DNA of 64,000 nucleotides from an uncultured Lachnospiraceae bacterium. GTDB lineage: Bacteria > Bacillota > Clostridia > Lachnospirales > Lachnospiraceae. Position 1 is the first letter of the stretch; each line of letters begins with the position of its first letter. Under the pieces are notes generated by a model that was not told the origin of the DNA, did not search any database, and saw only the letters and a list, made by a program, of their open reading frames with translations. This document shows positions 1 through 64,000 of this stretch, piece after piece. The DNA is taken from assembly GCA_947626435.1 (NCBI GenBank), contig CANQSB010000006.1, positions 62,001 through 126,000 on the forward strand. The letters are read 5' to 3'. Both the position numbers and the translations under genes were made by a program.

Positions 1-524
1 GCGTCCTAAATCAAAAGCTTATCACCGTAAATGGCGGCAATCTGTTTATATACGGCGACCTTGAGGTTGACAAGGATGCCGATATGGAAGCCCTGCTGCC
101 GCAGATACAAAAGCTGATTGTCAAAGGGACTGTTTCGCTAAGGGCTAATCAGGAGGAAGCCTTCTGCAAACTCAACGCGGAATTTGACAAGCTTGAAATA
201 ATCAGGGACTGCCGCCGTTTCAGCAACGCCGTAAGGGTGTACCTTGACAAGACGATTTTTGACAATTCGCCAAACGGCATTGAAGTATGCAACTCGGCCG
301 ACGTCGTAATCGCGGAAGACGTCACCCCTGAAATGATACTTGATAAGCTGTCCGTCTCCAACTGCGCGAGGGTCAAATGCGGCAGCGACCAAGAAAGCTC
401 TGTCGCCGCAGTCGCCACAAATGTCGCGAACATAGGCAGTTCGGCGGATAATGGCGGCATGATGGGAGCTTTAAAGGATTTTGCGCATACAAAGGTTATA
501 AACGCTGACAGTTATATAATGTAA
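1..524 (+). CDS. C-terminal part of an uncharacterised protein (5' end outside window)
   Basis: An open frame enters from the left edge (first full codon at base 3) and ends at a TAA; about 173 residues are visible. I do not recognise the family. The visible part alternates short beta-like strands with polar turns (IYGDLEVDKD, KLIVKGTVSL, VRVYLDKTIF, GIEVCNSADVVI), spaced about 20-25 residues. That resembles a stacked beta-strand or polymer-forming protein, but this is only an impression. No transmembrane segment or signal is visible in the fragment. A strong hairpin follows it. The gene converges on the AAA/nuclease gene on the minus strand. Confidence 0.6.
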   Translation, partial: VLNQKLITVNGGNLFIYGDLEVDKDADMEALLPQIQKLIVKGTVSLRANQEEAFCKLNAEFDKLEIIRDCRRFSNAVRVYLDKTIFDNSPNGIEVCNSADVVIAEDVTPEMILDKLSVSNCARVKCGSDQESSVAAVATNVANIGSSADNGGMMGALKDFAHTKVINADSYIM

Positions 525-546
525 AATAATATAAGGCTTATGCAAA

Positions 547-578
547 CGGGGGCTGTCCACTATTGTGAACTGCCCCCG
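547..578. terminator. Bidirectional intrinsic terminator
   Basis: CGGGGGC (547-553) pairs with GCCCCCG (572-578), with a second short CAC/GTG pairing in the loop. It sits between two convergent genes. T-rich sequence follows at about 580-596. The U tract is poor on the minus side. Confidence 0.6.
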
Positions 579-591
579 CTCTTGTGAATTT

Positions 592-2307
592 TTATCCAAT
601 AAGACATTCCTTTCCTTTAAACGCAAAACCGTACTTGCGTATGCGCTCAGGCTTAAAGCCCTCTGATATAAGCGCCGCCTCATACTTTTTTTCTTCAATC
701 TGCGCATGGGCATTTGCAAGCGTTTCCCCCAGCGTCTTTTCCTTATAAGCCTTGTACACCTTAAATTCTATAATATAAGCGTTTCCCTTATCCTTGTCAA
801 TTGGTTTCAGCAGCACGTCATACCGTCCGAAGCCGCTTTCCCTGTTTGATGTAATCTCGTATTTTCCGCTAAGCTCCACCATAAGCCCCAGCACAAAGCC
901 ATGGTAAAATCGCTCCGGAGCGTCATCGTCAGACACTCCCTGCGCCACATCGAAGCTCGAAAAGCTGTGAAGTGCGACTTTATTCATAAACTCATTCATT
1001 GCCTCGACATCATCTATAAGAAGCGCCTTGATAAAGTCGTTGTATGCACTTTCGGCATTTCCTCCAAACCATTCCCTTACCATGTCCTCAAACATCATGC
1101 CCACTTCCATGTTGGTGAGCGCAAGCGCATATACCGCCCGCTTTTGTCCATCGGTATATTTCAAGTCACACACTTTCAGATAACCTGCCGCAAGCAGCAG
1201 GCTCCACACCGCATTGGCGCTGCCGTCAAGCTGACTGTATACAATCTGTTCGTCCAGCATAGCCTCGAAGCTTTTTCCGCGCAAAAGCTCCTCCATTGTC
1301 TGCTTTATGGCGGGCGTCCCCTTGCGTATCAGCGAGCTTACAAGCCCGTTTCCACTCGTGTTTGTCCAGTAGGGCTTATACTTACCCTTTTTCCCGATAA
1401 AAGAGGCTATGGACCAGGGATTGTAGATATCCGTATGGCTGCCGAAGGTAAAGCCGTCATACCATTCCTTTACCCCCTGTTTCTCGCTGCCAAGTCCCGC
1501 ACCCTCAAGCGCGGCAAAGACCTCTTCTTCCGTAAAGCCAAAGGATGTCGCATACTCGTCAGAGGTAGTCGTGATTATGTCCAAATTGTTCAAATCTGAA
1601 AAAATTGATTCTTTGGATATTCTTGTGATTCCCGTAATCAAGCCGCGGCAAAGGTAGGGATTGGTCTTAAATGTGCTGTTAAAAAAGCCGCTAAAAAAGC
1701 CTGCCGCCTCGTCCCAATAGCCTGAAAGCCATGCCTCCTGCATCGGCGTATCGTACTCATCCACAAGTATGATGACATCTTTGCCATAATAGCTGTGCAT
1801 AAAATTTGCCAGCGAATTAACCGCGCCCGCCGCTACAGCACCGCTTATGCCGGGCTGTATGCTTTTAAAATATTTTTTATCATTCTCGCTCAGCAGACTG
1901 CTTTCCAGCAGATAACTGTTTTGTCCGTACAAATCGGCAATCGCCTTTGTTATTTTATACTCCATATCGGCATATTTTTCCGCCTTGATGTTTGCAAAGC
2001 TTAAAAATATCACCGGAAATGTGCCTTGGAGCTCACGATATTTGTATGCTCCTGATGATGCTTTCTCCTTCCATATGGAAAGTCCTTCAAATAAATCGCC
2101 GCGGTTCGCGTATTTATTGGAGAAAAAACATTCCAGCATGCTCATATTGAGTGTTTTGCCAAATCTGCGCGGGCGCGTGATGAGCGTTACCGTAGAACCG
2201 TACTCCCACCATTCCTTAATGAATCCTGTCTTGTCGATATAAAACTTGTCTTCTTCAATTATCCTGTCAAACCTCTGTTCGCCTATATTTACTATTTTAC
2301 CTGCCAT
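592..2307 (-). CDS. AAA-ATPase-like protein with C-terminal PD-(D/E)XK nuclease domain (copy 1)
   Basis: 571 residues. The N-terminal P-loop reads RPRRFGKT (about residues 45-52), the form usual in the AAA-ATPase_like/DUF1703 family, with a Walker B-like IILVDEYDTP near residue 180. The C-terminus carries a PD-(D/E)XK-like core: D497 in RYDV, then E514-x-K516 in IEFKVY. The family is abundant in gut Clostridia and Bacteroidia. Its role is not established; mobile-element or defence functions are often proposed. The ATG at 2307 is chosen because GAGG lies 5-6 bases upstream, whereas a GTG at 2340 has no ribosome site. The gene is clearly paralogous to the one at 48360-50069, with long identical blocks. 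It stands alone, facing the gene at 1-524. Confidence 0.85.
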   Translation of the reverse strand: MAGKIVNIGEQRFDRIIEEDKFYIDKTGFIKEWWEYGSTVTLITRPRRFGKTLNMSMLECFFSNKYANRGDLFEGLSIWKEKASSGAYKYRELQGTFPVIFLSFANIKAEKYADMEYKITKAIADLYGQNSYLLESSLLSENDKKYFKSIQPGISGAVAAGAVNSLANFMHSYYGKDVIILVDEYDTPMQEAWLSGYWDEAAGFFSGFFNSTFKTNPYLCRGLITGITRISKESIFSDLNNLDIITTTSDEYATSFGFTEEEVFAALEGAGLGSEKQGVKEWYDGFTFGSHTDIYNPWSIASFIGKKGKYKPYWTNTSGNGLVSSLIRKGTPAIKQTMEELLRGKSFEAMLDEQIVYSQLDGSANAVWSLLLAAGYLKVCDLKYTDGQKRAVYALALTNMEVGMMFEDMVREWFGGNAESAYNDFIKALLIDDVEAMNEFMNKVALHSFSSFDVAQGVSDDDAPERFYHGFVLGLMVELSGKYEITSNRESGFGRYDVLLKPIDKDKGNAYIIEFKVYKAYKEKTLGETLANAHAQIEEKKYEAALISEGFKPERIRKYGFAFKGKECLIG

Positions 2308-2499
2308 GTTTTCCTCGTTTCCGGTTTGGTCTTTGCTCACAAATAAGTTTTTGCCTAAAATTTTAATATCTCAGGGTAAATTCCCCGCAACTCTGCTGCG
2401 TAACAAAATAATGACACATGCTTTTTGTGCTTAAGCATGTTGACAATGTTGTAGAAGCTATACTTTTTAACAGTTAGGCACAAGAAATAATGTCGTTTA

Positions 2500-3795
2500 C
2501 TATAATATATCATCATCGCTACAGGATTGCAAGGAAGCAGCGCGCCCCCTGCAATATACGTCAAGCGCCTCGTAGGATTTTCCCAATACTGTTATATCAG
2601 CGTCATAGCCCGCGCATATTTTTCCCTTTCTATCCCCTACGCCTATGCAGCGGGCGGGATTTATCGTGCAGGAATTGATGGCGGCTTCACGCGGCACTCC
2701 GACTTCTTCAAGGAGGAAACGCAGACCTTCGTTCATTTTGAGCGTACTGCCCGCTATAGCACCGCCTTTGCATAATCTCGCAAGCCCACTGCCGTCAAGC
2801 TCTATCCGCTGACCCGCCAGATACAAGGCGTGTTCCCTTGATTTGTTTAACGGTTTTTCAGATTGATTATTTTTTGCGTCAGCTTTTTCTATAGTAAAAT
2901 CTTTTTCAACTGCCGCGTCTTTGTAATGCTTCCCTTCATTGACATATTTCGCGCTGAGCGAGTCGGTTATCATTATCGCCCTGTGCGCGCTCTTCGCATT
3001 GAAAAAAAGCCGTACCGCCTCCGCGCTTGAGTGCAAGCCGTCGCAGATTATCTCCCCATACAGCTCATTTTCAACAAGTGACGCGCCCGTTATCCCCGCG
3101 TTTCTGTGGTGAAAAGGCGGCATGCCGTTATACACATGGGTGATGGAACGCGCGCCGTTTGCCATAGCCATTATTATGTCGCCATAGTCCGCGTCCGAGT
3201 GCCCGAGGCTTACAGTCACGCCATTCTGCGCGCAAAAGCGGATGAATTCGTAGTCTTTATCCTGTGTAGGACTTAATGTAATATATTTTATCATACCATG
3301 CGCCGCGTCCTGATATTCCTTAAATTCTTCTATTGACGGCGCCGAAATCGCGCTTTCCGCCTGCGCGCCCCTGTACTTTTTATCAATGTACGGACCTTCA
3401 AAATGTATTCCCAAAATTTCCGCCCCCACTCCCGCGTCCGCAACCTCAGCCACATTCCTCAATGCCGCTTTAAGCGCCGCTTTCTCCTGTGTCGCCGTAG
3501 TCGGCATTATCGCCGTCACACCTTCCGCAGTGATATTTTTTGTCCAATACCTCAGCCCCTGCGCGTCCGCGTCATTCGTGTCAAAACCAAACGCGCCATG
3601 CGTATGAATATCAATAAATCCCGGAAGAATCCAATTATCGCCATAATCCATATCACATTTTTCAGTATTCAATCTCATCACGCGCCTTATTTTCCCGAAA
3701 TTTGCCGCTCCACATGACGCTCCACTGTCATTTATCTCTATCTGCGCCGGGGCAAAGCTGCTGCCAAGCCATACATTCGTACTCTGGATTATCAT
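2500..3795 (-). CDS. nagA: N-acetylglucosamine-6-phosphate deacetylase
   Basis: 431 residues. It removes acetate from GlcNAc-6-P in amino-sugar and cell-wall recycling, in the cytoplasm. Metal and catalytic residues typical of NagA are all visible: H64-T-H66 (HTHGAFG), E133 (HFEGPY), H199 (SLGHSD), H220 (THVYNGM) and catalytic D278 (MITDSL). About 35-40 lysine/glutamate-rich residues (285-325) separate the catalytic Asp from the YLAGQRIEL strand, more than in typical 380-residue enzymes. The ATG at 3795 has GGAGG five bases upstream; the frame stays open to 3939 but without support. It lies 147 bases downstream of the FGGY kinase on the same strand, so the two may be co-transcribed. Confidence 0.9.
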   Translation of the reverse strand: MIIQSTNVWLGSSFAPAQIEINDSGASCGAANFGKIRRVMRLNTEKCDMDYGDNWILPGFIDIHTHGAFGFDTNDADAQGLRYWTKNITAEGVTAIMPTTATQEKAALKAALRNVAEVADAGVGAEILGIHFEGPYIDKKYRGAQAESAISAPSIEEFKEYQDAAHGMIKYITLSPTQDKDYEFIRFCAQNGVTVSLGHSDADYGDIIMAMANGARSITHVYNGMPPFHHRNAGITGASLVENELYGEIICDGLHSSAEAVRLFFNAKSAHRAIMITDSLSAKYVNEGKHYKDAAVEKDFTIEKADAKNNQSEKPLNKSREHALYLAGQRIELDGSGLARLCKGGAIAGSTLKMNEGLRFLLEEVGVPREAAINSCTINPARCIGVGDRKGKICAGYDADITVLGKSYEALDVYCRGRAASLQSCSDDDIL

Positions 3796-3942
3796 ACCAA
3801 CCTCCGTAACTTCCCGCGAAACCCTGAATCCGCATGCATACACACAAAATCCCCGCCGCATATCCGAAAGGCTCCAGCGCCATTCACCGACGCCTTTCCT
3901 TCCAAATATGCGGCAGGGATTATTTATATTTATCAACACCTG

Positions 3943-5415
3943 TTAAAGTTTCGGAAACAGCTCCTTAACCGTAGGATAAATCTGCTTAAATCTGCCGTAC
4001 CTATCCTCATACCGCGCCGCAAGCTCCGCGTCAGGCTCTACGCTGTCTACTACCTTCACAAGCTTATCGGCTGCCTCCTCTACGGTCGCATACTCACCGC
4101 ATGCCACTGCCGCAAGAATCGCTCCGCCATAGCCGGGTCCTTCCTCGCTCTCGATTATGTCAAGCCTTATATTCAGCACATTTGCAAAAATCTTTCTCCA
4201 AAGCGGGCTCTTTGCGCCGCCGCCGCAGATTTTTGACGCTTTGATGTCAATGCCGAGGCTCTTTGCCACCTCGAACGAATCGCGTATCGCAAACGCCACG
4301 CCCTCCAAAACAGCCTGATAAATGTCAGCCCTGCTCGTGTCCATAGTCATGCCGATAAGCGTACCGCGCGCGTTGGCGTCATTGTGGGGCGAACGCTCAC
4401 CCATCAGATATGGCAGGAAATACACATGGTTGTTGCCCAGCATATCATCCGTTATCGCCTCCTGCTCTTTTGCAAACTCCTTGGTTTGGAGAATTTCCTC
4501 CATAAACCACTTGTTGCAGGATGCCGCGCTCAGCATGCAGCCCATTAAGTGATACTTGCCGTTTGCATGTGCGAAGCTATGGAGCGCGTTGTTCTTGTCC
4601 ACGCCAAATTTATCGCTTGATATAAAAATCGTGCCGCTCGTGCCAAGCGAGATATTGCACATAGCGTCGCCGACTGTGCCTGTGCCGACTGCCGCCGCCG
4701 CGTTGTCGCCCGCGCCCGCCGCGATTTTTACCGTCGTGGGAAGCCCAAGCTGCGCCGCTACATCTTCCTTTAAAGTGCCGACCACATCATAGCTCTCATA
4801 AAGCTTCGGCATCTGCTCTTTCTTCACTCCGCAGATTTCAAGCATTTCCTCCGACCAGCATTTATGCTCCACATCCAGCAGAAGCATACCTGACGCGTCT
4901 GACACATCCGTACAGAAGCTTCCCGAAAGCTTATACGCTATGTAATCCTTGGGAAGCATTATCTTGCTTATCCTTGCGAAATTTTCAGGCTCATTATTCT
5001 TCACCCACAAAATTTTAGGCGCCGTAAAGCCTGTAAACGCGATATTTGCGGTATATTTTGAAAGCTTATCCCTGCCGATAGTATTGTTCAAATAATCCGT
5101 TTCCTTCTGCGTCCTGCCGTCATTCCAGAGAATCGCGGGACGGATAACATTGTCCTCGCTGTCAAGAATGACCAGACCATGCATCTGACCACCGAAGCTT
5201 ATGCCAGCCACTTTTGACTTGTCAAAGCCCTCCGTAAGCTCCTTTAAGCCTGCAAGCACAGCTTCCCACCAGTCCTCCGGCTTCTGCTCGCTCCAGCCTA
5301 CATTCGGAAAATACAATGGGTATTCCTTTGAAACAATATTTGCGATTTTACCATTTCCCTCCATCAGCAGAAGCTTTACTGCCGAAGTGCCTAAATCAAC
5401 TCCTATATAATACAT
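3943..5415 (-). CDS. xylB: Xylulokinase (FGGY carbohydrate kinase)
   Basis: 490 residues, the usual length. FGGY kinases phosphorylate sugars with ATP; this one looks like a D-xylulose kinase. N-terminal phosphate loop GVDLGTSAVKLLL, then LWNDGRT and the substrate-proximal FGGQMHG. The second actin-like lobe has NISLGTSGT and the adenosine-site GGGAKSPLWRKIFAN. No xylose isomerase or transporter is nearby, so the substrate could be another ketopentose; NagA follows downstream. The ATG at 5415 is preceded by a GAGG-type site. The promoter (5469-5497) carries a dyad shared with the unknown gene at 5548-6153, suggesting common control. Confidence 0.88.
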   Translation of the reverse strand: MYYIGVDLGTSAVKLLLMEGNGKIANIVSKEYPLYFPNVGWSEQKPEDWWEAVLAGLKELTEGFDKSKVAGISFGGQMHGLVILDSEDNVIRPAILWNDGRTQKETDYLNNTIGRDKLSKYTANIAFTGFTAPKILWVKNNEPENFARISKIMLPKDYIAYKLSGSFCTDVSDASGMLLLDVEHKCWSEEMLEICGVKKEQMPKLYESYDVVGTLKEDVAAQLGLPTTVKIAAGAGDNAAAAVGTGTVGDAMCNISLGTSGTIFISSDKFGVDKNNALHSFAHANGKYHLMGCMLSAASCNKWFMEEILQTKEFAKEQEAITDDMLGNNHVYFLPYLMGERSPHNDANARGTLIGMTMDTSRADIYQAVLEGVAFAIRDSFEVAKSLGIDIKASKICGGGAKSPLWRKIFANVLNIRLDIIESEEGPGYGGAILAAVACGEYATVEEAADKLVKVVDSVEPDAELAARYEDRYGRFKQIYPTVKELFPKL

Positions 5416-5468
5416 TTTTACCTCATTTCTGCGCCTTGCGCGATGATTGTTAATTTTTCCACAAATAT

Positions 5469-5497
5469 AGTATATAGGGTTTTCAGGGATTTTTCAT
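5469..5497 (-). promoter_or_regulatory. Putative promoter of the xylB-nagA unit
   Basis: Read on the minus strand: -35 ATGAAA (5492-5497), 17-base spacer, -10 TATACT (5469-5474). The arrangement is identical in spacing to the promoter at 6249-6277. The weak -35 suits an activated promoter. Confidence 0.5.
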
Positions 5498-5498
5498 T

Positions 5499-5511
5499 GT
5501 ATAAAATGTAC
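5499..5511. promoter_or_regulatory. Dyad operator-like site GTACATTTTATAC upstream of xylB
   Basis: A 13-base dyad on the minus strand directly upstream of the -35 box. A second version (GTGCATTTTGCAC, 6279-6291) sits at exactly the same distance from the next promoter. The position just upstream of -35 fits an activator site; the binding protein is unknown. Confidence 0.45.
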
Positions 5512-5547
5512 TAAATTTGTTGTGGAAATTGCCTCATTCCATTCAAT

Positions 5548-6153
5548 TCAATACTGCGACCTTATCATATGCTCGATAAAATCTTTTTTCATACTGTCAT
5601 GAAGAACATAAGAAGCCGCCATGTCCGCATGTCCCGGCTCATGCCTGCGTTTACCGTCCTCCTCTATTATGTGTGTCAGCATTTCTGACAGGCAATTGGG
5701 GTTCTCACTGTTATACACCCTGCTGAAGCCATATTTATATGCCAGATTTACGGCCTCAAGCAGAACCGAAGCATCCTCGCGGCACAATATGTCAGGCTTG
5801 TTTGCCTTTACCTCACTGCATTGCTTTATGTCAATCAAATCAAGCTCTATTACCTTCCAATCGCTATCCTCCTTCAATGAATACACGATATGGCAGGTGT
5901 CATAGACGAGTACCATACGCAGCATATTTTTTTCCACGCATACATATATCGCCTTTGACTGCTCAAATATTCTCAATACTCCGTTTGCAAGAATAATGTG
6001 TCTCTTAAACTTATCTATCTGCTTATTGTCATCGCCGTCGCACACTATATTTGTGTGGCTTTTGGGCTTTTTCTTGCGCAGATGCTCAACCTCCAAGGCA
6101 AGATACTCCCCTTCTTTTTTCTCAACCTCATAAATGTCCACTATCTCAGGCAC
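5548..6153 (-). CDS. Uncharacterised protein, about 200 residues
   Basis: About 197-201 residues, not recognised. It is a mixed alpha/beta soluble protein without signal or membrane segments, with a basic stretch near the start (LRKKKPKSH) and a His-containing C-terminal helix region (HEPGHADMAASYVLHD). The start is uncertain. The outermost GTG (6153) lies only one base from GGAGG. The GTG at 6141 has AGGAG about 11 bases upstream and is the more natural choice. The promoter has the same -10/-35 spacing and dyad as xylB, so it may belong to the same regulon. The giant flagellin lies upstream on the same strand. Confidence 0.7.
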   Translation of the reverse strand: MPEIVDIYEVEKKEGEYLALEVEHLRKKKPKSHTNIVCDGDDNKQIDKFKRHIILANGVLRIFEQSKAIYVCVEKNMLRMVLVYDTCHIVYSLKEDSDWKVIELDLIDIKQCSEVKANKPDILCREDASVLLEAVNLAYKYGFSRVYNSENPNCLSEMLTHIIEEDGKRRHEPGHADMAASYVLHDSMKKDFIEHMIRSQY

Positions 6154-6248
6154 TCCTCCCCTTAATCTATGAAAGTATATGCAAAATGCACGAATCTTAC
6201 CTCATTTATGTACCTTTATCCAGCATTGCATTTGCATATGTAAATAAT

Positions 6249-6277
6249 AGTATATCTGTTTTTTGAAAACTTTTCAC
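6249..6277 (-). promoter_or_regulatory. Putative promoter of the unknown gene at 5548-6153
   Basis: Minus strand: -35 GTGAAA (6272-6277), 17-base spacer, -10 TATACT (6249-6254). It is a near copy of the xylB promoter. Confidence 0.5.
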
Positions 6278-6278
6278 T

Positions 6279-6291
6279 GTGCAAAATGCAC
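6279..6291. promoter_or_regulatory. Dyad operator-like site GTGCATTTTGCAC
   Basis: A perfect dyad around a central TTT, placed immediately upstream of -35. It matches the site at 5499-5511 in position and in most bases, including the flanking TTTTCA block on the plus strand. Confidence 0.45.
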
Positions 6292-6309
6292 CAATTTATA
6301 AAATCCCAA

Positions 6310-9300
6310 TTATTGCAACATATCCAAAATATTACTTCTACTCTGATTAGCCTGAGTGAGCATTGACGCACCCGCCTGCTGTAGTATTCTATTATTTGAC
6401 AGCTTTACCATCTCTTCCGCCATATCCGTATCTCGAATAACGCTCTCTGATTTTTGGGTATTTTCTCTGACGTTCATATTATTCGCATATGAATGCTCTA
6501 GGCGATTTTGGTATGAGCCAAACAGACTTCTGATTGCGTTTACCTTTCTGAGCGCCGCGTCTACAGCGCTTATAGCACTTTGAGCGCTTTCCTCCGTGCC
6601 TACTGTAAGCTTTTTTATCCCAAGCCTGTATACAGACAGCTTCTGTCTGGGAATCTTGATAAAATCGCGTTCGTTTGAGCTGCATTGTATTTTTAAGGAA
6701 CTGTTATCCTCATATTTTTTAGGCATAATCTGATGCAGAATATTGTGTTTTGTTATAACGGCTTTATTGTCATTTACCTCTCCTGACATTTTATATCTGG
6801 CATAATCGCTTACCAAACTCATACTAGACGCTTTTGCAATATCATCAAATATAGTGCCTTTTATATATTCATCCAAAAATGCATCTATATCTTTACCGTC
6901 TGTTTTTAGCGTAATATCCTCCAGCACGTATCTTTGCATTCCTGCATGCACCGCAGGATCATATTTCACATATTTGCCATCAGTTGTCTGCACAAAATCT
7001 CCATCTGCATCCTCCGTATACTTAAAATAAAGATTTTCCTCCTTAAATAAATCACTATAATCGTAATCATAGCTAAGCAGCATATTCTGTCCGGCATCAG
7101 AAGAATCAAACAGACTTATGTCTACCTCTGCAATAGTGTTGATGTCATATGCATATGGCGAAAACTGCGCACTTGTCGCTGATGAAGTTCCGTCCCGGGC
7201 ATATTCTGGTCTGTTATCAAATATATACAGCTTGGAATCATTAACTCCAGTCGCATACTGTGTAAAGTGAAAATCGTATCCCGCCGCGTCAATCACTCCC
7301 ACAAGCGCATTTGTAAATTTAATACCGTCATCAATGCCGTTAGCCTGCATAGATGCCAAATCTACATATAAGGTATAATTCTGACCACTTTTCTCAAGAC
7401 TGAATTTATAATCCTTACCGTCAATATTTACAGTCTGCCACCTCGTACTCACGGAATTCTCCGTTACAAACTGCATACTATAATGATTATTACAGGTCTG
7501 GCATGTAGAATTAAATCCCATTCCTACAAGATCTGCCAATCCATATGTATTTCCAAGTTCTGAAAAGTCAATACTTGCTCCCGCGTATGACGCAATGGTT
7601 CCGTTTTTGAGTGTTGTAATAAGATCCGGATTATTTGCGTCAAAATCAAATACCTCTTCAAGATAAGTATTAAATCCTTTTCCTGTAATATCGTCTTCAT
7701 CTATTAAATCAGCAAGATTTACATTGGCTGGATTCTTTGCGCCCATTAAATATCTTTCCTTTAAAAGTGCCAGATACTTAAATGCATTGGCTTTTATCTG
7801 TCCTCTTATGCTGTCTGCGATTTGTTGCGTTTCAGTTTCAGTATTTCTATATGTTTTTGTATGCGTTACTCCGTCTATTGTATTTTTGTACTCTAACTCG
7901 AAATTACCGTCATTTGGATTAGTTGAATTATATTTTAAGTGCTCATCTCCATATTCATCAGACACTACATTAAATTCTCTACCAAGATTATACTCATCTT
8001 CCAAAGTATGGCTGACTGTGCTTCTTCTAATCTCACCTCCCATAACATTAGGGATTTTTGGATCAATCGTTAACTCTATATGATTTGAAACCTCTATCTG
8101 CCTTAATTCAGACACATTTATATTGTTAAGGGCATCTATAACGGAATCCTTACTTATTTCATTAACGACTTTAAACTTCAGGCTTAGCTTTAATCCATCT
8201 GTTGATTCATATTCATACTCATACTCCTTTGTTTCCCAGATATCTTTACTTTGATCGCCCCAGTTAGTTATTCCAATTTCTTTCCACTCCTTTTTAGAAT
8301 TATCTAAAGTGGAACCATCTTTCCGCTCCAACCATATGCCGCTATCATCCGCACGCATTATAATATCATCACAAAAGTCCTGCAGACCATCAATATAATT
8401 TTTAACCTGAGCATTACTGAGAAACGCACTATAGCTGTCCCCAAAGTTTCCAAACAGCGCAGTTTCCTCGTTTGGTACCTGATATACGGTTTCCAATTTC
8501 AAATTTGACAGACCTGCCTTTATTTCTTCGAAGTCATCAAGCAAATCCGGTTTAAACGAAACCTGTGTCCCCTTGTAATCAAAAAAATACTCCTCATCAA
8601 GAATATGATCTTTATCAAAAGCCTGACCATTCTTCGTCTTTACATCTTTCCAAGGTATAAGCTCATTGTTAATATATATCCCGCTGTCACCGGCTGAAGT
8701 CACAAACTCACGCGAAACCTTCGGTATTGTAGCTCCCTGCTCGCATACAAGAGTCAAATAAGTGCCATCATCGGCCTTAAAGGAATATGTTCCTGCATTA
8801 AACGTCTTTGAAGCATCGTCATACATAGCCGCGCTTATGCTTGACCATGCATATCTTTTTCCTTTGTAGGCTACGCCGCCATATGTAACGTCTCCCGTAC
8901 TATCATCATATGTTTCATTATAAATGCACAAATCATTTAAATAGCCTGAAAATTTCAATTGATACGTCTTTTTTTCATCATCCCTGCACTTGAAAATGTA
9001 CTCTTCATTAAATTTCGTCGTTTCACATATTCTGTCCATTTCTTTTTTCAGTTCTTTTATTTCTTCATCAATATAGCTCCTGTCAGCAGTCGAATTTGTT
9101 CCATTTGCCGCCTGAATTGAGAGCTCATTCATCCTTTGAAGCATATCGTTAATTTCACCAAGCGCCCCATCCGCCGTCTGGCAGTAATCAATACCCTCCT
9201 GAATATTTTGGGCGCCTCTCATAAGTCCCCTAATCTGAGAACGCATTTCTTCAGAAATGGCAAGTCCTGCCGCATTATCTGCCGCCTTATTTATCTTATA

Positions 9301-9396
9301 TCCGGATGAAAGCTTCTGCGTGGATTTTGTGGTGTTTCTATCCGTAATGCCAAGCATTCTTTCCGCATTCATGGCAAGTATGTTATGATATATCAT
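6310..9396 (-). CDS. Giant flagellin
   Basis: 1028 residues against roughly 270-500 for common flagellins. The D0/D1 N-terminus is canonical (KLSSGYKINKAADNAAGLAIS), as is the C-terminus (AQSAISAVDAALRKVN; NRILQQAGASMLTQANQ). Between them lie about 750 residues of Asp/Tyr-rich, beta-prone, surface-exposed hypervariable sequence. It includes a CQTCNNHYSMQF block with a CxxC, unusual in an exported flagellin. No HExxH is present, so it is not a flaginolysin. The ATG at 9396 starts the expected MIYHNILAMNAERM; the frame runs open to 9441 without support. No chaperone, cap or other flagellar gene is adjacent. Confidence 0.92.
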   Translation of the reverse strand: MIYHNILAMNAERMLGITDRNTTKSTQKLSSGYKINKAADNAAGLAISEEMRSQIRGLMRGAQNIQEGIDYCQTADGALGEINDMLQRMNELSIQAANGTNSTADRSYIDEEIKELKKEMDRICETTKFNEEYIFKCRDDEKKTYQLKFSGYLNDLCIYNETYDDSTGDVTYGGVAYKGKRYAWSSISAAMYDDASKTFNAGTYSFKADDGTYLTLVCEQGATIPKVSREFVTSAGDSGIYINNELIPWKDVKTKNGQAFDKDHILDEEYFFDYKGTQVSFKPDLLDDFEEIKAGLSNLKLETVYQVPNEETALFGNFGDSYSAFLSNAQVKNYIDGLQDFCDDIIMRADDSGIWLERKDGSTLDNSKKEWKEIGITNWGDQSKDIWETKEYEYEYESTDGLKLSLKFKVVNEISKDSVIDALNNINVSELRQIEVSNHIELTIDPKIPNVMGGEIRRSTVSHTLEDEYNLGREFNVVSDEYGDEHLKYNSTNPNDGNFELEYKNTIDGVTHTKTYRNTETETQQIADSIRGQIKANAFKYLALLKERYLMGAKNPANVNLADLIDEDDITGKGFNTYLEEVFDFDANNPDLITTLKNGTIASYAGASIDFSELGNTYGLADLVGMGFNSTCQTCNNHYSMQFVTENSVSTRWQTVNIDGKDYKFSLEKSGQNYTLYVDLASMQANGIDDGIKFTNALVGVIDAAGYDFHFTQYATGVNDSKLYIFDNRPEYARDGTSSATSAQFSPYAYDINTIAEVDISLFDSSDAGQNMLLSYDYDYSDLFKEENLYFKYTEDADGDFVQTTDGKYVKYDPAVHAGMQRYVLEDITLKTDGKDIDAFLDEYIKGTIFDDIAKASSMSLVSDYARYKMSGEVNDNKAVITKHNILHQIMPKKYEDNSSLKIQCSSNERDFIKIPRQKLSVYRLGIKKLTVGTEESAQSAISAVDAALRKVNAIRSLFGSYQNRLEHSYANNMNVRENTQKSESVIRDTDMAEEMVKLSNNRILQQAGASMLTQANQSRSNILDMLQ

Positions 9397-9565
9397 ATCT
9401 ATTCCCCACTTCCTTGTAACGAAATAAATATCAAAAAACAAAACTTTATCTCTTTATATATATCGTCCGCTTTTTTCTTTAGATTATATTTATATTATGT
9501 TTTTAGTGCTTTTTGTGCATAATTGCAAATTTATTGTGCGCAATTTGTGCAAAATAACAGTTATA

Positions 9566-10069
9566 CTATTTCCATTCCAGCCTGTGCAGCTCGCCTTCAA
9601 GCCTCATTCCCGCAAAATTCTGCTGCCGCAGCGCCTCGTAGAGCACTATGCTCACGCTATTTGAAAGATTCAGGCTGCGTATTTTGTCAAGCATTGGTAT
9701 GCGTATGCACCCGCTCTGGTTATCCACAAGTATTTCCTCGGGTATGCCCGCGCTTTCCTTGCCAAACATAATGAAGTCATTTTCGCCATAATGCACGTCC
9801 GTATATACCTGCCGTGCCTTTGTAGTGGCGAGCCAAAGCCTCGCGCTTTCGCCTCCCACAAAATTTTTCTCCATAAATTCCTCAAAATTCATATACCTGC
9901 GCACATCCAAATGCTCCCAATAATCCATTCCCGCGCGCCTAAGCTCCTTGCCCGTAAGCCGAAACCCCAACGGCTCGATTAAATGAAGCACCGTGTTCGT
10001 CGCGACACAGGTTCTCCCTATATTTCCCGTATTTGCAGGGATTTCAGGCTGATAAAGCACTATATTCAT
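9566..10069 (-). CDS. trmL: tRNA (cytidine(34)-2'-O)-methyltransferase
   Basis: 167 residues, a small SPOUT methyltransferase that 2'-O-methylates the wobble base of tRNA-Leu using SAM. The start MNIVLYQPEIPANTGNIGRTC is the family signature. Later SPOUT motifs are present: the MFGKESAGIPEE knot strand and the SLNLSNSVSIVLYEALRQ end. The ATG at 10069 has GGAG seven bases upstream; the longer reading from 10114 has no ribosome site. It appears monocistronic, lying upstream of the flagellin on the same strand. Confidence 0.92.
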   Translation of the reverse strand: MNIVLYQPEIPANTGNIGRTCVATNTVLHLIEPLGFRLTGKELRRAGMDYWEHLDVRRYMNFEEFMEKNFVGGESARLWLATTKARQVYTDVHYGENDFIMFGKESAGIPEEILVDNQSGCIRIPMLDKIRSLNLSNSVSIVLYEALRQQNFAGMRLEGELHRLEWK

Positions 10070-10282
10070 ATTCAATCTCCATTCTGTTGGCTTCGCACAC
10101 CCATAGGTTCGCATTATAACTTTCTGATTTTTTATTATACATAAAAAAACGCATATTTACAATAACATCAGCATTAAAGCCCTTGTTAAATCAATTTTGT
10201 TTTTATATAATAAAGAAAAGCTTTCTAAACCGCAGCCGCCTCTAATACGGCTGGACTGATTGCAATCATGGAGGTTATACCT

Positions 10283-11857
10283 ATGGGAATTTATCTAAAT
10301 CCTAAAAACAGAGGTTTTCAGGAAGCGCTCAATTCTCAAATTTATGTAGATAAAACAGGGCTGATTGAATATACAAACTCTTGCCTGAATACAAAGCAAA
10401 AATACATCTGCGTCAGCAGACCGAGGCGTTTCGGCAAATCTATGGCGCTTGAAATGCTCGCCGCCTACTATAGCTGTGGCTGCAACTCTAGGGATTTATT
10501 TAGCGGTCTCAAAATTGCCGGCACAAAAACCTTCCCAAAATATCTGAATAAATATGATGTGATTTATTTGAATATGCAGCATTTTCTTCTCAGGACAGAT
10601 GCCAATAATATGACGAAATATTTAGAGCAGGCTGTCCTTGATGAGCTGCGGGAAGCCTATGGAAGCCTGTTTTCGGAGCGGACTGTTATTTTAGCTGAGG
10701 CGCTCGAAAAAATTTATGCAAAGGCCGATAAACAGTTTATCTTTCTGATTGACGAATGGGACTGCGTAATGCGTGAGCGCCAAGAATCCGAGGCTCTGCA
10801 AAAGCAATACCTTGATTTTCTGCGCAGCCTTCTAAAGGATCAGCCATATGTGGCGCTTGCATATATGACGGGGATTCTGCCTATAAAAAAATACGGACAG
10901 CACTCCGCGCTGAATATGTTCAGCGAACATTCTATGACCGGACAATATGATTTGGAAGAATATACGGGGTTTACTCAGGACGAGGTAAAGGCACTGTGCC
11001 AGAGATTTGACATGGATTATACCGAAACAAGCAGCTGGTATGACGGCTACATGTTCAAAAATTTCAAACACATTTACAATCCGCGCTCTGTAGTGTCCGC
11101 TATGAGCTTTAAGAGCTTTTCAAGCTATTGGGCTTCTACTGAAACGTATGATGCGCTGAAAATATATATAGACATGGATTTTGACGGTCTAAGGGGCGCT
11201 ATCATACAGATGCTCAGCGGCGAACGCATCAAAGTCAATACGCTGAGCTTTCAAAATGATATGCGCAGCTTTAAGGTAAAGGATGATGTTTTGACTCTGC
11301 TGATTCATCTTGGCTATCTTGGATATGACGCTCAGACAGAGGAGGCTTTTATTCCTAACAAGGAAATAATCAGGGAATTTGAAAACGCTATGAGCGTCGG
11401 CGGCTGGTCTGATGTTATGCAAATCCTCAAAGCCTCTGAAAAACTGCTGTCAGATACATTAAGCGGCAATGAAAAGGAGGTCGCCGAGGCGCTTGATAAG
11501 GCGCATACGGAGGCGGCGTCTATTTTGACATACAATGATGAAAATTCTTTAAGCTGTGCCATCGGGCTTGCATATTACAGCGCGCGGAAGGATTACAGGC
11601 TCATACGGGAATTCCCCGCAGGCAAAGGCTTTGCGGATATCATATTTCTGCCCCTTCCGCACTCGCCAAAGCCGGCGTTAATTGTGGAATTAAAATATGA
11701 CACAACTGCCGACACAGCCATGCAGCAAATAAAAAACAGACAGTATGCGCAGGCGCTTGAAGGCTATAGCGGCGAAATTATGCTCGTCGCAATCAGCTAT
11801 AGCAGGGCTGATAAAAATAAGCGCCATAGCTGTATTATTGAAAAAGTTGAAAAATAA
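10283..11857 (+). CDS. AAA-ATPase-like protein with PD-(D/E)XK nuclease domain (copy 2, divergent)
   Basis: 524 residues. P-loop RPRRFGKS at about 46-53, Walker B-like IFLIDEWDCV, and a C-terminal nuclease core with D452 (GFADIIF), E469 and K471 (VELKY). It has the same architecture as the genes at 592-2307 and 48360-50069 but is much less similar to either than they are to each other, so it belongs to another subfamily. The ATG at 10283 is chosen because GGAGGT (10270-10275) sits seven bases upstream. The ATG at 10268 would place the ribosome site inside the gene. It stands alone, with repeats following its 3' end. Confidence 0.83.
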   Translation: MGIYLNPKNRGFQEALNSQIYVDKTGLIEYTNSCLNTKQKYICVSRPRRFGKSMALEMLAAYYSCGCNSRDLFSGLKIAGTKTFPKYLNKYDVIYLNMQHFLLRTDANNMTKYLEQAVLDELREAYGSLFSERTVILAEALEKIYAKADKQFIFLIDEWDCVMRERQESEALQKQYLDFLRSLLKDQPYVALAYMTGILPIKKYGQHSALNMFSEHSMTGQYDLEEYTGFTQDEVKALCQRFDMDYTETSSWYDGYMFKNFKHIYNPRSVVSAMSFKSFSSYWASTETYDALKIYIDMDFDGLRGAIIQMLSGERIKVNTLSFQNDMRSFKVKDDVLTLLIHLGYLGYDAQTEEAFIPNKEIIREFENAMSVGGWSDVMQILKASEKLLSDTLSGNEKEVAEALDKAHTEAASILTYNDENSLSCAIGLAYYSARKDYRLIREFPAGKGFADIIFLPLPHSPKPALIVELKYDTTADTAMQQIKNRQYAQALEGYSGEIMLVAISYSRADKNKRHSCIIEKVEK

Positions 11858-11878
11858 TGCGCACTTTTGCCAAACTGT

Positions 11879-11985
11879 CAATCGGTTTTAGTTTACCTTC
11901 TGCACAATCAAGGGAGAGATTGGCAGACATCCGCCTGCCGCCGTACTCGCCAATCGGTTTTAGTTCACTTTCTGCACAAATCAGT
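11879..11985. repeat. Two 34-base direct repeats, 72 bases apart
   Basis: A unit beginning CAATCGGTTTTAGTT and ending CTGCACAA occurs at 11879 and again at 11951 with few differences. They lie just past the AAA/nuclease gene copy 2. Only two copies exist, so this is not a CRISPR array. Confidence 0.5.
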
Positions 11986-11987
11986 GT

Positions 11988-12086
11988 GGGGCTGCCGCAT
12001 TAAGGAATACAATTACAAGATATAGTTTCACATAATTTAGGCACACTACCATATCCTGTACAATTAATCCTTATTACGACAGCCCC
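11988..12086. repeat. 99-bp palindromic element, family B, copy 1
   Basis: It begins GGGGCTGCCGCATTAAGGAATA and ends in the imperfect reverse complement (TAATCCTTATTACGACAGCCCC). Read in reverse complement it aligns end to end with 29478-29576, also 99 bp. It could fold as a long hairpin and may act as a terminator between the AAA/nuclease gene and the aminotransferase gene, which converge here. Confidence 0.7.
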
Positions 12087-12134
12087 CGCATCTCACTTCA
12101 AAAAATATCCCCCACGCCGCTTTTTATTTCCCTT

Positions 12135-13313
12135 TTATTTCCCACTCTCACGCAAATGCTTCACAAAATGCTCCAGTCTCCCGACCGCAACCTTAAGCTT
12201 TTCAAGCGAATACGCGTATGAAATCCTTATAAAGCCCTCGCCGCTGTCGCCGAACGCCGTACCCGGCACCACAGCGACTTTTTCCTCCTGCAGAAACCTT
12301 GTCGCGAACTCATCGCTCGTCATCCCAAATTCCTTTATGCACGGGAATATGTAAAACGCGCCGAACGGTTCAAAGCACTCAAGCCCCATCTCCTTAAAGG
12401 CGTGTACGAGGAAACGCCTCCTCTGATTGTACGCCTCGCGCATCATTTTCACATCGTCATCGCCGTTGCGCAGCGCGTCAATTGCCGCGTACTGCGAAGT
12501 CGTCGGCGCACACATGATGCAGAACTGGTGTATTTTGTACATCTGCTCGATAATCTTCTCAGGTCCGCACGCATAGCCAAGTCGCCACCCCGTCATCGCA
12601 TACGACTTTGAAAAGCCGTTTATCAAAACCGTGCGCTCCCACATACCGTCGATATTTGCAATCGAAACATGTCTGTCCGTATAGCAAAGCTCCGAATAAA
12701 TCTCGTCCGAAAGAACATACAAGTCATGCTCCTTTATGACCTTGGCTATCGCCTCCAAATCTTCCCGCTCCATAATCGCGCCCGTAGGGTTATTGGGAAA
12801 CGGCAGGATAAGTATTTTGCTCTTGTCCGTAATAGCATCCTCAAGCTCCTTTGCCGTAAGCCTAAACTGATTCTCATGTTTTAGCTCGATTATCACAGGC
12901 TTGCCGCCCGCAAGTACAGCGCAGGGCTCATATGACACGTAGCTGGGCTGCGGTATAAGCACCTCGTCACCCGCGTCCACCATCGCACGCAGCGCAATGT
13001 CTATCGCTTCCGAGCCGCCTACCGTCACTATCATTTCCTTGCGCGCGTCATATTCAAGGTCATACCTTCTCTTTAAATACTTACTGACCTCCTCGCGCAT
13101 CTCCAAAAGTCCCGCGTTTGAGGTATAAAACGTGCGCCCTCTTTCAAGCGAATAAATGCCCTCGTCGCGTATATGCCATGGCGTCTCAAAATCAGGCTCG
13201 CCCACGCCAAGCGATATTACGTCAGGGTCGTTCATCTCGCTCACTATATCAAAAAATTTCCTTATACCCGACGGCTTAATATTTACAATTGTCTTTGATA
13301 ACGGATTTCTCAT
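12135..13313 (-). CDS. Class I/II pyridoxal-phosphate aminotransferase
   Basis: 392 residues. A fold-type I aminotransferase of the AspC/PatA type that transfers amino groups between amino and 2-oxo acids. The PLP lysine lies in NGFSKSYAMTGWRLGY; the FPNNPTGA and SDEIYSEL blocks bind cofactor and substrate. The exact substrate is not readable; alanine, aspartate or aromatic acids are all possible. The start overlaps the stop of the Lrp-type regulator by ATGA (13310-13313), so translation is coupled. That makes the regulator the likely sensor of its substrate or product. Confidence 0.88.
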   Translation of the reverse strand: MRNPLSKTIVNIKPSGIRKFFDIVSEMNDPDVISLGVGEPDFETPWHIRDEGIYSLERGRTFYTSNAGLLEMREEVSKYLKRRYDLEYDARKEMIVTVGGSEAIDIALRAMVDAGDEVLIPQPSYVSYEPCAVLAGGKPVIIELKHENQFRLTAKELEDAITDKSKILILPFPNNPTGAIMEREDLEAIAKVIKEHDLYVLSDEIYSELCYTDRHVSIANIDGMWERTVLINGFSKSYAMTGWRLGYACGPEKIIEQMYKIHQFCIMCAPTTSQYAAIDALRNGDDDVKMMREAYNQRRRFLVHAFKEMGLECFEPFGAFYIFPCIKEFGMTSDEFATRFLQEEKVAVVPGTAFGDSGEGFIRISYAYSLEKLKVAVGRLEHFVKHLRESGK

Positions 13314-13792
13314 GGCGTCACCTGCATCCTTTCATCAACCTCTTTTTTGCCTAAAATAGTGCCATGGTCCTTATATTTTTTCAGGATAAAGTGAGTCGCC
13401 GTGCTTATGACGGATTCCTGCGTAGAAAGCTTCTCGGTGACAAAACGCGACACCTCTTTAAGCGACTTGCCCTCCAGGCTCACAAGCAAATCATAACCGC
13501 CCGAAATAAGATAAACCGCATGAACCTCGGGATATTTGTAGATGCGCTCCGCAATAGCGTCAAAGCCGTTATTCCTCTGCGGCGTGACGCGCACCTCTAT
13601 AAGCGCGTTCACTTTCTCGACATCCGTCTTTTCCCAGTCGATAAGCGTGTGATACCCGCAGATTACTCCCTCCTGCTCCATCTTCTCCATCTCGTTTACG
13701 ACGTCCGTCTCGGACTCGCCAAGCAGGATTGCAAGCTCGCGCAAATCAATCCTGCTGTTCTTCTCGATTATTGTCAAAATTTTTTCTCTCAT
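13310..13792 (-). CDS. Lrp/AsnC-family transcriptional regulator
   Basis: 160 residues. An N-terminal winged helix (ILTIIEKNSRIDLRELAILLG, then EKMEQEGVICGYHTLID) is followed by a RAM/ligand domain that carries the typical YPEVHAVYLISGGYDLLV. Lrp proteins bind amino acids and control amino-acid metabolism. The ATG at 13792 is preceded by GAGGT; the frame extends upstream to 13834 without support. Translation is coupled to the aminotransferase through ATGA, and it lies 31 bases behind the AIR-synthase-like gene, so the three probably form one unit. Confidence 0.87.
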   Translation of the reverse strand: MREKILTIIEKNSRIDLRELAILLGESETDVVNEMEKMEQEGVICGYHTLIDWEKTDVEKVNALIEVRVTPQRNNGFDAIAERIYKYPEVHAVYLISGGYDLLVSLEGKSLKEVSRFVTEKLSTQESVISTATHFILKKYKDHGTILGKKEVDERMQVTP

Positions 13793-13823
13793 AATTTTAC
13801 CTCTTTTCTGCGCCACATTTAAT

Positions 13824-14843
13824 TTAACGCACATTGTTCACAATCTCATAATACCTGAAAATCTCATCACCCTTGGCAGGCTCCAAAAAGCGTGTTTCCT
13901 CGCCGTTACGCACTATTCTGTCATTGCCCTCGCAGATTTTGCCTATAACGGCGGCGTTTATCCCCATCTCATTGAGGCGCTTTGCCAAATCCGCGCCGCG
14001 CGCTGCCACAATCAAAAGGCTCCCTCCGGTCAATAGCTCATATGGGTTTAAATCAAAAAACTCGCACACCTCTATAGTTTCCTGCCTTACCGGTATGTCT
14101 TTTAAGTCTGCGACCAGTCCAACGCCGTTATCGGAAGCAAGCTCCCAGAGCGCTCTGAAAATTCCGCCCTCCCTTGCCGCTTTCATATAACATACGCCGG
14201 ACTTAACGGCGGTAGCAGCCTCCGCAACAGCCATCGCCTCCGCCGCCACCGAAAAATGCCCCAAAAATTCTTCCGCCTCCATAATCATATCAGCGGGATA
14301 CCGCTCGCGCAGCACATCAAAGCTTCCGCTCGCTATCAGCGCCGTGCCTTCAAGACCTATCCACTTCGTCATTACAATATCATCGCCCGCTCCCACTCCG
14401 CACGGCAAGCCTTGATTCGTCCTGCCGCTCACCACGCACTCGGCAACAGGCTCGCTCACGCACGGCAGCACGCTTACATCCGCACACATAATCGGTATTC
14501 CCAACTGCTCCGCCCCACACGCCGCTTGCTCCATTATCCTGCGCACTTTTATCTCTCGCCATCTGCCAGGCGCCTTAATGTTTAAAACAGCATACGCGTC
14601 TTTTAACTCTCCTCGCGATGCCGCAAAAGCATTGTTTGATGCCGCAAAAATCGCCCTCGCCGCGACGCTTTCATCCCTGCCTGACGCCGATGCCTGAGTG
14701 CTCAAAAATCCTGACGGCAAAATGGCGCAGTCTGCCCCCAGTGCCGCGCCATCATAAAAACTCTTATTATTTTGTGAAACGTCCCTTACCACCTTATCAA
14801 CGGAGCGCTTATAAATATGCTCCGCGAGCCTGCCGTAGTTCAT
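13824..14843 (-). CDS. AIR synthase-related (HypE/PurM-like) protein
   Basis: 339 residues with the PurM/HypE/ThiL ATP-binding fold: GADCAILPSG near the start, then GAGDDIVMTKWIGLEGTALI, and a C-terminal half with LTGGSLLIVA. PurM-fold enzymes activate substrates with ATP, but no hydrogenase or purine gene is nearby, so the substrate is unknown. The N-terminal ATP-site residues are less conserved than in true HypE. The ATG at 14843 has GGGAG five bases upstream and is preferred over 14867. It lies between the VanW gene and the Lrp-aminotransferase pair, all on the same strand. Confidence 0.75.
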   Translation of the reverse strand: MNYGRLAEHIYKRSVDKVVRDVSQNNKSFYDGAALGADCAILPSGFLSTQASASGRDESVAARAIFAASNNAFAASRGELKDAYAVLNIKAPGRWREIKVRRIMEQAACGAEQLGIPIMCADVSVLPCVSEPVAECVVSGRTNQGLPCGVGAGDDIVMTKWIGLEGTALIASGSFDVLRERYPADMIMEAEEFLGHFSVAAEAMAVAEAATAVKSGVCYMKAAREGGIFRALWELASDNGVGLVADLKDIPVRQETIEVCEFFDLNPYELLTGGSLLIVAARGADLAKRLNEMGINAAVIGKICEGNDRIVRNGEETRFLEPAKGDEIFRYYEIVNNVR

Positions 14844-14884
14844 CTTATCTCCCATGCGCCGTCCCAAACGCTGTCTTTATGCTT

Positions 14885-16459
14885 TTAATTATTTTGCTGT
14901 TGTTGCTGCAATGCCTGATTATACGCCTCCAATGCCGCCTGTTGCTGCAAAAGCGCCTGATTGTACGCGTCCATATCCGCCTGCTGCTGCGCGACCGCAT
15001 CCATCTCCCCTTTAATCGCCGCCGCCTCCGCTTTGCAGGTATCAATGCTCCCTGAAGCAATCGCCGCCTGAATACGGCTTGCATACAACGGATTGTCTGT
15101 ATTCACGCCTACTACCGCACTGCGCGGCGATGCCTTATATTTACTCTCATTTATAACCTCACGACTTACTTCCTCGCCGTTTTCCTCGACAATCTTCCAG
15201 AGCCGCGCCGTATACCCTATGTGCGCCGACTGCACACTGATATACCCCACGCCTTGACCGCTGTCCGCTATAATCTCCTCCGTCTCCGGATTATTTGTAG
15301 AAAGCACTTCGCTTTCATAGCGCACCTTATGGCTTTCCGGTCTTGTCTCCACTCCGTATATCGTAAAGGTTATTTTTTTGCCCTCTGTCCGCCCTTCTAT
15401 GTAAATAGGATTATCCAGATTATTCACGAATCTAAAGTCTTTTCCTGCCGATTCGGCTATAGCTGCATCCATGGACGGTTCGACATACGTAATAATCATT
15501 GAGTGATTGTTTCTCTCCGTAACCTCAAGCTCCGACAAAAGCACAGCGTTGTAAAGCGTAGTGGAAACCTGACAGATACCTCCACCCAAGCTGTCTACCA
15601 CCTTGCCGTTCAGATAAGAACCCGCAGGATAATAGCCGTTGTCCGTCGTAAACGGCTTGATAGTGTCGTATGTAGAAAATTCATCTCCGGGATAAAGCAG
15701 CGTACCGTTTATAAGACGGCAGCCGTTTTCTACATTTTTGCAGCGTGATGAACTGCTCGTCGAATAGCTTGTAGTATACGTGCCAAGCACATCGGTAAGC
15801 TTTGAGAGCTCCTCGGCGCTTCCCCTTGGCTCAGTCACGTCTATGACTAAGTCTATTGACGCGTCGGAATAATCCCACTCCGTCGTGAGATAGCTCACTG
15901 TTTTTGCAAGCGATTCCTCTATATTTACGCCTTTCCCCTGCTGCCCTTCAGTGACCGCAAACTCGCCGTTTTCGCGAGTGATAGTCGCGTTTATGGCAGG
16001 TACGTCATATTCTGCGCACTGCTCCGTCAAAATCGCCCTTATCGCCTCATTGTCAAACGCAAGCTTTAAATCATACACCTTATTGCCATGCTTCAAGTCC
16101 TGTATCGCCTTGTACCGCTTTACGATATTGCCCTGCTTTCCAAGCTTTACAGCCGCGTCTATATCGGCTTCATTAATCCAGCTCAGTCCAAGGTCGCCCG
16201 CCGTAACTGCCACAAAATGTTCGTCCACAGCGCCAAAAGTGACGTTTCTCTGTTTCAGCGCATTTACAAATTCATTTACGGCAGCCTTCGCCTCATCCGC
16301 CGTCATTCCTGAAAGGTCGATATTGCCCATATACACGCCATCAAGAATAGTGTCAGCCTTCGCCTCGCCCGCATAAGCTCTGCCGCCGGACACAGCGCAC
16401 GCACAGACCAAAAGCACAACCGCCACAATAACCGTCTTTACCTTCCCTAACATGTTCAT
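14885..16459 (-). CDS. Exported VanW-family protein with peptidoglycan-binding-like repeats
   Basis: 524 residues. A signal peptide (VIVAVVLLVCACAVSGGRAYA) is followed by two PG_binding_4-like modules, each with an LSGMTADEAKAAV-type motif. The VanW domain carries TTSYSTSSSSRCKNVENGCRLINGTLLYPG and the conserved LGGGICQVSTTLYNAVLLS. A G5-like segment (about 380-440) and an Ala/Gln-rich coiled-coil tail follow. VanW proteins are cell-surface and linked to peptidoglycan; the biochemical role is not settled. The ATG at 16459 has GGAGG five bases upstream. The glutamine run at the C-terminus is unusual. Confidence 0.86.
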   Translation of the reverse strand: MNMLGKVKTVIVAVVLLVCACAVSGGRAYAGEAKADTILDGVYMGNIDLSGMTADEAKAAVNEFVNALKQRNVTFGAVDEHFVAVTAGDLGLSWINEADIDAAVKLGKQGNIVKRYKAIQDLKHGNKVYDLKLAFDNEAIRAILTEQCAEYDVPAINATITRENGEFAVTEGQQGKGVNIEESLAKTVSYLTTEWDYSDASIDLVIDVTEPRGSAEELSKLTDVLGTYTTSYSTSSSSRCKNVENGCRLINGTLLYPGDEFSTYDTIKPFTTDNGYYPAGSYLNGKVVDSLGGGICQVSTTLYNAVLLSELEVTERNNHSMIITYVEPSMDAAIAESAGKDFRFVNNLDNPIYIEGRTEGKKITFTIYGVETRPESHKVRYESEVLSTNNPETEEIIADSGQGVGYISVQSAHIGYTARLWKIVEENGEEVSREVINESKYKASPRSAVVGVNTDNPLYASRIQAAIASGSIDTCKAEAAAIKGEMDAVAQQQADMDAYNQALLQQQAALEAYNQALQQQQQNN

Positions 16460-16558
16460 TGCTTCCTCCATAGGCTCAAACAATCATAAAAACCAAAAAA
16501 TTAACGCAATTATATAAATTTCAGTTGTAAACGATACTATGTATATTGTAAAATATCA

Positions 16559-16666
16559 TTAGCCTAAAGCGGTGACTGCCATCGGTATCACCATGGCAAG
16601 CACGAGCAGAATTGCGATTATCGCCGCGATTCTCTTCTGCGTCTTTTTATTGTTGAAGTTAAGCAT
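16559..16666 (-). CDS. 35-residue single-pass membrane peptide
   Basis: A small gene with a strong ribosome site (AAAGGAGGG, about six bases before ATG). The product has a basic N-terminal tail (NFNNKKTQKR) and one hydrophobic helix (IAAIIAILLVLAMVIPMAV), ending TALG. It resembles the short basic-plus-helix peptides seen across Clostridia; function unknown. It sits about 100 bases upstream of the VanW gene on the same strand and could be co-transcribed with it. The ribosome site and amphipathic layout make chance unlikely. Confidence 0.6.
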   Translation of the reverse strand: MLNFNNKKTQKRIAAIIAILLVLAMVIPMAVTALG

Positions 16667-16723
16667 AGCCGTCCCTCCTTTAATTCATGGCGTTGATTAA
16701 CATTTTCTGAAAGGATATTATAT

Positions 16724-17335
16724 ATGGATTTTTTACTTATTGCAAGCTTTCTTATATTTTCAATTGTATTTTTTTTAAGACTTAACCATGTAAAGTCAGT
16801 TGAGTCAAAGGCGTATGACGAGTTTTGGGCAAGGGAAAACAAAGCCAACTATACCCGCAAAAAGCCTCTCGACAATCTCAATTACATTACCATACCCGAC
16901 GAGCTTCTTCATATGAAGCCCGAAAACTCAAACGACGAGCTTGAAGACTGTATCAAGAGTTTAAACGACTTGTCCGAATATAAAATCGTAAACCTGACCG
17001 GCTACACCAATACGGACCTGAAGCTTGAATATGGCACCGCTAATATTACTATATTAAGCGACTACGATTTTCATTACACAAATTTGGCAACCCTTCTGCA
17101 ACGGCTTGCGGAAAAGCTGCATGAGAGCGGTAATGACGCGCTCGCCATCATGACGCTTGAATTTGCCGTATCGACAAACACCGACGTGAGCAAAAGCTAC
17201 TATCTGCTCGCGCAGCTCTATACCGACGCGCACACTCCCGAAAAGATATTTGACCTTATGGAGAGCGCCCAAAATATCAAATCCATCCAACGGGACACTA
17301 TCTTAAAGCGTCTGGGGGAGCTTTTACCTGTTTAA
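16724..17335 (+). CDS. Membrane-anchored TPR-like protein, uncharacterised
   Basis: 203 residues. One N-terminal membrane helix (LLIASFLIFSIVFFLRL) is followed by a short linker and a helical C-terminal half with TPR-like pairs (LATLLQRLAEKLHESGNDALAIMTLEFAV; SKSYYLLAQLYTDAHTPEKI). It probably presents a cytoplasmic protein-binding domain. AAGGA lies nine bases before the ATG. It is divergent from the 35-residue peptide gene, and its last 12 bases overlap the end of the glycosyltransferase gene tail to tail. Confidence 0.72.
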   Translation: MDFLLIASFLIFSIVFFLRLNHVKSVESKAYDEFWARENKANYTRKKPLDNLNYITIPDELLHMKPENSNDELEDCIKSLNDLSEYKIVNLTGYTNTDLKLEYGTANITILSDYDFHYTNLATLLQRLAEKLHESGNDALAIMTLEFAVSTNTDVSKSYYLLAQLYTDAHTPEKIFDLMESAQNIKSIQRDTILKRLGELLPV

Positions 17336-18265
17336 TTTGTTTTTGTACTCGTTGTTCAGCATTATCAGGTTCATTTCAAAATCCTGTCTGTCCTTTTGCC
17401 TCATTGTGGAAAGCATAAGCCCCGCAAACAGGGACTGTATCGCAGCAATATAGACGAATCCGCACACTATGAGGGTGGGGAAGCGCTCCACCAGTCCCGT
17501 CTCAAAGTATTCGCACAAAACAGGTACGAAAAACAGGGTCGAAGCTACGGCAAGAAGCGCCGCAACCCATGTGAAAAAGCGCATTGGCTTATAGTTTCTA
17601 TACAGCTTCGCTATGGTCATAAGCACTTTGAAGCCGTCGGAATAGGTGTTGAGCTTTGACTGGCTGCCTTCGGGACGGTCGCGGTACCGGATAATCACAT
17701 TTTCTACGCGCATATTTTTGTCTATGGCGTGTATGCTCATCTCTGTTTCTATTTCAAAGCCTTTGGACAATACGGGGAATGACTTTACAAATTGGTAGCT
17801 GAATGCCCTGTAGCCTGTCATTATGTCCCTTATGTTGCTTTTGAACATGCTGTTTATCGCGCCGCGCACGAGGGTGTTGCCGAAGTTGTGGAAAGGGCGT
17901 TTATTCTCTTCAAAGTATGATGAGGAGAGTCTGTCGCCTACTACCATGTCGGCGTTTCTTTTTAGGACTGCGTCGCAGAGTTTTCTTGCCTCATCTGCGG
18001 GATAGGTGTCGTCGCCGTCTGTCATTATATAGCATTGGGCGTCGATTTCCCTGAACATTCGACGGATGACGTTGCCTTTGCCTTGTTGGTATTCGTAGCG
18101 GACTACTGCGCCTGCTTTTTTTGCGATTTCGTCGGTGCCGTCCTTTGAGTTATTGTCGTAGACGTATATGACTGCTTCAGGCAGGGCGGCTTTGAAGTCT
18201 TTTACTACTTTTTCGATTGTTTTGCTTTCGTTGTAACAGGGGATAAGTACTGCTATCTCGTCCAT
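17324..18265 (-). CDS. Family 2 glycosyltransferase (DPM1/ArnC-like) with two membrane helices
   Basis: 313 residues. The GT-A domain starts AVLIPCYNESKTI, with the nucleotide-binding YDNNSKDGT and the metal-binding MTDGDDTYP. A QGKGNVIRRMF block is typical of polyprenyl-phosphate sugar transferases. Two C-terminal membrane helices (FFTWVAALLAVASTLFFVPVL; LIVCGFVYIAAIQSLFAGLM) place it at the membrane. It likely moves a sugar from a nucleotide donor to undecaprenyl phosphate for surface glycans. The 3' end overlaps the plus-strand gene by 12 bases. No glycan cluster is adjacent. Confidence 0.88.
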   Translation of the reverse strand: MDEIAVLIPCYNESKTIEKVVKDFKAALPEAVIYVYDNNSKDGTDEIAKKAGAVVRYEYQQGKGNVIRRMFREIDAQCYIMTDGDDTYPADEARKLCDAVLKRNADMVVGDRLSSSYFEENKRPFHNFGNTLVRGAINSMFKSNIRDIMTGYRAFSYQFVKSFPVLSKGFEIETEMSIHAIDKNMRVENVIIRYRDRPEGSQSKLNTYSDGFKVLMTIAKLYRNYKPMRFFTWVAALLAVASTLFFVPVLCEYFETGLVERFPTLIVCGFVYIAAIQSLFAGLMLSTMRQKDRQDFEMNLIMLNNEYKNKLNR

Positions 18266-18436
18266 CTGAGTCCTCGTTTCTGCGCGGGGGTGCGCCTTGA
18301 ATTGGTTTGTCTTTTTTGCCTTGTCTTTTGGGTTTTGTATTTATTATGCGTTATTTCTGATATGTTGAGTTTACCATATTTTGTTGATTTTATAAAGGGG
18401 GATTTGTAAGTTCTGTTTGTGTTTGTGAATTTTGCC

Positions 18437-18620
18437 GCCCGAACAGGGTCATACACCCCATTCAGACCCGCTTGCGCTTATGGGAGGCGTAGCGGACACT
18501 AAGCTCAATGGCGCTGTAAAAGGAGCTACGCTTTTACGCGTGCTACGTTCTTTGTAGCATATTTCGCTAAGTGCCGACGCCTCCCAACGGTCTTCATGGG
18601 GTGTATGACCCTGTTCGGGC
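18437..18620. repeat. 184-bp nested inverted-repeat element
   Basis: Perfect 25-base terminal arms (18437-18461 and 18596-18620, GCCCGAACAGGGTCATACACC...) enclose a second stem GGGAGGCGT/ACGCCTCCC (18482-18490, 18577-18585). Inside are two small hairpins, GTAAAAG/CTTTTAC and TGCTAC/GTAGCA. The whole could fold as a multi-branched RNA or cruciform. The 470-base space 18266-18735 holds nothing else I can support. Confidence 0.7.
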
Positions 18621-18735
18621 TACGTTATTGGCGTATGCTGTGCTGTATGTTGAAGGGCTTTGTTGTATTGTATTACGATTGTATGTTGTTATGCCTTACT
18701 GAGCGTAATGTGTGTATGATTGCCCATAGCCTTTG

Positions 18736-19236
18736 TTATTGTGTCGCTTTTTTGTTTCTGGCGCGGAGCTCTTTGAAAAAGGTTTTGAGCATTTGGGAAC
18801 ATTCTTCTTCACAGACTCCCTGAGTTATCTCTACTTGGTGATTGAATTCGGGCATATCAAGGATGTTTAGGATGGAACCTGCGCAGCCTGCTTTGGGGTT
18901 CATGCATGACATTACCACTTTGGGGATTCTTGCTTGGACGATTGCGCCTGCGCACATTTGGCATGGCTCGAGGGTTACGTAAAGCGTACAATCCTCTAAA
19001 CGCCAGTCGCCGATTATTTTACTTGCTTTGCGTATGGCTGTTATTTCGGCGTGGGATAGGGTGTTTTTGTCTGTGTTCCTGCGGTTGTAGCCGCGCCCTA
19101 TGATTTTGTCATCATGCACTATGACGCAGCCTATGGGCACTTCGCCGAGGGCGTATGCTTTTTTGGCCTGTCTGATTGCCTCACGCATGTATTTTTCATC
19201 AGGATTTTTTAGGTCTGTTGTCTTTAATTTTGGCAT
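18736..19236 (-). CDS. tadA: tRNA-specific adenosine(34) deaminase
   Basis: 166 residues. Converts A34 to inosine in tRNA-Arg(ACG). Zinc and catalytic residues are intact: H62-A-E64 (LSHAEITAI) and P91-C92..C95 (LEPCQMCAGA); the PIGCVIV strand and GCAGS follow as expected. The ATG at 19236 has GGAG nine bases upstream; an in-frame ATG at 19254 is possible but weakly supported. In many Firmicutes the SRP RNA gene follows tadA, but I do not see its GGAA-loop signature here. Confidence 0.92.
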   Translation of the reverse strand: MPKLKTTDLKNPDEKYMREAIRQAKKAYALGEVPIGCVIVHDDKIIGRGYNRRNTDKNTLSHAEITAIRKASKIIGDWRLEDCTLYVTLEPCQMCAGAIVQARIPKVVMSCMNPKAGCAGSILNILDMPEFNHQVEITQGVCEEECSQMLKTFFKELRARNKKATQ

Positions 19237-19338
19237 GTTTGTTTTCTCCGACATTTTTTATATATGTTCCGTAAGCATTTTAATTTTAGCACAGTTTTTT
19301 CATGAATGAAATCCCTGCTAAAAGGATAAAGAATGATA

Positions 19339-19647
19339 TCAGTAAAATGTATACCAAAAATCATACAAATCTTCTTCAAAAGGCGGCTGACACCCCACTA
19401 ATCCGGCTGTAGCATTGATGAGCATCTGCATATCAGATAGACCGCAATCAAGCAAGATCAAAAGACAAATATCGGCGGTCATAAACAGACCGCTGAAAAA
19501 ATCAAAAATTTTACACACTTTACTTGACAAACCCGTATCAGAATATATTGACTTTTCATAAAGCAAAGAGCTATGGAAAGCTTCGTCAGGTGTGATATAA
19601 CTGGGACAGCGCCATTTTCTTAATCTATGGCTTTCCCTTTTACGTTT
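19339..19647 (-). pseudogene. Possible gene remnant between tadA and the metal-exporter leader
   Basis: The minus strand is open for about 100 codons from a TAG at 19648-19650 to a stop at 19339. There is no ATG with a ribosome site; the best start is a TTG at 19566. The reading includes KWRCPSYITPDEAF and FFSGLFMTADICLLILLDCG, which looks protein-like but matches no family I know. It may be a 3' fragment of a lost gene or chance. Confidence 0.3.
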
Positions 19648-19732
19648 CTAACAAAGATTAGTCGCCACTATGCTTGAAATCAGCATATACATATGCTATA
19701 TTAAATTAAACTCTTTGCACTGCATAAAGCTA

Positions 19733-19830
19733 CAGTACAATCTGAGCAGACCGTGGCGCGGATAGCGCCTTGGAGTCGGGTCGCATACGCGGCAGCGGAT
19801 AGCCTCAACATCTGCGGGACAGTAATTGCT
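19733..19830 (+). promoter_or_regulatory. NiCo riboswitch aptamer (Ni2+/Co2+-sensing)
   Basis: The leader of the CDF gene carries the conserved blocks of the NiCo (czcD-leader) riboswitch in order: CTGAGCAG (19742-19749), a GC-rich hairpin, GTCGGGTCGC...GCGGCAGCGGAT, and ACATCTGCGGGACAGT (19808-19823). The closing stem pairs CAAT/CTG (19738-19744) with CAG/ATTG (19820-19828). I compared it from memory with the published crystallised aptamer, which shows the same order. The family senses cobalt and nickel and usually switches on CDF exporters, exactly the gene downstream. Confidence 0.82.
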
Positions 19831-19860
19831 AATACTGGTACGCGGGTGTTTCTTTTTTCC
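19809..19860 (+). terminator. Riboswitch-controlled intrinsic terminator
   Basis: CATCTGCGGGACAGTA (19809-19824) can pair with TACTGGTACGCGGGTG (19833-19848), leaving an 8-base loop and followed by TTTCTTTTTT. The 5' arm is the 3' half of the aptamer, so metal-bound aptamer and terminator are mutually exclusive: an ON switch. A second hairpin, GCGGGTGTTT with the downstream AAACACCCGC, overlaps the terminator 3' arm and could compete with it. Confidence 0.78.
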
Positions 19861-19931
19861 TTATTTTCCCTAAACACCCGCAAAATTAACGCAAAATAGC
19901 TTGCAGAAGCATCAGAAAGCGAGGTAAAAGT

Positions 19932-20816
19932 ATGGAAAACAACTACGAAAAATCCGCCATGAAGGTATCATTTGTAAGCATCGCCGCAAACACGATTCTT
20001 TCTATTTTTAAGCTGTTTGCAGGAATTTTTGCTAATTCGGGCGCAATGGTGAGCGATGCTATTCACTCCGCGTCAGACGTATTCAGCACCTTTGTCGTGA
20101 TTGTAGGCGTCAAGCTTTCAAGCAAAGCCTCCGACAAAGACCACCCATATGGACACGAGCGCCTTGAATGTGTGGCGGCAATCATCCTCGCCACGATACT
20201 GTGCGCCACAGGTTTAGGCATCGGTTGGACCTCCCTCTCAAACATACTTTCAGGCAATTACGAAATCCTCGAAATCCCCAAACGCTTAGCGCTGATTGCC
20301 GCCGTCATCTCAATACTGGTAAAGGAAGCCATGTACCAGTACACCCGCCTTGTCGCAAAGAAAATAGACTCAGGCGCGCTTATGGCGGACGCATGGCACC
20401 ACCGCTCCGACGCGCTCTCCTCAGTCGGCGCCTTCATCGGTATACTCGGCTCCCGACTGGGCTTTCCCATAATGGACTCATTGGCAAGCCTCGTGATATG
20501 CGTCTTTATCGAAAAAGCGTCCTACGACATCTTCATGGATGCCGTAGACAAAATGGTTGACAAAGCCTGCGACGAAGAAACCGAAACCCAGCTAAGAAAC
20601 TGCGCCATATCCCAACCCGGCGTATTAAACATAGACCTCCTGCGCACCCGCGTATTCGGCAACAAAATATACGTAGACATAGAAATAAGCGCCGACGGCA
20701 GCAAAACCCTGCGCGAAGCCCACTCCATCGCCGAATGCGTACACGACGCCATCGAACAAAACTTCACCAAAGTAAAACACATAATGGTACACGTAAACCC
20801 CGCCAAACAGGATTAA
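19932..20816 (+). CDS. Cation diffusion facilitator (Co/Ni/Zn exporter, CzcD type)
   Basis: 294 residues, typical CDF. Four N-terminal and two later membrane helices; the metal site is D42-x2-H45-x3-D49 (SDAIHSASD) in helix 2 and the HHRSD block (156-160) in helix 5. The HPYGHER loop (71-77) and a cytoplasmic C-terminal domain (about 205-290) are present. It exports divalent metals in exchange for protons. The NiCo riboswitch and terminator upstream indicate cobalt/nickel as the relevant inducers. GAGGT precedes the ATG. It appears monocistronic. Confidence 0.92.
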   Translation: MENNYEKSAMKVSFVSIAANTILSIFKLFAGIFANSGAMVSDAIHSASDVFSTFVVIVGVKLSSKASDKDHPYGHERLECVAAIILATILCATGLGIGWTSLSNILSGNYEILEIPKRLALIAAVISILVKEAMYQYTRLVAKKIDSGALMADAWHHRSDALSSVGAFIGILGSRLGFPIMDSLASLVICVFIEKASYDIFMDAVDKMVDKACDEETETQLRNCAISQPGVLNIDLLRTRVFGNKIYVDIEISADGSKTLREAHSIAECVHDAIEQNFTKVKHIMVHVNPAKQD

Positions 20817-20837
20817 AAACTTTTTCCCTCCCCTTTA

Positions 20838-20866
20838 TTGACTTGTACAAAATAGACTGCTAAAAT
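20838..20866 (+). promoter_or_regulatory. Sigma-A-type promoter
   Basis: TTGACT (20838-20843), 17-base spacer, TAAAAT (20861-20866), about 36 bases before the ATG of the TSCPD gene. Confidence 0.6.
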
Positions 20867-20902
20867 TCTATATAAATATAATCTTATAGGAGGAACCCCA
20901 CA

Positions 20903-21151
20903 ATGAAATACAAAACCAACGGCACCTGCTCAACCATGATCGATTTAGACATAGACGGCGACGTCATACGCTCAGTAGCATTCACAAACGGCTGCAACGG
21001 CAACCTCCAAGGCATCTCAAGCCTTGTCAGAGGCATGAAAGTCGACGACGCGATAAATAAACTAAAAGGCATAAAATGCGGCTTCAAAAGCACCTCCTGC
21101 CCCGACCAGCTCGCCCGAGCACTCGAAGCTTACAAAGCAGGCGAACATTAA
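20903..21151 (+). CDS. TSCPD domain protein (TIGR03905-like)
   Basis: 82 residues. Conserved GTCSTMIDLDIDGDVI at the start, FTNGCNGNLQGISSLVRGM in the middle, and the eponymous TSCPDQLARAL at the end, with four well-placed cysteines that could bind metal. A stand-alone TSCPD domain is also found at the end of some ribonucleotide reductases; the function of the solo form is not known. AGGAGG lies nine bases before the ATG and a clear sigma-A promoter precedes it. murG follows after 66 bases on the same strand. Confidence 0.85.
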   Translation: MKYKTNGTCSTMIDLDIDGDVIRSVAFTNGCNGNLQGISSLVRGMKVDDAINKLKGIKCGFKSTSCPDQLARALEAYKAGEH

Positions 21152-21217
21152 TAAATGCGCGAATATATTATTAGTAAAATACGCATTATAAATTTAAAGA
21201 AGCGGAGGCTTTAAATT

Positions 21218-22291
21218 ATGAAACGCATTGTCTTTACAGGAGGCGGCACCGCAGGACATGTCACGCCTAATATCGCGCTTTTTCCAAAGCTTAAAGAACT
21301 TGGCTATGATATACATTACATCGGCTCATATGAGGGAATAGAAAAGAAGCTGATAGAGGATTACCGCATTCCGTATTACGGTATCTCCACGGGCAAGCTC
21401 AGAAGATATTTCGACCCCAAAAATTTCAGTGACCCCTTCCGCGTCATCAAGGGCTTTACGGAGGCAAAAAAAATTCTTAAGACCCTTAAGCCCGATGTTG
21501 TTTTCAGCAAAGGCGGATTTGTGAGCGTACCTGTAGTGCGAGCGGCAGCTTCCTTAAAAATCCCCTGCATCATACACGAATCGGACATGACGCCCGGACT
21601 TGCAAACAAGCTATGCATACCCGTAGCGACAAAAATCTGTTGTAATTTCCCTGAAACATTAAATAATCTACCAAAGGACAAGGCAGTCCTCACAGGCTCA
21701 CCGGTACGCGAGGAGCTTTCACGCGGCAGTCGTGAGCGCGGAATAGAAATGTGCGGTTTCAATAACAGCAAGCCCGTTATCATGGTTATCGGCGGAAGCC
21801 TCGGAGCGGCAGGCATAAATACACTCGTGCGGGAGGCGCTGAACCAGCTTCTTGCAGACTATCAAATAGTGCATATCTGCGGGAAAGAAAAGATTGACAA
21901 TTTACTTTTGAACAAAGAGGGCTATAAACAATTTGAATATGTAAAGGACGACCTGAAGCACTTATTTGCCATGGCAGATATCGTGATTTCACGTGCGGGT
22001 GCAAATGCTATCTGCGAGCTTTTGATGCTTAGAAAACCCGCGCTTTTAATACCTCTCCCCACACATGCAAGCCGCGGGGACCAGATTTTAAACGCACAGA
22101 GCTTCGAATCTCAAGGCTTCGCAATGGTGGCGGACGAAGAATATCTCACAGGGGCTACATTGGTGGAAAAAGTACACGAGCTTTATTTCACGCGCCAGTC
22201 ATATATAGACGCAATGCAGAACAGCAGCCAGAGAAATTCCATTGACACAATAATCAATCTCATAGAAAACGCGGCAAACGGCAGGGCTTAG
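21218..22291 (+). CDS. murG: UDP-GlcNAc:lipid I N-acetylglucosamine transferase
   Basis: 357 residues, a GT28 enzyme that makes lipid II at the inner face of the membrane. Signatures: GGGTAGHVTPNIAL glycine-rich loop (about 8-20), HESDMTPGLANK, GGSLGAAGIN at the start of the C-terminal domain, and SRAGANAICELL with the UDP-binding PLP loop. GGAGG lies nine bases upstream. It is an isolated murG outside a division/cell-wall cluster, as seen in several Clostridia that have a second homologue. A 9-bp hairpin overlaps the stop codon. Confidence 0.9.
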   Translation: MKRIVFTGGGTAGHVTPNIALFPKLKELGYDIHYIGSYEGIEKKLIEDYRIPYYGISTGKLRRYFDPKNFSDPFRVIKGFTEAKKILKTLKPDVVFSKGGFVSVPVVRAAASLKIPCIIHESDMTPGLANKLCIPVATKICCNFPETLNNLPKDKAVLTGSPVREELSRGSRERGIEMCGFNNSKPVIMVIGGSLGAAGINTLVREALNQLLADYQIVHICGKEKIDNLLLNKEGYKQFEYVKDDLKHLFAMADIVISRAGANAICELLMLRKPALLIPLPTHASRGDQILNAQSFESQGFAMVADEEYLTGATLVEKVHELYFTRQSYIDAMQNSSQRNSIDTIINLIENAANGRA

Positions 22292-22302
22292 CACCCTGCC
22301 GT
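22278..22302 (+). terminator. Weak terminator hairpin at the murG stop
   Basis: ACGGCAGGG (22278-22286) pairs with CCCTGCCGT (22294-22302) across a 7-base loop containing the TAG. There is no real U tract, so this is tentative. Confidence 0.35.
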
Positions 22303-22317
22303 CTGTACATACATGTA

Positions 22318-22737
22318 TTATGAATTAAGCATATCTCTCACTTTATCAATATCTTCATCCTTTATTATTTCCGGATTTCCCGGGCTCATGACAAATGACT
22401 GATTATCGTCCTTATACCGCGGTATTAAATGCATGTGAAAGTGGAATACCGTCTGACCCGCCACTTCATTATTATTCTGAATAATATTGAAGCCGTCACA
22501 GCCAAGCTTTTCACACATATGATTAGCCATCTTTTTGGCAAGCGGCATCACCTTTGAGGCGGTATTGTCGTCAAGCTCGTACAGATTTTTATAATGGTTC
22601 TTGGGCAGTATAAGGGCATGTCCCCTTGTTGCGGGATTTAAGTCAAGTATTATCCTGAAATCATCATCCTCATAGATTGTTCTCGACGGTATCTCCCCAT
22701 TTGCGATTTTGCAGAAAATACAGTTTTCGTCTCTCAT
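22318..22737 (-). CDS. HIT-family nucleotide hydrolase (HinT-like)
   Basis: 139 residues. Short-chain nucleotidyl hydrolase/transferase that cleaves adenosine phosphoramidates. The start NCIFCKIANGEIPS has the Cys pair common in bacterial HIT proteins. The catalytic HIT triad is HFHMHLIPR near residue 98-106. It lies downstream of the flavodoxin-SCP2 and rhomboid genes on the same strand and converges with murG. Confidence 0.92.
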   Translation of the reverse strand: MRDENCIFCKIANGEIPSRTIYEDDDFRIILDLNPATRGHALILPKNHYKNLYELDDNTASKVMPLAKKMANHMCEKLGCDGFNIIQNNNEVAGQTVFHFHMHLIPRYKDDNQSFVMSPGNPEIIKDEDIDKVRDMLNS

Positions 22738-22797
22738 AGTCTTTTTACCTCTTTTCTTCAGCGCCCACAGCGCAAATTTTATTTTTACAAAAATTCC

Positions 22798-23787
22798 TCA
22801 AATAAACGCAAACAACAAATCAAGCGTCCGCAGCACCTTAAAGTCGCCTTTCATTTTCATATCGCCCGACATAAACGCCCTCTGGAAAGTCATGCGTCCC
22901 TGGGTAATGTCATTCATTATGTCCGAAGAAATCTGCATTTCCACATCTGCGTTTTCGACATCTCCATAATAGCATTCCATATCAGTACGGTCAACCTTTA
23001 CGATAAGCGGATTCCTCGCGCCCGCAATGACAAATTTATACACAGCGCTAAAGCCTGCCTGCGGACGAAAATGCGTCTTAAAATCCCTCAAAAACAGCGT
23101 GTCATCAGGCTCCTTTTCATTGAGAAGGTTTTTGAACATACTCGCAAGCTCCTGAATATCCTCCTTTTGCTTCTGCACATACAAATCATCGCTTGCAAGC
23201 TCTGAAAGCTGCGCTGCCTCCTGCGGTGTAAGGTTAAGCCCTGATGTAAACGATACCTTCTGCTTGACCGCCTGATTACTGCAAGGAAAAACCGCCGTTT
23301 TCTGATTGATAGAGCGGTATAAATCCTCTGTACGCTTTTCTATGACACGCGAATAGCCAATATTTTCCTCAAGCTCGGATACATCCGCGATATAGCCGCA
23401 TATACCGGTGCATGGCAGTCCGCCCAGTATTTCCCAAGCCTCAATAATGCTCGTCATGGCATCGCGTTCCCCGTATGTAGTTGACATGACTATAGGGCAC
23501 ATATATATGCCCGAGATTTTTTCCTTATCACCGTACAGCCAGCACGCGTCGAGAAACTGCTGCATATACCCGCCTATACCGTACCACTCGACCGTCGTCG
23601 CAAGCACAGCGCCGTCAGCGTCTTTCAGGGTCTGCGGCAGCGTGACAATATTATTTTTGTACTCATAAAGGTCATAGCGCTCCACATTGACATTGAGCTC
23701 CCTTAAGACCTCCTGTATGCTGTTTAACACATACAGCGTAGGGTCGCCTATAAGCCCCCTGCCGCCGTAATAAATGTTTATTTTCAC
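22798..23787 (-). CDS. Flavodoxin-fold reductase fused to an SCP2 sterol-carrier-like domain
   Basis: 329 residues. Residues 1-180 form a flavodoxin-like fold: an IYYGGRGLIGDPT phosphate loop, VLATTVEWYGIGGYMQQFLDA, and VMSTTYGERDA for flavin or NADPH binding. From about 225, the SCP2-like lipid-binding domain runs through RTDMECYYGDVENADVEMQI to MSGDMKMKGDFKVLRTL. This fusion recurs in Clostridia; the substrate is unknown, possibly a hydrophobic electron acceptor. The ATG overlaps the stop of the rhomboid gene (ATGA, 23784-23787), so the two are co-translated. Confidence 0.8.
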   Translation of the reverse strand: MKINIYYGGRGLIGDPTLYVLNSIQEVLRELNVNVERYDLYEYKNNIVTLPQTLKDADGAVLATTVEWYGIGGYMQQFLDACWLYGDKEKISGIYMCPIVMSTTYGERDAMTSIIEAWEILGGLPCTGICGYIADVSELEENIGYSRVIEKRTEDLYRSINQKTAVFPCSNQAVKQKVSFTSGLNLTPQEAAQLSELASDDLYVQKQKEDIQELASMFKNLLNEKEPDDTLFLRDFKTHFRPQAGFSAVYKFVIAGARNPLIVKVDRTDMECYYGDVENADVEMQISSDIMNDITQGRMTFQRAFMSGDMKMKGDFKVLRTLDLLFAFI

Positions 23788-24380
23788 AGATTACCCCTCC
23801 CCCTCCTAGCAAGATACATTATCAGCATTGTCAAAAATCCGCACACCAAGCCGCCTATATGCGCCGCGTTGTCCGTCGTCGTAGACTGCACGCCCGTATA
23901 TATCATATAGCATATTCCCAGAATTATTCTGCCAAGCGAAACCGCGCCGTACCTGCCATGATTTACCAGCACCAGCACGAGGAGCGCTCCTATAAGACCG
24001 GAAATAGCGCCGCTTGCGCCGACCGAACGGTACTCCTGCGCCGACATTACCATATATGTAAGCGAAAAAAGGCTGCCTCCCAAGCCCGAAACGAGATAAA
24101 GCACTGCAAACCGCAGATGACCTATCTCACGCTCAAGCATCTCGCCAAGCCCTACCGCAAAGAGCATATTTCCGATTATATGTGCCGCATCCGCATGTAA
24201 AAAAGTGCATGTTATCAGCCTGTAAAACTCACCGTCGCTGATTACTGCCCTGGCGTAAAGGCTGCCCATGTCATAGACCGCATCTCCCACCTTTATATAC
24301 AAAATATACGCCGCGGCATTGATGACAAATAAAATCAGCGTCACACAATAGTTTTTCCAGTTTTCCGTATTTGATGACAA
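23784..24380 (-). CDS. Rhomboid-family intramembrane serine protease
   Basis: 198 residues with six predicted membrane helices. The catalytic Ser is in GASGAISG and the catalytic His in AHIGGLVCGF; the HADAAHIIGNMLFAVGLGEMLE block is the usual second helix. Rhomboids cut substrates inside the membrane. The start is TTG at 24380 with GGAGG nine bases upstream; no closer ATG exists. It is coupled by ATGA to the flavodoxin-SCP2 gene, which could hint at a shared membrane substrate. Confidence 0.88.
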   Translation of the reverse strand: MSSNTENWKNYCVTLILFVINAAAYILYIKVGDAVYDMGSLYARAVISDGEFYRLITCTFLHADAAHIIGNMLFAVGLGEMLEREIGHLRFAVLYLVSGLGGSLFSLTYMVMSAQEYRSVGASGAISGLIGALLVLVLVNHGRYGAVSLGRIILGICYMIYTGVQSTTTDNAAHIGGLVCGFLTMLIMYLARRGRGNL

Positions 24381-24421
24381 TAAAATCAGCCTCCGGTCTG
24401 TAATGTATCAGTGGTGCTTTG

Positions 24422-25168
24422 CTACAGCAAACGGTTCGTCCACATATAACCCATGCCATAGACCGTCTTTATGTAATCGCCCGCGTCAAGCTTGGCGCGT
24501 AAGGCCATGACGGTATTGACAAGCGCGTTCTCGTCCGTCTGTATGCCCGTCTCCGCCCTCATGCGCTCCATTAAAGCCGCCTTTTTTAAGACTACTCCAT
24601 TATTCTCAACGAGGATTTTAAGAAGTCCCTGCTCTATCCGGCTCAACGAAACAGCCTCACCAAAGCAGCGAAACTCCTGCTTGTCAAAATCAAAAATGTA
24701 TTTGTCAATAGCCACCATATGCTCGCCGCGCGTACCCTTTTCAGAGGCAGACCCTATCGCGTCAAAACGCCTGCTCGCCTCCAAATTATACATATGCTTG
24801 TGCCTTTTTAGCAGCGTCGCCACCCGCGCCTTAAGCGCCGCGGTGCTAAACGGTTTTGAAACGCAGTCATCCGCGCCATGCATATATGCCGTAACGCTGT
24901 CCTCTATATATTCATTCGGCACAAGCACTATTATGCCTACATCACTCTTTTCACCATAATAGCTCCTTATGCTCTCTATAAAATCTATGCTGTTTCCATC
25001 GGGCATGATTTCATCAAGTATCACTACGCGAAAATCCGTCTGATATGCCAGAGAGAGCGCCGACTCTATGCTGCCACATGTGACTGCCGTTGTTTCGTCG
25101 TCAGAAAACGCGCCGCAAAGCTTTTCGGCAAGCACAAAGTCCTCCTCTGCAATAAGAATTTTTTCCAT
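24422..25168 (-). CDS. OmpR-family response regulator, orphan
   Basis: 248 residues. Receiver domain (1-125) with acidic AEED, phospho-acceptor Asp in VVILDEIMPDG, and SKPF lysine. The winged-helix effector domain (about 150-245) ends VNTVMALRAKLDAGDYIKTVYGMGYMW, the usual wing. There is no histidine kinase next to it. A GGGG-type ribosome site precedes the ATG. It is located upstream of the rhomboid gene, separated by about 40 bases, so it might lead the same unit. Confidence 0.88.
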   Translation of the reverse strand: MEKILIAEEDFVLAEKLCGAFSDDETTAVTCGSIESALSLAYQTDFRVVILDEIMPDGNSIDFIESIRSYYGEKSDVGIIVLVPNEYIEDSVTAYMHGADDCVSKPFSTAALKARVATLLKRHKHMYNLEASRRFDAIGSASEKGTRGEHMVAIDKYIFDFDKQEFRCFGEAVSLSRIEQGLLKILVENNGVVLKKAALMERMRAETGIQTDENALVNTVMALRAKLDAGDYIKTVYGMGYMWTNRLL

Positions 25169-25285
25169 TGCGCCTTATCCCCTTCATGTTTTATATCCAT
25201 TACCCGCAAACCTTATTCCCTATATAATAGGCTAGTATTTTTATGCCAATTTGTCAAGCAGTAAGTTTTATCGCCGCCCAAAAGC

Positions 25286-25810
25286 TCAGCTCATATACAG
25301 CGCAATCACCACGCTCGCCGCTATTCCCGCGAATGTCGACAAAAGCGCGCCCGCAAGCGTCCAACGCGCTTTTGACACCTTTGCCGCCATGAAATACACT
25401 GACATTGTGTAAAATACCGTCTCCGTACTTGCCAGCGCAAGCGAAGTCGCAAGCCCCGCAAACGAGTCCGTACCGTACTGCTTATATATGTCAAGCGCAA
25501 GCCCCGTCGCCGCAGAAGCCGAAAAGAGCTTCACCGTAAAAAGCGATATAAGCTCCTTTGGAAAGTCCGCTATCAACCCGCCCAAGAGCTTTCCGACCAT
25601 CCCACAGAAAAAGTCCAAAAAGCCCGACGCTCTCAACACTCCCACAGCTATCATCAAACCTATCAGCGTCGGCACAATTCCCATTACGGTCTTCATACCC
25701 TCCTTTGCGCCTTTTGTAAAGCTCTGGTATATGTCCTTTTTTTGCGAAATGCCCATTGCGACTATGTAAAATATCAGCGCCGGGATAAGCATATTTGAAA
25801 TTTCTGCCAT
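25286..25810 (-). CDS. spmB: Spore maturation protein B-like membrane protein
   Basis: 174 residues. Nucleoside-recognition (Gate) domain membrane protein: LIPALIFYIVAMGIS, GIVPTLIGLMIAVGVLRASGFLD, then the conserved SASAATGLALDIYKQYGTDS and ASTETVFYTMSVYF. SpmA/SpmB act in spore-core dehydration in Bacillus. SpmA is usually next door but is absent here. The ATG at 25810 gives the usual start; a GTG at 25822 is possible. No good ribosome site is visible for either. Confidence 0.82.
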   Translation of the reverse strand: MAEISNMLIPALIFYIVAMGISQKKDIYQSFTKGAKEGMKTVMGIVPTLIGLMIAVGVLRASGFLDFFCGMVGKLLGGLIADFPKELISLFTVKLFSASAATGLALDIYKQYGTDSFAGLATSLALASTETVFYTMSVYFMAAKVSKARWTLAGALLSTFAGIAASVVIALYMS

Positions 25811-26087
25811 AATCCGCACCATGCCGCGCCAAGGCGTCTAAAGCCAAATGGATGTAACGCCTTGGTTTGCGTTTCCTGATTAATGCTTATCTAATATATA
25901 TTCTGTCGCGTTTTTCTTTATGATTTTGCGCCGCCTGCAAATAAGCGCCTTTATTTGGTACCATTTTCCTATATATATTTCCACTATCCAATGCTATACT
26001 TTCTGTATTGTGTTTTTGTCATATTTTGTCATATGCTGTCATAGCAATTCAAGTCTATCGGCGCATCAGGAATGGAGGATTTCTAAA

Positions 26088-26786
26088 ATGCTTAACATCG
26101 CTTTTTGTTTTCAGCTTGATACGGAATTATATTATATCGAAAGTGAGATAAACAAATTTTTTGAACGGCGCGGTCTTTCTGTAGCAACCTACTGCTGCCG
26201 CAATGCAGGCGAGCTGCTGAAGCTTGCAAGCAAAACGCTTCCCGACATGCTTTTTTACAATCCCGAAGATGATGGCGGACTTACGCGCAGGGCTGCCCTT
26301 GCAATAAAAAAACACCACAAAAATATGGTGTCCGTTGTGACTGCCCCCAGCGGATATGCGCCGTCCGACAAGGACATCCTGCTCGAGCCGTTATACCTTG
26401 TGCCGAATAAGAGCCGCAAACAGCTCTGGTTTTATGCGGGGCTTGCGTACGAGGCCGTCATGAATGATGAGGAGGTCTTTGAATATTACAGAAGACCGTC
26501 ATATGTAAAGCTCCCTGTCGGGGAAATAAAGTATTTTGCCTCAGACGCCCGACGCACACACATTGTCTCGGAGGAAGGCACAGACGCTTTTTATAAAAAG
26601 CTTGACGATGTCGAGCGGCTTGTGCAGAATAAAAGCTGTAGATTCCTTAGAATACATAAGTCTTATCTCGTGAATACACAGTATATCGAGGATTTTGGCA
26701 GATTTTATGTAAAGCTTACAAACGGCGAATGTCTTAGAGTGAGCAAGTATGAATATTATAAAGAACTTGTTGAGACTATATCTTAA
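26088..26786 (+). CDS. LytTR-domain transcriptional regulator
   Basis: 232 residues. The N-terminal 110 residues look like a degenerate receiver domain: the hydrophobic pattern (MLNIAFCFQLDTELYYIESEI) is there but no clear DD/Asp/Lys triad (MLFYNPEDDGG takes the acceptor position). The C-terminal LytTR domain (about 140-230) carries IKYFASDARRTHIVSEEG, FLRIHKSYLVNTQYIEDF and LRVSKYEYYKEL. The ATG at 26088 has GGAGG nine bases upstream; earlier in-frame codons to 25920 are unsupported. No peptide or kinase partner lies alongside. Confidence 0.8.
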   Translation: MLNIAFCFQLDTELYYIESEINKFFERRGLSVATYCCRNAGELLKLASKTLPDMLFYNPEDDGGLTRRAALAIKKHHKNMVSVVTAPSGYAPSDKDILLEPLYLVPNKSRKQLWFYAGLAYEAVMNDEEVFEYYRRPSYVKLPVGEIKYFASDARRTHIVSEEGTDAFYKKLDDVERLVQNKSCRFLRIHKSYLVNTQYIEDFGRFYVKLTNGECLRVSKYEYYKELVETIS

Positions 26787-26893
26787 TTATGCGGTATTTT
26801 TGTCTTTTATTTAATCAAAAATTTTTTATCAATTAAGCAGCCCGCAGCCGCGTAATATGCTAATTTATACGCTGCCGCGGGCTTTACCAAATG

Positions 26894-27544
26894 TTAAAAT
26901 TCCTTATTTTTTATTATTCTGTACGAAATGCCATAGGAAACCAGCCCAAACAGTGCGATTATGAGCACTCCGATTAATGCCAGCGCGCCTGCGGGAATGT
27001 TGGCGATGCCTGTGGCAAAATCGAGCAGCCTTTTTATAACCGCCTCATCTAAGTGGTCTATAGCTGATAATATCAGGAAAAAGCCGACTATTGCCAACAT
27101 GCTTGCTATTACGCGCCCATTTTCATTTCCCCATTTGCAGATAATAGGTATCACATAAATTATAACCGCGTATCCGCCCAAAAGGGCAACCGCCTCAATT
27201 GACAAAAGCTGCACCAAATTCGGCATTGCGCCTTGCTCCACAAAATACACCATACCTCCTATCACGCTTAGTGCGAATGAGCATATAAGCATAAATATTA
27301 CTGAAAATATATATTTTTCCTTTGCGTAAATGCTCCTGCTGACCGGAAGCGTAAACATATATGCCATTGTTTTGTCATTATCAAACAGGCTTATCGCGGC
27401 ATATGCCGAAAATACGGTCATATACGGTATTGAAAAAGTAAAACCGTTAGTTACAGTCGTCACTATTGAAACAATCGCTATAATAGCCAAAAAAAGCCTC
27501 ATGCTTTTCAGCGTCTTAATATCATGTATAAATAAACCTTTCAT
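26894..27544 (-). CDS. ABC-2-type transporter permease
   Basis: 216 residues, six hydrophobic helices (for example LAIIAIVSIVTTVTNGF, IFSVIFMLICSFALSVIGG, ALALIGVLIIALFGLVSYG) and the usual FTLPVSRSIYAKEKYIFS loop of this family. It pairs with the ATPase upstream as a YtrA/GntR-controlled export or stress system; substrate unknown. The ATG at 27544 has GAGG five bases upstream; the frame runs open to 27643. About 240 bases, including duplicated ATPase 3' ends, separate it from the ATPase gene. Confidence 0.82.
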   Translation of the reverse strand: MKGLFIHDIKTLKSMRLFLAIIAIVSIVTTVTNGFTFSIPYMTVFSAYAAISLFDNDKTMAYMFTLPVSRSIYAKEKYIFSVIFMLICSFALSVIGGMVYFVEQGAMPNLVQLLSIEAVALLGGYAVIIYVIPIICKWGNENGRVIASMLAIVGFFLILSAIDHLDEAVIKRLLDFATGIANIPAGALALIGVLIIALFGLVSYGISYRIIKNKEF

Positions 27545-27651
27545 CTTTACCTCATTTCTGTGCTGTTTTTCAAAGCCGCACGCGGCTTCAGGCTTGCGCG
27601 GACAGCACTGTCGCAAGCCCCGCAGGATATTCCCGCAAATCACAAACTCGA

Positions 27652-27814
27652 CATTACGCCTTTGCCGAATTTATAGTTACCTGTACTTTCCTACGAATAT
27701 CATAGTAGTGAGTGGCATTACGCTTTTGTCGAATTTATAGTTACCTGTACTTCCCTACGAATTATCGTAGTAATTGTTTGGCATTACGCCTTTGCTAAAT
27801 TTATGATTACCTCG
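27652..27814. repeat. Three direct repeats derived from the 3' end of the ABC ATPase gene
   Basis: Unit starts at 27652, 27716 and 27782. Each begins CATTACGCYTTTG and continues through the last nine codons of the ATPase in reverse complement. Copies 1 and 2 are 64-66 bases and include a short TACGA/TCGTA hairpin. Copy 3 is the real gene end. The extra copies keep the terminal AKA-stop codons. Confidence 0.7.
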
Positions 27815-28623
27815 TCGATATTTCCGCGCTCAATGGCTATATCAGGATAATTGTCCCTGTAAAACCGCGTCTTGTTCGTCAGGCACTCATAACCGAAGCT
27901 CTCCTGTTTGCTTTTGATAATGTATCTCTTATCGATTTTGTCATACTGCTCGGATGTAAGCTTCAAAAGCCCGTACTCATCAAGAATTACATCCATATCC
28001 TCGTGCAAAACTATCTTTCCCTTTTCAATCATATACAAATCGTCGCAGAGACGCTCCAAATCGCTTGAAATATGCGAACTTATCACTATGCTGCGCTCCC
28101 CGTTTTCCATATATTCGCGCAGTATGCTCAAAATCTCGTCCCGCACTATAGCGTCAAGCCCCGCGGTCGGCTCGTCAAGTATAAGAAGCTGCGCGTTATG
28201 CGAGATTGCCGCCAGTATATGAAGCTTGCGGTTCATGCCTGTCGAAAACTTCGCAAGCTTCTTGTTGAGCGGCAGCTCAAACCGCCTGCACATTTCCTTG
28301 AAATCGTCGCCCGAAAAATCATTGTAAAAACCTTTCAAAATCGTGGCTAAATCGTTAATCGTAAGCGCCCCCCTAAAACCCGTATCAGACATGACGACAC
28401 CTATTTTCTGCCTGTCCTTGGCGTTAAGCCTGTCGGGGCTTTTGCCGAATATCTCTATGCTGCCCTCGTCAGGCTTTACCAGCCCCAGCATCGCCTTAAA
28501 GGTCGTGCTCTTTCCCGCGCCGTTCCTACCGACAAGCCCCGTAATTTGTCCCTTTTTTATTTCCATTGAACAATCAAGCTGAAAATCCTTGTAATTCTTT
28601 TTTACACCGTTTAGCTTAACCAT
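27784..28623 (-). CDS. ABC transporter ATP-binding protein
   Basis: 279 residues. Walker A GRNGAGKST (about 31-39), signature FSTGMNRKLH (a variant of LSGGQ), Walker B LLILDEPTAGLD and the switch His in VISSHIS. It drives the adjacent permease, exporting an unknown compound. The signature motif deviates, as is common in the YtrB/EcfA-like subgroup. The ATG at 28623 has an AGGA site; the frame is open to 28656. The gene is separated from its regulator gntR by an inserted repeat element (28657-28825). Confidence 0.88.
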   Translation of the reverse strand: MVKLNGVKKNYKDFQLDCSMEIKKGQITGLVGRNGAGKSTTFKAMLGLVKPDEGSIEIFGKSPDRLNAKDRQKIGVVMSDTGFRGALTINDLATILKGFYNDFSGDDFKEMCRRFELPLNKKLAKFSTGMNRKLHILAAISHNAQLLILDEPTAGLDAIVRDEILSILREYMENGERSIVISSHISSDLERLCDDLYMIEKGKIVLHEDMDVILDEYGLLKLTSEQYDKIDKRYIIKSKQESFGYECLTNKTRFYRDNYPDIAIERGNIDEVIINLAKA

Positions 28624-28656
28624 ATTCCTATCCTTTCCTTTCATTATCAAACACAA

Positions 28657-28825
28657 TAAGCGTTCGCAAACTCCCTTTCGACAACATAGAATTTAGGCAA
28701 AATATATAAAATAATCGGCGTTTCGCGGAGCGCCCATGTACTATATCTGTGATACAGTACATTGACACGATTTTTATATATTTTGACTAAATTCGGACAG
28801 TTGAGAAAGCATTCCGTATTACCTA
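28657..28825. repeat. TA-ended inverted-repeat element, family A, copy 1 (inside the GntR-ABC operon)
   Basis: 169 bp with imperfect ~58-bp terminal inverted repeats containing AATTTAGNCAAAATATATAAAA and a central dyad near TGTACTATATCTGTGATACAG. It is closely related to 29904-30078 and, inverted, to 50788-50957. The outer ends abut TA, as expected for an IS630/Tc1-mariner type element. No coding capacity. Confidence 0.75.
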
Positions 28826-28902
28826 TAAAATACCAACAGTCATTAGGTATGACAGATTTAACAGAAAGCCGAGAAAGCATTCCACATTACCAATAAAATA
28901 CC
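28802..28902. repeat. Partial duplication of the family A end beside gntR
   Basis: GAGAAAGCATTCCRYATTACC followed by ATAAAATACC occurs at 28802 and again at 28870. The first belongs to the end of the family A element; the second is a solo copy just after the gntR stop, next to an unused GGAGG site (28904 region). It may mark an abortive or decayed insertion. Confidence 0.45.
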
Positions 28903-28904
28903 TC

Positions 28905-29279
28905 CTACATTTCATCCAACACAATCGAAAAAATCTGCCGCAGCTCGTCTAAAGTTATACCGTAGCTTTTTGCTTTCCGTATCGTGCGCTCCAGCTCCGC
29001 CTCAATTTCCTTGCGTTTATCCTCAAGCATCTGCGACTGCGTCGCCGCCGCCACAAAACTACCCTTGCCATGCACAGTGACGACAAAGCCTTCCTCCTCA
29101 AGCAAATCATACGCCTTTTTGACCGTAAGCGCACTGACCTTCTGCTCCTTGGCAAGCGTACGCACAGACGGCAGCATAGCGTCCGCCACAAGCTCGCCAT
29201 GCATTATCTTGTCCTTTATCTGGCTTACTATCTGCTCATAAATAGGTTGCACAGACGTATGATTTATTATTAACTCCAT
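28905..29279 (-). CDS. GntR-family regulator, YtrA subfamily
   Basis: 124 residues, the short form without a ligand domain. N-terminal winged helix: PIYEQIVSQIKDKIMHGEL, MLPSVRTLAKEQKVSALTVKKAYDLLEEEGF, and the wing TVHGKGSFVA. A C-terminal dimer helix pair follows. YtrA-type repressors sit at the head of ABC operons like the one downstream. A 51-bp perfect palindrome lies about 130 bases upstream and might be an operator. GGTGATG precedes the ATG and overlaps a tiny upstream reading frame. Confidence 0.9.
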   Translation of the reverse strand: MELIINHTSVQPIYEQIVSQIKDKIMHGELVADAMLPSVRTLAKEQKVSALTVKKAYDLLEEEGFVVTVHGKGSFVAAATQSQMLEDKRKEIEAELERTIRKAKSYGITLDELRQIFSIVLDEM

Positions 29280-29282
29280 ACC

Positions 29283-29360
29283 TTAATCATCACCTTTCAA
29301 GATATCCTTTACAATGTCATCCGACACCTTGCGAAGCTCCTTCTCCACAATTGCCGACAT
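29283..29360 (-). CDS. Possible 25-codon upstream peptide or gene remnant
   Basis: ATG to TAA, ending three bases before the gntR ATG. The product (MSAIVEKELRKVSDD...) is charged and helical. No ribosome site is visible, so it may be a remnant tail of another gene or a leader peptide whose translation exposes the gntR site. Confidence 0.25.
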   Translation of the reverse strand: MSAIVEKELRKVSDDIVKDILKGDD

Positions 29361-29409
29361 TTTTAATAATCGTTAGTTCATGAACCGACACAAAGGCGTC
29401 CCTCTGTTG

Positions 29410-29460
29410 TAAACAGTATAAAACAGTTGACAACTGTTGTCAACTGTTTTATACTGTTTA
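29410..29460. promoter_or_regulatory. 51-bp perfect palindrome upstream of gntR
   Basis: TAAACAGTATAAAACAGTTGA and the next four bases form a 25-base arm (29410-29434), followed by a single central T (29435) and the exact complement (29436-29460). The inner CAGTTGACAACTG could be a GntR operator core. As RNA it would form a long hairpin, but the lack of a loop favours a DNA cruciform or a multi-site operator. Confidence 0.65.
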
Positions 29461-29477
29461 TTATTCATTTTAATAAA

Positions 29478-29576
29478 GGGGCTGTCGCAATAAGGATTAT
29501 GTGTACAAGATATGGCATTGCAGTTAAACCAAATAATACTATATCTTGTGTTTATATTCCTTAATGCAACAACCCC
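29478..29576. repeat. 99-bp palindromic element, family B, copy 2
   Basis: Begins GGGGCTGTCGCAATAAGGAT, ends ATTCCTTAATGCAACAACCCC. Same length as, and about 75-80% identical to, the reverse complement of 11988-12086. The flanking AAA and TTTT allow a terminator-like fold. It lies 17 bases from the 51-bp palindrome. Confidence 0.7.
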
Positions 29577-29608
29577 TTTTCTTGAGAGATTAAATTTTAA
29601 ATCTAACC

Positions 29609-29803
29609 CTACCTGCCCTCCGCGGAAATAACCTTTTTCACGCTCTTTTCAAGCTGACGACGCGGCAACATTATCTGATGACCGCAACCAACGCATTTCA
29701 GTCGAAAATCCGCACCCACACGCAGCACCTCCCACTCAAAGCTGCCGCAAGGATGCTGCTTTTTCAACCGCAATACATCGCCCACTTCACACTCCAACCT
29801 CAT
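29609..29803 (-). CDS. DUF951-family small protein
   Basis: 64 residues. RLECEVGDVLRLKKQHPCGSFEWEV and FRLKCVGCGHQIMLPRRQLEKSVKKV are typical of DUF951 (YyzM-like); a CxxC could bind zinc. The function is unknown; a nucleic-acid-binding SH3-like barrel is often proposed. In many Firmicutes it lies near chromosome-partition genes, but here it sits between two repeat elements. GGAAAA precedes the ATG. Confidence 0.85.
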   Translation of the reverse strand: MRLECEVGDVLRLKKQHPCGSFEWEVLRVGADFRLKCVGCGHQIMLPRRQLEKSVKKVISAEGR

Positions 29804-29903
29804 TTTCTATTTTTCCTTTCTAAAATATGACAGACATATAAACATTAACTAAATCCAGATGTTTTAGAACGCGTTTCACAATTACCCAATTATCATATAT
29901 CAA

Positions 29904-30078
29904 TAGGCATTTACAAAACTCTATTCGACAACCTAGAATTTAGGCAAAATATATAAAATAAGCGGCGTCTTGCAGCTTGCTGCACCGATGTACTGTATCT
30001 GCGATACAGTACATTGACGCGATTTTTATATATTTTGACTAAATTCGGACAGTTGAGAACACCTTTCGCAATTACCTA
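29904..30078. repeat. TA-ended inverted-repeat element, family A, copy 2
   Basis: 175 bp from TAGGCATTTACAAAACTC to the complement of TAGGTAATTGCGAAAGG. The terminal repeats share AATTTAGGCAAAATATATAA. A central perfect hairpin TGTACTGTATC/GATACAGTACA has a TGC loop. It is the best-preserved copy. The rest of the 485-base gap 29804-30288 holds nothing else I can support. Confidence 0.78.
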
Positions 30079-30288
30079 ACATGATTCAAGTGTCAAAAGA
30101 GTATTCTGCAAAAAAGCACTTGTGCAATTTTTCCAAAAAACAGATATCAAAATACCTAAAAGCAATTACTGAGTGGCGATTTTTGTGCAATATAACGGCG
30201 TGCATTTGAAAACTCAAACTTTTGACACCCTAATCTTAACATCAAACATCTGTAGAACCCTGTTAAATAACATGGAAAATCTAAGTTT

Positions 30289-31011
30289 TTATATATTAAT
30301 CTGCGAAAATATCTCCCCAATACTGCCCGTAACCACCAAATCCGCCATAGCATCCCTAGGCGTAGGCGTCTTATTTATCAATACCAGCCTGTCACCCCTG
30401 TAATAATCTATCAACCCCGCCGCCGGATACACCGCAAGCGAAGTCCCCCCGATAATAAGCATATCCGCCTCGCTAATAGCCTTCACAGCCCCCTGCAGCG
30501 TCCTCTGGTCAAGCCCCTCCTCATAAAGCACCACATCCGGCTTAATCCTTCCGCCGCACTCACAAGTCGGAATCCCCTCGGAGTTCTTAATCACCCCCAC
30601 ATCAAAAAACTTCCCGCACTTCTCACAATAATTCCTAAGCACACTGCCATGCAGCTCATAAACGCACTTACTCCCCGCCGCTTGGTGAAGCCCGTCAATA
30701 TTCTGCGTCACCACAGCCGTAAGCTTCCCCTTCTCCTCAAGCCTCGCAAGCGCCAAATGCGCCGCATTAGGCTTCGCATCCAAAAACAACATCTTGTCCC
30801 GATAAAACCTAAAAAACTCATCCGGACGCTTCACATAAAAAGTATGGCTCAAAATAGTTTCCGGCGGATAATCATACTTCTGATTATAAAGCCCATCCAC
30901 ACTCCTAAAATCAGGAATCCCACTCTCCGTAGACACCCCCGCTCCTCCAAAAAACACAATGCGCTCACTCGCATCAATCATCTCCTGCAGTTTCTCAATC
31001 ACATTTTCCAT
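30289..31011 (-). CDS. Sirtuin NAD-dependent protein deacylase
   Basis: 240 residues. NAD-binding FFGGAGVSTESGIPDFRS (20-37), TQNIDGLH, catalytic H121 (YELHGSV), and a zinc site C129/C132 with C150/C152 (CxC rather than the usual CxxC in the second pair). GGTSLAVYPAAGL and LINK complete the Rossmann part. It removes acyl groups from lysines, using NAD. Upstream lie a 20-base tandem repeat and a 235-bp inverted-repeat element. It may be in one unit with the GH25 lysozyme gene, but the spacing of more than 460 bases argues against this. Confidence 0.92.
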   Translation of the reverse strand: MENVIEKLQEMIDASERIVFFGGAGVSTESGIPDFRSVDGLYNQKYDYPPETILSHTFYVKRPDEFFRFYRDKMLFLDAKPNAAHLALARLEEKGKLTAVVTQNIDGLHQAAGSKCVYELHGSVLRNYCEKCGKFFDVGVIKNSEGIPTCECGGRIKPDVVLYEEGLDQRTLQGAVKAISEADMLIIGGTSLAVYPAAGLIDYYRGDRLVLINKTPTPRDAMADLVVTGSIGEIFSQINI

Positions 31012-31067
31012 ACCAAAAACCTCCTAACTCATAAATATAAATAAAAACACCACCATTCCACCCAACC

Positions 31068-31200
31068 CCCAAGAGCAACATACCGTTCCCAAGAGCAACA
31101 TACCGTTCCCAAGGGCAACATGCCGTTCCCAAAGGGCAACATGCCGTTCCCAAGGGCAAATGTACCATTCCCAAGGGCAATGTGCCGTTCCCAAACGGCA
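31068..31200. repeat. 20-21-base tandem repeat, about 6.5 copies
   Basis: Unit CCCAAGRGCAACATRCCGTT at 31068, 31088, 31108, 31128, 31149 and 31170, plus a partial copy. The first two copies are identical and the later ones drift, with one base inserted in two units. Adjacent repeats differ in length, so it is not a protein-coding repeat. Confidence 0.8.
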
Positions 31201-31227
31201 CGAGCCCGCCAACTTGACATTCTCCAA

Positions 31228-31462
31228 GGAAGTCGGTCGTCTATGTCGGGGCGAAGTGCCTTGGCTGCGGATGGTGAATTTCCTTATGTAATGCTCGAAA
31301 ACCCAGGCGGAAATTTGCACGGATGCAAATTTCAGGCTTGACTGCGGCACGGACGCCGCATTCAAGCCGGCGCCGACCGTCCGAGAACACCCACGCGCAT
31401 TACATTAGGAAATTCACCATCCGCAGACACGCACGCCGCCCCGACATAGACGACCGACTTCC
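31228..31462. repeat. 235-bp nested inverted-repeat (cruciform-like) element
   Basis: Outer arms are a perfect 26-base inverted repeat (31228-31253, 31437-31462; GGAAGTCGGTCGTCTATGTC...). Inner arms are 27 bases with one mismatch (31267-31293, 31398-31424). Between them are hairpins GAAATTTGCA/TGCAAATTTC and GGCTTGACTGCGGC/GCCGCATTCAAGCC. GC content is higher than in the surroundings. No open frame spans it. It could be a structured RNA or a non-autonomous element. Confidence 0.75.
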
Positions 31463-31477
31463 GTCCCAGTCCCCCAG

Positions 31478-32614
31478 CTACTCCCAAACCCTCTCATAAG
31501 CCACATTCAAATCCACATCCCCCTTCACTCCATCAACTCTCCCCTTCTCCGTATACTGCCAACAACTCACCTCATACGGAAAATACATATAGTCATCATA
31601 AAACGCATACCACTTCTCATAATCCTCCAACCTCCCCATATCAAGCAGCTTCGTAAAACACTTAATATTCCCATAAATCATAGGCACATACCCCGCCGCT
31701 TTCACCGCCTCGCAAAACGCGACAGCCACATTCGTCCTCTCCTCCATACTAAGCCCATTAGCCCGCGCATTCTCCCCCAAAATAAGCTCCACATCAAAAA
31801 CAATCGGGCACCTCACATCATACCCCTCAATACTCTCAAGCACGAACTGCGCCTCCTCGACAGCCTCAGCCTCATTCACCGCCTGCGTGAAAAAATACAC
31901 GCCGGTTTCCACGCCTGCCGCCGCCGCGCCGCTCATATTCTCCTCAAAATACTCGTCAAGCGCAAGCTTACCCGTACTATACCCGCGTATTCCAAGCCGC
32001 ACGAACGCATATTCAATCCCATCAGCCTTAGCCTTCTCCCAGTCAATGCTTCCCTGGTATTTCGACACATCCATCCCCTTGTGGGAAGTAACTGTGCCAT
32101 TTTCTATGTACTCCATCTCGCCCGCGTCATTCTCAACAAGATTTTCAGGCAAAATATCATGCATTTTCAGGCTCTCATCCACAGGCGCAAACACATACTC
32201 CTCCTCGTCGTAGTAGATAAGGTTTTCAGGGAAAAACGCGCGCAGCATTTTCAAGGGGCTGCCATCGTCACTCACGACAAGCTCCTTCATTCTCTGCTTT
32301 ATGGAATCCTCAACCTCATGCTCCTTCTCAGCCAAAAGCTCATCTATATTCCCACTGCCTCCCCCGCTTGGAAGCACAAGCCCACTCTCATCCGGCACAT
32401 CAGGATTTACGGCATTTACATCGCTTGAAATCGCCGCTACCGCAAGCTCTCCCTGAAGCTGTTCATTCTCATCCCTAAACCTCGACGCAGTCTTTGCCGC
32501 AGCTATGTACAGCACGAAAAAAACTCCCGCCAAGGTAAGCGCTACCACTGTGATAACAGTCATTATAATTATGCTTATACCCGCCACATTCTTTTTTCTC
32601 GTCCTCGTTCCCAT
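31478..32614 (-). CDS. Membrane-anchored GH25 muramidase (lysozyme)
   Basis: 378 residues. A basic tail and one membrane helix (IIIMTVITVVALTLAGVFFVLYIA) form a type II anchor, followed by a linker with a coiled-coil stretch (about 45-110). The GH25 domain (about 175-378) has KGMDVSKYQGSIDW with the first catalytic Asp, YAFVRLGIRGY, ETGVYFFTQA, IVFDVELIL and MIYGN. It cleaves between MurNAc and GlcNAc. ATG at 32614 has GGAGG six bases upstream. No holin or phage genes are nearby, so a cell-wall remodelling role is likely. Confidence 0.9.
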   Translation of the reverse strand: MGTRTRKKNVAGISIIIMTVITVVALTLAGVFFVLYIAAAKTASRFRDENEQLQGELAVAAISSDVNAVNPDVPDESGLVLPSGGGSGNIDELLAEKEHEVEDSIKQRMKELVVSDDGSPLKMLRAFFPENLIYYDEEEYVFAPVDESLKMHDILPENLVENDAGEMEYIENGTVTSHKGMDVSKYQGSIDWEKAKADGIEYAFVRLGIRGYSTGKLALDEYFEENMSGAAAAGVETGVYFFTQAVNEAEAVEEAQFVLESIEGYDVRCPIVFDVELILGENARANGLSMEERTNVAVAFCEAVKAAGYVPMIYGNIKCFTKLLDMGRLEDYEKWYAFYDDYMYFPYEVSCWQYTEKGRVDGVKGDVDLNVAYERVWE

Positions 32615-32828
32615 CAATTTCCTCCCGAAACAGCACGCGCTGCCGCCTTTCTAATCTGTGCTATTTTTATATTACACTAATAACACAATATATGCAAATG
32701 TATATAATGTATATATTGGAATAATTTTTATTTTCAATTTTTTGATTGTCTGCCGGTTAATAATTGATTTCCGCAAAGAGAAAAATTTGTGATATAATGT
32801 TTAACAAACATTGGAGGCTGATAATGAT

Positions 32829-33575
32829 ATGATGATATTAGGTCTTAACAAAACCACGCTTTTAGATTATCCCGAACACTTAGCCGCCACAGTGTTTCTC
32901 GGCGGCTGCAATTTTAGATGTCCATACTGCCACAACAGGGATTTGGTCGTCAACCCTGACTTGCTCCCACCATACTCCCGGGAAGAAATACTTGCGTTTT
33001 TGTCAAAGCGCAGGAATATACTCGGCAATGTATGCATATCGGGCGGAGAACCCACCTTAAATCCCGATTTACCCGAATTTCTGGAAAGCATAAAGGCGCT
33101 GGGCTACAGCATAAAGCTTGACACAAACGGCTCCAATCCCGATATGCTGAAGCTTCTTAAGGACGAACACTTAATAGATTACTGCGCTATGGACATCAAA
33201 AACTCTCCCGAAAAATATATGTCCACTACCGGACTTGGCATGCGCCCATGCCTAGACAATACCGGCACAAAAAGCTCCGGCGACGCCCTGCTGCTATATG
33301 TCCAACGCTCCGCAGACCTTTTACTCTCAAACGCTGATAACGCTTTTACATACGAATTTCGCACCACCGTCGTAAAAGGACTCCACGATGAAAGTGACAT
33401 GCGTGTCATTTCTAAGTGGCTGTCCGGCGCAAAGGCATATTTTCTGCAGTCATATGTGGAAAACGAAAATGTCATTCAAAAGGGCTTCCAACCGCATACG
33501 GAAGAAACTCTGCGCTCATTCGCCGCGATATGCAGGGAGCATATTCCAAACACATATTTGCGTGGAGTTTCATAA
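32829..33575 (+). CDS. Radical-SAM activating protein, NrdG2-like
   Basis: 248 residues. It begins ILGLNKTTLLDYPEHLAATVFLGG with the 4Fe-4S ligands CNFRCPYC (Cx3Cx2C). SGGEPTL and LDTNGSNP are SAM-binding; a C-terminal helical part follows. The family (anaerobic ribonucleoside-triphosphate reductase activating protein, TIGR02495 type) makes a glycyl radical on its partner enzyme. No nrdD or other glycyl-radical gene is adjacent, so the partner is unknown. GGAGG lies 11 bases before the ATG at 32829; the TTG at 32811 is upstream of this site. A 24-base tandem repeat follows the gene. Confidence 0.82.
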   Translation: MMILGLNKTTLLDYPEHLAATVFLGGCNFRCPYCHNRDLVVNPDLLPPYSREEILAFLSKRRNILGNVCISGGEPTLNPDLPEFLESIKALGYSIKLDTNGSNPDMLKLLKDEHLIDYCAMDIKNSPEKYMSTTGLGMRPCLDNTGTKSSGDALLLYVQRSADLLLSNADNAFTYEFRTTVVKGLHDESDMRVISKWLSGAKAYFLQSYVENENVIQKGFQPHTEETLRSFAAICREHIPNTYLRGVS

Positions 33576-33615
33576 ATAACCGCAATAACTGCGCCTTTGC
33601 AGAACTTGCCGCTTT

Positions 33616-33739
33616 GCGCTCATACTATCATTTCGCTTTGTGCGGTCATACTGCCATTCCACTTTGCAGTCATACTGCCATTCCACTTTGCAATTACACT
33701 ACTATGCCACTTTACGCTCATACTGCCATTCCACTTTAC
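33616..33739. repeat. 24-base tandem repeat, about five copies
   Basis: Unit GTCATACTGCCATTCCACTTTGCA. Two central copies are nearly identical and the flanking ones diverge. It lies between convergent gene ends and contains no spacers. Confidence 0.75.
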
Positions 33740-33744
33740 CGCGG

Positions 33745-34653
33745 CTATATTTCCACCCGCTTCATATAATATCCAAAGCACCCGCTGTACACGCCCCGCC
33801 TTATCTCCTCATGCATTCTCGCCTCGGCATTTTCAAAGCCCTCAAAGCCAAACATCTCGGCTATCCTGCGCTCGCGCTCATAATATGTGCCGGGTACGCC
33901 AAGATAATATTCTATGTCTGACTTTTCCACTCTTTTCTCCGCGACATGGATATCCTGTCCTTTCTCCTTTTCAGGCTCCGTTCCAAACGGATAGCAAAAC
34001 AAAAGGAGCTGGCGATAATTATAATACGAATGGAGCACAAACGAATTGGAGCCAAGGTTATGATACTTCTCGGTAAGCACAATCAAATCCTTTGGCTTTA
34101 TAAGTATTGACTGCGCCTCGGGGAAAATATGTACCTGCGGATAAGTCGACAAAAGCTGCGTCCATTTGTCCTCCTTGAGGCTGCCTATCTCATCACCCGC
34201 GGAAGCCTTTGCGGAAGGCTTACCATTTATTGAATTTTTATCTGCCCTTGACACCGTCACAGCTTTTGTATGCTCTTGTATATCGTATGGAGCCGCCGCA
34301 CCATCAGACTGCTGCCTTTCCTTTATTCTCGCCGCTATTATGTCCGACTGCTCACGCAGGACGCATTTCCCCATTTTTGTGCCGTACAGCGGTATCTCTA
34401 CCCCAAGACAGTCCTTAAAGCTTACCTCTCGCGTCCAGCTAAGCTTTTCCATTCCATGGCCTTTTTTGACCGGCACCTCGCCCAGCAGGCACCTTTCGCC
34501 AAGGCAATTGAGCGCAAACACCTTGCAGCTTGAGCCGCACTGTGTCGGCACTCCGCGCAGACCTATGCTTATTCCATCACTTTCAACCCGCAGAAAGCCT
34601 AAATTCCTTTCCTTTTTGTCACCATTCATATAATCAATATAAAAAAACTGCAT
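33745..34653 (-). CDS. Uncharacterised protein (possibly DUF6128-type)
   Basis: 302 residues, soluble. The N-terminal 100 residues are beta-rich (MQFFYIDYMNGDKKERNLGF, GISIGLRGVPTQCG). A low-complexity linker (115-170) follows. The C-terminal 130 residues carry the distinctive IFPEAQSILIKPKDLIVL, SFVLHSYYNYRQLLLF and DIEYYLGVPGTYYERERRIAEMFGFEGFE, which I associate with a Lachnospiraceae family named DUF6128; this label is from memory. No function is known. It converges on the radical-SAM gene across the 24-base repeat. Confidence 0.72.
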   Translation of the reverse strand: MQFFYIDYMNGDKKERNLGFLRVESDGISIGLRGVPTQCGSSCKVFALNCLGERCLLGEVPVKKGHGMEKLSWTREVSFKDCLGVEIPLYGTKMGKCVLREQSDIIAARIKERQQSDGAAAPYDIQEHTKAVTVSRADKNSINGKPSAKASAGDEIGSLKEDKWTQLLSTYPQVHIFPEAQSILIKPKDLIVLTEKYHNLGSNSFVLHSYYNYRQLLLFCYPFGTEPEKEKGQDIHVAEKRVEKSDIEYYLGVPGTYYERERRIAEMFGFEGFENAEARMHEEIRRGVYSGCFGYYMKRVEI

Positions 34654-34733
34654 AAAAAATCCCCCCGTCGCGCCATCAAATTATTACTTGGAATAATCTA
34701 ATGTATGTCCACAAATCGGGGGGTATGACAATT

Positions 34734-35819
34734 TTACTGCACCGAATCAATATATTTCATATAATTGACGACCATCAACGCCATCTTGAAGGTAAGCGCA
34801 TCGTCAAATTTCCTTATGTCCAGCCCTGTCGCCTGGTGGAGCTTCTCTATCCTGTAGACAAGCGTGTTCCTATGGACAAAAAGCTGCCTTGAAGTCTCGG
34901 AAACATTCAGGTTGTTGTCGAAAAATTTCTGGACCGTAGTAAGCATTTCATCGTCTATGCTTTCCGGTATGCCGTCGCCAAATATCTCATTGATGAATAT
35001 GCGGCACAGATTGATGGGAAGCTGGTAAATCAGGCGTCCTATGCCAAGCATGTTGTAAGCCGTAATCGACTTTTCCGCATAAAAGATTTTGCCCACATCA
35101 AGCGCAAGCTTTGCCTCTTTGTACGACTTCGATACCTCCTTTAGCTCGGAAACTATCGTGCCGTAAGCTACCTTGGCAATCAGCATGCCCTCCGTATTGA
35201 GCATATCCACTATGACCTGCGCCGTCTGCTCTATCTCGGCATACGCTTCGTTGCTCCTGACTTCTTTGACAAGAATAATATTTTTCTGCTCCACCGCCGT
35301 AATAAAGCATCCCTGCTGCTCACCAAAAATATTTTTCATGAGCTCCATGGCAATATTATCCCTGTCGTTCTGCGCCTCAATCAGATAGACGACGCGCGGC
35401 GTCTCACAATTTATATGAAGCTTTTTTGCGCGGTTGTAAATATCAACCAGAAGCAAATTGTCCAGCAGTAAATTTTGAAAGAAGTTATTTTTGTCAAAAT
35501 GCTCTTTGTACGCTATTATGAGATTTTGAAGCTGGCTTACGGCTATCTTGCCCACCATATAGGCATCGGCGCTCGTGCCCTTTGCAATCAGCACATATGC
35601 AACCTCGCGCTCCTCAATTACCTTGAGCATATGATATCCGTTCACTATCTGGCTGTCAGCAGGCGACTCGATAAAACCCGCCACCAAGTCGCTTATCAAC
35701 TCCTCGCTGTCAAAGGTAGAAGCTACAGGCATACCCTCAACATCCACAACACACAGGTCTACCCTCGTAATGCTTTTCAACTCGTCTATGCTCGTCTGAA
35801 TAACCTGATTTGAAATCAT
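34734..35819 (-). CDS. PucR/CdaR-type transcriptional regulator
   Basis: 361 residues. The N-terminal 120 residues resemble a sugar-diacid or small-ligand sensing domain. The GGDEF-like middle runs about 160-260. The C-terminal HTH_30 domain (about 300-355) has TVQKFFDNNLNVSETSRQLFVHRNTLVYRIEKLHQATGLDIR, the PucR signature in two parts. It probably activates genes for sugar acid or purine use; here it lies directly downstream of the MsmK/UgpC ATPase gene, behind a strong terminator. A G-rich ribosome site precedes the ATG. Confidence 0.87.
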   Translation of the reverse strand: MISNQVIQTSIDELKSITRVDLCVVDVEGMPVASTFDSEELISDLVAGFIESPADSQIVNGYHMLKVIEEREVAYVLIAKGTSADAYMVGKIAVSQLQNLIIAYKEHFDKNNFFQNLLLDNLLLVDIYNRAKKLHINCETPRVVYLIEAQNDRDNIAMELMKNIFGEQQGCFITAVEQKNIILVKEVRSNEAYAEIEQTAQVIVDMLNTEGMLIAKVAYGTIVSELKEVSKSYKEAKLALDVGKIFYAEKSITAYNMLGIGRLIYQLPINLCRIFINEIFGDGIPESIDDEMLTTVQKFFDNNLNVSETSRQLFVHRNTLVYRIEKLHQATGLDIRKFDDALTFKMALMVVNYMKYIDSVQ

Positions 35820-35850
35820 TGATATCCCCCATTTTCAATATATTAAAACA

Positions 35851-35879
35851 GCCCCCGACACCATACATATGTCGGGGGC
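35851..35879 (-). terminator. Intrinsic terminator after the MsmK/UgpC ATPase gene
   Basis: GCCCCCGACA (35851-35860) pairs with TGTCGGGGGC (35870-35879); on the minus strand it is followed by TGTTTTAATA. A strong, classical terminator. Confidence 0.85.
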
Positions 35880-35897
35880 TTTGTATGCCAGTGCAGA

Positions 35898-37010
35898 CTA
35901 GTTTGTGATAATCTTCTCTGTCTCTTTGTCGAATACATGAATCTTCTCAACATCGATAGCAAATTTAACCTTGTCGCCGGGTCTTGCCGTAGTCCTCGGG
36001 TCAACTCGCGCTGTGATAGGGAACTCAGCCAAATCAGCATACAGGAATACTTCTGCACCGAGAAGCTCATATACACGAATAGTCGTCTCAAATGTGCTGT
36101 CAGCCTTAGCCTCAACCATCATCTGTGAATCATAAATATCCTCCGGTCTGATACCGAATGTAACAACCTTGCCGTTGTAACCGCCGTCGATTACTTTCTT
36201 AGACTTAGCGGGAGGAAGACCGATTGAAAGTCCGCCAACCTTTAAGTAAGCCGTATCACCCTTAACCTCTACTGTAGCGTCAATGAAGTTCATCTGCGGA
36301 GAACCCATGAATCCGGCTACGAATAAGTTCTGAGGTTTCTCATATAAGTTCTGAGGTGTGTCAACCTGCTGAACAACGCCGTCCTTCATAACTACGATAC
36401 GCGTACCAAGCGTCATAGCCTCTGTCTGGTCATGTGTAACATAGATGATTGTAGTGCCGAGTCTCTGATGAAGCTTAGCAATCTCGATACGCATCTGTAC
36501 ACGAAGCTTGGCATCCAAGTTTGAAAGAGGCTCGTCCATAAGGAATACCTTAGGATTACGAACGATTGCGCGTCCCATGGCAACACGCTGTCTCTGACCG
36601 CCTGACAAAGCCTTGGGCTTTCTGTCGAGGAGCTTTGTTAAGTCAAGGATTTTAGCCGCTTCCTTAACCATCTTGTCGATTTCAGCCTTGGGAACCTTTC
36701 TAAGCTTAAGACCGAATGCCATATTGTCATATACTGACATATGAGGATAAAGAGCGTAGTTCTGGAATACCATCGCGATATCTCTGTCCTTAGGCTCTAC
36801 ATCGTTTACTACTCTGTCGCCGATTTTCAGCTCGCCTGAAGAAATATCCTCAAGTCCTGCTATCATACGGAGTGTTGTAGACTTACCGCATCCGGAAGGT
36901 CCTACGAAGATGATGAACTCCTTGTCAGCGATTTCAAGGTTGAAGTTCTTAACAGCTTCAAAGCCGTTAGGATATACCTTGCAAACATTCTTTAAAGATA
37001 AACTTGCCAT
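35898..37010 (-). CDS. ugpC: Carbohydrate ABC transporter ATPase (MsmK/UgpC/MalK type)
   Basis: 370 residues. Walker A GPSGCGKST, Q-loop FQNYALYPH, signature LSGGQRQRVAMGRAI, Walker B VFLMDEPLSNLD, and His of THDQTEA. A C-terminal TOBE/regulatory region (240-370) includes FGIRPEDIYD. This class is a shared ATPase that powers several sugar importers; no permease or binding-protein gene is nearby, as expected for a multitask MsmK. Its codons are more biased to the optimal set than those of neighbouring genes, suggesting high expression. GGAGG lies close to the ATG. Confidence 0.92.
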   Translation of the reverse strand: MASLSLKNVCKVYPNGFEAVKNFNLEIADKEFIIFVGPSGCGKSTTLRMIAGLEDISSGELKIGDRVVNDVEPKDRDIAMVFQNYALYPHMSVYDNMAFGLKLRKVPKAEIDKMVKEAAKILDLTKLLDRKPKALSGGQRQRVAMGRAIVRNPKVFLMDEPLSNLDAKLRVQMRIEIAKLHQRLGTTIIYVTHDQTEAMTLGTRIVVMKDGVVQQVDTPQNLYEKPQNLFVAGFMGSPQMNFIDATVEVKGDTAYLKVGGLSIGLPPAKSKKVIDGGYNGKVVTFGIRPEDIYDSQMMVEAKADSTFETTIRVYELLGAEVFLYADLAEFPITARVDPRTTARPGDKVKFAIDVEKIHVFDKETEKIITN

Positions 37011-37123
37011 TTTTAATGCCTCCCAAATTAATATTTTGAATTTATAAGATGATATTAGTATAAAGTAAATTTTATCAAAATGCTATGCCACAATTAAACA
37101 AAGTTTTTTGTCCTCATATGTAA

Positions 37124-37158
37124 AAATTGCTTATCAACAATATATTGATAAGCAATTT
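37124..37158 (-). terminator. Intrinsic terminator after the YesL-like gene
   Basis: AAATTGCTTATCAA (37124-37137) pairs with TTGATAAGCAATTT (37145-37158); 14 bp with a 7-base loop, T-rich flank. It could also work on the plus strand. Confidence 0.75.
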
Positions 37159-37222
37159 GTCTAATAGTTTATATATTTAATATACATATTGACTAATTTT
37201 TCGCCTCTAATCTGCAGCAACA

Positions 37223-38053
37223 TTATGCCTGTCCGTCTCCGTTTTCCGCTTCCTCTATGCTTTTGTTTATCTCTGTAGCCCCGCTTATTTTGGCGGCTTC
37301 ACCTGTTTCCGAAGCCTCACTTATTTCAGCAGCTTCACCCGTTTCCGAAGCCTCGATTATTTCAGCGGCTCCCTCCGTCTGTGCCGTTTCCTGCTCCTCC
37401 ACTGATATATCTTCGGCTTTCTCCCCTTCCTGTGCCTGTCCGTCCATATACATGCCCTCATACTTTCCAAACACCCTCATAAGCAGAAATGACTGAAAAT
37501 AAATCACAAGCCCCAGCGCGAGCAATACCGTCGCAGGCAGAATCTGCGGCACGAAAATCACCAGCGCTATGGGCAGAGCGCAGACTACCACAAGCAGAAA
37601 CGATGTCGGCAGATGCGCAAGCGCCATTAAAATCGAATTTTTCAAAGTATTTTTAACCGTATTGGTATAGCGCGCCTGCATTGGGAAGACATACGCCGCC
37701 CCCATGGCAAAAACCACCGTCACTACAAGCATCATTATTCGCATATTGCTGCTGAACGCTATGCCGGAAAAAAGCACGATACGGTAGTCCGCCACTATGA
37801 CTCCAACTATCACCAGCATAATAATCCAAAGTATGGTTGACTGCTTGAAGTTGTCCTTAAACGAGTGCCAAAAGCCTTTCAATATATAGCTTTCCTCGTT
37901 CTTTACCATTTTGTAGCCCATATAGTAGGCTGCCGTAAGCGCCGCCCCCGCGGTAAAAATCGGGATGGAAAATATTATAACTATGCAATTTAAAATCATA
38001 ATGTCCGCGACCTTGTTCAAAAAATTCATCAGCGGACTGTCAAGCTTAAACAT
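37223..38053 (-). CDS. YesL/DUF624-family membrane protein
   Basis: 276 residues. Five or six hydrophobic helices in the first 190 residues (ADIMILNCIVIIFSIPIFT, STILWIIMLVIVGVIV). The W-H-S-F-K-x-N motif (GFWHSFKDNFKQS) is typical of YesL, often linked to carbohydrate uptake operons. The C-terminal 70 residues are acidic with imperfect ETGEAAEISEAS repeats, unusual for the family. GGAGG lies nine bases upstream. It precedes the MsmK ATPase gene with a terminator between, so linkage to sugar transport is circumstantial. Confidence 0.82.
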   Translation of the reverse strand: MFKLDSPLMNFLNKVADIMILNCIVIIFSIPIFTAGAALTAAYYMGYKMVKNEESYILKGFWHSFKDNFKQSTILWIIMLVIVGVIVADYRIVLFSGIAFSSNMRIMMLVVTVVFAMGAAYVFPMQARYTNTVKNTLKNSILMALAHLPTSFLLVVVCALPIALVIFVPQILPATVLLALGLVIYFQSFLLMRVFGKYEGMYMDGQAQEGEKAEDISVEEQETAQTEGAAEIIEASETGEAAEISEASETGEAAKISGATEINKSIEEAENGDGQA

Positions 38054-38071
38054 AACGGAACAACCTCCAAA

Positions 38072-39325
38072 CTAAACAAAACTTTTGTATACCTGCTCAT
38101 AATTTCTCTGCAGCTTCTGATATGTGGTAAGCGCCGCATCGGCTTTCTGCGAAGCCTTTTCGATTATCTCGTTATAATTTTTGAGGAACGTGTCAGCCAC
38201 TATGCCGTCATATTTTCCTGAAATTATGCCCTCGTTCAAATCGTTTATAATCTCCTCGTCAGTATAAGCAGGTCTGTACGGCTTCTTTTTGCGCGAGTTT
38301 ACCACCGACTCCGCTACCTGGAGAATAGCCTGCCTTGTATCCATCACGCCGCCCTTTAAGCCGTTTGGATAGCCTGAGCCGTCAAAGCGCTCATGGTGCG
38401 CCGTAGCTATCGCCACAATTTTGTCGGAAATCATGCCCTTCAGGGTCTTGCCCGTTATTTCGACGTGCGTGCGGATAAGGTTCTTCTCCTCATCGCTCAG
38501 CACTCTTGGCGCGTTCAGAAGCTCCTTCGGCATCTTGAGCATACCTATATCATGGAGCAGCGCCGCATAGTAAATCTCGTTTTTGTCAACCTCGCTTATG
38601 CGCATTTTGCGTCCGAGCTCCCTGCATATATATATGATTGCCGTCGTGTTTGAAACGATTTCCTCATTCTTTAAACCGGTGCAGTACATAAGCATTTTGA
38701 GGTATTTGTCTTTCTCGTCGTCGGACAAAAGCACATATTCCAGGCTGTCATAAAAATCATCCTTATAGCTTACGTCGCGCAGCTTGGTGATAATGCCGTA
38801 TTTATTTATGGCTTCCTTTACCAGTTCGCACGCCTCGGGGTGGAATTTCGTCCCTGAATACTGGTCTATGACATTGTAATCAAACTTATCGCCAAACGCT
38901 TTCTGCCAGACGTCTATTATCTCGGCTACCTTCAAAACCTCCAGTTCAAAGCGGTAACGGTAATCGAGCTCCTTCGTCTTCGTATAGTCCACATGGTGAT
39001 AGAGTATCATCTTTGACTGCTCCTCAAGGGGCGAGAGATACTTCAAAAACAGATAGCCGTACACCGAATGGGGCTCCGGATTTTTTGCCTCATAAGTAAG
39101 CTGCATGCGCACGTCGTCAGTCTTGTACGCGCCTATGTCGTGAAGCATGGCAAGCACCATGAAATCCGCTATCTCGTACTTTTCATAACCGCCCCTGCAC
39201 TCAAGCATCCTTGACATAATGTAGCTTACGCGCCTGCTGTGGTGAGCCACGCCCTTGTTCATCAGCCTCAGCGTCTGATATATCAACAGACACATGTTTT
39301 TACTTGTAATATACTCTACCGCCAT
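38072..39325 (-). CDS. HD-GYP domain protein (probable cyclic-dinucleotide phosphodiesterase)
   Basis: 417 residues, two HD modules. The N-terminal HD (about 45-110) has AMLHDIGAYK and LYHHVDYT. The C-terminal HD-GYP (about 240-370) has LLHDIGMLKMP, HVEITGKTL, ATAHHERFDGSGYPNGLKG and the late ILQVAESV. HD-GYP proteins linearise c-di-GMP or cGAMP. The first HD retains its HD and HH metal ligands, so both could be active. There is no receiver or PAS domain, so input is unclear. It sits 18 bases upstream of the YesL-like gene. Confidence 0.87.
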   Translation of the reverse strand: MAVEYITSKNMCLLIYQTLRLMNKGVAHHSRRVSYIMSRMLECRGGYEKYEIADFMVLAMLHDIGAYKTDDVRMQLTYEAKNPEPHSVYGYLFLKYLSPLEEQSKMILYHHVDYTKTKELDYRYRFELEVLKVAEIIDVWQKAFGDKFDYNVIDQYSGTKFHPEACELVKEAINKYGIITKLRDVSYKDDFYDSLEYVLLSDDEKDKYLKMLMYCTGLKNEEIVSNTTAIIYICRELGRKMRISEVDKNEIYYAALLHDIGMLKMPKELLNAPRVLSDEEKNLIRTHVEITGKTLKGMISDKIVAIATAHHERFDGSGYPNGLKGGVMDTRQAILQVAESVVNSRKKKPYRPAYTDEEIINDLNEGIISGKYDGIVADTFLKNYNEIIEKASQKADAALTTYQKLQRNYEQVYKSFV

Positions 39326-39337
39326 TGCTTTTCCCTC

Positions 39338-39862
39338 CTAGTTTTTATGATTATTAATGACGCACTCCATCGGGGTGTACCTTATGCCGTCATTAGTTTC
39401 CTCCTCGTTCGTGTCGTAAAAACCGACCTTATGATAAAAGCCCACCGCATATGGAGCGGCGTTGACCGTCATGCGGCTGTAGCCTTCCTCGTTTAGCACG
39501 TAATCGCCCACATACTCTATGAGCTGCCTGCCTACGCCCATTTTGTGATATTTCCAGTCTACGAAAAGAAGCGAGATATGGGTGCGATTTCTCAGACTTA
39601 TCATGCCTATCATTTTGTTCTGCTCAAACGCGCCGAAAAGCTGGTACTCGCCCATTATAAACATTCTGTAGAGAACGGCGTCGTTGATAAACTCCTGAAA
39701 GCTCTGCACTCCCCTTGGCGTGTAATCCGCCGCCTCAAACAGCATAAACGTGCGCCACGCAAGCGACATGGCCTCCTCCCACTCGTCGCGCCACACCGGC
39801 CTGACAGTTATTTTTATCGGTTTTATTATATTATGACACGTCAATGTATGTCTGCTTTCCAT
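39338..39862 (-). CDS. GNAT-family N-acetyltransferase
   Basis: 174 residues. The acetyl-CoA loop KYHKMGVGRQLIEYV and the late NAAPYAVGFYHKVGF are typical GNAT motifs. Substrate unknown. The AGGAG site is 13 bases from the ATG, longer than usual; an in-frame start just downstream cannot be excluded. The gene lies in a same-strand run from the D-2-hydroxyacid dehydrogenase (26 bases upstream) to the HD-GYP gene (12 bases downstream). Confidence 0.82.
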   Translation of the reverse strand: MESRHTLTCHNIIKPIKITVRPVWRDEWEEAMSLAWRTFMLFEAADYTPRGVQSFQEFINDAVLYRMFIMGEYQLFGAFEQNKMIGMISLRNRTHISLLFVDWKYHKMGVGRQLIEYVGDYVLNEEGYSRMTVNAAPYAVGFYHKVGFYDTNEEETNDGIRYTPMECVINNHKN

Positions 39863-39888
39863 ATATGGTAGAAATCTCCTGATTGCTT

Positions 39889-40869
39889 TTATTGCACTTC
39901 GTTTTTAAGCTCAAGCCCCTTTTGGACGGCGTCGGCATTTTCAAGCGTGGTCTCTGCTATGGCGCGGACTGCCTCCTTTGTGAAAAATCCCATATGCGAG
40001 GTGATAAGCACGTTGGGAAAGGTCGACAGTCTCGCAAGGTTTTCATCGTCTATTATATCGTTAGAACGGTCCTCATAGAACACGCCGCCCTCCTCGTCAT
40101 ACACGTCAAGACCGACGCCCGCAAACTTTTTCTGCAGAAGCCCCTCTATCAAATCCTCAGTGCGTATCAAATCGCCGCGCGAGGTATTTATCAAAAATAC
40201 TCCGTCCTTCATAAGCTCTATGGTCTTTGCCTCCACTATATGCTTCGTTTCGGGCGTGAGTGGACAGTGGAGCGTGATGACGTCTGATTTTTTGAATACG
40301 TTTTCAATGGTGTCGTACGCTATGCCCAGCTTGTCGTTTGGATATGGGTCATAGGCGATTATCTCCATGCCAAAGCCCTTCAAAATGCGTATCATCGCCT
40401 GACCGATGCGCCCGGTGCCGATTACTCCCGCCGTCTTGCCATGCAGGTCTGTGCCCATAAGGCCGTTTATATTCATATTGAAGTCACGCGTCCTTGTAAA
40501 CGCCCTGTGAGTATGCCTGTTTACCGTAAGCAGCAGCGCCATCGCAAACTCCGCCACCGCCTCCGGCGAATAGCTTGGCACTCTCAACACATGGATACCG
40601 TTTTTAGCTGCCGCCTTGACGTCCACATTGTTGAAGCCCGCGCACCTTAACAGAATCGTCGTCACGCCCATCCGGGCGAGCTGCTCCGTCATGGCTTCGT
40701 TTATATAGTCATTTACGAATATGCACAGCGCGTCGTAGCCGTTTGCGAGCGGCACAGTCTCCGCGTTGCAGGGAACCTCAAAGAAACGGATTTCTATGCC
40801 GTAATCGCGGCTCATTGGTTCAAAATATATCCTGTCGTAGGGTTTTGTCGAGTAAAACGCAATTTTCAT
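39889..40869 (-). CDS. D-2-hydroxyacid dehydrogenase (D-lactate dehydrogenase-like)
   Basis: 326 residues. NAD-binding VIGTGRIGQAMIRILKGFG (about 150-168), the arginine in LINTSRGDLI, the glutamate in DVYDEEGG, and the catalytic His in ITSHMGFFTKEA. It matches the D-LDH subgroup, which reduces pyruvate to D-lactate; hydroxyisocaproate-type substrates are possible. It appears to start the run that continues with GNAT and HD-GYP. Confidence 0.9.
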   Translation of the reverse strand: MKIAFYSTKPYDRIYFEPMSRDYGIEIRFFEVPCNAETVPLANGYDALCIFVNDYINEAMTEQLARMGVTTILLRCAGFNNVDVKAAAKNGIHVLRVPSYSPEAVAEFAMALLLTVNRHTHRAFTRTRDFNMNINGLMGTDLHGKTAGVIGTGRIGQAMIRILKGFGMEIIAYDPYPNDKLGIAYDTIENVFKKSDVITLHCPLTPETKHIVEAKTIELMKDGVFLINTSRGDLIRTEDLIEGLLQKKFAGVGLDVYDEEGGVFYEDRSNDIIDDENLARLSTFPNVLITSHMGFFTKEAVRAIAETTLENADAVQKGLELKNEVQ

Positions 40870-41019
40870 CTTTCTGCCTCCATTATTTTAATTTGACGGC
40901 AATAATCCGGCAGCGCCGGGATTTTACCTTCAATAAATAATATTTTATGTAACAACGGCAGAAAGTATAGATTAATTATATCACATTTTTTTGAAGCGCG
41001 CCACATAAGCTGAAAAAAA

Positions 41020-41041
41020 GGCGCCGCTTTTGCGCGACACC
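41020..41041 (-). terminator. Intrinsic terminator after the HPr-like gene
   Basis: GGTGTCGC pairs with GCGGCGCC on the minus strand (41020-41041) and is followed by seven T residues. Clear intrinsic terminator. Confidence 0.8.
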
Positions 41042-41101
41042 CTGTATAACCAGTGCAACCGATTGTTAATCCGATGACTGCCTGCTCCGCGTCCGCTCAC
41101 A

Positions 41102-41356
41102 TTAGCTGCATATAAGAAACTTCTCCAGTGAATCAACTGCGTCAGCCTCGTCATTTCCGTCCGCGGATATTACCACGTTCATGCCCGCGGAGGGATTAAA
41201 AGCTATAATGCCCATAATGCTCTTGGCGTTAATCCTGTACTTATCGTACTCAAGCAGAACCTCGCTCTTGTATTGGCTGGCTATCTGCACTATCTCCGCC
41301 AACGGATGCTCATATTTTTTATCAATGTCCTTTACAGTCACTTCTCTTTTAATCAC
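41102..41356 (-). CDS. Crh-like HPr paralogue lacking His15
   Basis: 84 residues. It aligns without gaps to HPr, but GIHARP reads KYEHP: position 15 is Tyr (not the PTS phospho-His) and 17 is His (not Arg). Pro18 is kept. The regulatory serine is retained in AKSIMGIIAF, with Ser at exactly 46. Bacillus Crh similarly lacks His15 and acts only through Ser46-P and CcpA. The start is GTG at 41356 with GGAGGT six bases upstream; the TTG at 41374 would place that site inside. It lies alone before a strong terminator. Confidence 0.85.
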   Translation of the reverse strand: MIKREVTVKDIDKKYEHPLAEIVQIASQYKSEVLLEYDKYRINAKSIMGIIAFNPSAGMNVVISADGNDEADAVDSLEKFLICS

Positions 41357-41502
41357 CTTGATACCTCCGTACAATCGTCAAAACAAATATCTCAACTTAA
41401 AACTTAATCTTATGCTTATATCTTAAAACTATTCTATTTTCCGTCTTTTATATAAAAAAGTCAATATTTTTTTATAAATTTTGTTCAAAAAATTTATTTC
41501 TT

Positions 41503-43944
41503 CTATTTTAAATACCTGACGAGTATTTTCTGAAGCACGTCTACATCAAGGGGTTTAGTCATGTAATCGTCAAAACCTTTGTTTATGTACTCCTCCCTGA
41601 CGCCTACAACGGCGTTTGCCGTAAGCACCACTATCGGAGTCGCGTAATTTATGCCGTCCCGCTCGTTTTTTATATGCTCCATAAGCTCTGTGCCGCTCAT
41701 CTCGGGCATCATATCGTCCGTCAGAATCAAATCGTATTTTTCATCGCGCAGCGCTTCGAGCGCCTCTATGCCGTTCGTCGCCCTGCCTACGGTAATTTCA
41801 AGCATTTCAAGTATTGAGGCGATGACCTCCAGATTCATGTCGTTGTCATCGACCACATATACCGTTTTGCCGTTAAAACTCATATTCTCTAAGCTTTCCA
41901 ACGTTTCCTCCTCTTTTTCGTTGCAAAGACGCTCGAAGCGTTTTTTATAGTCGCCTATCGGCTCAGGCGAAACTACCTTCTGCGGTATCGATACCATAAA
42001 GCTTGTACCCTTGCCATATTCGCTCTCCACCTCGATTTTGCCGCCCATAAGCTTTATAAGCTGGGACGTGATGCTTAGCCCGAGCCCGGTGCCTTCTATG
42101 CTTCTGTTCTTTTCCCTGTCCAGTCGCTCAAACTCGACAAACAGCTTTGAACGCTCATCCTCCTTTATGCCTATGCCGCTGTCTGAAACCTGTATGTTCA
42201 GATTTATATCCTCACGCTCGTCCAGATATTGTGACGAATACTCAGTATTTACATTAAGCTCAATCCATCCATTTTCCGTATACTTTACGGCGTTCGTCAT
42301 GAGATTGAGGATTATCTGCTTTATGCGCACCTCGTCGCCGCGCAGGACGTCGGGCATTTCCTTGTCGATATTAAGCCTGAACTCAAGCCCCTTTTCCACA
42401 GCGCGAACCTGCGTCATAAGGACTACATCATTTAGAGCGGATGAAAGCGAATAGGTTGAATTTATTATGTCCATCTTGCCCGTCTCTATCTTTGAAAAGT
42501 CGAGCACATCGTTTATGAGCGCAAGAAGTGAATTGCCGGCGCTCTGGATATTGACGGAATATTTGCGAATCTGCTCGATATCCGTCTCGTGCATTATCAG
42601 CTCGTTCATGCCGATGACGGCGTTGAGCGGCGTCCTGATTTCATGCGACATGTGCGAAAGGAAACGGCTCTTTTGCTCGCTTGCGTCCTCCGCCTCCTGC
42701 TTGTCACGCTGCATGAGCACGAGGTCAGCCTCCTCGCGCATTTTTCTAAGCTCTGAATTGCTCTGCACAGTCCACAAAAGCATACATAAGCCGAATACTA
42801 CCAGTCCGTAGCCAAAAAGCATCGAAGCGGGATAGATGATTCCCTCCCAGTAGCCTACTATGCTCGCCGCCGCCGTAGCGCAGATTGAGAGATAGCCTAT
42901 GACGACATAAGGGCTTGGCAGCATTCTTTCCTGCACAAAGCTGATAATGCAGCACACAATGGCTACTCCTATCAGTATATGCACATACATGTACGAGTTT
43001 GCTATATTATATGCCACAGTGATATATCCTATGATGCTCGACAGGGTTATCACAAAATTTATCATGGCAAGTATCTCGTAGCGCCTGTGTCCCGGGAAAA
43101 ACGCGTACTGCGTGTATAATATAAACGGAATGGGCAGCATCAGCAGCGATACGCAGCCCAGCCAGTTTGTAAGCGCCATGCGCTCAAGATATATCTCCAT
43201 GCAGCCGCTGTCCATGCTTATGTAAATGATTGCCGTTATGAGAAATATTATCAGCCATTTAAGCGCGCTTTCGCTGTGAGCCCTTTCGTCGAGAAAAAGC
43301 GAATGTCTTGTCATCATGGCGAGCACAGTCAAAATCGCTGCAAGCACGCACGCCATGACATTTGGCATCGCCTTTTGCAGTATGTAATGCGAGAGCGCGT
43401 ACCTGTCGCCCAAAGAGAAAAACTGCACTATAAAAAAAGAAGTCTTTTCCGCGGTAAGCTCCAGCGTTATCTCGTCGCCCGCCTTTAAACCGTTCACAGG
43501 GAACTGATGCAGCATATACATTCTGATGGTGTATGCCTTGTATTGCTCCTCAAGAGCATTCTCATAGTAAAGCTCGCCGTTTACATACACCTTCACCTGC
43601 TGCGCCCTGACGCGGAAGCAGATATAATCCTCCGCTTCCGGCGTAAAATCAAGCGTTTTCCTGATTTTTATGTGATTGTCGTGCGAATCCAGCCGCAGAT
43701 AATGCCTGCCATGCGGGACTATCTGAGTCGTCTCGTCGATTGTGCCGTCGTCATTGACATACTGCCACCCGTCGCCGAACCACACCTCATTGTTTGCCAA
43801 CGCCTTGAAATGTCTTTGTACGGGAGAATTTATAAATATCCACAGCGTCACCACCATCACGAACGCGAGGAAGAAATAATACGCTACGCTGAACAGGAAT
43901 TTTTTGTCATAATTTATAATCTTATTAATAAAGTTTTTATACAT
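41503..43944 (-). CDS. Hybrid sensor histidine kinase/response regulator
   Basis: 813 residues. A first membrane helix (YYFFLAFVMVVTLWIFI), an extracellular domain of about 150 residues, and a 7TMR-DISM-like block of seven helices (about 200-400). Then HisKA (SHMSHEIRTPLNAVIGM), HATPase_c (NLMTNAVKYTENG, DSGIGIKED, EGTGLGLSIT) and a C-terminal receiver (VVDDNDMNLEV, LILTDDMMPEMSG, TANAV, TKPL). The extracellular part may bind carbohydrate. The start is uncertain; ATG 43944 has an AAAGG-like site. The LytTR regulator downstream of an independent terminator may not be its partner. Confidence 0.88.
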   Translation of the reverse strand: MYKNFINKIINYDKKFLFSVAYYFFLAFVMVVTLWIFINSPVQRHFKALANNEVWFGDGWQYVNDDGTIDETTQIVPHGRHYLRLDSHDNHIKIRKTLDFTPEAEDYICFRVRAQQVKVYVNGELYYENALEEQYKAYTIRMYMLHQFPVNGLKAGDEITLELTAEKTSFFIVQFFSLGDRYALSHYILQKAMPNVMACVLAAILTVLAMMTRHSLFLDERAHSESALKWLIIFLITAIIYISMDSGCMEIYLERMALTNWLGCVSLLMLPIPFILYTQYAFFPGHRRYEILAMINFVITLSSIIGYITVAYNIANSYMYVHILIGVAIVCCIISFVQERMLPSPYVVIGYLSICATAAASIVGYWEGIIYPASMLFGYGLVVFGLCMLLWTVQSNSELRKMREEADLVLMQRDKQEAEDASEQKSRFLSHMSHEIRTPLNAVIGMNELIMHETDIEQIRKYSVNIQSAGNSLLALINDVLDFSKIETGKMDIINSTYSLSSALNDVVLMTQVRAVEKGLEFRLNIDKEMPDVLRGDEVRIKQIILNLMTNAVKYTENGWIELNVNTEYSSQYLDEREDINLNIQVSDSGIGIKEDERSKLFVEFERLDREKNRSIEGTGLGLSITSQLIKLMGGKIEVESEYGKGTSFMVSIPQKVVSPEPIGDYKKRFERLCNEKEEETLESLENMSFNGKTVYVVDDNDMNLEVIASILEMLEITVGRATNGIEALEALRDEKYDLILTDDMMPEMSGTELMEHIKNERDGINYATPIVVLTANAVVGVREEYINKGFDDYMTKPLDVDVLQKILVRYLK

Positions 43945-44057
43945 AGCCGACGCCGCCTTTGCGATTGTCAATAGTTATATAGATTATAGCACATATTATC
44001 GGCTTTTTGGTAGTCCCCTGTGAATATTTTTTTAGCGGCGCGCCGTCTGCATGATAA

Positions 44058-44096
44058 ATGGCGCGGCTGCCGACATTTCCGCCGCAGCCGCGCCAT
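44058..44096 (-). terminator. Terminator hairpin after the LytTR response regulator
   Basis: ATGGCGCGGCTGC (44058-44070) pairs with GCAGCCGCGCCAT (44084-44096). T-rich flanks on both sides. Confidence 0.6.
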
Positions 44097-44105
44097 CCGT
44101 ATTTT

Positions 44106-44867
44106 TCATTCTTCACAACGCCAATACTCCATTATGCACTCTCTCACCTGCTTATACCTTGGACGGCTTATCTTGAGAGTGTCGCCGTTTCGCATTACGA
44201 CCTCCTCTTTCCTGCAGGAGGTTATGTGCGCCATATTGGCAATGCAGCCCTTATCAATGTAGATAAATTCGGGCGAATCCAGCTCCTTCATAATTATCTC
44301 AAGCGTCTTTCTCACCTTAGTCTCTCCGTACCTGTGGTGTATCGTCAGGTATTTGCTGTATTTGGTGATATAATAAATGTCCCTGTACAAAATCCTTTCT
44401 ATATTTGATGCTCTTTCAATCACATATACCCTATTGTCCAAAAGGTCAAGCTTGTTCAAAAGATGGTCGTATGCCTCGGGCAGCTTATCCAAAAGCTGAT
44501 ACTTGGGTATATATCTGGACGCGCCTACCTCATATGCCGATACCGCGTACTGCATATGGTTTGTCACGAATGCGATAAACGCGTCGGGATAACGGCCTTT
44601 TATTTCCTTTGCGACTTCAAGTCCCGATTCTTCGGGCATCTCTACATCAAGCAAGTATATGTCGTAGTATTTTCCTTCCTTAATCTGCTCCATAAGGCGT
44701 CCGCCGCTTCTGTACAATTCTATTTCGTACTTATAACCTTTGTGTGTTTCAAAATATTTGTTGCTTACATCGCGGATAAGCTCCGCATCCGCTGCCATAT
44801 CGTCAATTATCGCAATATGGCAGCTTTTTGTCTGTCCTACCAATTTCATATCCTTCATTTGCTGCAT
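44106..44867 (-). CDS. LytTR-type response regulator (AgrA/AlgR class)
   Basis: 253 residues. Receiver with IAIIDDMAADAELI, YLLDVEMPEESGLEV (phospho-Asp) and a modified KPxx region (RYIPKYQ). LytTR domain at about 160-250: DIYYITKYSKYLTIHHRYG, EFIYIDKGCIANMAHI and LKISRPRYKQVRE. In the AgrA class the partner is normally a HPK10 kinase with a peptide; neither is here. It follows a 180-residue unknown gene on the same strand, 20 bases away, and may be co-transcribed. Confidence 0.87.
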   Translation of the reverse strand: MQQMKDMKLVGQTKSCHIAIIDDMAADAELIRDVSNKYFETHKGYKYEIELYRSGGRLMEQIKEGKYYDIYLLDVEMPEESGLEVAKEIKGRYPDAFIAFVTNHMQYAVSAYEVGASRYIPKYQLLDKLPEAYDHLLNKLDLLDNRVYVIERASNIERILYRDIYYITKYSKYLTIHHRYGETKVRKTLEIIMKELDSPEFIYIDKGCIANMAHITSCRKEEVVMRNGDTLKISRPRYKQVRECIMEYWRCEE

Positions 44868-44887
44868 GTACTTCCGTTATGCCCTGT

Positions 44888-45430
44888 TCAATCCTCAAAA
44901 ACATAGAATTTAAAATTTTTTATATCCCAAAAAAAACTCTCTTTATCTGTGATTACAAGCTCATACACATCCTGCTCGCCGACATGGCAGACATATCTGT
45001 ATATGCCGTTCTGCCTGTTTTTTACTTTTTCTATTATGTCGTCCACTACCTGGTTTATCGTCATCGGCGATGTCTTGGACGGCTTCCATTTGCCAATCAT
45101 CGAGCGCACCTGAGTCTTGGTCAGGCCTATCCTTTTTCCGCGCCTGAGTCCGTACAGGCTTTCCAGAATACTCTCTCTGTTGACGGTGCTTTCCAATATG
45201 GGATTCTTCTTCGGCATCGAAAAGCCCAGATTCATATATGCCATTATTTCCGCTTTCAGCATATCCTGATACCTTTCGTCATTTGTGGAATCATACATAA
45301 ACACAATCCACTGCATACTTTCTTCAAGCACACGCACTACTGACTTTCCCACATAATGCAAAACTGAAAAGGTCATCATCAAGGCATCAGTCATCAGCTC
45401 TATCTGTGACACATCGTTAAATAAGCTCAT
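44888..45430 (-). CDS. Uncharacterised protein upstream of the LytTR regulator
   Basis: 180 residues, not recognised. It is helical for the first 100 residues and includes the basic YGLRRGKRIGLTKTQVRSMIGKW segment, then a beta-rich end (GIYRYVCHVGEQDVYELVITD). No signal or membrane helix. AAAGGGG lies close to the ATG. It is followed by the LytTR gene after 20 bases, so it may belong to the same regulatory unit. Confidence 0.7.
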   Translation of the reverse strand: MSLFNDVSQIELMTDALMMTFSVLHYVGKSVVRVLEESMQWIVFMYDSTNDERYQDMLKAEIMAYMNLGFSMPKKNPILESTVNRESILESLYGLRRGKRIGLTKTQVRSMIGKWKPSKTSPMTINQVVDDIIEKVKNRQNGIYRYVCHVGEQDVYELVITDKESFFWDIKNFKFYVFED

Positions 45431-45581
45431 TTTACCCCTTTTCCGCGTATTGTACGCACATTTTTATTTTGTGTCAGGGCGCAGTTTATTGCGCATATTT
45501 GTAAATGTACTACGCATTTTATGTATTTCACATTTTCAGCTTATATTGCTAAACTCTTGTTAAATTAAGGAGTGTGAAATT

Positions 45582-45926
45582 GTGGAAAACATTGAATTTT
45601 TAATTGGTAAGCGCGTAACCGGCGCTCGGACAGCCAAGGGATTAACCCAAGAGCAGCTTGCTGAAAAGTGCTCCATTTCCGTCAGCAGCCTGAGCCGTAT
45701 TGAAACGGGTCACAATATGACTTCATTAAAGACCCTGAACATTATCGCAAATGCCTTAGATGTGAGCCTTGATTATCTGCTCTACGACCTTTGCGATAAA
45801 TCGGAAACGCGTCGTTTATCACCACAGGCGCAGGAGATAGCCGCGCTGCTGGAAGATATGGATGAAAATGACCGTCAGCTTGCACTTGACATTATTCTCG
45901 CTGTCAGCAAGCGTCGAAAGCGCTAG
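45582..45926 (+). CDS. XRE-family helix-turn-helix regulator
   Basis: 114 residues. HTH in the first 65 residues: IGKRVTGARTAKGLTQEQLAEKC (helices 1-2), SISVSSLSRIETGHNMTSLKTLNIIANAL, DVSLDYLLYDL. A C-terminal helix (EIAALLEDMDENDRQLALDIILAVSKRRKR) follows. GTG start with AAGGAG upstream. Short SinR/Xre-like regulators of this type act on nearby or distant genes; there is no obvious target. Confidence 0.88.
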   Translation: MENIEFLIGKRVTGARTAKGLTQEQLAEKCSISVSSLSRIETGHNMTSLKTLNIIANALDVSLDYLLYDLCDKSETRRLSPQAQEIAALLEDMDENDRQLALDIILAVSKRRKR

Positions 45927-46052
45927 GCTTCATAAATTATTGCTTATCGCCGCTATGTTATATACGATACCACATCTTGGGGATTTGTGAAGTATACTGT
46001 CCCTATTTTGAACTAAATTGTCCTCAAATTGCATTGTTTTGAAGTGATTAAA

Positions 46053-46088
46053 ACAAAAAACCCCGACTTTTACACCGAGGTTTTTTGT
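46053..46088. terminator. Bidirectional intrinsic terminator
   Basis: ACAAAAAACC (46053-46062) pairs with GGTTTTTTGT (46079-46088), flanked by A and T runs; serves the XRE gene and the convergent anti-sigma-like gene. Confidence 0.75.
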
Positions 46089-46119
46089 GGTATTTTATTT
46101 TTAATTGTAAGCTTCTGTT

Positions 46120-47481
46120 TTAGTCCTGCCCATATACATAAGCCGCAAAGGTGTATGTGCCGTCGCCGTTGTCTGTGAGCGTCGGGACGCATAGTCCTTC
46201 TATTGTGCCGCCTGATGACGACCAGCCGAGCAGCTTTGTCTCACCCGGCGCAATGTCTATCCAGTCAAGGAGCAGCCTTTCATTGCCGCCCGCGCCTGAT
46301 TCAAGCTCCCATGAATACTCAATATAGTTGTCCTTGTCGGGTGTGAGGGTTTGGACTGTGCTCTCTACTCTTTCCAGATATTCTCCTATGTTTTCGCCTG
46401 TGATTTGGCTCATAAATGTGTGTAACTCCTGCTGCTCGTCTGTCATTTCGGGCTGACTTGATGGTTCGTCGCTTTCGCTTGGGTGCATTTCGGCGTTGAT
46501 TTTGTCGATACGCTCCTGAGCCGCTTTTTCATCCGCGCGGGCTTTGTCGATTGGCAGCGTAAAAAGGGCGTTTATGCCGCTGTAGTCGGGATTTTTGCTT
46601 ATTTCGCCTGTCGTCTCGTCGAATATATATGCCGAAATGTCATATGCCATGCCTTCGCTTACGCCAATATAAATTGTCCTGTCCGCGAATATAGAGATGT
46701 CGTCAAATTCAAGCAGGCGGTACTGTATTCCGTCCTTTACAAACTCGCTATAGCCTGTGCCGAGCGTGTAGATATTGAAATCCTTTGGCGCAAGTCCCTG
46801 AATGTAGGGTGAGGCAAAAAAAGTAAAAGAGCCATATTCGTCGGTGCTTGTATCTGGCATTGGCGTGCCGTCTGTTTTTTCCATTGCGAGTACAGCGTAC
46901 ATCGTACTGTCGCCGAGCGCAGAATCGGGTAAGATGTAGTCGCTGATGTCTGCGCCGCTTGCCACGCCGAGGAGTGATATTGTGTAGTCGTTGTATTTCT
47001 GCGTTTCGTTTATGAGTATTGCGTTTTCGCCTTCAAATGCTTTGGCAAGCTTATTGTCATCAAGCTCGAGGGCGGCCTGCGACGGCGTGAGGTATTTGAG
47101 TGCGGCATAGCCTGTGATTGAGCCTGCGGCAAGGACTGCCGCGCCGATTACGGCAGCTGCTGCATATCTGTTTTTTCTGTTTTTAAACATAGTGTTATTC
47201 TCCTTTTCGTTTTCTGTTCTTTGCTTTAATCTTGGTTTTGGCTGTTCTGCTGTTTCAGATGCTTCAAGCATTTCAATCATTTCAATCATTTCTGAATTAT
47301 CTTGGGTGTTAAATGCAATTGAGGGCTTTAGTGTTTTCTGTGCTGTCATGCCTTGCTTTTCCTGCGCGTCTGTCATGTCCGATACATCATTCGTTGCCTC
47401 TAATGTATCTAACGCGTCCAAAATCGCTCTGTGGACTTTTGGGGGCACATTGGGAAACTTGTCTGACATATTTTTTTTCAT
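46120..47481 (-). CDS. Membrane anti-sigma-like protein (DUF4179 type)
   Basis: 453 residues. A cytoplasmic N-terminal ~100 residues with an acidic, EMIEMLEASE-type stretch is followed by one membrane helix (AAAAVIGAAVLAAGSITGYAAL, about 108-130), then an extracellular domain with a hydrophobic core (ISLLGVASGADISDYILP) and a Ser/Glu linker. ATGA overlap with the sigma gene upstream (47478-47481) supports a sigma/anti-sigma pair. The ligand or stress sensed by the extracellular half is unknown. Confidence 0.78.
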   Translation of the reverse strand: MKKNMSDKFPNVPPKVHRAILDALDTLEATNDVSDMTDAQEKQGMTAQKTLKPSIAFNTQDNSEMIEMIEMLEASETAEQPKPRLKQRTENEKENNTMFKNRKNRYAAAAVIGAAVLAAGSITGYAALKYLTPSQAALELDDNKLAKAFEGENAILINETQKYNDYTISLLGVASGADISDYILPDSALGDSTMYAVLAMEKTDGTPMPDTSTDEYGSFTFFASPYIQGLAPKDFNIYTLGTGYSEFVKDGIQYRLLEFDDISIFADRTIYIGVSEGMAYDISAYIFDETTGEISKNPDYSGINALFTLPIDKARADEKAAQERIDKINAEMHPSESDEPSSQPEMTDEQQELHTFMSQITGENIGEYLERVESTVQTLTPDKDNYIEYSWELESGAGGNERLLLDWIDIAPGETKLLGWSSSGGTIEGLCVPTLTDNGDGTYTFAAYVYGQD

Positions 47482-47981
47482 AGTCTTTCACCAAACCTTT
47501 CCTTTAAGATTTTCCTTGCCCTTAACAAGCGCTGTTTGACGGCTGCGGGCGTAGCGCCTAGCATTGCGGCTGTCTCCTTTATGGAGTAGCCCTCGATATA
47601 ATGCAGGACTATGGGCACTCTGTAGCTTTCGCCCAGCTGCATTATTTCATCAAACAGCTCGGAGTTTTCAAGGCTGCCGTTGCCCGCGTCCTGCGCCGGT
47701 TCAAGATAGTCCTCGTATTCGACCGTATTTCTGCGCGAGCGAATCAGCTTATAGCACTCGTTTAAAAGTATGCGCGTAAACCATGTGTTGAAAAATTCAG
47801 GCTTTTTTAGGCTTGGCAGATTTTTATATGCGAGCATAATCGCGTTCTGCATGGCATCTGCGCAGTCATCGTCATTTTTTAATACGGCTATGGCAGTGTG
47901 GTACATGCTTTTTTCAAGGGCAAGTATTTTCGTGGTGAACTGCTCCTTAGTCATTGGAAACCCTGCTTTCTTAGACGCCAT
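47478..47981 (-). CDS. ECF-type sigma-70 family RNA polymerase factor
   Basis: 167 residues. Sigma region 2 (about 15-85): DDCADAMQNAIMLAYKNLPSL and FNTWFTRILLNECYKLIR. Region 4 (about 105-160): EGYSIKETAAMLGATPAAVKQRLLRARKIL. GGAG lies right before the first ATG (47981), so an in-frame ATG at 47954 may be the true start. Translation is coupled (ATGA) to the membrane protein downstream, as expected for sigma and its anti-sigma. Confidence 0.9.
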   Translation of the reverse strand: MASKKAGFPMTKEQFTTKILALEKSMYHTAIAVLKNDDDCADAMQNAIMLAYKNLPSLKKPEFFNTWFTRILLNECYKLIRSRRNTVEYEDYLEPAQDAGNGSLENSELFDEIMQLGESYRVPIVLHYIEGYSIKETAAMLGATPAAVKQRLLRARKILKERFGERL

Positions 47982-48081
47982 ACTCCATTTTCGGCATTTG
48001 AGGGTTAAATTTTGGATAAAATACGGAAATATGGCGCGCTATGTTATTTAGTTTTTGGTTTTATGTAGGTTTTGGTTCAAT

Positions 48082-48290
48082 CGCGATTGAAGCTTTTTGG
48101 TGTGTACATATATTAGATGTTTTTAACAACAAAAAGGTAACAGCATTATTACAGTAATTATAATTCTCTCTGTCATTTTGGGTGAATATTTTTTAAGACT
48201 AAAATCTACTTTACCCTTTTCAAAGCAGAAATAAACTTTTCACTTCTGTGAAGCTTTTTTAATACTTTGCATTAGGAAAAAATTGTTGTG
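48082..48290 (+). other. Intergenic region with hairpins
   Basis: Between the ECF gene (minus) and AAA/nuclease gene 3 (plus). It has TTCAATCGCGATTGAA around 48076 and a TTCAC/GTGAA hairpin followed by GCTTTTTT around 48240-48265. No gene is supported. Confidence 0.4.
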
Positions 48291-48359
48291 AAAAGCGGGT
48301 TGAACGGCTATAATGGGATTATGGACAAAACGGTTAATAAATGGCAGGGAGGGACTCAT

Positions 48360-50069
48360 ATGTTAGGTCGACCGGCTCTGGGTTATCAGAATTATGAGGA
48401 AGTCATTACAGAGAATATCCTTTACATTGACAAGACAAATTTCATAAGCGAATGGTGGGAATACGGCGACAAAGTTACTCTCATAACAAGACCCCGCAGA
48501 TTTGGGAAGACGCTCAACCTCAGCACTGTGGAGTGCTTTTTTTCCAATAAATACGCGGGCAGAGGGGACTTGTTTGAGGGAAAAGCCGTATGGGAAGCCA
48601 AAGACGCTGATGGGAAATACAAGTATCGGCATCTGCAGGGGACATTCCCAGTGATTTTTTTAAGCTTTGCGGCAATCAAAACCGGCGACATTGAGGATAT
48701 CAAGGCCGCCGTAAAAAAGAGCATATCTATTATTTATAATGAATACAGGGAAATTATGTTTTCAGATGAATTCAATGATATGGACAGAGCTTATTTTGAC
48801 CGAATGATTTATGATATGAGTGACGATATGGCATATTCGTCGCTTAACAGCCTGTGCATATATTTGGAAAAGCATTATAAGCAGAAGGTAATTATACTGC
48901 TTGACGAATACGATACACCAATGCAAGAGGCATGGCTGTCGGGAACATGGGACAAGGCTGTTAGCTTTTTCAGAAGTTTCTTTGATGCCACATTCAAGAC
49001 AAACAGCCATATTTACAGGGGCATCATAACAGGAATTACAAGGATATCTAAGGAAAGCATTTTTTCCGGGCTGAACAATCTTGAGGTGGTGACGACAACA
49101 TCCGACAAATACGCCCTATGCTTTGGATTATCCGAGGAAGAAGTTTTTAACATTCTGGAGCAGAAAGGGCTTGGAAACGAAAAGCAGGGCGTAAAAAAAT
49201 GGTATGACGGCTTTACCTTTGGCGCGCATGCTGACATTTACAATCCATGGTCTATTATATCGTTTGTCGCCAAAAACGGGTGTTATGAAACTTACTGGTC
49301 AAACACAAGCGGAAATGGTCTTGTGAATTCGCTTATACAGAAGGGCAGCGCCGACATCAAGCAGACAATGGAGGAGCTATTAGCCGGCAGGAGCTTTGAG
49401 GCGGAAATAGACGAACAGATTGTATTCAATCAGCTAGATGAAAATGAAAATGCCGTATGGAGCCTGCTGTTAGCCACAGGATACCTTAAAATTGATAAGC
49501 TGGCGCAATTAGGAAGATTTAAAAGAAAATCATATACTTTAAGCTTAACAAATCTGGAAGTGGAAATTATGTTCTTAGACATGGTAAAAGGCTGGTTTGG
49601 AGGCAGCGCCAAGGTGTCATACAACGACTTTATCAAGGCATTGCTTATAAATGATAAAAAGGCTATGAACCGCTACATGAACAAAGTAGCGCTCGCGACC
49701 TTCAGCAGCTTTGATGTCGGAAATAAACCGTCAGAATACTCTGAACCAGAGCGTTTTTATCATGGCTTTGTGCTGGGACTTATGGTAGACCTTGCGGACA
49801 GATATGCCATAACATCCAACCGCGAGAGCGGCTTTGGGCGGTATGATGTGATGCTTGAGCCGCTGAATGAACAGGACGACGCGATAATCATAGAGTTTAA
49901 GGTCTATGACCCGGACGACGAAAAGACGCTTGACGACACTGTCCGGAATGCACTCGGTCAGATTGAAGCGAAACGCTACAGCGCTGCCCTTGAGGCTAAA
50001 GGAATATCGGTTGAAAGAATACGCAAGTATGGATTCGCGTTCTGCGGAAAGACATGCCGTATAGGCTAA
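48360..50069 (+). CDS. AAA-ATPase-like protein with C-terminal PD-(D/E)XK nuclease domain (copy 3)
   Basis: 569 residues. P-loop RPRRFGKT (44-51), Walker B-like IILLDEYDTP, and nuclease core D496 (RYDV), E512 and K514 (IEFKVY). Long identical blocks with the gene at 592-2307 (for example MQEAWLSG, TTTSD, KQGVK.WYDGF, NTSGNGLV) show recent shared ancestry. The ATG at 48360 has GGGAGG upstream; the earlier GTG at 48288 lacks a ribosome site. It is a stand-alone gene, as is usual for this family. Confidence 0.85.
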   Translation: MLGRPALGYQNYEEVITENILYIDKTNFISEWWEYGDKVTLITRPRRFGKTLNLSTVECFFSNKYAGRGDLFEGKAVWEAKDADGKYKYRHLQGTFPVIFLSFAAIKTGDIEDIKAAVKKSISIIYNEYREIMFSDEFNDMDRAYFDRMIYDMSDDMAYSSLNSLCIYLEKHYKQKVIILLDEYDTPMQEAWLSGTWDKAVSFFRSFFDATFKTNSHIYRGIITGITRISKESIFSGLNNLEVVTTTSDKYALCFGLSEEEVFNILEQKGLGNEKQGVKKWYDGFTFGAHADIYNPWSIISFVAKNGCYETYWSNTSGNGLVNSLIQKGSADIKQTMEELLAGRSFEAEIDEQIVFNQLDENENAVWSLLLATGYLKIDKLAQLGRFKRKSYTLSLTNLEVEIMFLDMVKGWFGGSAKVSYNDFIKALLINDKKAMNRYMNKVALATFSSFDVGNKPSEYSEPERFYHGFVLGLMVDLADRYAITSNRESGFGRYDVMLEPLNEQDDAIIIEFKVYDPDDEKTLDDTVRNALGQIEAKRYSAALEAKGISVERIRKYGFAFCGKTCRIG

Positions 50070-50211
50070 AGGCTAAAAATCAATATTTACAAAAACAGGA
50101 ACGTAAAAATAATTACAAAAGAATATATACATGAAAACTCCCAATGCAAAATATACAGCTGTCTGATGGCACAGGATACTTTGCTTTGGGAGCTTTTTTA
50201 ACGAATTATAA

Positions 50212-50751
50212 TCAATACCTGTTCCTATTGCAAAACAGTACGACTACGTCAAGCACTGCCTCAATGATAAGCGAAATACCGACAAACATCCACAGCATAA
50301 TAGTAGACGCAAACGGATTAGACAGGATTATGACAGCGCAGATTATAGATACTGCCGCGCTGATTGCGGGGAGAAACCATCTTCCTGTTTTCATTCTGAG
50401 CGAATCCGCCGCCCACTGTACCTTGAACAGGCCTGCCGCCAGAATAACTACGCCGTAAAGAATTGTAATAAGCGGGAATGCCTCGATAAACCATGTGGGG
50501 CGCGCTACGCAGAAAATGCCCGCCAAAAGCAGCGCGAGCCCCTTCGCAAGCGCCCCTCTGAGCGCTGCCTCCACAGCGTCAGTGCTGAAATAGCCGACAA
50601 TGCTGATTACGCCCGCAATCAGCAGGGCGACTCCCACAGCAATGATAATGCCTGATGTAAAGGCAACCGGGTCCACCAGCAGCAAAGCTCCAATCAAAGC
50701 TTCAAGCAGACAGATAATAATGACATTTGCATTTCGTTTTAAAAATTCCAT
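50212..50751 (-). CDS. HdeD/DUF308-family membrane protein
   Basis: 179 residues with six helices in three pairs (IIICLLEALIGALLLVDPVA, GIIIAVGVALLIAGVISIVGYF, ISAAVSIICAVIILSNPFA). DUF308 proteins are linked to acid stress in some bacteria; the role here is not known. GGAGAAG precedes the ATG. A family A repeat element lies 37 bases upstream. Confidence 0.85.
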   Translation of the reverse strand: MEFLKRNANVIIICLLEALIGALLLVDPVAFTSGIIIAVGVALLIAGVISIVGYFSTDAVEAALRGALAKGLALLLAGIFCVARPTWFIEAFPLITILYGVVILAAGLFKVQWAADSLRMKTGRWFLPAISAAVSIICAVIILSNPFASTIMLWMFVGISLIIEAVLDVVVLFCNRNRY

Positions 50752-50787
50752 TTTTTACACTTCTCCTTTTTGGTACAATTTGTCTAT

Positions 50788-50957
50788 TAGGTAATTGTGA
50801 AACATACTATGATTTGTCCGAATGTAGGCAAAATATATAAAAATCGCGTCAATGTACTGTACCACAGATACAGTACATGAGTGCTCCGCGAGACATCGCT
50901 TATTTTATATATTTTACCTAAATTCTATGTTGTTGAATAGAGTTTCGCAAGTACCTA
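50788..50957. repeat. TA-ended inverted-repeat element, family A, copy 3 (inverted)
   Basis: 170 bp from TAGGTAATTGTGAAAC to the complement of TAGGTACTTGCGAAAC. It is in the opposite orientation to copies 1 and 2. The AAAATATATAAAA blocks and the central TGTACTGTACCACAGATACAG are kept. It may carry the promoter region of the HdeD-like gene. Confidence 0.75.
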
Positions 50958-51020
50958 TTATTTATCTATATGTTATTATGTCACATAAAGCTCCAAAAAT
51001 CAACTTTGAATCCTAAAATG

Positions 51021-51063
51021 AAGCTGCCGCTTCACGAATTTTAATTCGTTAAAGCGACAGCTT
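51021..51063 (-). terminator. Terminator hairpin after the SH3-like peptide gene
   Basis: AAGCTGCCGCTT pairs with AAGCGACAGCTT (one mismatch), with an inner ACGAATT/AATTCGT pair. On the minus strand it is followed by CATTTT. It closes the BlaI-M56 operon. Confidence 0.65.
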
Positions 51064-51105
51064 TACAAGCGTCTGTATTAAGTTCAGCGATTGGACATTG
51101 TATGT

Positions 51106-51348
51106 CTATTGGATTGGGCGTGCGTACTCTTTATTTACATAGCCTTGGATTGTTTTACCGTTGCTTTTCGCTGATACTTTGTAGTAGCCGCCTTGCTCGG
51201 ATAGTATGTCAGCTATTTTTGGCGCGCCCGGCAGATTTATTACTGCGGCTGCTGACGCCTGCGCGCTTATGCTTGAATAGCCTGCGGCTGCTATGCCCAT
51301 TATGGCGGCTAATGATAACGCTGCGAATAATTTTTTGCCCTTTTTCAT
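51106..51348 (-). CDS. Secreted SH3-like peptide related to the M56 C-terminus
   Basis: 80 residues. Signal peptide MKKGKKLFAALSLAAIMGIAAAG with SAQASA as a possible cleavage site. The mature ~50 residues form an SH3-like strand set (GAPKIADILSEQGGYYKVSAKS) that ends KTIQGYVNKEYA, nearly the same as the ETIQGYVKKEYI end of the M56 protein encoded just upstream. It probably arose from partial duplication of that domain and could compete for the same wall ligand. A ribosome site precedes the ATG; it lies 21 bases from the M56 stop. Confidence 0.78.
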   Translation of the reverse strand: MKKGKKLFAALSLAAIMGIAAAGYSSISAQASAAAVINLPGAPKIADILSEQGGYYKVSAKSNGKTIQGYVNKEYARPIQ

Positions 51349-51369
51349 GCTTTTTACCCCCTTTCCGAT

Positions 51370-54015
51370 TTACTTATCTATGTACTCTTTTTTTACATAG
51401 CCCTGTATTGTTTCGCTGTCATTTTCTATTGATATTCTATAAAAATCACTGTCCTCTGAAAGCATCTCATATGCTATTAATGTTCCTTTGGGAAGTGCGC
51501 CTATTACCTCGGCTGTTTCTGATGGTGTCTTGTGTACTTCGATTCCGTCTGTGTTGGCTACTCCTGATGTAAGTCTGTCGTCAGTCGGCGCGTCTGTCTG
51601 CGGTATCCATATGCTGTCCTTGCCATAAGGCTGTATCATCTTTACGCTTATGCTTTTGTGGTCGAGCTTGAATGTAAAGGTGACTTTTGCGCTGTCTTCT
51701 ATATCATCATAATAGACTGTCGTAGCATCAACCTTATTTGGATTGTCAAGTATGTTGAGCAGATTTTTTGCGGCTTCGGTAGGATTTTGCAGCTCTTTTT
51801 CCATTATGCTGTTTTTCAGGCTATCGCCCGCGCCGTTTGTCGTATAATCCATAGCGGTGCCGTTTATAATACCGTCGGGGTATGCCTTATAAAATTCGTC
51901 TGATGTGCATATCGCGTCGAGGATTTCAAGGTTTTCGGATTTTATGACAATATTGTCATTTTTTGTTTCAAAGCCAAGCTCCTCGCGCCATACGGTCACA
52001 TGCGGGTCAGATGTCCAGGCGTAGTACAATATTGTCGCTTCGCTGTCGGTAAGGTCTATTATGCGGTAGCTGCCCTCCTGCTCCCATGGCCATGGGCTTG
52101 ACCAGCCAAATGAAGCGTAGCTGCTGCCGTCTTCATTTGTACCTTGCGTAAGCAGCTCTTTTTCGCCAAACTGGGCGCATACGGTTTCGTCAGCCATCTC
52201 GGCGATTACGGCGCCGTTCCTTGCGCAGAATGCCGTTGCCCATTTTTCTATCTGGGACTGCTGTATGCTATTGGCCTCAGTGCTTTCAGCGCTGGTTTCT
52301 GCTGGAGCTAATGTATCTATAGCAACAATTTCGTTTACTGTCACTGTGTCAAGCAGATTTATAAGCTCTGTTTGGAGTGTCGCACATTCCTCGGCAAGTT
52401 CATTGCCCCAAGCATCGCTTTTCTGCGGTATGAAAAGGTAGCAGTATTCATATGTCAGCGTTTCGTTTGTGACAATATCCTCTTTTTCAAGTATATTATT
52501 GCTGCTTTGGTCCTCTATTACATATTCCGTTTCGGTATTTGTGTCCGTTCCTGCTATTTCTGCATTATCCGCGTCTTTTTCTACTTTTTCTCCTTTAAAT
52601 TCTTCGCCCGCATTTGGCAGCTTTTCGGGCGTGTGCGTGCCGTCGGCGTTTGGAATGAGGATTGTCCCTGCGTCTGAATCCCCTTCATAAAATTCTGCGA
52701 TGCCTTCGGCAGGAATTTCATAGTGCTGAGCTTCTGCCTTGCTTTCCGCCTCATTGGGATAATATTCACGCGTCGTATGTGTGGTGTTCACGAGAGTTTC
52801 TATCTCTTTGTTTTTTCCATAGCTGCCTATGGTGTAATATTCTTTTGCGTCCGGATTTGCGTCTTTATTGAAAAGTGAATAGATGTCGTACTCAAGCACT
52901 TCTTCCATACGACCGATTTCGTATGTGCCGCTGCTGTCATAAAATACCAGATTTTTGCCATCTTCTGTTTTCCATAAAAGTCTTTCGGCGAGGTCTACGG
53001 GCAGAGTCAATTTGAATATATCTGAGTCGTCTATACTCACTGTGCCGCTGACAGCTGGGTCATTTTTCTTCTGTGTCATAAAGCAGACGGGCATGACCAC
53101 GCATACCGCTACGGCTGCGGCTATTATCCAAAAGGTGGGCTTTTTGTAATCCAAAATATTTTTTATGCGCGCTTTTATGCCGATTTCACCAAAGGCTATG
53201 GGGCAGGCGGCGATTGTTTTCCTGCTCACTGAACAGGTAAGGAGCGCCTCGGAATACGCGCATCTGTTGTCTGCTCCAAGCCTGCGGATTACCTTTTCGT
53301 CGCATGCAAGCTCTATGTCCCTGCAAAGCAGACAGTACGCTATCCATATCACAGGATTGAACCAGTATACTGCCAAGAGCAGATACGCAATCGGCTTGAT
53401 TAAATGGTCATGGCGCTTCTTGTGAGCGTTTTCATGGAGCGCTACATATTTCAGGGTGTCTTCATCTATGCCATATGGCACATATATCTTGGGATTTACC
53501 AGTCCCAGCAGAAACGGCGTGCCAATTGCGTCTGTGCGGTATATTTTGCCGCCGTCAAGCTCGTATGGCACAGCGTCACGCACCCTATGCTTTAAGCGCA
53601 TGGTGGTGAATATGAAGTATGCGCACATTATGGCTATTCCTATTACCCAGATGTAAGAGGCTATTGCTATTGCTGTCTGCATTGAATTTGCGCTGTCTTC
53701 GGGGCGCGGCGCCATATTCTGCTGCAGGTAATTATTGACAGATGTGTCAGCTATCGTAGTGCCTGTGTCGATATGCGATGCGTCTTCATATATGATGTCG
53801 GGTGCTATCGGCTGGGCGGCAGGGACTAAACTGAATACGGATTCTATTGAAAACGGAAATACAAGCCGTATTGCCACGAGCAGCCAAAGCACGCAATACA
53901 GCGCCTTGGGAGCGCGTTTCAGTATAAGCCGCGCGGCGATTATTGCGATTATCAGGTAGCTGGCGGATATGCTTAGGTTTAATGCTTTTAGGAAGATTTG
54001 CATTATATTTGTCAT
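51370..54015 (-). CDS. M56-family (BlaR1-like) membrane metallopeptidase with large sensor region
   Basis: 881 residues. About four N-terminal helices with the zinc HExxH in ALHENAHKKRHDH and the later ELACDEKV glutamate typical of M56. A further helix (about 295-315) leads to a ~550-residue extracellular region, acidic and beta-rich, and then a C-terminal SH3-like domain (GIEVHKTPSETAEVIGALPKG...IQGYVKKEYI). In BlaR1 ligand binding activates the protease to inactivate BlaI. The extracellular part has no penicillin-binding SxxK domain, so the signal differs. Coupled to blaI-like gene by ATGA. Confidence 0.88.
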   Translation of the reverse strand: MTNIMQIFLKALNLSISASYLIIAIIAARLILKRAPKALYCVLWLLVAIRLVFPFSIESVFSLVPAAQPIAPDIIYEDASHIDTGTTIADTSVNNYLQQNMAPRPEDSANSMQTAIAIASYIWVIGIAIMCAYFIFTTMRLKHRVRDAVPYELDGGKIYRTDAIGTPFLLGLVNPKIYVPYGIDEDTLKYVALHENAHKKRHDHLIKPIAYLLLAVYWFNPVIWIAYCLLCRDIELACDEKVIRRLGADNRCAYSEALLTCSVSRKTIAACPIAFGEIGIKARIKNILDYKKPTFWIIAAAVAVCVVMPVCFMTQKKNDPAVSGTVSIDDSDIFKLTLPVDLAERLLWKTEDGKNLVFYDSSGTYEIGRMEEVLEYDIYSLFNKDANPDAKEYYTIGSYGKNKEIETLVNTTHTTREYYPNEAESKAEAQHYEIPAEGIAEFYEGDSDAGTILIPNADGTHTPEKLPNAGEEFKGEKVEKDADNAEIAGTDTNTETEYVIEDQSSNNILEKEDIVTNETLTYEYCYLFIPQKSDAWGNELAEECATLQTELINLLDTVTVNEIVAIDTLAPAETSAESTEANSIQQSQIEKWATAFCARNGAVIAEMADETVCAQFGEKELLTQGTNEDGSSYASFGWSSPWPWEQEGSYRIIDLTDSEATILYYAWTSDPHVTVWREELGFETKNDNIVIKSENLEILDAICTSDEFYKAYPDGIINGTAMDYTTNGAGDSLKNSIMEKELQNPTEAAKNLLNILDNPNKVDATTVYYDDIEDSAKVTFTFKLDHKSISVKMIQPYGKDSIWIPQTDAPTDDRLTSGVANTDGIEVHKTPSETAEVIGALPKGTLIAYEMLSEDSDFYRISIENDSETIQGYVKKEYIDK

Positions 54016-54416
54016 TGTTTTCCTCCTGTTTTATGGGCGTTTATGAGCTGCTGGATTTCGTTTATTTCCTCGTCTGTGAGGCTTTGCTTTCTTGTGAATG
54101 CGGCTATGAAGCTTGGAAGCGAGCCAGAAAAGGTGCGGTTTACTATCTCCTCGCTCTCCGCGGACTGGACATCTGCCTTGGATACCAGCGCGGTAACTAT
54201 TGAATTTTCGTTTTTTAACACTCCGCGCTCGGAAAGGCGGCGAATTACTGTGTATGTAGTTGATTTTTTCCAGTCAAGCTTCTCGCGGCACAGGCGGACC
54301 AGCTCGCTGCTTGTGACAGGTTCGTTTTCCCATAGGATTTCGCAAAAGCGGTATTCGCTTTCAAAGATTTTTGGTGTCTGCATTTTTTCCTCCGTTTCTG
54401 CCGATTGTGGCGGCAT
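54012..54416 (-). CDS. BlaI/MecI/CopY-family repressor
   Basis: 134 residues. Winged helix (about 10-85) with FCEILWENEPVTSSELVRLCREKLDWKKSTTYTVIRRLSERG and the typical C-terminal dimerisation helices. The cleavage and dimer region NRTFSGSLPSFIAAFTRK is recognisable. It should repress its own operon until the M56 sensor is activated. The start overlaps the M56 gene by ATGA (54012-54015). Confidence 0.88.
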   Translation of the reverse strand: MPPQSAETEEKMQTPKIFESEYRFCEILWENEPVTSSELVRLCREKLDWKKSTTYTVIRRLSERGVLKNENSIVTALVSKADVQSAESEEIVNRTFSGSLPSFIAAFTRKQSLTDEEINEIQQLINAHKTGGKQ

Positions 54417-54665
54417 GTTTTTTGTTTTAGTTTGTATTAATGCGTGGTTTGGCAGGACTGTTTTTAATTTTTTCGTTTTGAGTTTTAGGCGTTGGTTTAA
54501 TGCGTTAGACTTAATTGTGATTTTAGTTTAATGCATTAAACCCATTTTGTCAAGAGTGATTTTAGAGGAATTTAAAAGTTTGAAAATTTTCATTTTTCTT
54601 GTCAAACAGCCTTATATATGCTAGAATATAGCCGACAAATTTTTACAATATGGAGGACTAAGTTT

Positions 54666-55094
54666 ATGAAGAAATTTTTTGACGAATTTAAAAAATTTAT
54701 CAGTAAGGGAAATGTCATGGATATGGCTGTCGGTATCATTATAGGCGGCGCATTTACGAGCATCGTGTCGTCGCTTGTAAACGACATAATCAACCCTTTG
54801 CTCGGGCTGTTCGGCGGCATGAATTTTGACCAGCTTGCGTGGAATATCACAGGCGATGTGACTCTTTACTATGGAAAGTTTATAACGGCTGTCGTCAATT
54901 TCCTGATTATGGCGCTTATTGTGTTTATTCTGGTAAAGGTCATGAATACGGCTATGTCGCGTTTTCAAAAGGAAGAGCCGCCCAAGGCGCCCACCACGAA
55001 GAAATGCCCCTACTGCCAGTCGGAAATTGCCATCGAGGCTACGAGATGCCCGCATTGCACTTCCGTATTGGATGAGCCTGAAACTCTTTCATAG
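54666..55094 (+). CDS. mscL: Large-conductance mechanosensitive channel with C-terminal zinc ribbon
   Basis: 142 residues. N-terminal S1 helix KKFFDEFKKFISKGNVMDMAVG, the pore GIIIGGAFTSIVSSLVNDIINP, and a second helix FITAVVNFLIMALIVFILVKVM. After the channel comes a treble-clef-like zinc ribbon with C114-x2-C117 and C128-x2-C131 (CPYCQSE...CPHC), an add-on not in the E. coli protein. It opens under membrane tension to relieve osmotic shock. The ATG at 54666 has GGAGG nine bases upstream; the earlier in-frame ATG at 54618 lacks support. Confidence 0.9.
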   Translation: MKKFFDEFKKFISKGNVMDMAVGIIIGGAFTSIVSSLVNDIINPLLGLFGGMNFDQLAWNITGDVTLYYGKFITAVVNFLIMALIVFILVKVMNTAMSRFQKEEPPKAPTTKKCPYCQSEIAIEATRCPHCTSVLDEPETLS

Positions 55095-55176
55095 ACCGTT
55101 TTATGGAATATTTATTGTAATTGGCGTTTGCGAACCTTTATAGTCATAACAGTTCACAGAAAGTTCACAAAAATTA

Positions 55177-55203
55177 TTAGCACTCGCCCTTGACAAGTGC
55201 TAA
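55177..55203. promoter_or_regulatory. CIRCE operator (HrcA site)
   Basis: TTAGCACTC (55177-55185), nine bases, AAGTGCTAA (55195-55203): the consensus inverted repeat with one mismatch. Bound by HrcA; overlaps the -35 of the hsp20 promoter. Confidence 0.9.
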
Positions 55204-55218
55204 TAATGGTGTTATAAC
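55190..55218 (+). promoter_or_regulatory. Sigma-A promoter of hsp20
   Basis: TTGACA (55190-55195), 17-base spacer, TATAAC (55213-55218). The -35 lies within the CIRCE operator, so HrcA would block RNA polymerase. Confidence 0.75.
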
Positions 55219-55318
55219 ACATATAGAACAAAGGAAAGGAAGCAAGATTCCCAAACATCCCCTGTTCCAGTTAACAAATAATTTAAAATTTTTTTAATAG
55301 GAAAAGGAGCGATGACTT

Positions 55319-55792
55319 ATGATGACACCTAGTATTTTTGGAGAAAACTTATTTGATGATTTCTTTGATGACTTTTTTGAATTTCCTTCATTCAACGACA
55401 GGGAAATGCAGAAGGCGCAGAAAAAGCTGTACGGACGCCATGCGGCAAACATGATGAAGACGGATGTGCGCGACCACGACGACCACTATGAGGTAGATGT
55501 GGAGCTTCCGGGCTTTAAGAAAGAGGAGCTTTCGCTTGAATTGAAGGACGGCTATCTGACAATCAGCGCGGCAAAGGGGCTTGACAAGGATGAGACCGAA
55601 AAGAAGACAGGCAAGTTTGTCCGCCGCGAGCGTTATGCGGGCAGCATGAGCAGGTCCTTCTATGTAGGCGAGGATATAAAGCAGGAGGATATACATGCCA
55701 AATACGAGAGCGGCGTGCTGAAGCTTTCTATCCCCAAGATGGAGAAAAATCCGCCTGTTGAGGAAACAAAATATATTGCAATCGAAGGGTAA
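55319..55792 (+). CDS. Hsp20/alpha-crystallin small heat-shock protein
   Basis: 157 residues. An acidic aromatic N-terminus (NLFDDFFDDFFEF) is followed by an alpha-crystallin domain: DVRDHDDHYEVDVELPGFKKEEL, ISAAKG, GKFVRRERYAGSMSRSFYVG and GVLKLSIPK. It keeps unfolding proteins soluble under stress. AAGGAG lies eight bases upstream. A CIRCE operator overlaps its promoter (55177-55218), so HrcA is the likely heat-shock regulator. A long leader (about 100 bases) precedes the ATG. Confidence 0.93.
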   Translation: MMTPSIFGENLFDDFFDDFFEFPSFNDREMQKAQKKLYGRHAANMMKTDVRDHDDHYEVDVELPGFKKEELSLELKDGYLTISAAKGLDKDETEKKTGKFVRRERYAGSMSRSFYVGEDIKQEDIHAKYESGVLKLSIPKMEKNPPVEETKYIAIEG

Positions 55793-55803
55793 TGCAAATT
55801 ACA

Positions 55804-55850
55804 AACAGCCCGAAACCGCTACAGTACAGCCTGTACGGTTTCGGGCTGTT
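55804..55850. terminator. Bidirectional intrinsic terminator between hsp20 and metF
   Basis: AACAGCCCGAAACCG (55804-55818) pairs with CGGTTTCGGGCTGTT (55836-55850); T run on the plus side, A-rich start on the other. Confidence 0.85.
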
Positions 55851-55853
55851 TTG

Positions 55854-56711
55854 TTATGATATCTGCTCCACTATTTCAGCCGTCGTTTTTGGTCTGTTCA
55901 TCGTGTAAATATGTATGCCGTCCACGCCGCGCTCCTTCAAGTCAAGTATCTGGCGCACCGCATAATCTACTCCCGCCTTGTGCATGTCCTCCTTGCTGTC
56001 GCCGTATTTGTCGATTATATCCTCAAGCGCCTTGGGAACGCTTGAGCCCGACAGGTTGACGCTTGTCCCTAGCTGATTTGCGCCTGTAATCGGCATAATT
56101 CCCGCGCAGATTGGCACTGTGATTCCAAAAGACGCCGCCTTTTCCCTGAAACGGTAAAAAATATCGTTGTCAAAGAAAAGCTGCGTGACGAGAAAATCCG
56201 CTCCCGCGTCCACTTTCTCCTTTAAATGGCGCAGGTCGCTCTCAAAGCTCTCGGCTTCATAGTGCTTTTCAGGGTAGCAGACTCCCGCTACTGACAGCGA
56301 TGTGTTCGCCTTCAGATAGCGTATCATGTCTGAAGCGTAGAGAAATTCCCTGCCTTCAAACTGCTCATCGCTCATTGTACTTGGCCTGTCGCCGCGCAGC
56401 GCCATGACATAGCGTATGCCCTCCTTCTCCAGCAGCTCACAATTCTTTTGAAGGTCCGCGCGCTTAAAGCCTACACAGGTCATATGCGCCATTGCGTCAA
56501 TGTGAAGCCTGTTCTGGATATACGCCGCCATCTCGACGGTTTTTCCCGCTCTTGAACCTCCCGCGCCGTATGTGCAGCTCATAAAATCGGGATTAAGGGC
56601 TGCAAGCGAATCAAGCTTTTCAAAAACGGCGTTGAACTCATCATCCGTCTTTGGCGACAAAACTTCAAACGAAATGGTTGTCTTTGTTTTTTTCAATAAA
56701 TCAGCAAGCAT
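55854..56711 (-). CDS. metF: Methylenetetrahydrofolate reductase
   Basis: 285 residues, FAD TIM barrel. TISFEVLSPKTDDEF, the SCTYGAGGSRAGKT loop, HMTCVGF, ALRGDRP, GVCYPEKH, DFLVTQLFFDN and IPICAGIMPI are the conserved blocks in order. Reduces methylene-THF to methyl-THF for methionine synthesis or the acetyl-CoA pathway. The ATG at 56711 has GGAGG eight bases upstream; the frame stays open to 56891 but without support. No other folate gene is adjacent. Confidence 0.92.
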   Translation of the reverse strand: MLADLLKKTKTTISFEVLSPKTDDEFNAVFEKLDSLAALNPDFMSCTYGAGGSRAGKTVEMAAYIQNRLHIDAMAHMTCVGFKRADLQKNCELLEKEGIRYVMALRGDRPSTMSDEQFEGREFLYASDMIRYLKANTSLSVAGVCYPEKHYEAESFESDLRHLKEKVDAGADFLVTQLFFDNDIFYRFREKAASFGITVPICAGIMPITGANQLGTSVNLSGSSVPKALEDIIDKYGDSKEDMHKAGVDYAVRQILDLKERGVDGIHIYTMNRPKTTAEIVEQIS

Positions 56712-56800
56712 TTTATTTTCCTCCAAATAAAAATCAAGTTTACTGAATATAAGTATAGCCCCCTTTGATATTTTTGGAAAATATAAAAAAATATTATTTT

Positions 56801-56821
56801 GCCATAGATTAAAGCTATGGC
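56801..56821 (-). terminator. Intrinsic terminator after the PBECR4-like gene
   Basis: GCCATAG (56815-56821 complement) pairs with CTATGGC (56801-56807 complement); followed on the minus strand by AAAATAATATTTTTTT. Confidence 0.65.
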
Positions 56822-56839
56822 TGTTTAAGCTCAAAAATA

Positions 56840-57505
56840 TTAAAACCTTTCCCGTTCCAGCTTGTCTTCTATTTCCTCCGCAAAAAGACATCTTTTTAAA
56901 TCAATTCCTTTATCCACCTTTTCTATCACAGAATATCTTTTGGCTGTATAATTTTTAGAAAGAACAGCATAGACTTTTTGGATTGGAGATGCAGTGACAT
57001 CTCGAATATCCTTCTTTAAAAGCGTATTCGGTACATTCAGCCCTGTATTCCTGTCTTTCACGAAACCAATACAGCCCGACACATTGCCTGCCGCCTTTTC
57101 TGCAAATAGCTTAGGTCCTCTGTCCGTAAAGTCACCTATCATCATCGCGTTGCGTTTAATCCCCATCATATTTTCCAGAATTTCAAGCTTCTGAACTGTA
57201 GAACCATCTTCCGCAAATCTGAAATCCTCAAACGCCAAACGATTATCCAAGCATTTCTCATAAAAATGAATTGCCGAGGACACGCCAGCACCGCTCAGCC
57301 TTACCCCTGTCAAATGAAGAAAATTATATCTGTGAAATGCAGCTTCATAGCTTTTCATCGAAAACAGCTTCCCGCTTCCTGACTGTAACTGTTTCCTGAC
57401 TTCAGCAGGAATCCCGTAAAGAAATATTACTTTTTGATCCTCCAGATTTTTATGATATAACGCGGCAGCCTTCGTCATAATCTGAATTGCCCTTCTTTTA
57501 TCCAT
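56840..57505 (-). CDS. PBECR4-like nuclease-domain protein
   Basis: 221 residues. The run FHRYNFLHLTGVRL with a His, and AIHFYEKCLDNRLAFEDF, match the PBECR4 family (phage-barnase-EndoU-ColicinE5/D-RelE-like nuclease 4) as I remember it; the label needs a profile search. A conserved IGDFTDRGPKLFAEKAAGNVSGCIGF block follows. Proteins of this group are predicted RNases linked with mobile elements or conflict systems. Only a remnant and repeats lie upstream, and no clear antitoxin is intact. The C-terminus is basic and charged. Confidence 0.65.
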   Translation of the reverse strand: MDKRRAIQIMTKAAALYHKNLEDQKVIFLYGIPAEVRKQLQSGSGKLFSMKSYEAAFHRYNFLHLTGVRLSGAGVSSAIHFYEKCLDNRLAFEDFRFAEDGSTVQKLEILENMMGIKRNAMMIGDFTDRGPKLFAEKAAGNVSGCIGFVKDRNTGLNVPNTLLKKDIRDVTASPIQKVYAVLSKNYTAKRYSVIEKVDKGIDLKRCLFAEEIEDKLERERF

Positions 57506-57583
57506 ATATGTATCCTTTAATCATATTATTTAGAAAAGGGAACGCCCTTGCCGCAGCATAAGACATTCCCTTTTCGTGGTTGA

Positions 57584-57680
57584 TTTTTCCGTTGTCTGCC
57601 AACCTCCGGCACCTATGTCCGGAAAATAACAGGTTTTTCCGCTGCCTGCCAGCCTCCGACACCCAAGTTCGGAAAAAGTA
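57584..57680. repeat. Two ~45-base direct repeats, each a hairpin
   Basis: Copies start at 57584 and 57634 (TTTTTCCGYTGYCTGCCA...CGGAAAA). Each begins TTTTCCG and ends CGGAAAA, so each could fold on its own. Divergence is about 15-20%. They lie upstream of the PBECR4-like gene. Confidence 0.65.
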
Positions 57681-57777
57681 TCAGATTTTAGGTGTCAACC
57701 CACCGCTGATTCACAGCTTTCTAACTACATTTTACATCAGACTCATGTAAAATGCAATTACATTTTCAGAATATGCT

Positions 57778-57897
57778 AATATGGCATATATTATTCTTTG
57801 TGAAATATGTCCTTTCCATCTCATAAGCCTCCATCATTTTCTGCTTTACCGCCTCCAGCGTCATTTCAGGCGCAGACAGGATCTGCTTATATATCAT
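57778..57897 (-). pseudogene. Small gene remnant (39 codons) upstream of the PBECR4-like gene
   Basis: Reads MIYKQILSAPEMTLEAVKQK then MMEAYEMERTYFTKNN from 57897 to a TAG at 57778, and remains open upstream through RRNDWLTN to a TGA. A GGAGG lies about 18 bases before the ATG. In another frame an ATG near that site runs only 14 codons. It looks like a frameshifted remnant of a small helical protein, possibly a former antitoxin. The rest of 57506-58077 has hairpins but no gene. Confidence 0.35.
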
Positions 57898-58077
57898 ATT
57901 TGTCAGCCAATCGTTCCTCCTGCGAAATCATCTAACAGTTTTATTGTACCACAAATGAATACTCGATTCTATATAAATTGAGAGCTGTGTCTCTATTTCA
58001 GCGTTATCTCCATAGATGGTGCACTGCGAAAGCTTGTGGCTTTCGGCGAACTGAGTGCGGCAGATTCATCACACTTT

Positions 58078-59241
58078 TCATTTGGCTCGACATTGTTTCA
58101 CCCATTCATCCCAGCGGGGATCTGCTTTAATCTCCGCTTCAACGCATTCATAATCCGGACTGCGCCAAAACGGCCAGTCCTCCGGCAATGTTTTTGCAAT
58201 CCCATTACATGGCTCCGTTCTGTATGTTACATGGGACACGAGAGGCGCGGTATATGTATGTTCACTCCCGTCACAGAGTGCTTCCAACGCTCTTGCATGG
58301 CGAAGCGCTTCGTCTAAAGAATGGAAAGCATCATCATGCAGCCCACATTCCCACTCAAGTCGTGATAAATACAAATAGAGCTTGATAAGACTGCCATGAT
58401 AAGCGCCAAAGTTTCCATCATCACAGAGAAGTCCCCAAAGCACAATGACGCCCTTCACTTTCTGAACAGGCAAATCACTCGTAAAGTGATTTTTGTTGGC
58501 GATTAATCCATATACCACCTGCTCTGAAAAAATAGCCGCCATTTTAAGCAATAACTCGCCGATGTATTTCGCCTCTTCTTTTCCATCCTCCGCTCCTGCA
58601 AGCAAAACTTCCCGGCTTTTGCTGAGTTCAGGCATTCGATTAGCACAAGCGATTGCCTTTTCGTTTTCTCCGATATTCCGATAGAGAAGCACCAATATGG
58701 AAATTGTTTTTGTGATAATCTCATAATCATGTGCCGAATCTGCCAATGTCTCGCAAAGCTTAACCGCTTCGTCCCAATATGGGTTTTGCCTGTGAGCATC
58801 ATAGTCATGCCGGATATAGCCCTCGTCATCATAATACAGCCATTCATGATGCCTTCTCCAGCCGGCTTCGGAAAGCGTATCGGCAAGCGTAATCATAAGC
58901 CGCTCGTTTCGTGGAAATTCAGCAAGGCCATCTCTTAAAATAGCCAGACATTCGTCCACCCATTCATCATCACTGCGTCCTTTTATGTGAAACGCGTCGA
59001 TTTTCTGAATAATAGCCTCAATTTTTTCCTCATGACCGTTTTGATATCCAAACAGCTCATCAATGGACACGCCAAAATAATTGGCAATACTTGGAATGAG
59101 CTCTAAATCAGGATAACTGCCGCCAGCCTCCCACCGCGAAACAGCCTGTGCGGTAACACCGACCGCAACGGCCAAATCCTCCTGTTTCCTCGCATCGCGC
59201 AGTCGCAGTTCCTTGATTTTTTCACCTATTGTTATTTTCAT
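58078..59241 (-). CDS. XRE-family regulator with C-terminal TPR-like domain
   Basis: 387 residues. HTH in the first 65 residues (IGEKIKELRLRDARKQEDLAVAVG, VTAQAVSRWEAGGSYPDLELIPSIANYFGVSIDELFGY). The remainder is helical with TPR-like pairs (about 95-330) and several Trp-rich ends. This architecture is frequent in Firmicutes; many bind small peptides or sense cell state. There is no partner gene in the same operon. Confidence 0.87.
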   Translation of the reverse strand: MKITIGEKIKELRLRDARKQEDLAVAVGVTAQAVSRWEAGGSYPDLELIPSIANYFGVSIDELFGYQNGHEEKIEAIIQKIDAFHIKGRSDDEWVDECLAILRDGLAEFPRNERLMITLADTLSEAGWRRHHEWLYYDDEGYIRHDYDAHRQNPYWDEAVKLCETLADSAHDYEIITKTISILVLLYRNIGENEKAIACANRMPELSKSREVLLAGAEDGKEEAKYIGELLLKMAAIFSEQVVYGLIANKNHFTSDLPVQKVKGVIVLWGLLCDDGNFGAYHGSLIKLYLYLSRLEWECGLHDDAFHSLDEALRHARALEALCDGSEHTYTAPLVSHVTYRTEPCNGIAKTLPEDWPFWRSPDYECVEAEIKADPRWDEWVKQCRAK

Positions 59242-59507
59242 ACCTACACCTCACATTCTTTCTTTTCACCGGTGTAGTTTCATTATATAAGACACTTTTA
59301 GAGTATTCAATTATCAATTAGTTGTTTACTATTCAACCGTTGGTTGTCTGCGTCCCGCTGAAAGATTTTCACTGCAATTATAAGATATAAGGATAAATGC
59401 GCCTGCATAAGTCGCTCAAAGTCAAGCGCCCGTCTCCGAAAAAGAAAAATGCCCGGGCGGTCAGGCTCAGGCATGCCTCTGAAAAGCGGCTCATACGCTA
59501 TATCATT

Positions 59508-60422
59508 TTACGCTTCGTCATCTGCGTTTATATGCCTCTCCAGCGCTTCTATATACGCCTGCCCGTATATGCTCAGCGGCATATCATTGCGCGTGATTGT
59601 GCCTATGCGCATATACTCATCTACCTTGAGCGGCTTTGCTATAATGCTCTCCCCGTTCAGCCTTCGACTTATCACGCCAGAGCTTACCGTATAGCCGTTC
59701 AAGCCTATCACAAGGTTGAAAAGCGTCGCCCTGTCCCTCACCTTTATATTTTTACTCCTGCCGAACATGCTCAATATCTCCTCTGAAAAATAGAAGGAAT
59801 TGTACTCGCCCTGCTCAAACGAAAGGTAGGGATATTCCTCCAAATCCTTTAACTCCAATATTTCCCTGTCCGCAAGCGGATGCTTTGAGCTTATGAATAC
59901 GTGGGGCTTTGCGACAAAAAGCTCGTCAAATTTCAGGCTGTTCTGCTTTATCAGCCTCAAAATAATCTCCTCGTTTTTAGCAGACGTGTATAAAATCCCG
60001 ATTTCGCTTTTCAACCTGCTTACGTCTTCTATGATTTCGTGCGTCTGCGTCTCTCTGAGCGTAAAATCGTAGCTTTTGGCATCAAATTGGCGTATTACAT
60101 CAACAAAAGCATTTACAGCGAATGAATAATGCTGGCAGGACACCGAAAAACGCGGGCTCTGTCTGTCCATACTTTTGAATTTTTCTTCCAATAGATTTGC
60201 CTGCTCCAAGACCTGTCTTGCGTAGGACAAAAATGTGTCACCTTCGTTTGAGATAATAACGCCCTTATTTGTCCTTTGGAAAATCGTTATGTGCATTTCA
60301 GTTTCCAGCTCTCTGACAGCCTTTGTCAGGCTTGGCTGTGAGATGAAAAGTCTTTTGGCTGCCTCCGTAATATTGCCGGTTTCCGCTACTGTGACTACAT
60401 ATCTTAGCTGCTGTAGGGTCAT
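59508..60422 (-). CDS. LysR-family transcriptional regulator
   Basis: 304 residues. N-terminal winged HTH (MTLQQLRYVVTVAETGNITEAAKRLFISQPSLTKAVRELE in two halves around residue 20) and a C-terminal substrate domain (about 90-295) with the SCQHYSFAVNAFVDVI start. LysR proteins bind small effectors. Its start overlaps the end of the coiled-coil gene by ATGA (60419-60422). That is unusual: LysR genes are normally divergent from their targets. It may respond to a signal tied to that protein. Confidence 0.88.
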   Translation of the reverse strand: MTLQQLRYVVTVAETGNITEAAKRLFISQPSLTKAVRELETEMHITIFQRTNKGVIISNEGDTFLSYARQVLEQANLLEEKFKSMDRQSPRFSVSCQHYSFAVNAFVDVIRQFDAKSYDFTLRETQTHEIIEDVSRLKSEIGILYTSAKNEEIILRLIKQNSLKFDELFVAKPHVFISSKHPLADREILELKDLEEYPYLSFEQGEYNSFYFSEEILSMFGRSKNIKVRDRATLFNLVIGLNGYTVSSGVISRRLNGESIIAKPLKVDEYMRIGTITRNDMPLSIYGQAYIEALERHINADDEA

Positions 60423-61627
60423 TTCTCCTCCGCTTTTGCTTCTTTAGCTTCCTCTGCTTCTTTTTCTTTCTTTTCCTCGGGCGTTTCTTCCTCCACTGCG
60501 TCTTTTTGCTCCTGCGCCTTTTCCTCCTGCTCTTTTTCCTCGGGAGTCTTGTCTATGTCGTTTCGCTCGTCGATAAGCTTTTCAATCTCGTCTTCAAGCT
60601 CATCGGAAGCCTCGCTAATCGGCTCCTGCATTGCTTCTCCAAGAACTGCGCTGTTTGCGGTCATCATCATGCCGTCCTTCGTTTCCTGAAAGCCTTCAAG
60701 CGGATTGTCCGATATGCGCTTCAGTTTGGCATCGCGCACCGCCTGCAAAAGATACAGCCCATTGCTGCGGTATCTTTCAACGTCCTGATAAACTGTCCCT
60801 ATTGCCGCCTGAAAATTCTCCGCCTCGGCTTTCGCGTCGTCAGTAAATCCGTCTTTGCCAAGGGCATTGCTTATGTATTCGCTCTCACTCAATGTCTCCT
60901 GCGTGATTGCGTTTGCGAGCTTGATAAGCCTGTGTCCCTCTGCGCTGAGTTGGTCAAACTCATTATCCACGCCCAAATCGCGCTTTATGGTAGCTGCGTT
61001 AAACTGCGCCGCTGAATTTTTAATCGCGTCGCCTGCGGAGTTTCCAGTTTCAGCCTCATCCGCGCCGCTTTCGTCGTTCTCATCTGCGCCCTCGCGCTCC
61101 TCCTCGGATTTTTCAGCCTCCTCCAAGGTCTTTAGAAATGTCCAGAGCTCGCGATTTTTTCCGTCTATTTCCTCCTGACATGCTGCGGACTGCATTGCGG
61201 CAAGCTCCTGCGCTTCCTTGGCGTATTGCTTGTTCGCTTCCTCCTGCGCCGCCTTCTGGTCGCGCATCGCACCGAGCAGCTCCTGCTCCTTCTCGATTGT
61301 CTCCTTGTCAGGACTTCTGTTGAAGGATTTGTTTAAGGCATCTATTTCTTTGTTGATATCCTTTAATTTTTCGCGGTATCCGTCTATCGTCTTTTCGCTC
61401 TGCGCAGCCTCTTTGTTCTGGCGCAGCACAAGCTTCTGCACTGCGGCGCCTTGGACGCTTGCTTTCGGCTGCCCGCCGTTTTGCCTGCTAAGCTTTCGCC
61501 CTTCATTTGAGATTGTGACTCTGCACTGTGGCATAAACACGCTGTTTGCTGACTGGGCGGCATTTCCTTGAGCGCTGCGCGTCATTATTGTATTTACCGC
61601 ATTTATTGTGACTGGCTTTATCTGCAT
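60419..61627 (-). CDS. Uncharacterised charged coiled-coil protein
   Basis: 402 residues. It starts MQIKPVTINAVNTIMTRS and has VTISNEGRKLSRQ, a form I have seen in uncharacterised Lachnospiraceae proteins. Predicted long coiled coils (about 80-190, 330-400) are Ala/Glu/Lys-rich, and the tail is made almost only of E, K and A. No signal or membrane helix. The ATG at 61627 has GGGGG six bases before it; 61651 is less likely. It is coupled to a LysR gene downstream and preceded by a structured leader (61640-61745). Confidence 0.75.
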   Translation of the reverse strand: MQIKPVTINAVNTIMTRSAQGNAAQSANSVFMPQCRVTISNEGRKLSRQNGGQPKASVQGAAVQKLVLRQNKEAAQSEKTIDGYREKLKDINKEIDALNKSFNRSPDKETIEKEQELLGAMRDQKAAQEEANKQYAKEAQELAAMQSAACQEEIDGKNRELWTFLKTLEEAEKSEEEREGADENDESGADEAETGNSAGDAIKNSAAQFNAATIKRDLGVDNEFDQLSAEGHRLIKLANAITQETLSESEYISNALGKDGFTDDAKAEAENFQAAIGTVYQDVERYRSNGLYLLQAVRDAKLKRISDNPLEGFQETKDGMMMTANSAVLGEAMQEPISEASDELEDEIEKLIDERNDIDKTPEEKEQEEKAQEQKDAVEEETPEEKKEKEAEEAKEAKAEEK

Positions 61628-61639
61628 ATTAATCCCCCA

Positions 61640-61745
61640 TTCTTGATTCACCTGAGAGTTTGTGCCCTAAGCACACATTTGCGTTCCTTCCCTGTCTGTT
61701 TTAGCGACATGACTTTCGCCGCCTTAGAGTTCCTTAATATTTTGC
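61640..61745 (-). ncRNA. Structured 5' leader, candidate riboswitch
   Basis: Minus-strand leader of the coiled-coil gene. In order it has a GCGGC/GTCGC hairpin, CGCTAAAACAGACAGGG, AAGGAACGC (61681-61708), a hairpin TGTGC/GCACA (61661-61675), and CTCAGGTGAATC (61645-61656). This order recalls the first half of the ydaO (c-di-AMP) class, but the second half is absent and the ATG follows at once. Proposed as a leader element only. Confidence 0.35.
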
Positions 61746-61843
61746 CTTATCAGGCACACGCTTTTCACCCGTAACATTCCATAATTATAATAAGACATTT
61801 CTAATAATTATATCGGACAGCCGCTTATATTTTATAACATTTT

Positions 61844-62299
61844 TCATATTAATTTTTCCATAACCTCATAGACAAGCACCGCGCCATTCTTTGTCGTATA
61901 ACGCTCATGCCTTATTGTGGAAAAGCCGAGTTTCTCGTAAAACTGCACTGCCGGCAAAGAAGCGTCAAGATAGACCTTGTCATATTTCCTGCCAATCTGT
62001 TCTTCTATGTTTTTCATGATAAATGTGCCATATCCTTTTCCCTGATACTCAGGCAGCACATAAACCCGCGTGATATGTTTTTCTGCAAAGCAGCCTGTTG
62101 CAACTACTTTTTCCTCTATTTTCAGCACACCCACGCAGCATTTTTTTATATCCTTTGCTATCGCCTCTATGCTGTGAAGCTCGCGGAAAAAATCCACAAT
62201 CGCAACGGGATAATACTTAGGATATATCGTTTCTATTGTATGCCGCACTACATTGTACACCTCTTGTAAATCTTCTGCTTGTGCCAATTCGTATATCAT
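61844..62299 (-). CDS. GNAT-family N-acetyltransferase
   Basis: 151 residues. VYVLPEYQGKGYGTFIMKNIEEQIG is the acetyl-CoA loop, followed by VYLDASLPAVQFYEKLGF. Such small GNATs modify amines on metabolites, antibiotics or proteins; no partner indicates which. The gene lies alone between the coiled-coil leader and the NYN/PIN-like gene. Confidence 0.87.
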   Translation of the reverse strand: MIYELAQAEDLQEVYNVVRHTIETIYPKYYPVAIVDFFRELHSIEAIAKDIKKCCVGVLKIEEKVVATGCFAEKHITRVYVLPEYQGKGYGTFIMKNIEEQIGRKYDKVYLDASLPAVQFYEKLGFSTIRHERYTTKNGAVLVYEVMEKLI

Positions 62300-62355
62300 A
62301 ATGTCCCTTCCCCAAAATGCGCGCCGCCCTAAATGCTTTTTTTATGCCTATCAAA

Positions 62356-63285
62356 TCATTCTACACACAGCTTCGCATATTCCTCATAGTGCTTATTCAG
62401 ATTGGCTATTATCTGCTGTTTAAGGTTGCCATTTGCTTTAAACACCTTTGCCTTGCTTTCGTATACCTTAGTAATCGTGCTGTCCTTGCCGCTCAACAGA
62501 TATATTCTTATCGGGTCTGTAAAGGATGTAGGAATTTTGCAGGTCTTATTCAAAAACTCTCTTTGAAGCTTGTGCAGCTTTTTGTTGTTTTTATCCGTTT
62601 GACCGTCCGTCACAACCATGCCAATATTTATGTATTCGTTATAATGCGCTTTTATCTGGTCAATAATCTGCTGTTTCAGCTCTGCATTACCCGATACGCT
62701 TTTAGCCTTGCTGTTCTTCAATTTTGTCTCGGCGTTTTCAAGGCTTACCATAAGGCTTATCCTGACGGATTCCGCAAGGCGCCTCGGCACCATACAATTA
62801 TTTACAAGGAATTCCCTCTGCTCACTATGCAGGTTTTTCAAATCCGCCTCGGGTCTTTCATTAGCCGCGACATTGACGGCATTAACGGAAGCGCCCTCAT
62901 TTTTATCCGCCTTGTTCAGCTCATCATTGCAGCCCAGTCTCGACAGCTTAGCACCCGTTTCCGAAATTACGGAAATAAATTCGTCAAAGCCCGTATCATT
63001 GGACACTATGACATATTCTTCATCCTTATTTTCCAAAAGCATTTTTGTGACAGTGCCTATTATATGAAAATCAAGGGCGTTTGGCTTGCCGTTGCGGCAT
63101 TTGGTAAAATAAATATTGTCCTGCCTCGTGCTTTGCAATAAAAACGATATCTGGTCATATGATAATTTAGAGGATTTATCAGTATAAGCAATAATAATCT
63201 TTGAGTCAGGGCTGTCCATCCCAAGCATATAAAACTTTCCAATCCACTCACTCGCAACATTCTCTGTGTCTATCAGATATATCAT
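62356..63285 (-). CDS. NYN/PIN-like nuclease domain with two C-terminal repeat domains
   Basis: 309 residues. The N-terminal ~125 residues are a PIN-like fold: MIYLIDTENVASEW (acidic Asp/Glu pair), ALDFHIIGTVTKMLL and YVIVSNDTGFDEFISVI (Asp in SNDTGFD), as in NYN/LabA-type RNases. Two homologous ~70-residue modules follow (about 150-220 and 235-305), both with L..QREFL, a Cys-x-(V/I)-P, and LKQQII..H..EY, so a tandem duplication is clear. Possibly they bind RNA or DNA. The ATG at 63285 has GGGAGG upstream. Confidence 0.82.
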   Translation of the reverse strand: MIYLIDTENVASEWIGKFYMLGMDSPDSKIIIAYTDKSSKLSYDQISFLLQSTRQDNIYFTKCRNGKPNALDFHIIGTVTKMLLENKDEEYVIVSNDTGFDEFISVISETGAKLSRLGCNDELNKADKNEGASVNAVNVAANERPEADLKNLHSEQREFLVNNCMVPRRLAESVRISLMVSLENAETKLKNSKAKSVSGNAELKQQIIDQIKAHYNEYINIGMVVTDGQTDKNNKKLHKLQREFLNKTCKIPTSFTDPIRIYLLSGKDSTITKVYESKAKVFKANGNLKQQIIANLNKHYEEYAKLCVE

Positions 63286-63481
63286 AAAAATCCTCCCTTT
63301 CAAGCTTTCTATCTACACTATCTACATTTTATGATTTTATCTGCGCTTTTGCAATAAATTTTTCAGATTTTATGAATTCCAAATACGTTATCCCAAGCTT
63401 TTCAATTTGCTGCTTAATAAACCGTATAAACTTAATAGATATTCGCAAAACAGCAAACACTATTTTTAAACACACAAAAAA

Positions 63482-63519
63482 AGCACCGCCCCCGATGCCA
63501 AAACACCAAAAACAGTGCT
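63482..63519 (-). terminator. Terminator downstream of the tRNA gene
   Basis: AGCACTG pairs with CGGTGCT (minus strand) and is followed by a run of T. Just after the tRNA-Lys gene. Confidence 0.65.
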
Positions 63520-63524
63520 CAAAG

Positions 63525-63597
63525 TGCACCGCCAGGGGCTCGAACCCTGGACACCCTGATTAAGAGTCAGGTGCTCTACCAACTGAGCTAGCGGTGC
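63525..63597 (-). tRNA. tRNA-Lys(CUU)
   Basis: 73 nt from GCACCGCTAGCTCAGT to the GCGGTGC A end; acceptor stem GCACCGC/GCGGTGC. D-loop AGTTGGTAGAG, anticodon stem CCTGA/TCAGG with loop CTCTTAA (anticodon CUU, reads AAG), and T-arm GGTTCGAGCC. CCA is not encoded and would be added after transcription. Followed by a terminator. Confidence 0.95.
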
Positions 63598-63724
63598 GTC
63601 CATATTTGCAGTCTCGCGACTGACAATAGTAACTATACCACCTTATTCTTAATGTGTCAATAATTATTTTTCAAAAATTTATCAAAAGCTAAATTCTCCC
63701 AAAAAACGCAAAAAGCGCAGCATT

Positions 63725-64000
63725 ATGAAAATTGATATTCCTGTCGTTGAGCATTGTAATCTATGCTGTAAAGGATGCACTGCCTTTTCACCGCTTGCAG
63801 AGGAAGAGTTTTTGGATTATGAGCAGTATTGTAAGGATATGAGCAGACTTGCCGAGCTTACCAACCATAATTTATCAGAAATTACATATACGGGCGGAGA
63901 GCCTCTGCTGCATCCGCGTTTTGGTGATATGATAAGCTATGCCCGCCGACTTTACCCTAATGCCAAAATCAATTTCATGACAAACGGTGTTCTTATTCCT
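63725..64000 (+). CDS. Radical SAM protein (3' end outside window)
   Basis: 92 residues visible. The start MKIDIPVVEHCNLCCKGCTA holds the Cx3Cx2C cluster ligands (CNLCCKGC), and ITYTGGEPLLHP is the SAM-binding GGE motif; NFMTNGVLIP follows. It resembles radical-SAM proteins of the SPASM/peptide-modification group, but the identity is not readable from this part. The ribosome site before ATG 63725 is weak. The next bases would show which family. Confidence 0.8.
   Translation, partial: MKIDIPVVEHCNLCCKGCTAFSPLAEEEFLDYEQYCKDMSRLAELTNHNLSEITYTGGEPLLHPRFGDMISYARRLYPNAKINFMTNGVLIP

Follow-up and report, generated by a model that had tools for sequence, protein, structure and literature searches.

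A NiCo riboswitch ahead of a CDF exporter gene, with a probable third state in its read-through RNA and a putative translational layer

Introduction

The window (the whole stretch of 64,000 nucleotides analysed here) carries, in front of a CDF exporter gene, a leader that an initial annotation made from the letters assigned to the NiCo riboswitch class. The locus raises the question of where such a device begins and ends. Riboswitch annotation stops here at the aptamer model, and descriptions of the class stop at the terminator. The publications identified by PMC numbers below are represented by excerpts; in the NiCo descriptions covered by these excerpts, a scope outside which Furukawa 2015 and Xu and Cotruvo 2022 fall, elements beyond the terminator are not mentioned. 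In the window, strands with candidate pairing partners lie on both sides of the aptamer and terminator, and they were compared with the corresponding strands of related leaders. The initial annotation covered the downstream hairpin but not the 5′ strand, the 3′ element, or the Shine-Dalgarno pairing.

Leaders and comparisons

A NiCo match was present in 21 of 38 genomes of the genus, 77 of 397 of the family, 87 of 392 of the order, and 99 of 398 of the phylum, the samples overlapping one another. Every match in the genus and family samples, but only some of those from the order and phylum, contributed a leader, and 202 leaders were usable. Rows were dropped for a contig end (L004), a score below the cut-off (L097–L099), or a U tract that was not detected (L195), and the duplicate loci L111, L113, L120, L121, and L148 were counted once. 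The pairing tests did not include leaders whose downstream part was short, and n is given for each test. L020, to which a wrong start codon had been assigned, was excluded from the swap tests, the duplex and 5′–3′ complementarity tests, and the broad comparison of Shine-Dalgarno (SD) flanks.

In the swap test, pairing of the terminator 3′ half was computed for each leader both with the downstream stretch of that leader and with those of other leaders, kinship being uncorrected by a tree. The hold-out set consisted of 80 loci minus 14 duplicates and 8 unparsable loci; it was selected for an exact 5′ strand (see below, 5′ strand and candidate helix P0), and its lineages are not independent.

Aptamer and exporter gene

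The core of the locus consists of two features:

19732..19824, + strand, NiCo riboswitch aptamer (RF02683), full-length covariance model match, 73.5 bits
19932..20816, + strand, CDF cation exporter, 294 aa (PF01545, E 1.4e-46; PF16916, E 7.5e-22; TIGR01297, E 4.9e-66)

The covariance search confirmed the class that had been proposed: all 96 positions of the RF02683 model were matched at 73.5 bits (E 3.8e-15), the gathering score being 37. This aptamer is the only NiCo match in the genome assembly, and NiCo was the only family among Rfam matches at E up to 0.01 in 19600–20000, one lower-scoring match of the same clan being omitted. The consensus helices have 26 pairs present in the window, 23 of them standard and the other three U-U, C-A, and U-U. 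The GGG and GGGAC blocks agree with the RF02683 consensus in the alignment; in the numbering of the NiCo crystal structure, the metal-coordinating guanines are G45–G47, G87, and G88 (PMC7689651, excerpt). Taken alone, the aptamer folds no better than its own shuffles (z −0.09; 89 of the 200 do as well), and the class assignment therefore rests on the covariance model.

The aptamer is placed upstream of a metal exporter gene, as the class expects. The exporter does not reach the cut-offs of the metal-specific equivalogs, among them DmeF and FieF, and because it falls below both of these models it cannot decide the ligand. The same switch may have Fe(II) rather than Ni(II)/Co(II) as its natural ligand, an option that we regard as tenable though somewhat doubtful and that is compatible with the architecture proposed below. 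Fe(II) responses have been obtained in vitro and in E. coli, with the cognate metal called unclear (PMC7689651); elsewhere the class is listed as Fe2+-binding (PMC11477304) or as possibly sensing Fe2+ (PMC9481103). Against this, the original characterisation used Ni2+ and Co2+, as cited in the excerpts of the same three papers (PMC7689651, PMC11477304, PMC9481103).

The gene 3′ of the exporter (20903–21151, + strand) encodes a TSCPD-domain protein (PF12637, TIGR03905) with no assigned function. Elsewhere in the window, a TwoAYGGAY RNA (RF01731) was strongly matched at 31262–31429 (+ strand, 112.9 bits). It is flanked by − strand ORFs at 30289–31011 (sirtuin-like) and 31478–32617 (GH25 lysozyme-like), both named by eye, and has no + strand gene directly downstream.

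Terminator

The 3′ end of the aptamer is shared with a terminator:

19807..19860, + strand, intrinsic terminator and U tract overlapping the aptamer 3′ end (15 pairs, fold calculations)

The lower stem joins 19807–19816 to 19841–19850 and the upper stem 19820–19824 to 19833–19837. A terminator of 16 bp built from the 3′ half of the aptamer had been described. Terminator and T tract are present, but the stem has 15 pairs (two of them G-U), is interrupted by a 3 × 3 internal loop, and is closed by an 8-nt loop; reuse of the aptamer 3′ end likewise stands, but it extends over the last 18 nt (the P4 and P1 3′ strands) rather than half of the aptamer. The tract TTTCTTTTTTCC (19849–19860) comes next.

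The fold of 19809–19860 reaches −17.4 kcal/mol (z −3.77; equalled by 1 of 200 shuffles), and the probability of the lower stem is 1.0 in a transcript ending at 19858, with no metal in the model. A forced aptamer excludes the terminator by construction, because the strands are shared. A simple terminator scan returned no site in the region, which may be explained by the limits of the scan (loop of 3–8 nt, T window right after the stem). A bound NiCo aptamer that blocks an overlapping terminator stem is a published design (PMC7917058, PMC7689651; excerpts); the overlap seen here is that ON-switch design and hence ordinary. Positions 19732–19824 with the overlapping terminator are a plain new member of the known NiCo class.

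Post-terminator hairpin

The 3′ arm of the terminator has a second partner, downstream of the U tract:

19842..19881, + strand, post-terminator hairpin (19842–19851/19872–19881) that begins within and shares the terminator 3′ arm (fold against shuffles, conservation)

An additional downstream hairpin able to pair with this arm had been noticed at the outset, and the calculations bear it out: 10 perfect pairs enclose a loop of 20 nt in which most of the U tract lies, the fold of −15.0 kcal/mol was equalled by none of 200 shuffles (z −5.90), and the pairing is conserved among relatives. When the leader was folded freely to 19931, the downstream hairpin had a probability of 0.95 and the terminator 0.05; with the aptamer forced, the hairpin rose to 0.97.

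The timing of transcription limits what this hairpin can do. Its arm 19872–19881 is transcribed at least 12 nt after the U tract, and the hairpin is therefore unable to alter termination. It uses the terminator 3′ arm and outcompetes the terminator in the complete leader, as a true antiterminator with three states at the termination decision would, but with the second arm made so late such a role is highly improbable. The three-state switch suggested initially thus survives as a post-decision state of the read-through RNA and is unlikely at the decision itself. More likely, the hairpin holds the released terminator strand in the read-through RNA, and it fits the metal-bound read-through RNA in particular because the terminator 3′ half would otherwise be free there.

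Candidate roles that were rejected are a second + strand terminator (no T run after 19881), a − strand terminator (no T run after the hairpin), and an antiterminator (arm appearing too late). In one leader of the same genus (L005), about 98 nt are inserted between the post-terminator hairpin and the 3′ element described below, the leader being otherwise near-identical; the hairpin before the insert and the 3′ element after it are both retained.

Conservation of the post-terminator pairing

Among 106 leaders with the 5′ strand, the terminator 3′ half pairs better with its own downstream arm than with those of other leaders (z −8.7, 0/5000 permutations). The preference was also seen within the family (n = 60, z −6.8) and the genus (n = 18, z −3.0), and it was weak in the order and phylum leaders with the 5′ strand (n = 28, z −2.1). 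Leaders without the 5′ strand gave z −2.7 (n = 33, 22/5000). When leaders were separated by terminator type, z was −5.3 for type 1 (n = 49) and −5.6 for type 2 (n = 90); within type 2 it was −5.3 with the 5′ strand (n = 63) and −1.3, not significant, without it (n = 27). In the hold-out set, 55 of the 58 leaders entered the test, and the energies were −14.08 kcal/mol for own arms vs −11.34 kcal/mol for swapped ones (z −8.6, 0/10000).

Comparison with shuffled sequences gave smaller effects. The mean z of the downstream pairing was −1.68 in the genus and, for leaders with the 5′ strand, −0.90 in the family; in the order and phylum it was −0.49 with and −0.39 without that strand. The corresponding reversed controls were −0.36, −0.18, +0.41, and −0.07. 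Uninterrupted downstream helices of at least 8 pairs occur in 29 of 139 leaders, vs 14.3% in swaps, and 110 of the 139 have none. In the energy model, the downstream arm came out ahead of the terminator in 7/19 genus, 6/63 family, and 3/38 order and phylum leaders with the 5′ strand (0 when shuffled), and in 5/42 order and phylum leaders without it (1 when shuffled).

The comparisons between leaders thus make the downstream pairing look as if it is under selection, most strongly in this genus. Outside the genus, the pairing would need, according to the energy model, the aptamer to hold its own strands.

These results bear on another reading of the locus, an ordinary two-state NiCo riboswitch in which neither the downstream hairpin nor the 5′ and 3′ elements take part in regulation, being products of chance or shared ancestry, or relics. 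The core architecture is indeed as in print (PMC7917058, PMC7689651; excerpts), the shuffle effects are modest outside the genus, and most leaders lack an uninterrupted downstream helix of 8 or more pairs. The swap tests speak against it (z −8.7 and −8.6, the preference holding inside terminator types as well), as does the finding that exact motifs from the 5′ and 3′ elements lie only beside NiCo aptamers in the genomes searched (9/9 and 5/5, detailed below). We judge this reading to be quite improbable.

5′ strand and candidate helix P0

Upstream of the aptamer, the following features were recognised:

19674..19702, + strand, likely promoter, TTGAAA, 17 nt, TATATT, with TG before the second hexamer (10/12 consensus matches)
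19711..19724, + strand, conserved 5′ strand CUCUUUGCACUGCA, close to where the transcript is predicted to begin (comparison among leaders)
19715..19740, + strand, candidate helix P0, 19715–19722 with 19733–19740 (seven pairs, one C-A mismatch)

The promoter scan taken alone is weak, with 2 promoter-like sites found in the region vs 1.0 (sd 1.0) expected. The TTGAAA-17-TATATT site lies directly upstream of the 5′ strand, in agreement with its position in relatives as judged by eye. In 129 of 202 leaders, the 10-nt core of the 5′ strand is matched with no more than 2 mismatches. Among 150 family genomes, the exact 15-mer CTCTTTGCACTGCAT was found in 9, in all 9 upstream of a NiCo match; its distance to the aptamer is 4–28 nt in eight of them and 226 nt in one, where Ns adjoin the aptamer.

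Part of the 5′ strand, UUGcACUG, is complementary to CAGUaCAA, which corresponds to the conserved, unpaired positions 2–9 of RF02683. This P0 pairing was followed through 59 distinct pairs of 5′ strand and aptamer (131 leaders), of which 22 differ from the consensus in the core. In 12 of the 22 the seven pairs are all intact, in 5 one pair is broken, and in 5 at least two are (three of these perhaps being false matches). A G-C pair is replaced by A-U in L145, and a U-A pair by C-G in L179, where the adjoining pair is broken. In L094, L112, L165, and L179, a standard pair stands in place of the C-A mismatch. Against shuffles the signal is weak, with 396 paired cells compared to a mean of 393.6 (sd 1.0, maximum 399), that is, 2.4 sd above the mean.

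With the aptamer forced, the probability of P0 is 0.85 when the RNA ends at 19824, and 0.01, 0.06, and 0.0 when it ends at 19858, 19884, and 19931, respectively; in free folds it is at most 0.05. A P0 helix adjoining the aptamer is possible.

Leaders without the 5′ strand (e.g., L100, L103, L115, L117, and L143) are also without the ACAGUA aptamer start, and this joint absence would fit P0 strands that were lost together. In L022, L024, L032, and L042, a variable hairpin (e.g., CATTCC...GGAATG) stands between the 5′ strand and the aptamer; the spacer is about 20 nt longer than in other leaders, as if the hairpin sat in the P0 loop.

3′ element and Shine-Dalgarno region

Between the terminator and the start codon, three further features come into play:

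19902..19916, + strand, 3′ element of the window, in which UGCAG, GCA, and AGA are potential partners of 5′ strand positions 19712–19724 (duplex, minimum-energy folds)
19919..19925, + strand, SD region GCGAGGU, 6 nt before the start codon at 19932
19900..19923, + strand, candidate SD hairpin, CUUGC 19900–19904/GCGAG 19919–19923 (duplex −8.6 kcal/mol)

In the window, the 3′ element binds the 5′ strand with −10.3 kcal/mol (z −2.0, p 0.05), and the pairing is seen in minimum-energy folds. It is mutually exclusive with the SD hairpin, the two having 19902–19904 in common. The SD hairpin had a probability of 0.01 or less in folds of the window. As a window partner of the 5′ strand, GCAAAAUAG (19891–19899) was considered and dropped, since folds and duplexes pick 19902–19916.

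Relatives have a comparable arrangement, though the letters differ from those of the window. AGUGCCAUAGAGCUAUC or a variant of it lies between the terminator and the start codon in 44 leaders when searched with a sequence-only profile, and in 90 of 259 with a broader expression. A search of 150 family genomes for exact copies of the 16-mer GTGCCATAGAGCTATC gave 5 genomes, in 5/5 at 56–213 nt behind a NiCo match. The complementarity of the stretch from the terminator to the SD with the 5′ strand had a mean z of −1.40 in the genus (n = 18), −1.44 in the family (n = 60), −1.13 in the order and phylum (n = 28), and −1.85 in the hold-out set (n = 55), and the reversed-query controls had mean z values of −0.09 to −0.16. 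Values of p below 0.05 were obtained for 27 leaders vs 2 with the reversed query in the family, 6 vs 3 in the order and phylum, and 25 vs 2 in the hold-out set. The swap test of the 5′–3′ pairing was not significant (z −1.3), a test that has little power because there is so little variation in the 5′ strand. Leaders that have lost CUCU from this strand tend to have lost the 3′ element too (43/98 vs 1/31, Fisher 7e-6, kinship ignored; family only, 26/50 vs 1/19).

The 3′ element also varies together with the sequence that follows the SD. CUAUC in the 3′ element is accompanied by GGUAAC after the SD in 48 of 53 leaders, vs 2 of 37 others, and 16 of the 37 leaders without CUAUC have a UUCUU-like SD flank opposite AAGAG-like strands. 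In the SD-flank swap test, own flanks were preferred among 90 leaders (z −4.0, 0/10000) and among the 73 distinct ones (z −3.6, 1/10000). A broad version with 106 leaders gave z −2.5 and was not significant within the genus, family, or order and phylum; in the hold-out set by itself (n = 26), the SD swap test was not significant either (z −1.0). Inspection by eye showed that the candidate SD hairpin has a small hairpin of the GCC-GAAA-GGC type inside its loop in L024, L059, L105, L135, L139, and L140.

In the window ensemble, the SD itself is another partner of the 5′ strand, with a probability of about 0.4. For the leader folded to 19931, the accessibility of 19919–19924 is 0.18–0.36 with the 5′ strand vs 0.41–0.56 without it, and the result is mixed for the leader to 19945. 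A 5′ strand that lowers SD accessibility, as these folds predict, does not fit a simple role in freeing the SD. The putative 5′–3′ and SD pairings are supported by comparison across leaders, and the SD hairpin is unfavoured by the energy model in the window.

Another way to read these strands is that the 5′–3′ pairing and the downstream hairpin mainly shield the 5′ end of the read-through mRNA from nucleases and leave translation uncontrolled. The position of the 5′ strand at the predicted transcript start, with a partner far downstream, would suit such protection, as would a window ensemble that disfavours the SD hairpin. Protection alone does not explain why the 3′ element covaries with the SD flank across leaders, and we consider this reading unlikely.

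Mechanism

The locus is probably a NiCo-class ON riboswitch that attenuates transcription of the CDF exporter gene and has, in addition, a third state in the read-through RNA and a likely translational layer. As expected from the class, in the absence of metal the aptamer end would join the terminator, and transcription would stop at the U tract; with metal, the aptamer would retain its 3′ strands, and RNA polymerase would read through. In the read-through RNA, the freed terminator 3′ half would be captured by the arm that is conserved beyond the U tract. The most likely function of this third state is to keep the terminator hairpin from forming again in the mRNA and disrupting the aptamer. 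A probable second, translational layer of the read-through RNA would be made up of the 5′ strand, the 3′ element, and the SD, and its effect may go in either direction.

A more far-reaching proposal is that a widespread NiCo subtype is a two-layer device, in which downstream strands lock the ON fold and a 5′ strand shared between P0 and the anti-SD pairing relays the state of the aptamer to translation. We put this forward tentatively and consider it rather doubtful. Both this proposal and the explanation preferred above are weakened by the window folds, which disfavour P0 in long RNA and the SD hairpin.

Conserved and partly covarying pairings that run past the terminator to the start codon, and others that precede the aptamer, occur in many Clostridia. 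If these pairings function as proposed, NiCo switches of this subtype exert control at two levels, and reporter constructs truncated at the terminator or at position 1 of the model lose part of the device. The conserved, unpaired positions 2–9 of RF02683 would then gain a possible partner in P0.

Comparison with known systems

The NiCo class has been described with 783 representatives, tandems being absent in the excerpt (PMC9481103). The locus resembles the NiCo (czcD) riboswitch RF02683 in its full-length aptamer, its exporter gene, and a terminator that reuses the aptamer 3′ end (PMC7917058, PMC7689651; excerpts). Unlike the 96-position RF02683 model, the window has a 5′ strand, a candidate P0, and conserved pairings after the terminator.

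Riboswitches with anti-SD and anti-anti-SD strands, such as btuB cobalamin, offer a parallel, in that one strand has as its partner either the ribosome-binding region or another strand of the leader (PMC7689651, excerpt). In those riboswitches, however, the anti-SD is the main expression platform, whereas here it would supplement a terminator, with a link to the ligand that is putative.

The yybP-ykoY Mn2+ riboswitch is a metal-sensing leader before metal exporters, as is the leader in the window. Mn2+ riboswitches modulate both transcription and translation (PMC11477304, excerpt), and the two levels of control considered here have been reported for the yybP-ykoY class, which differs in being a separate Rfam family. 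Set beside these systems, the locus is an ordinary NiCo core in surroundings that are unusual and largely reproducible.
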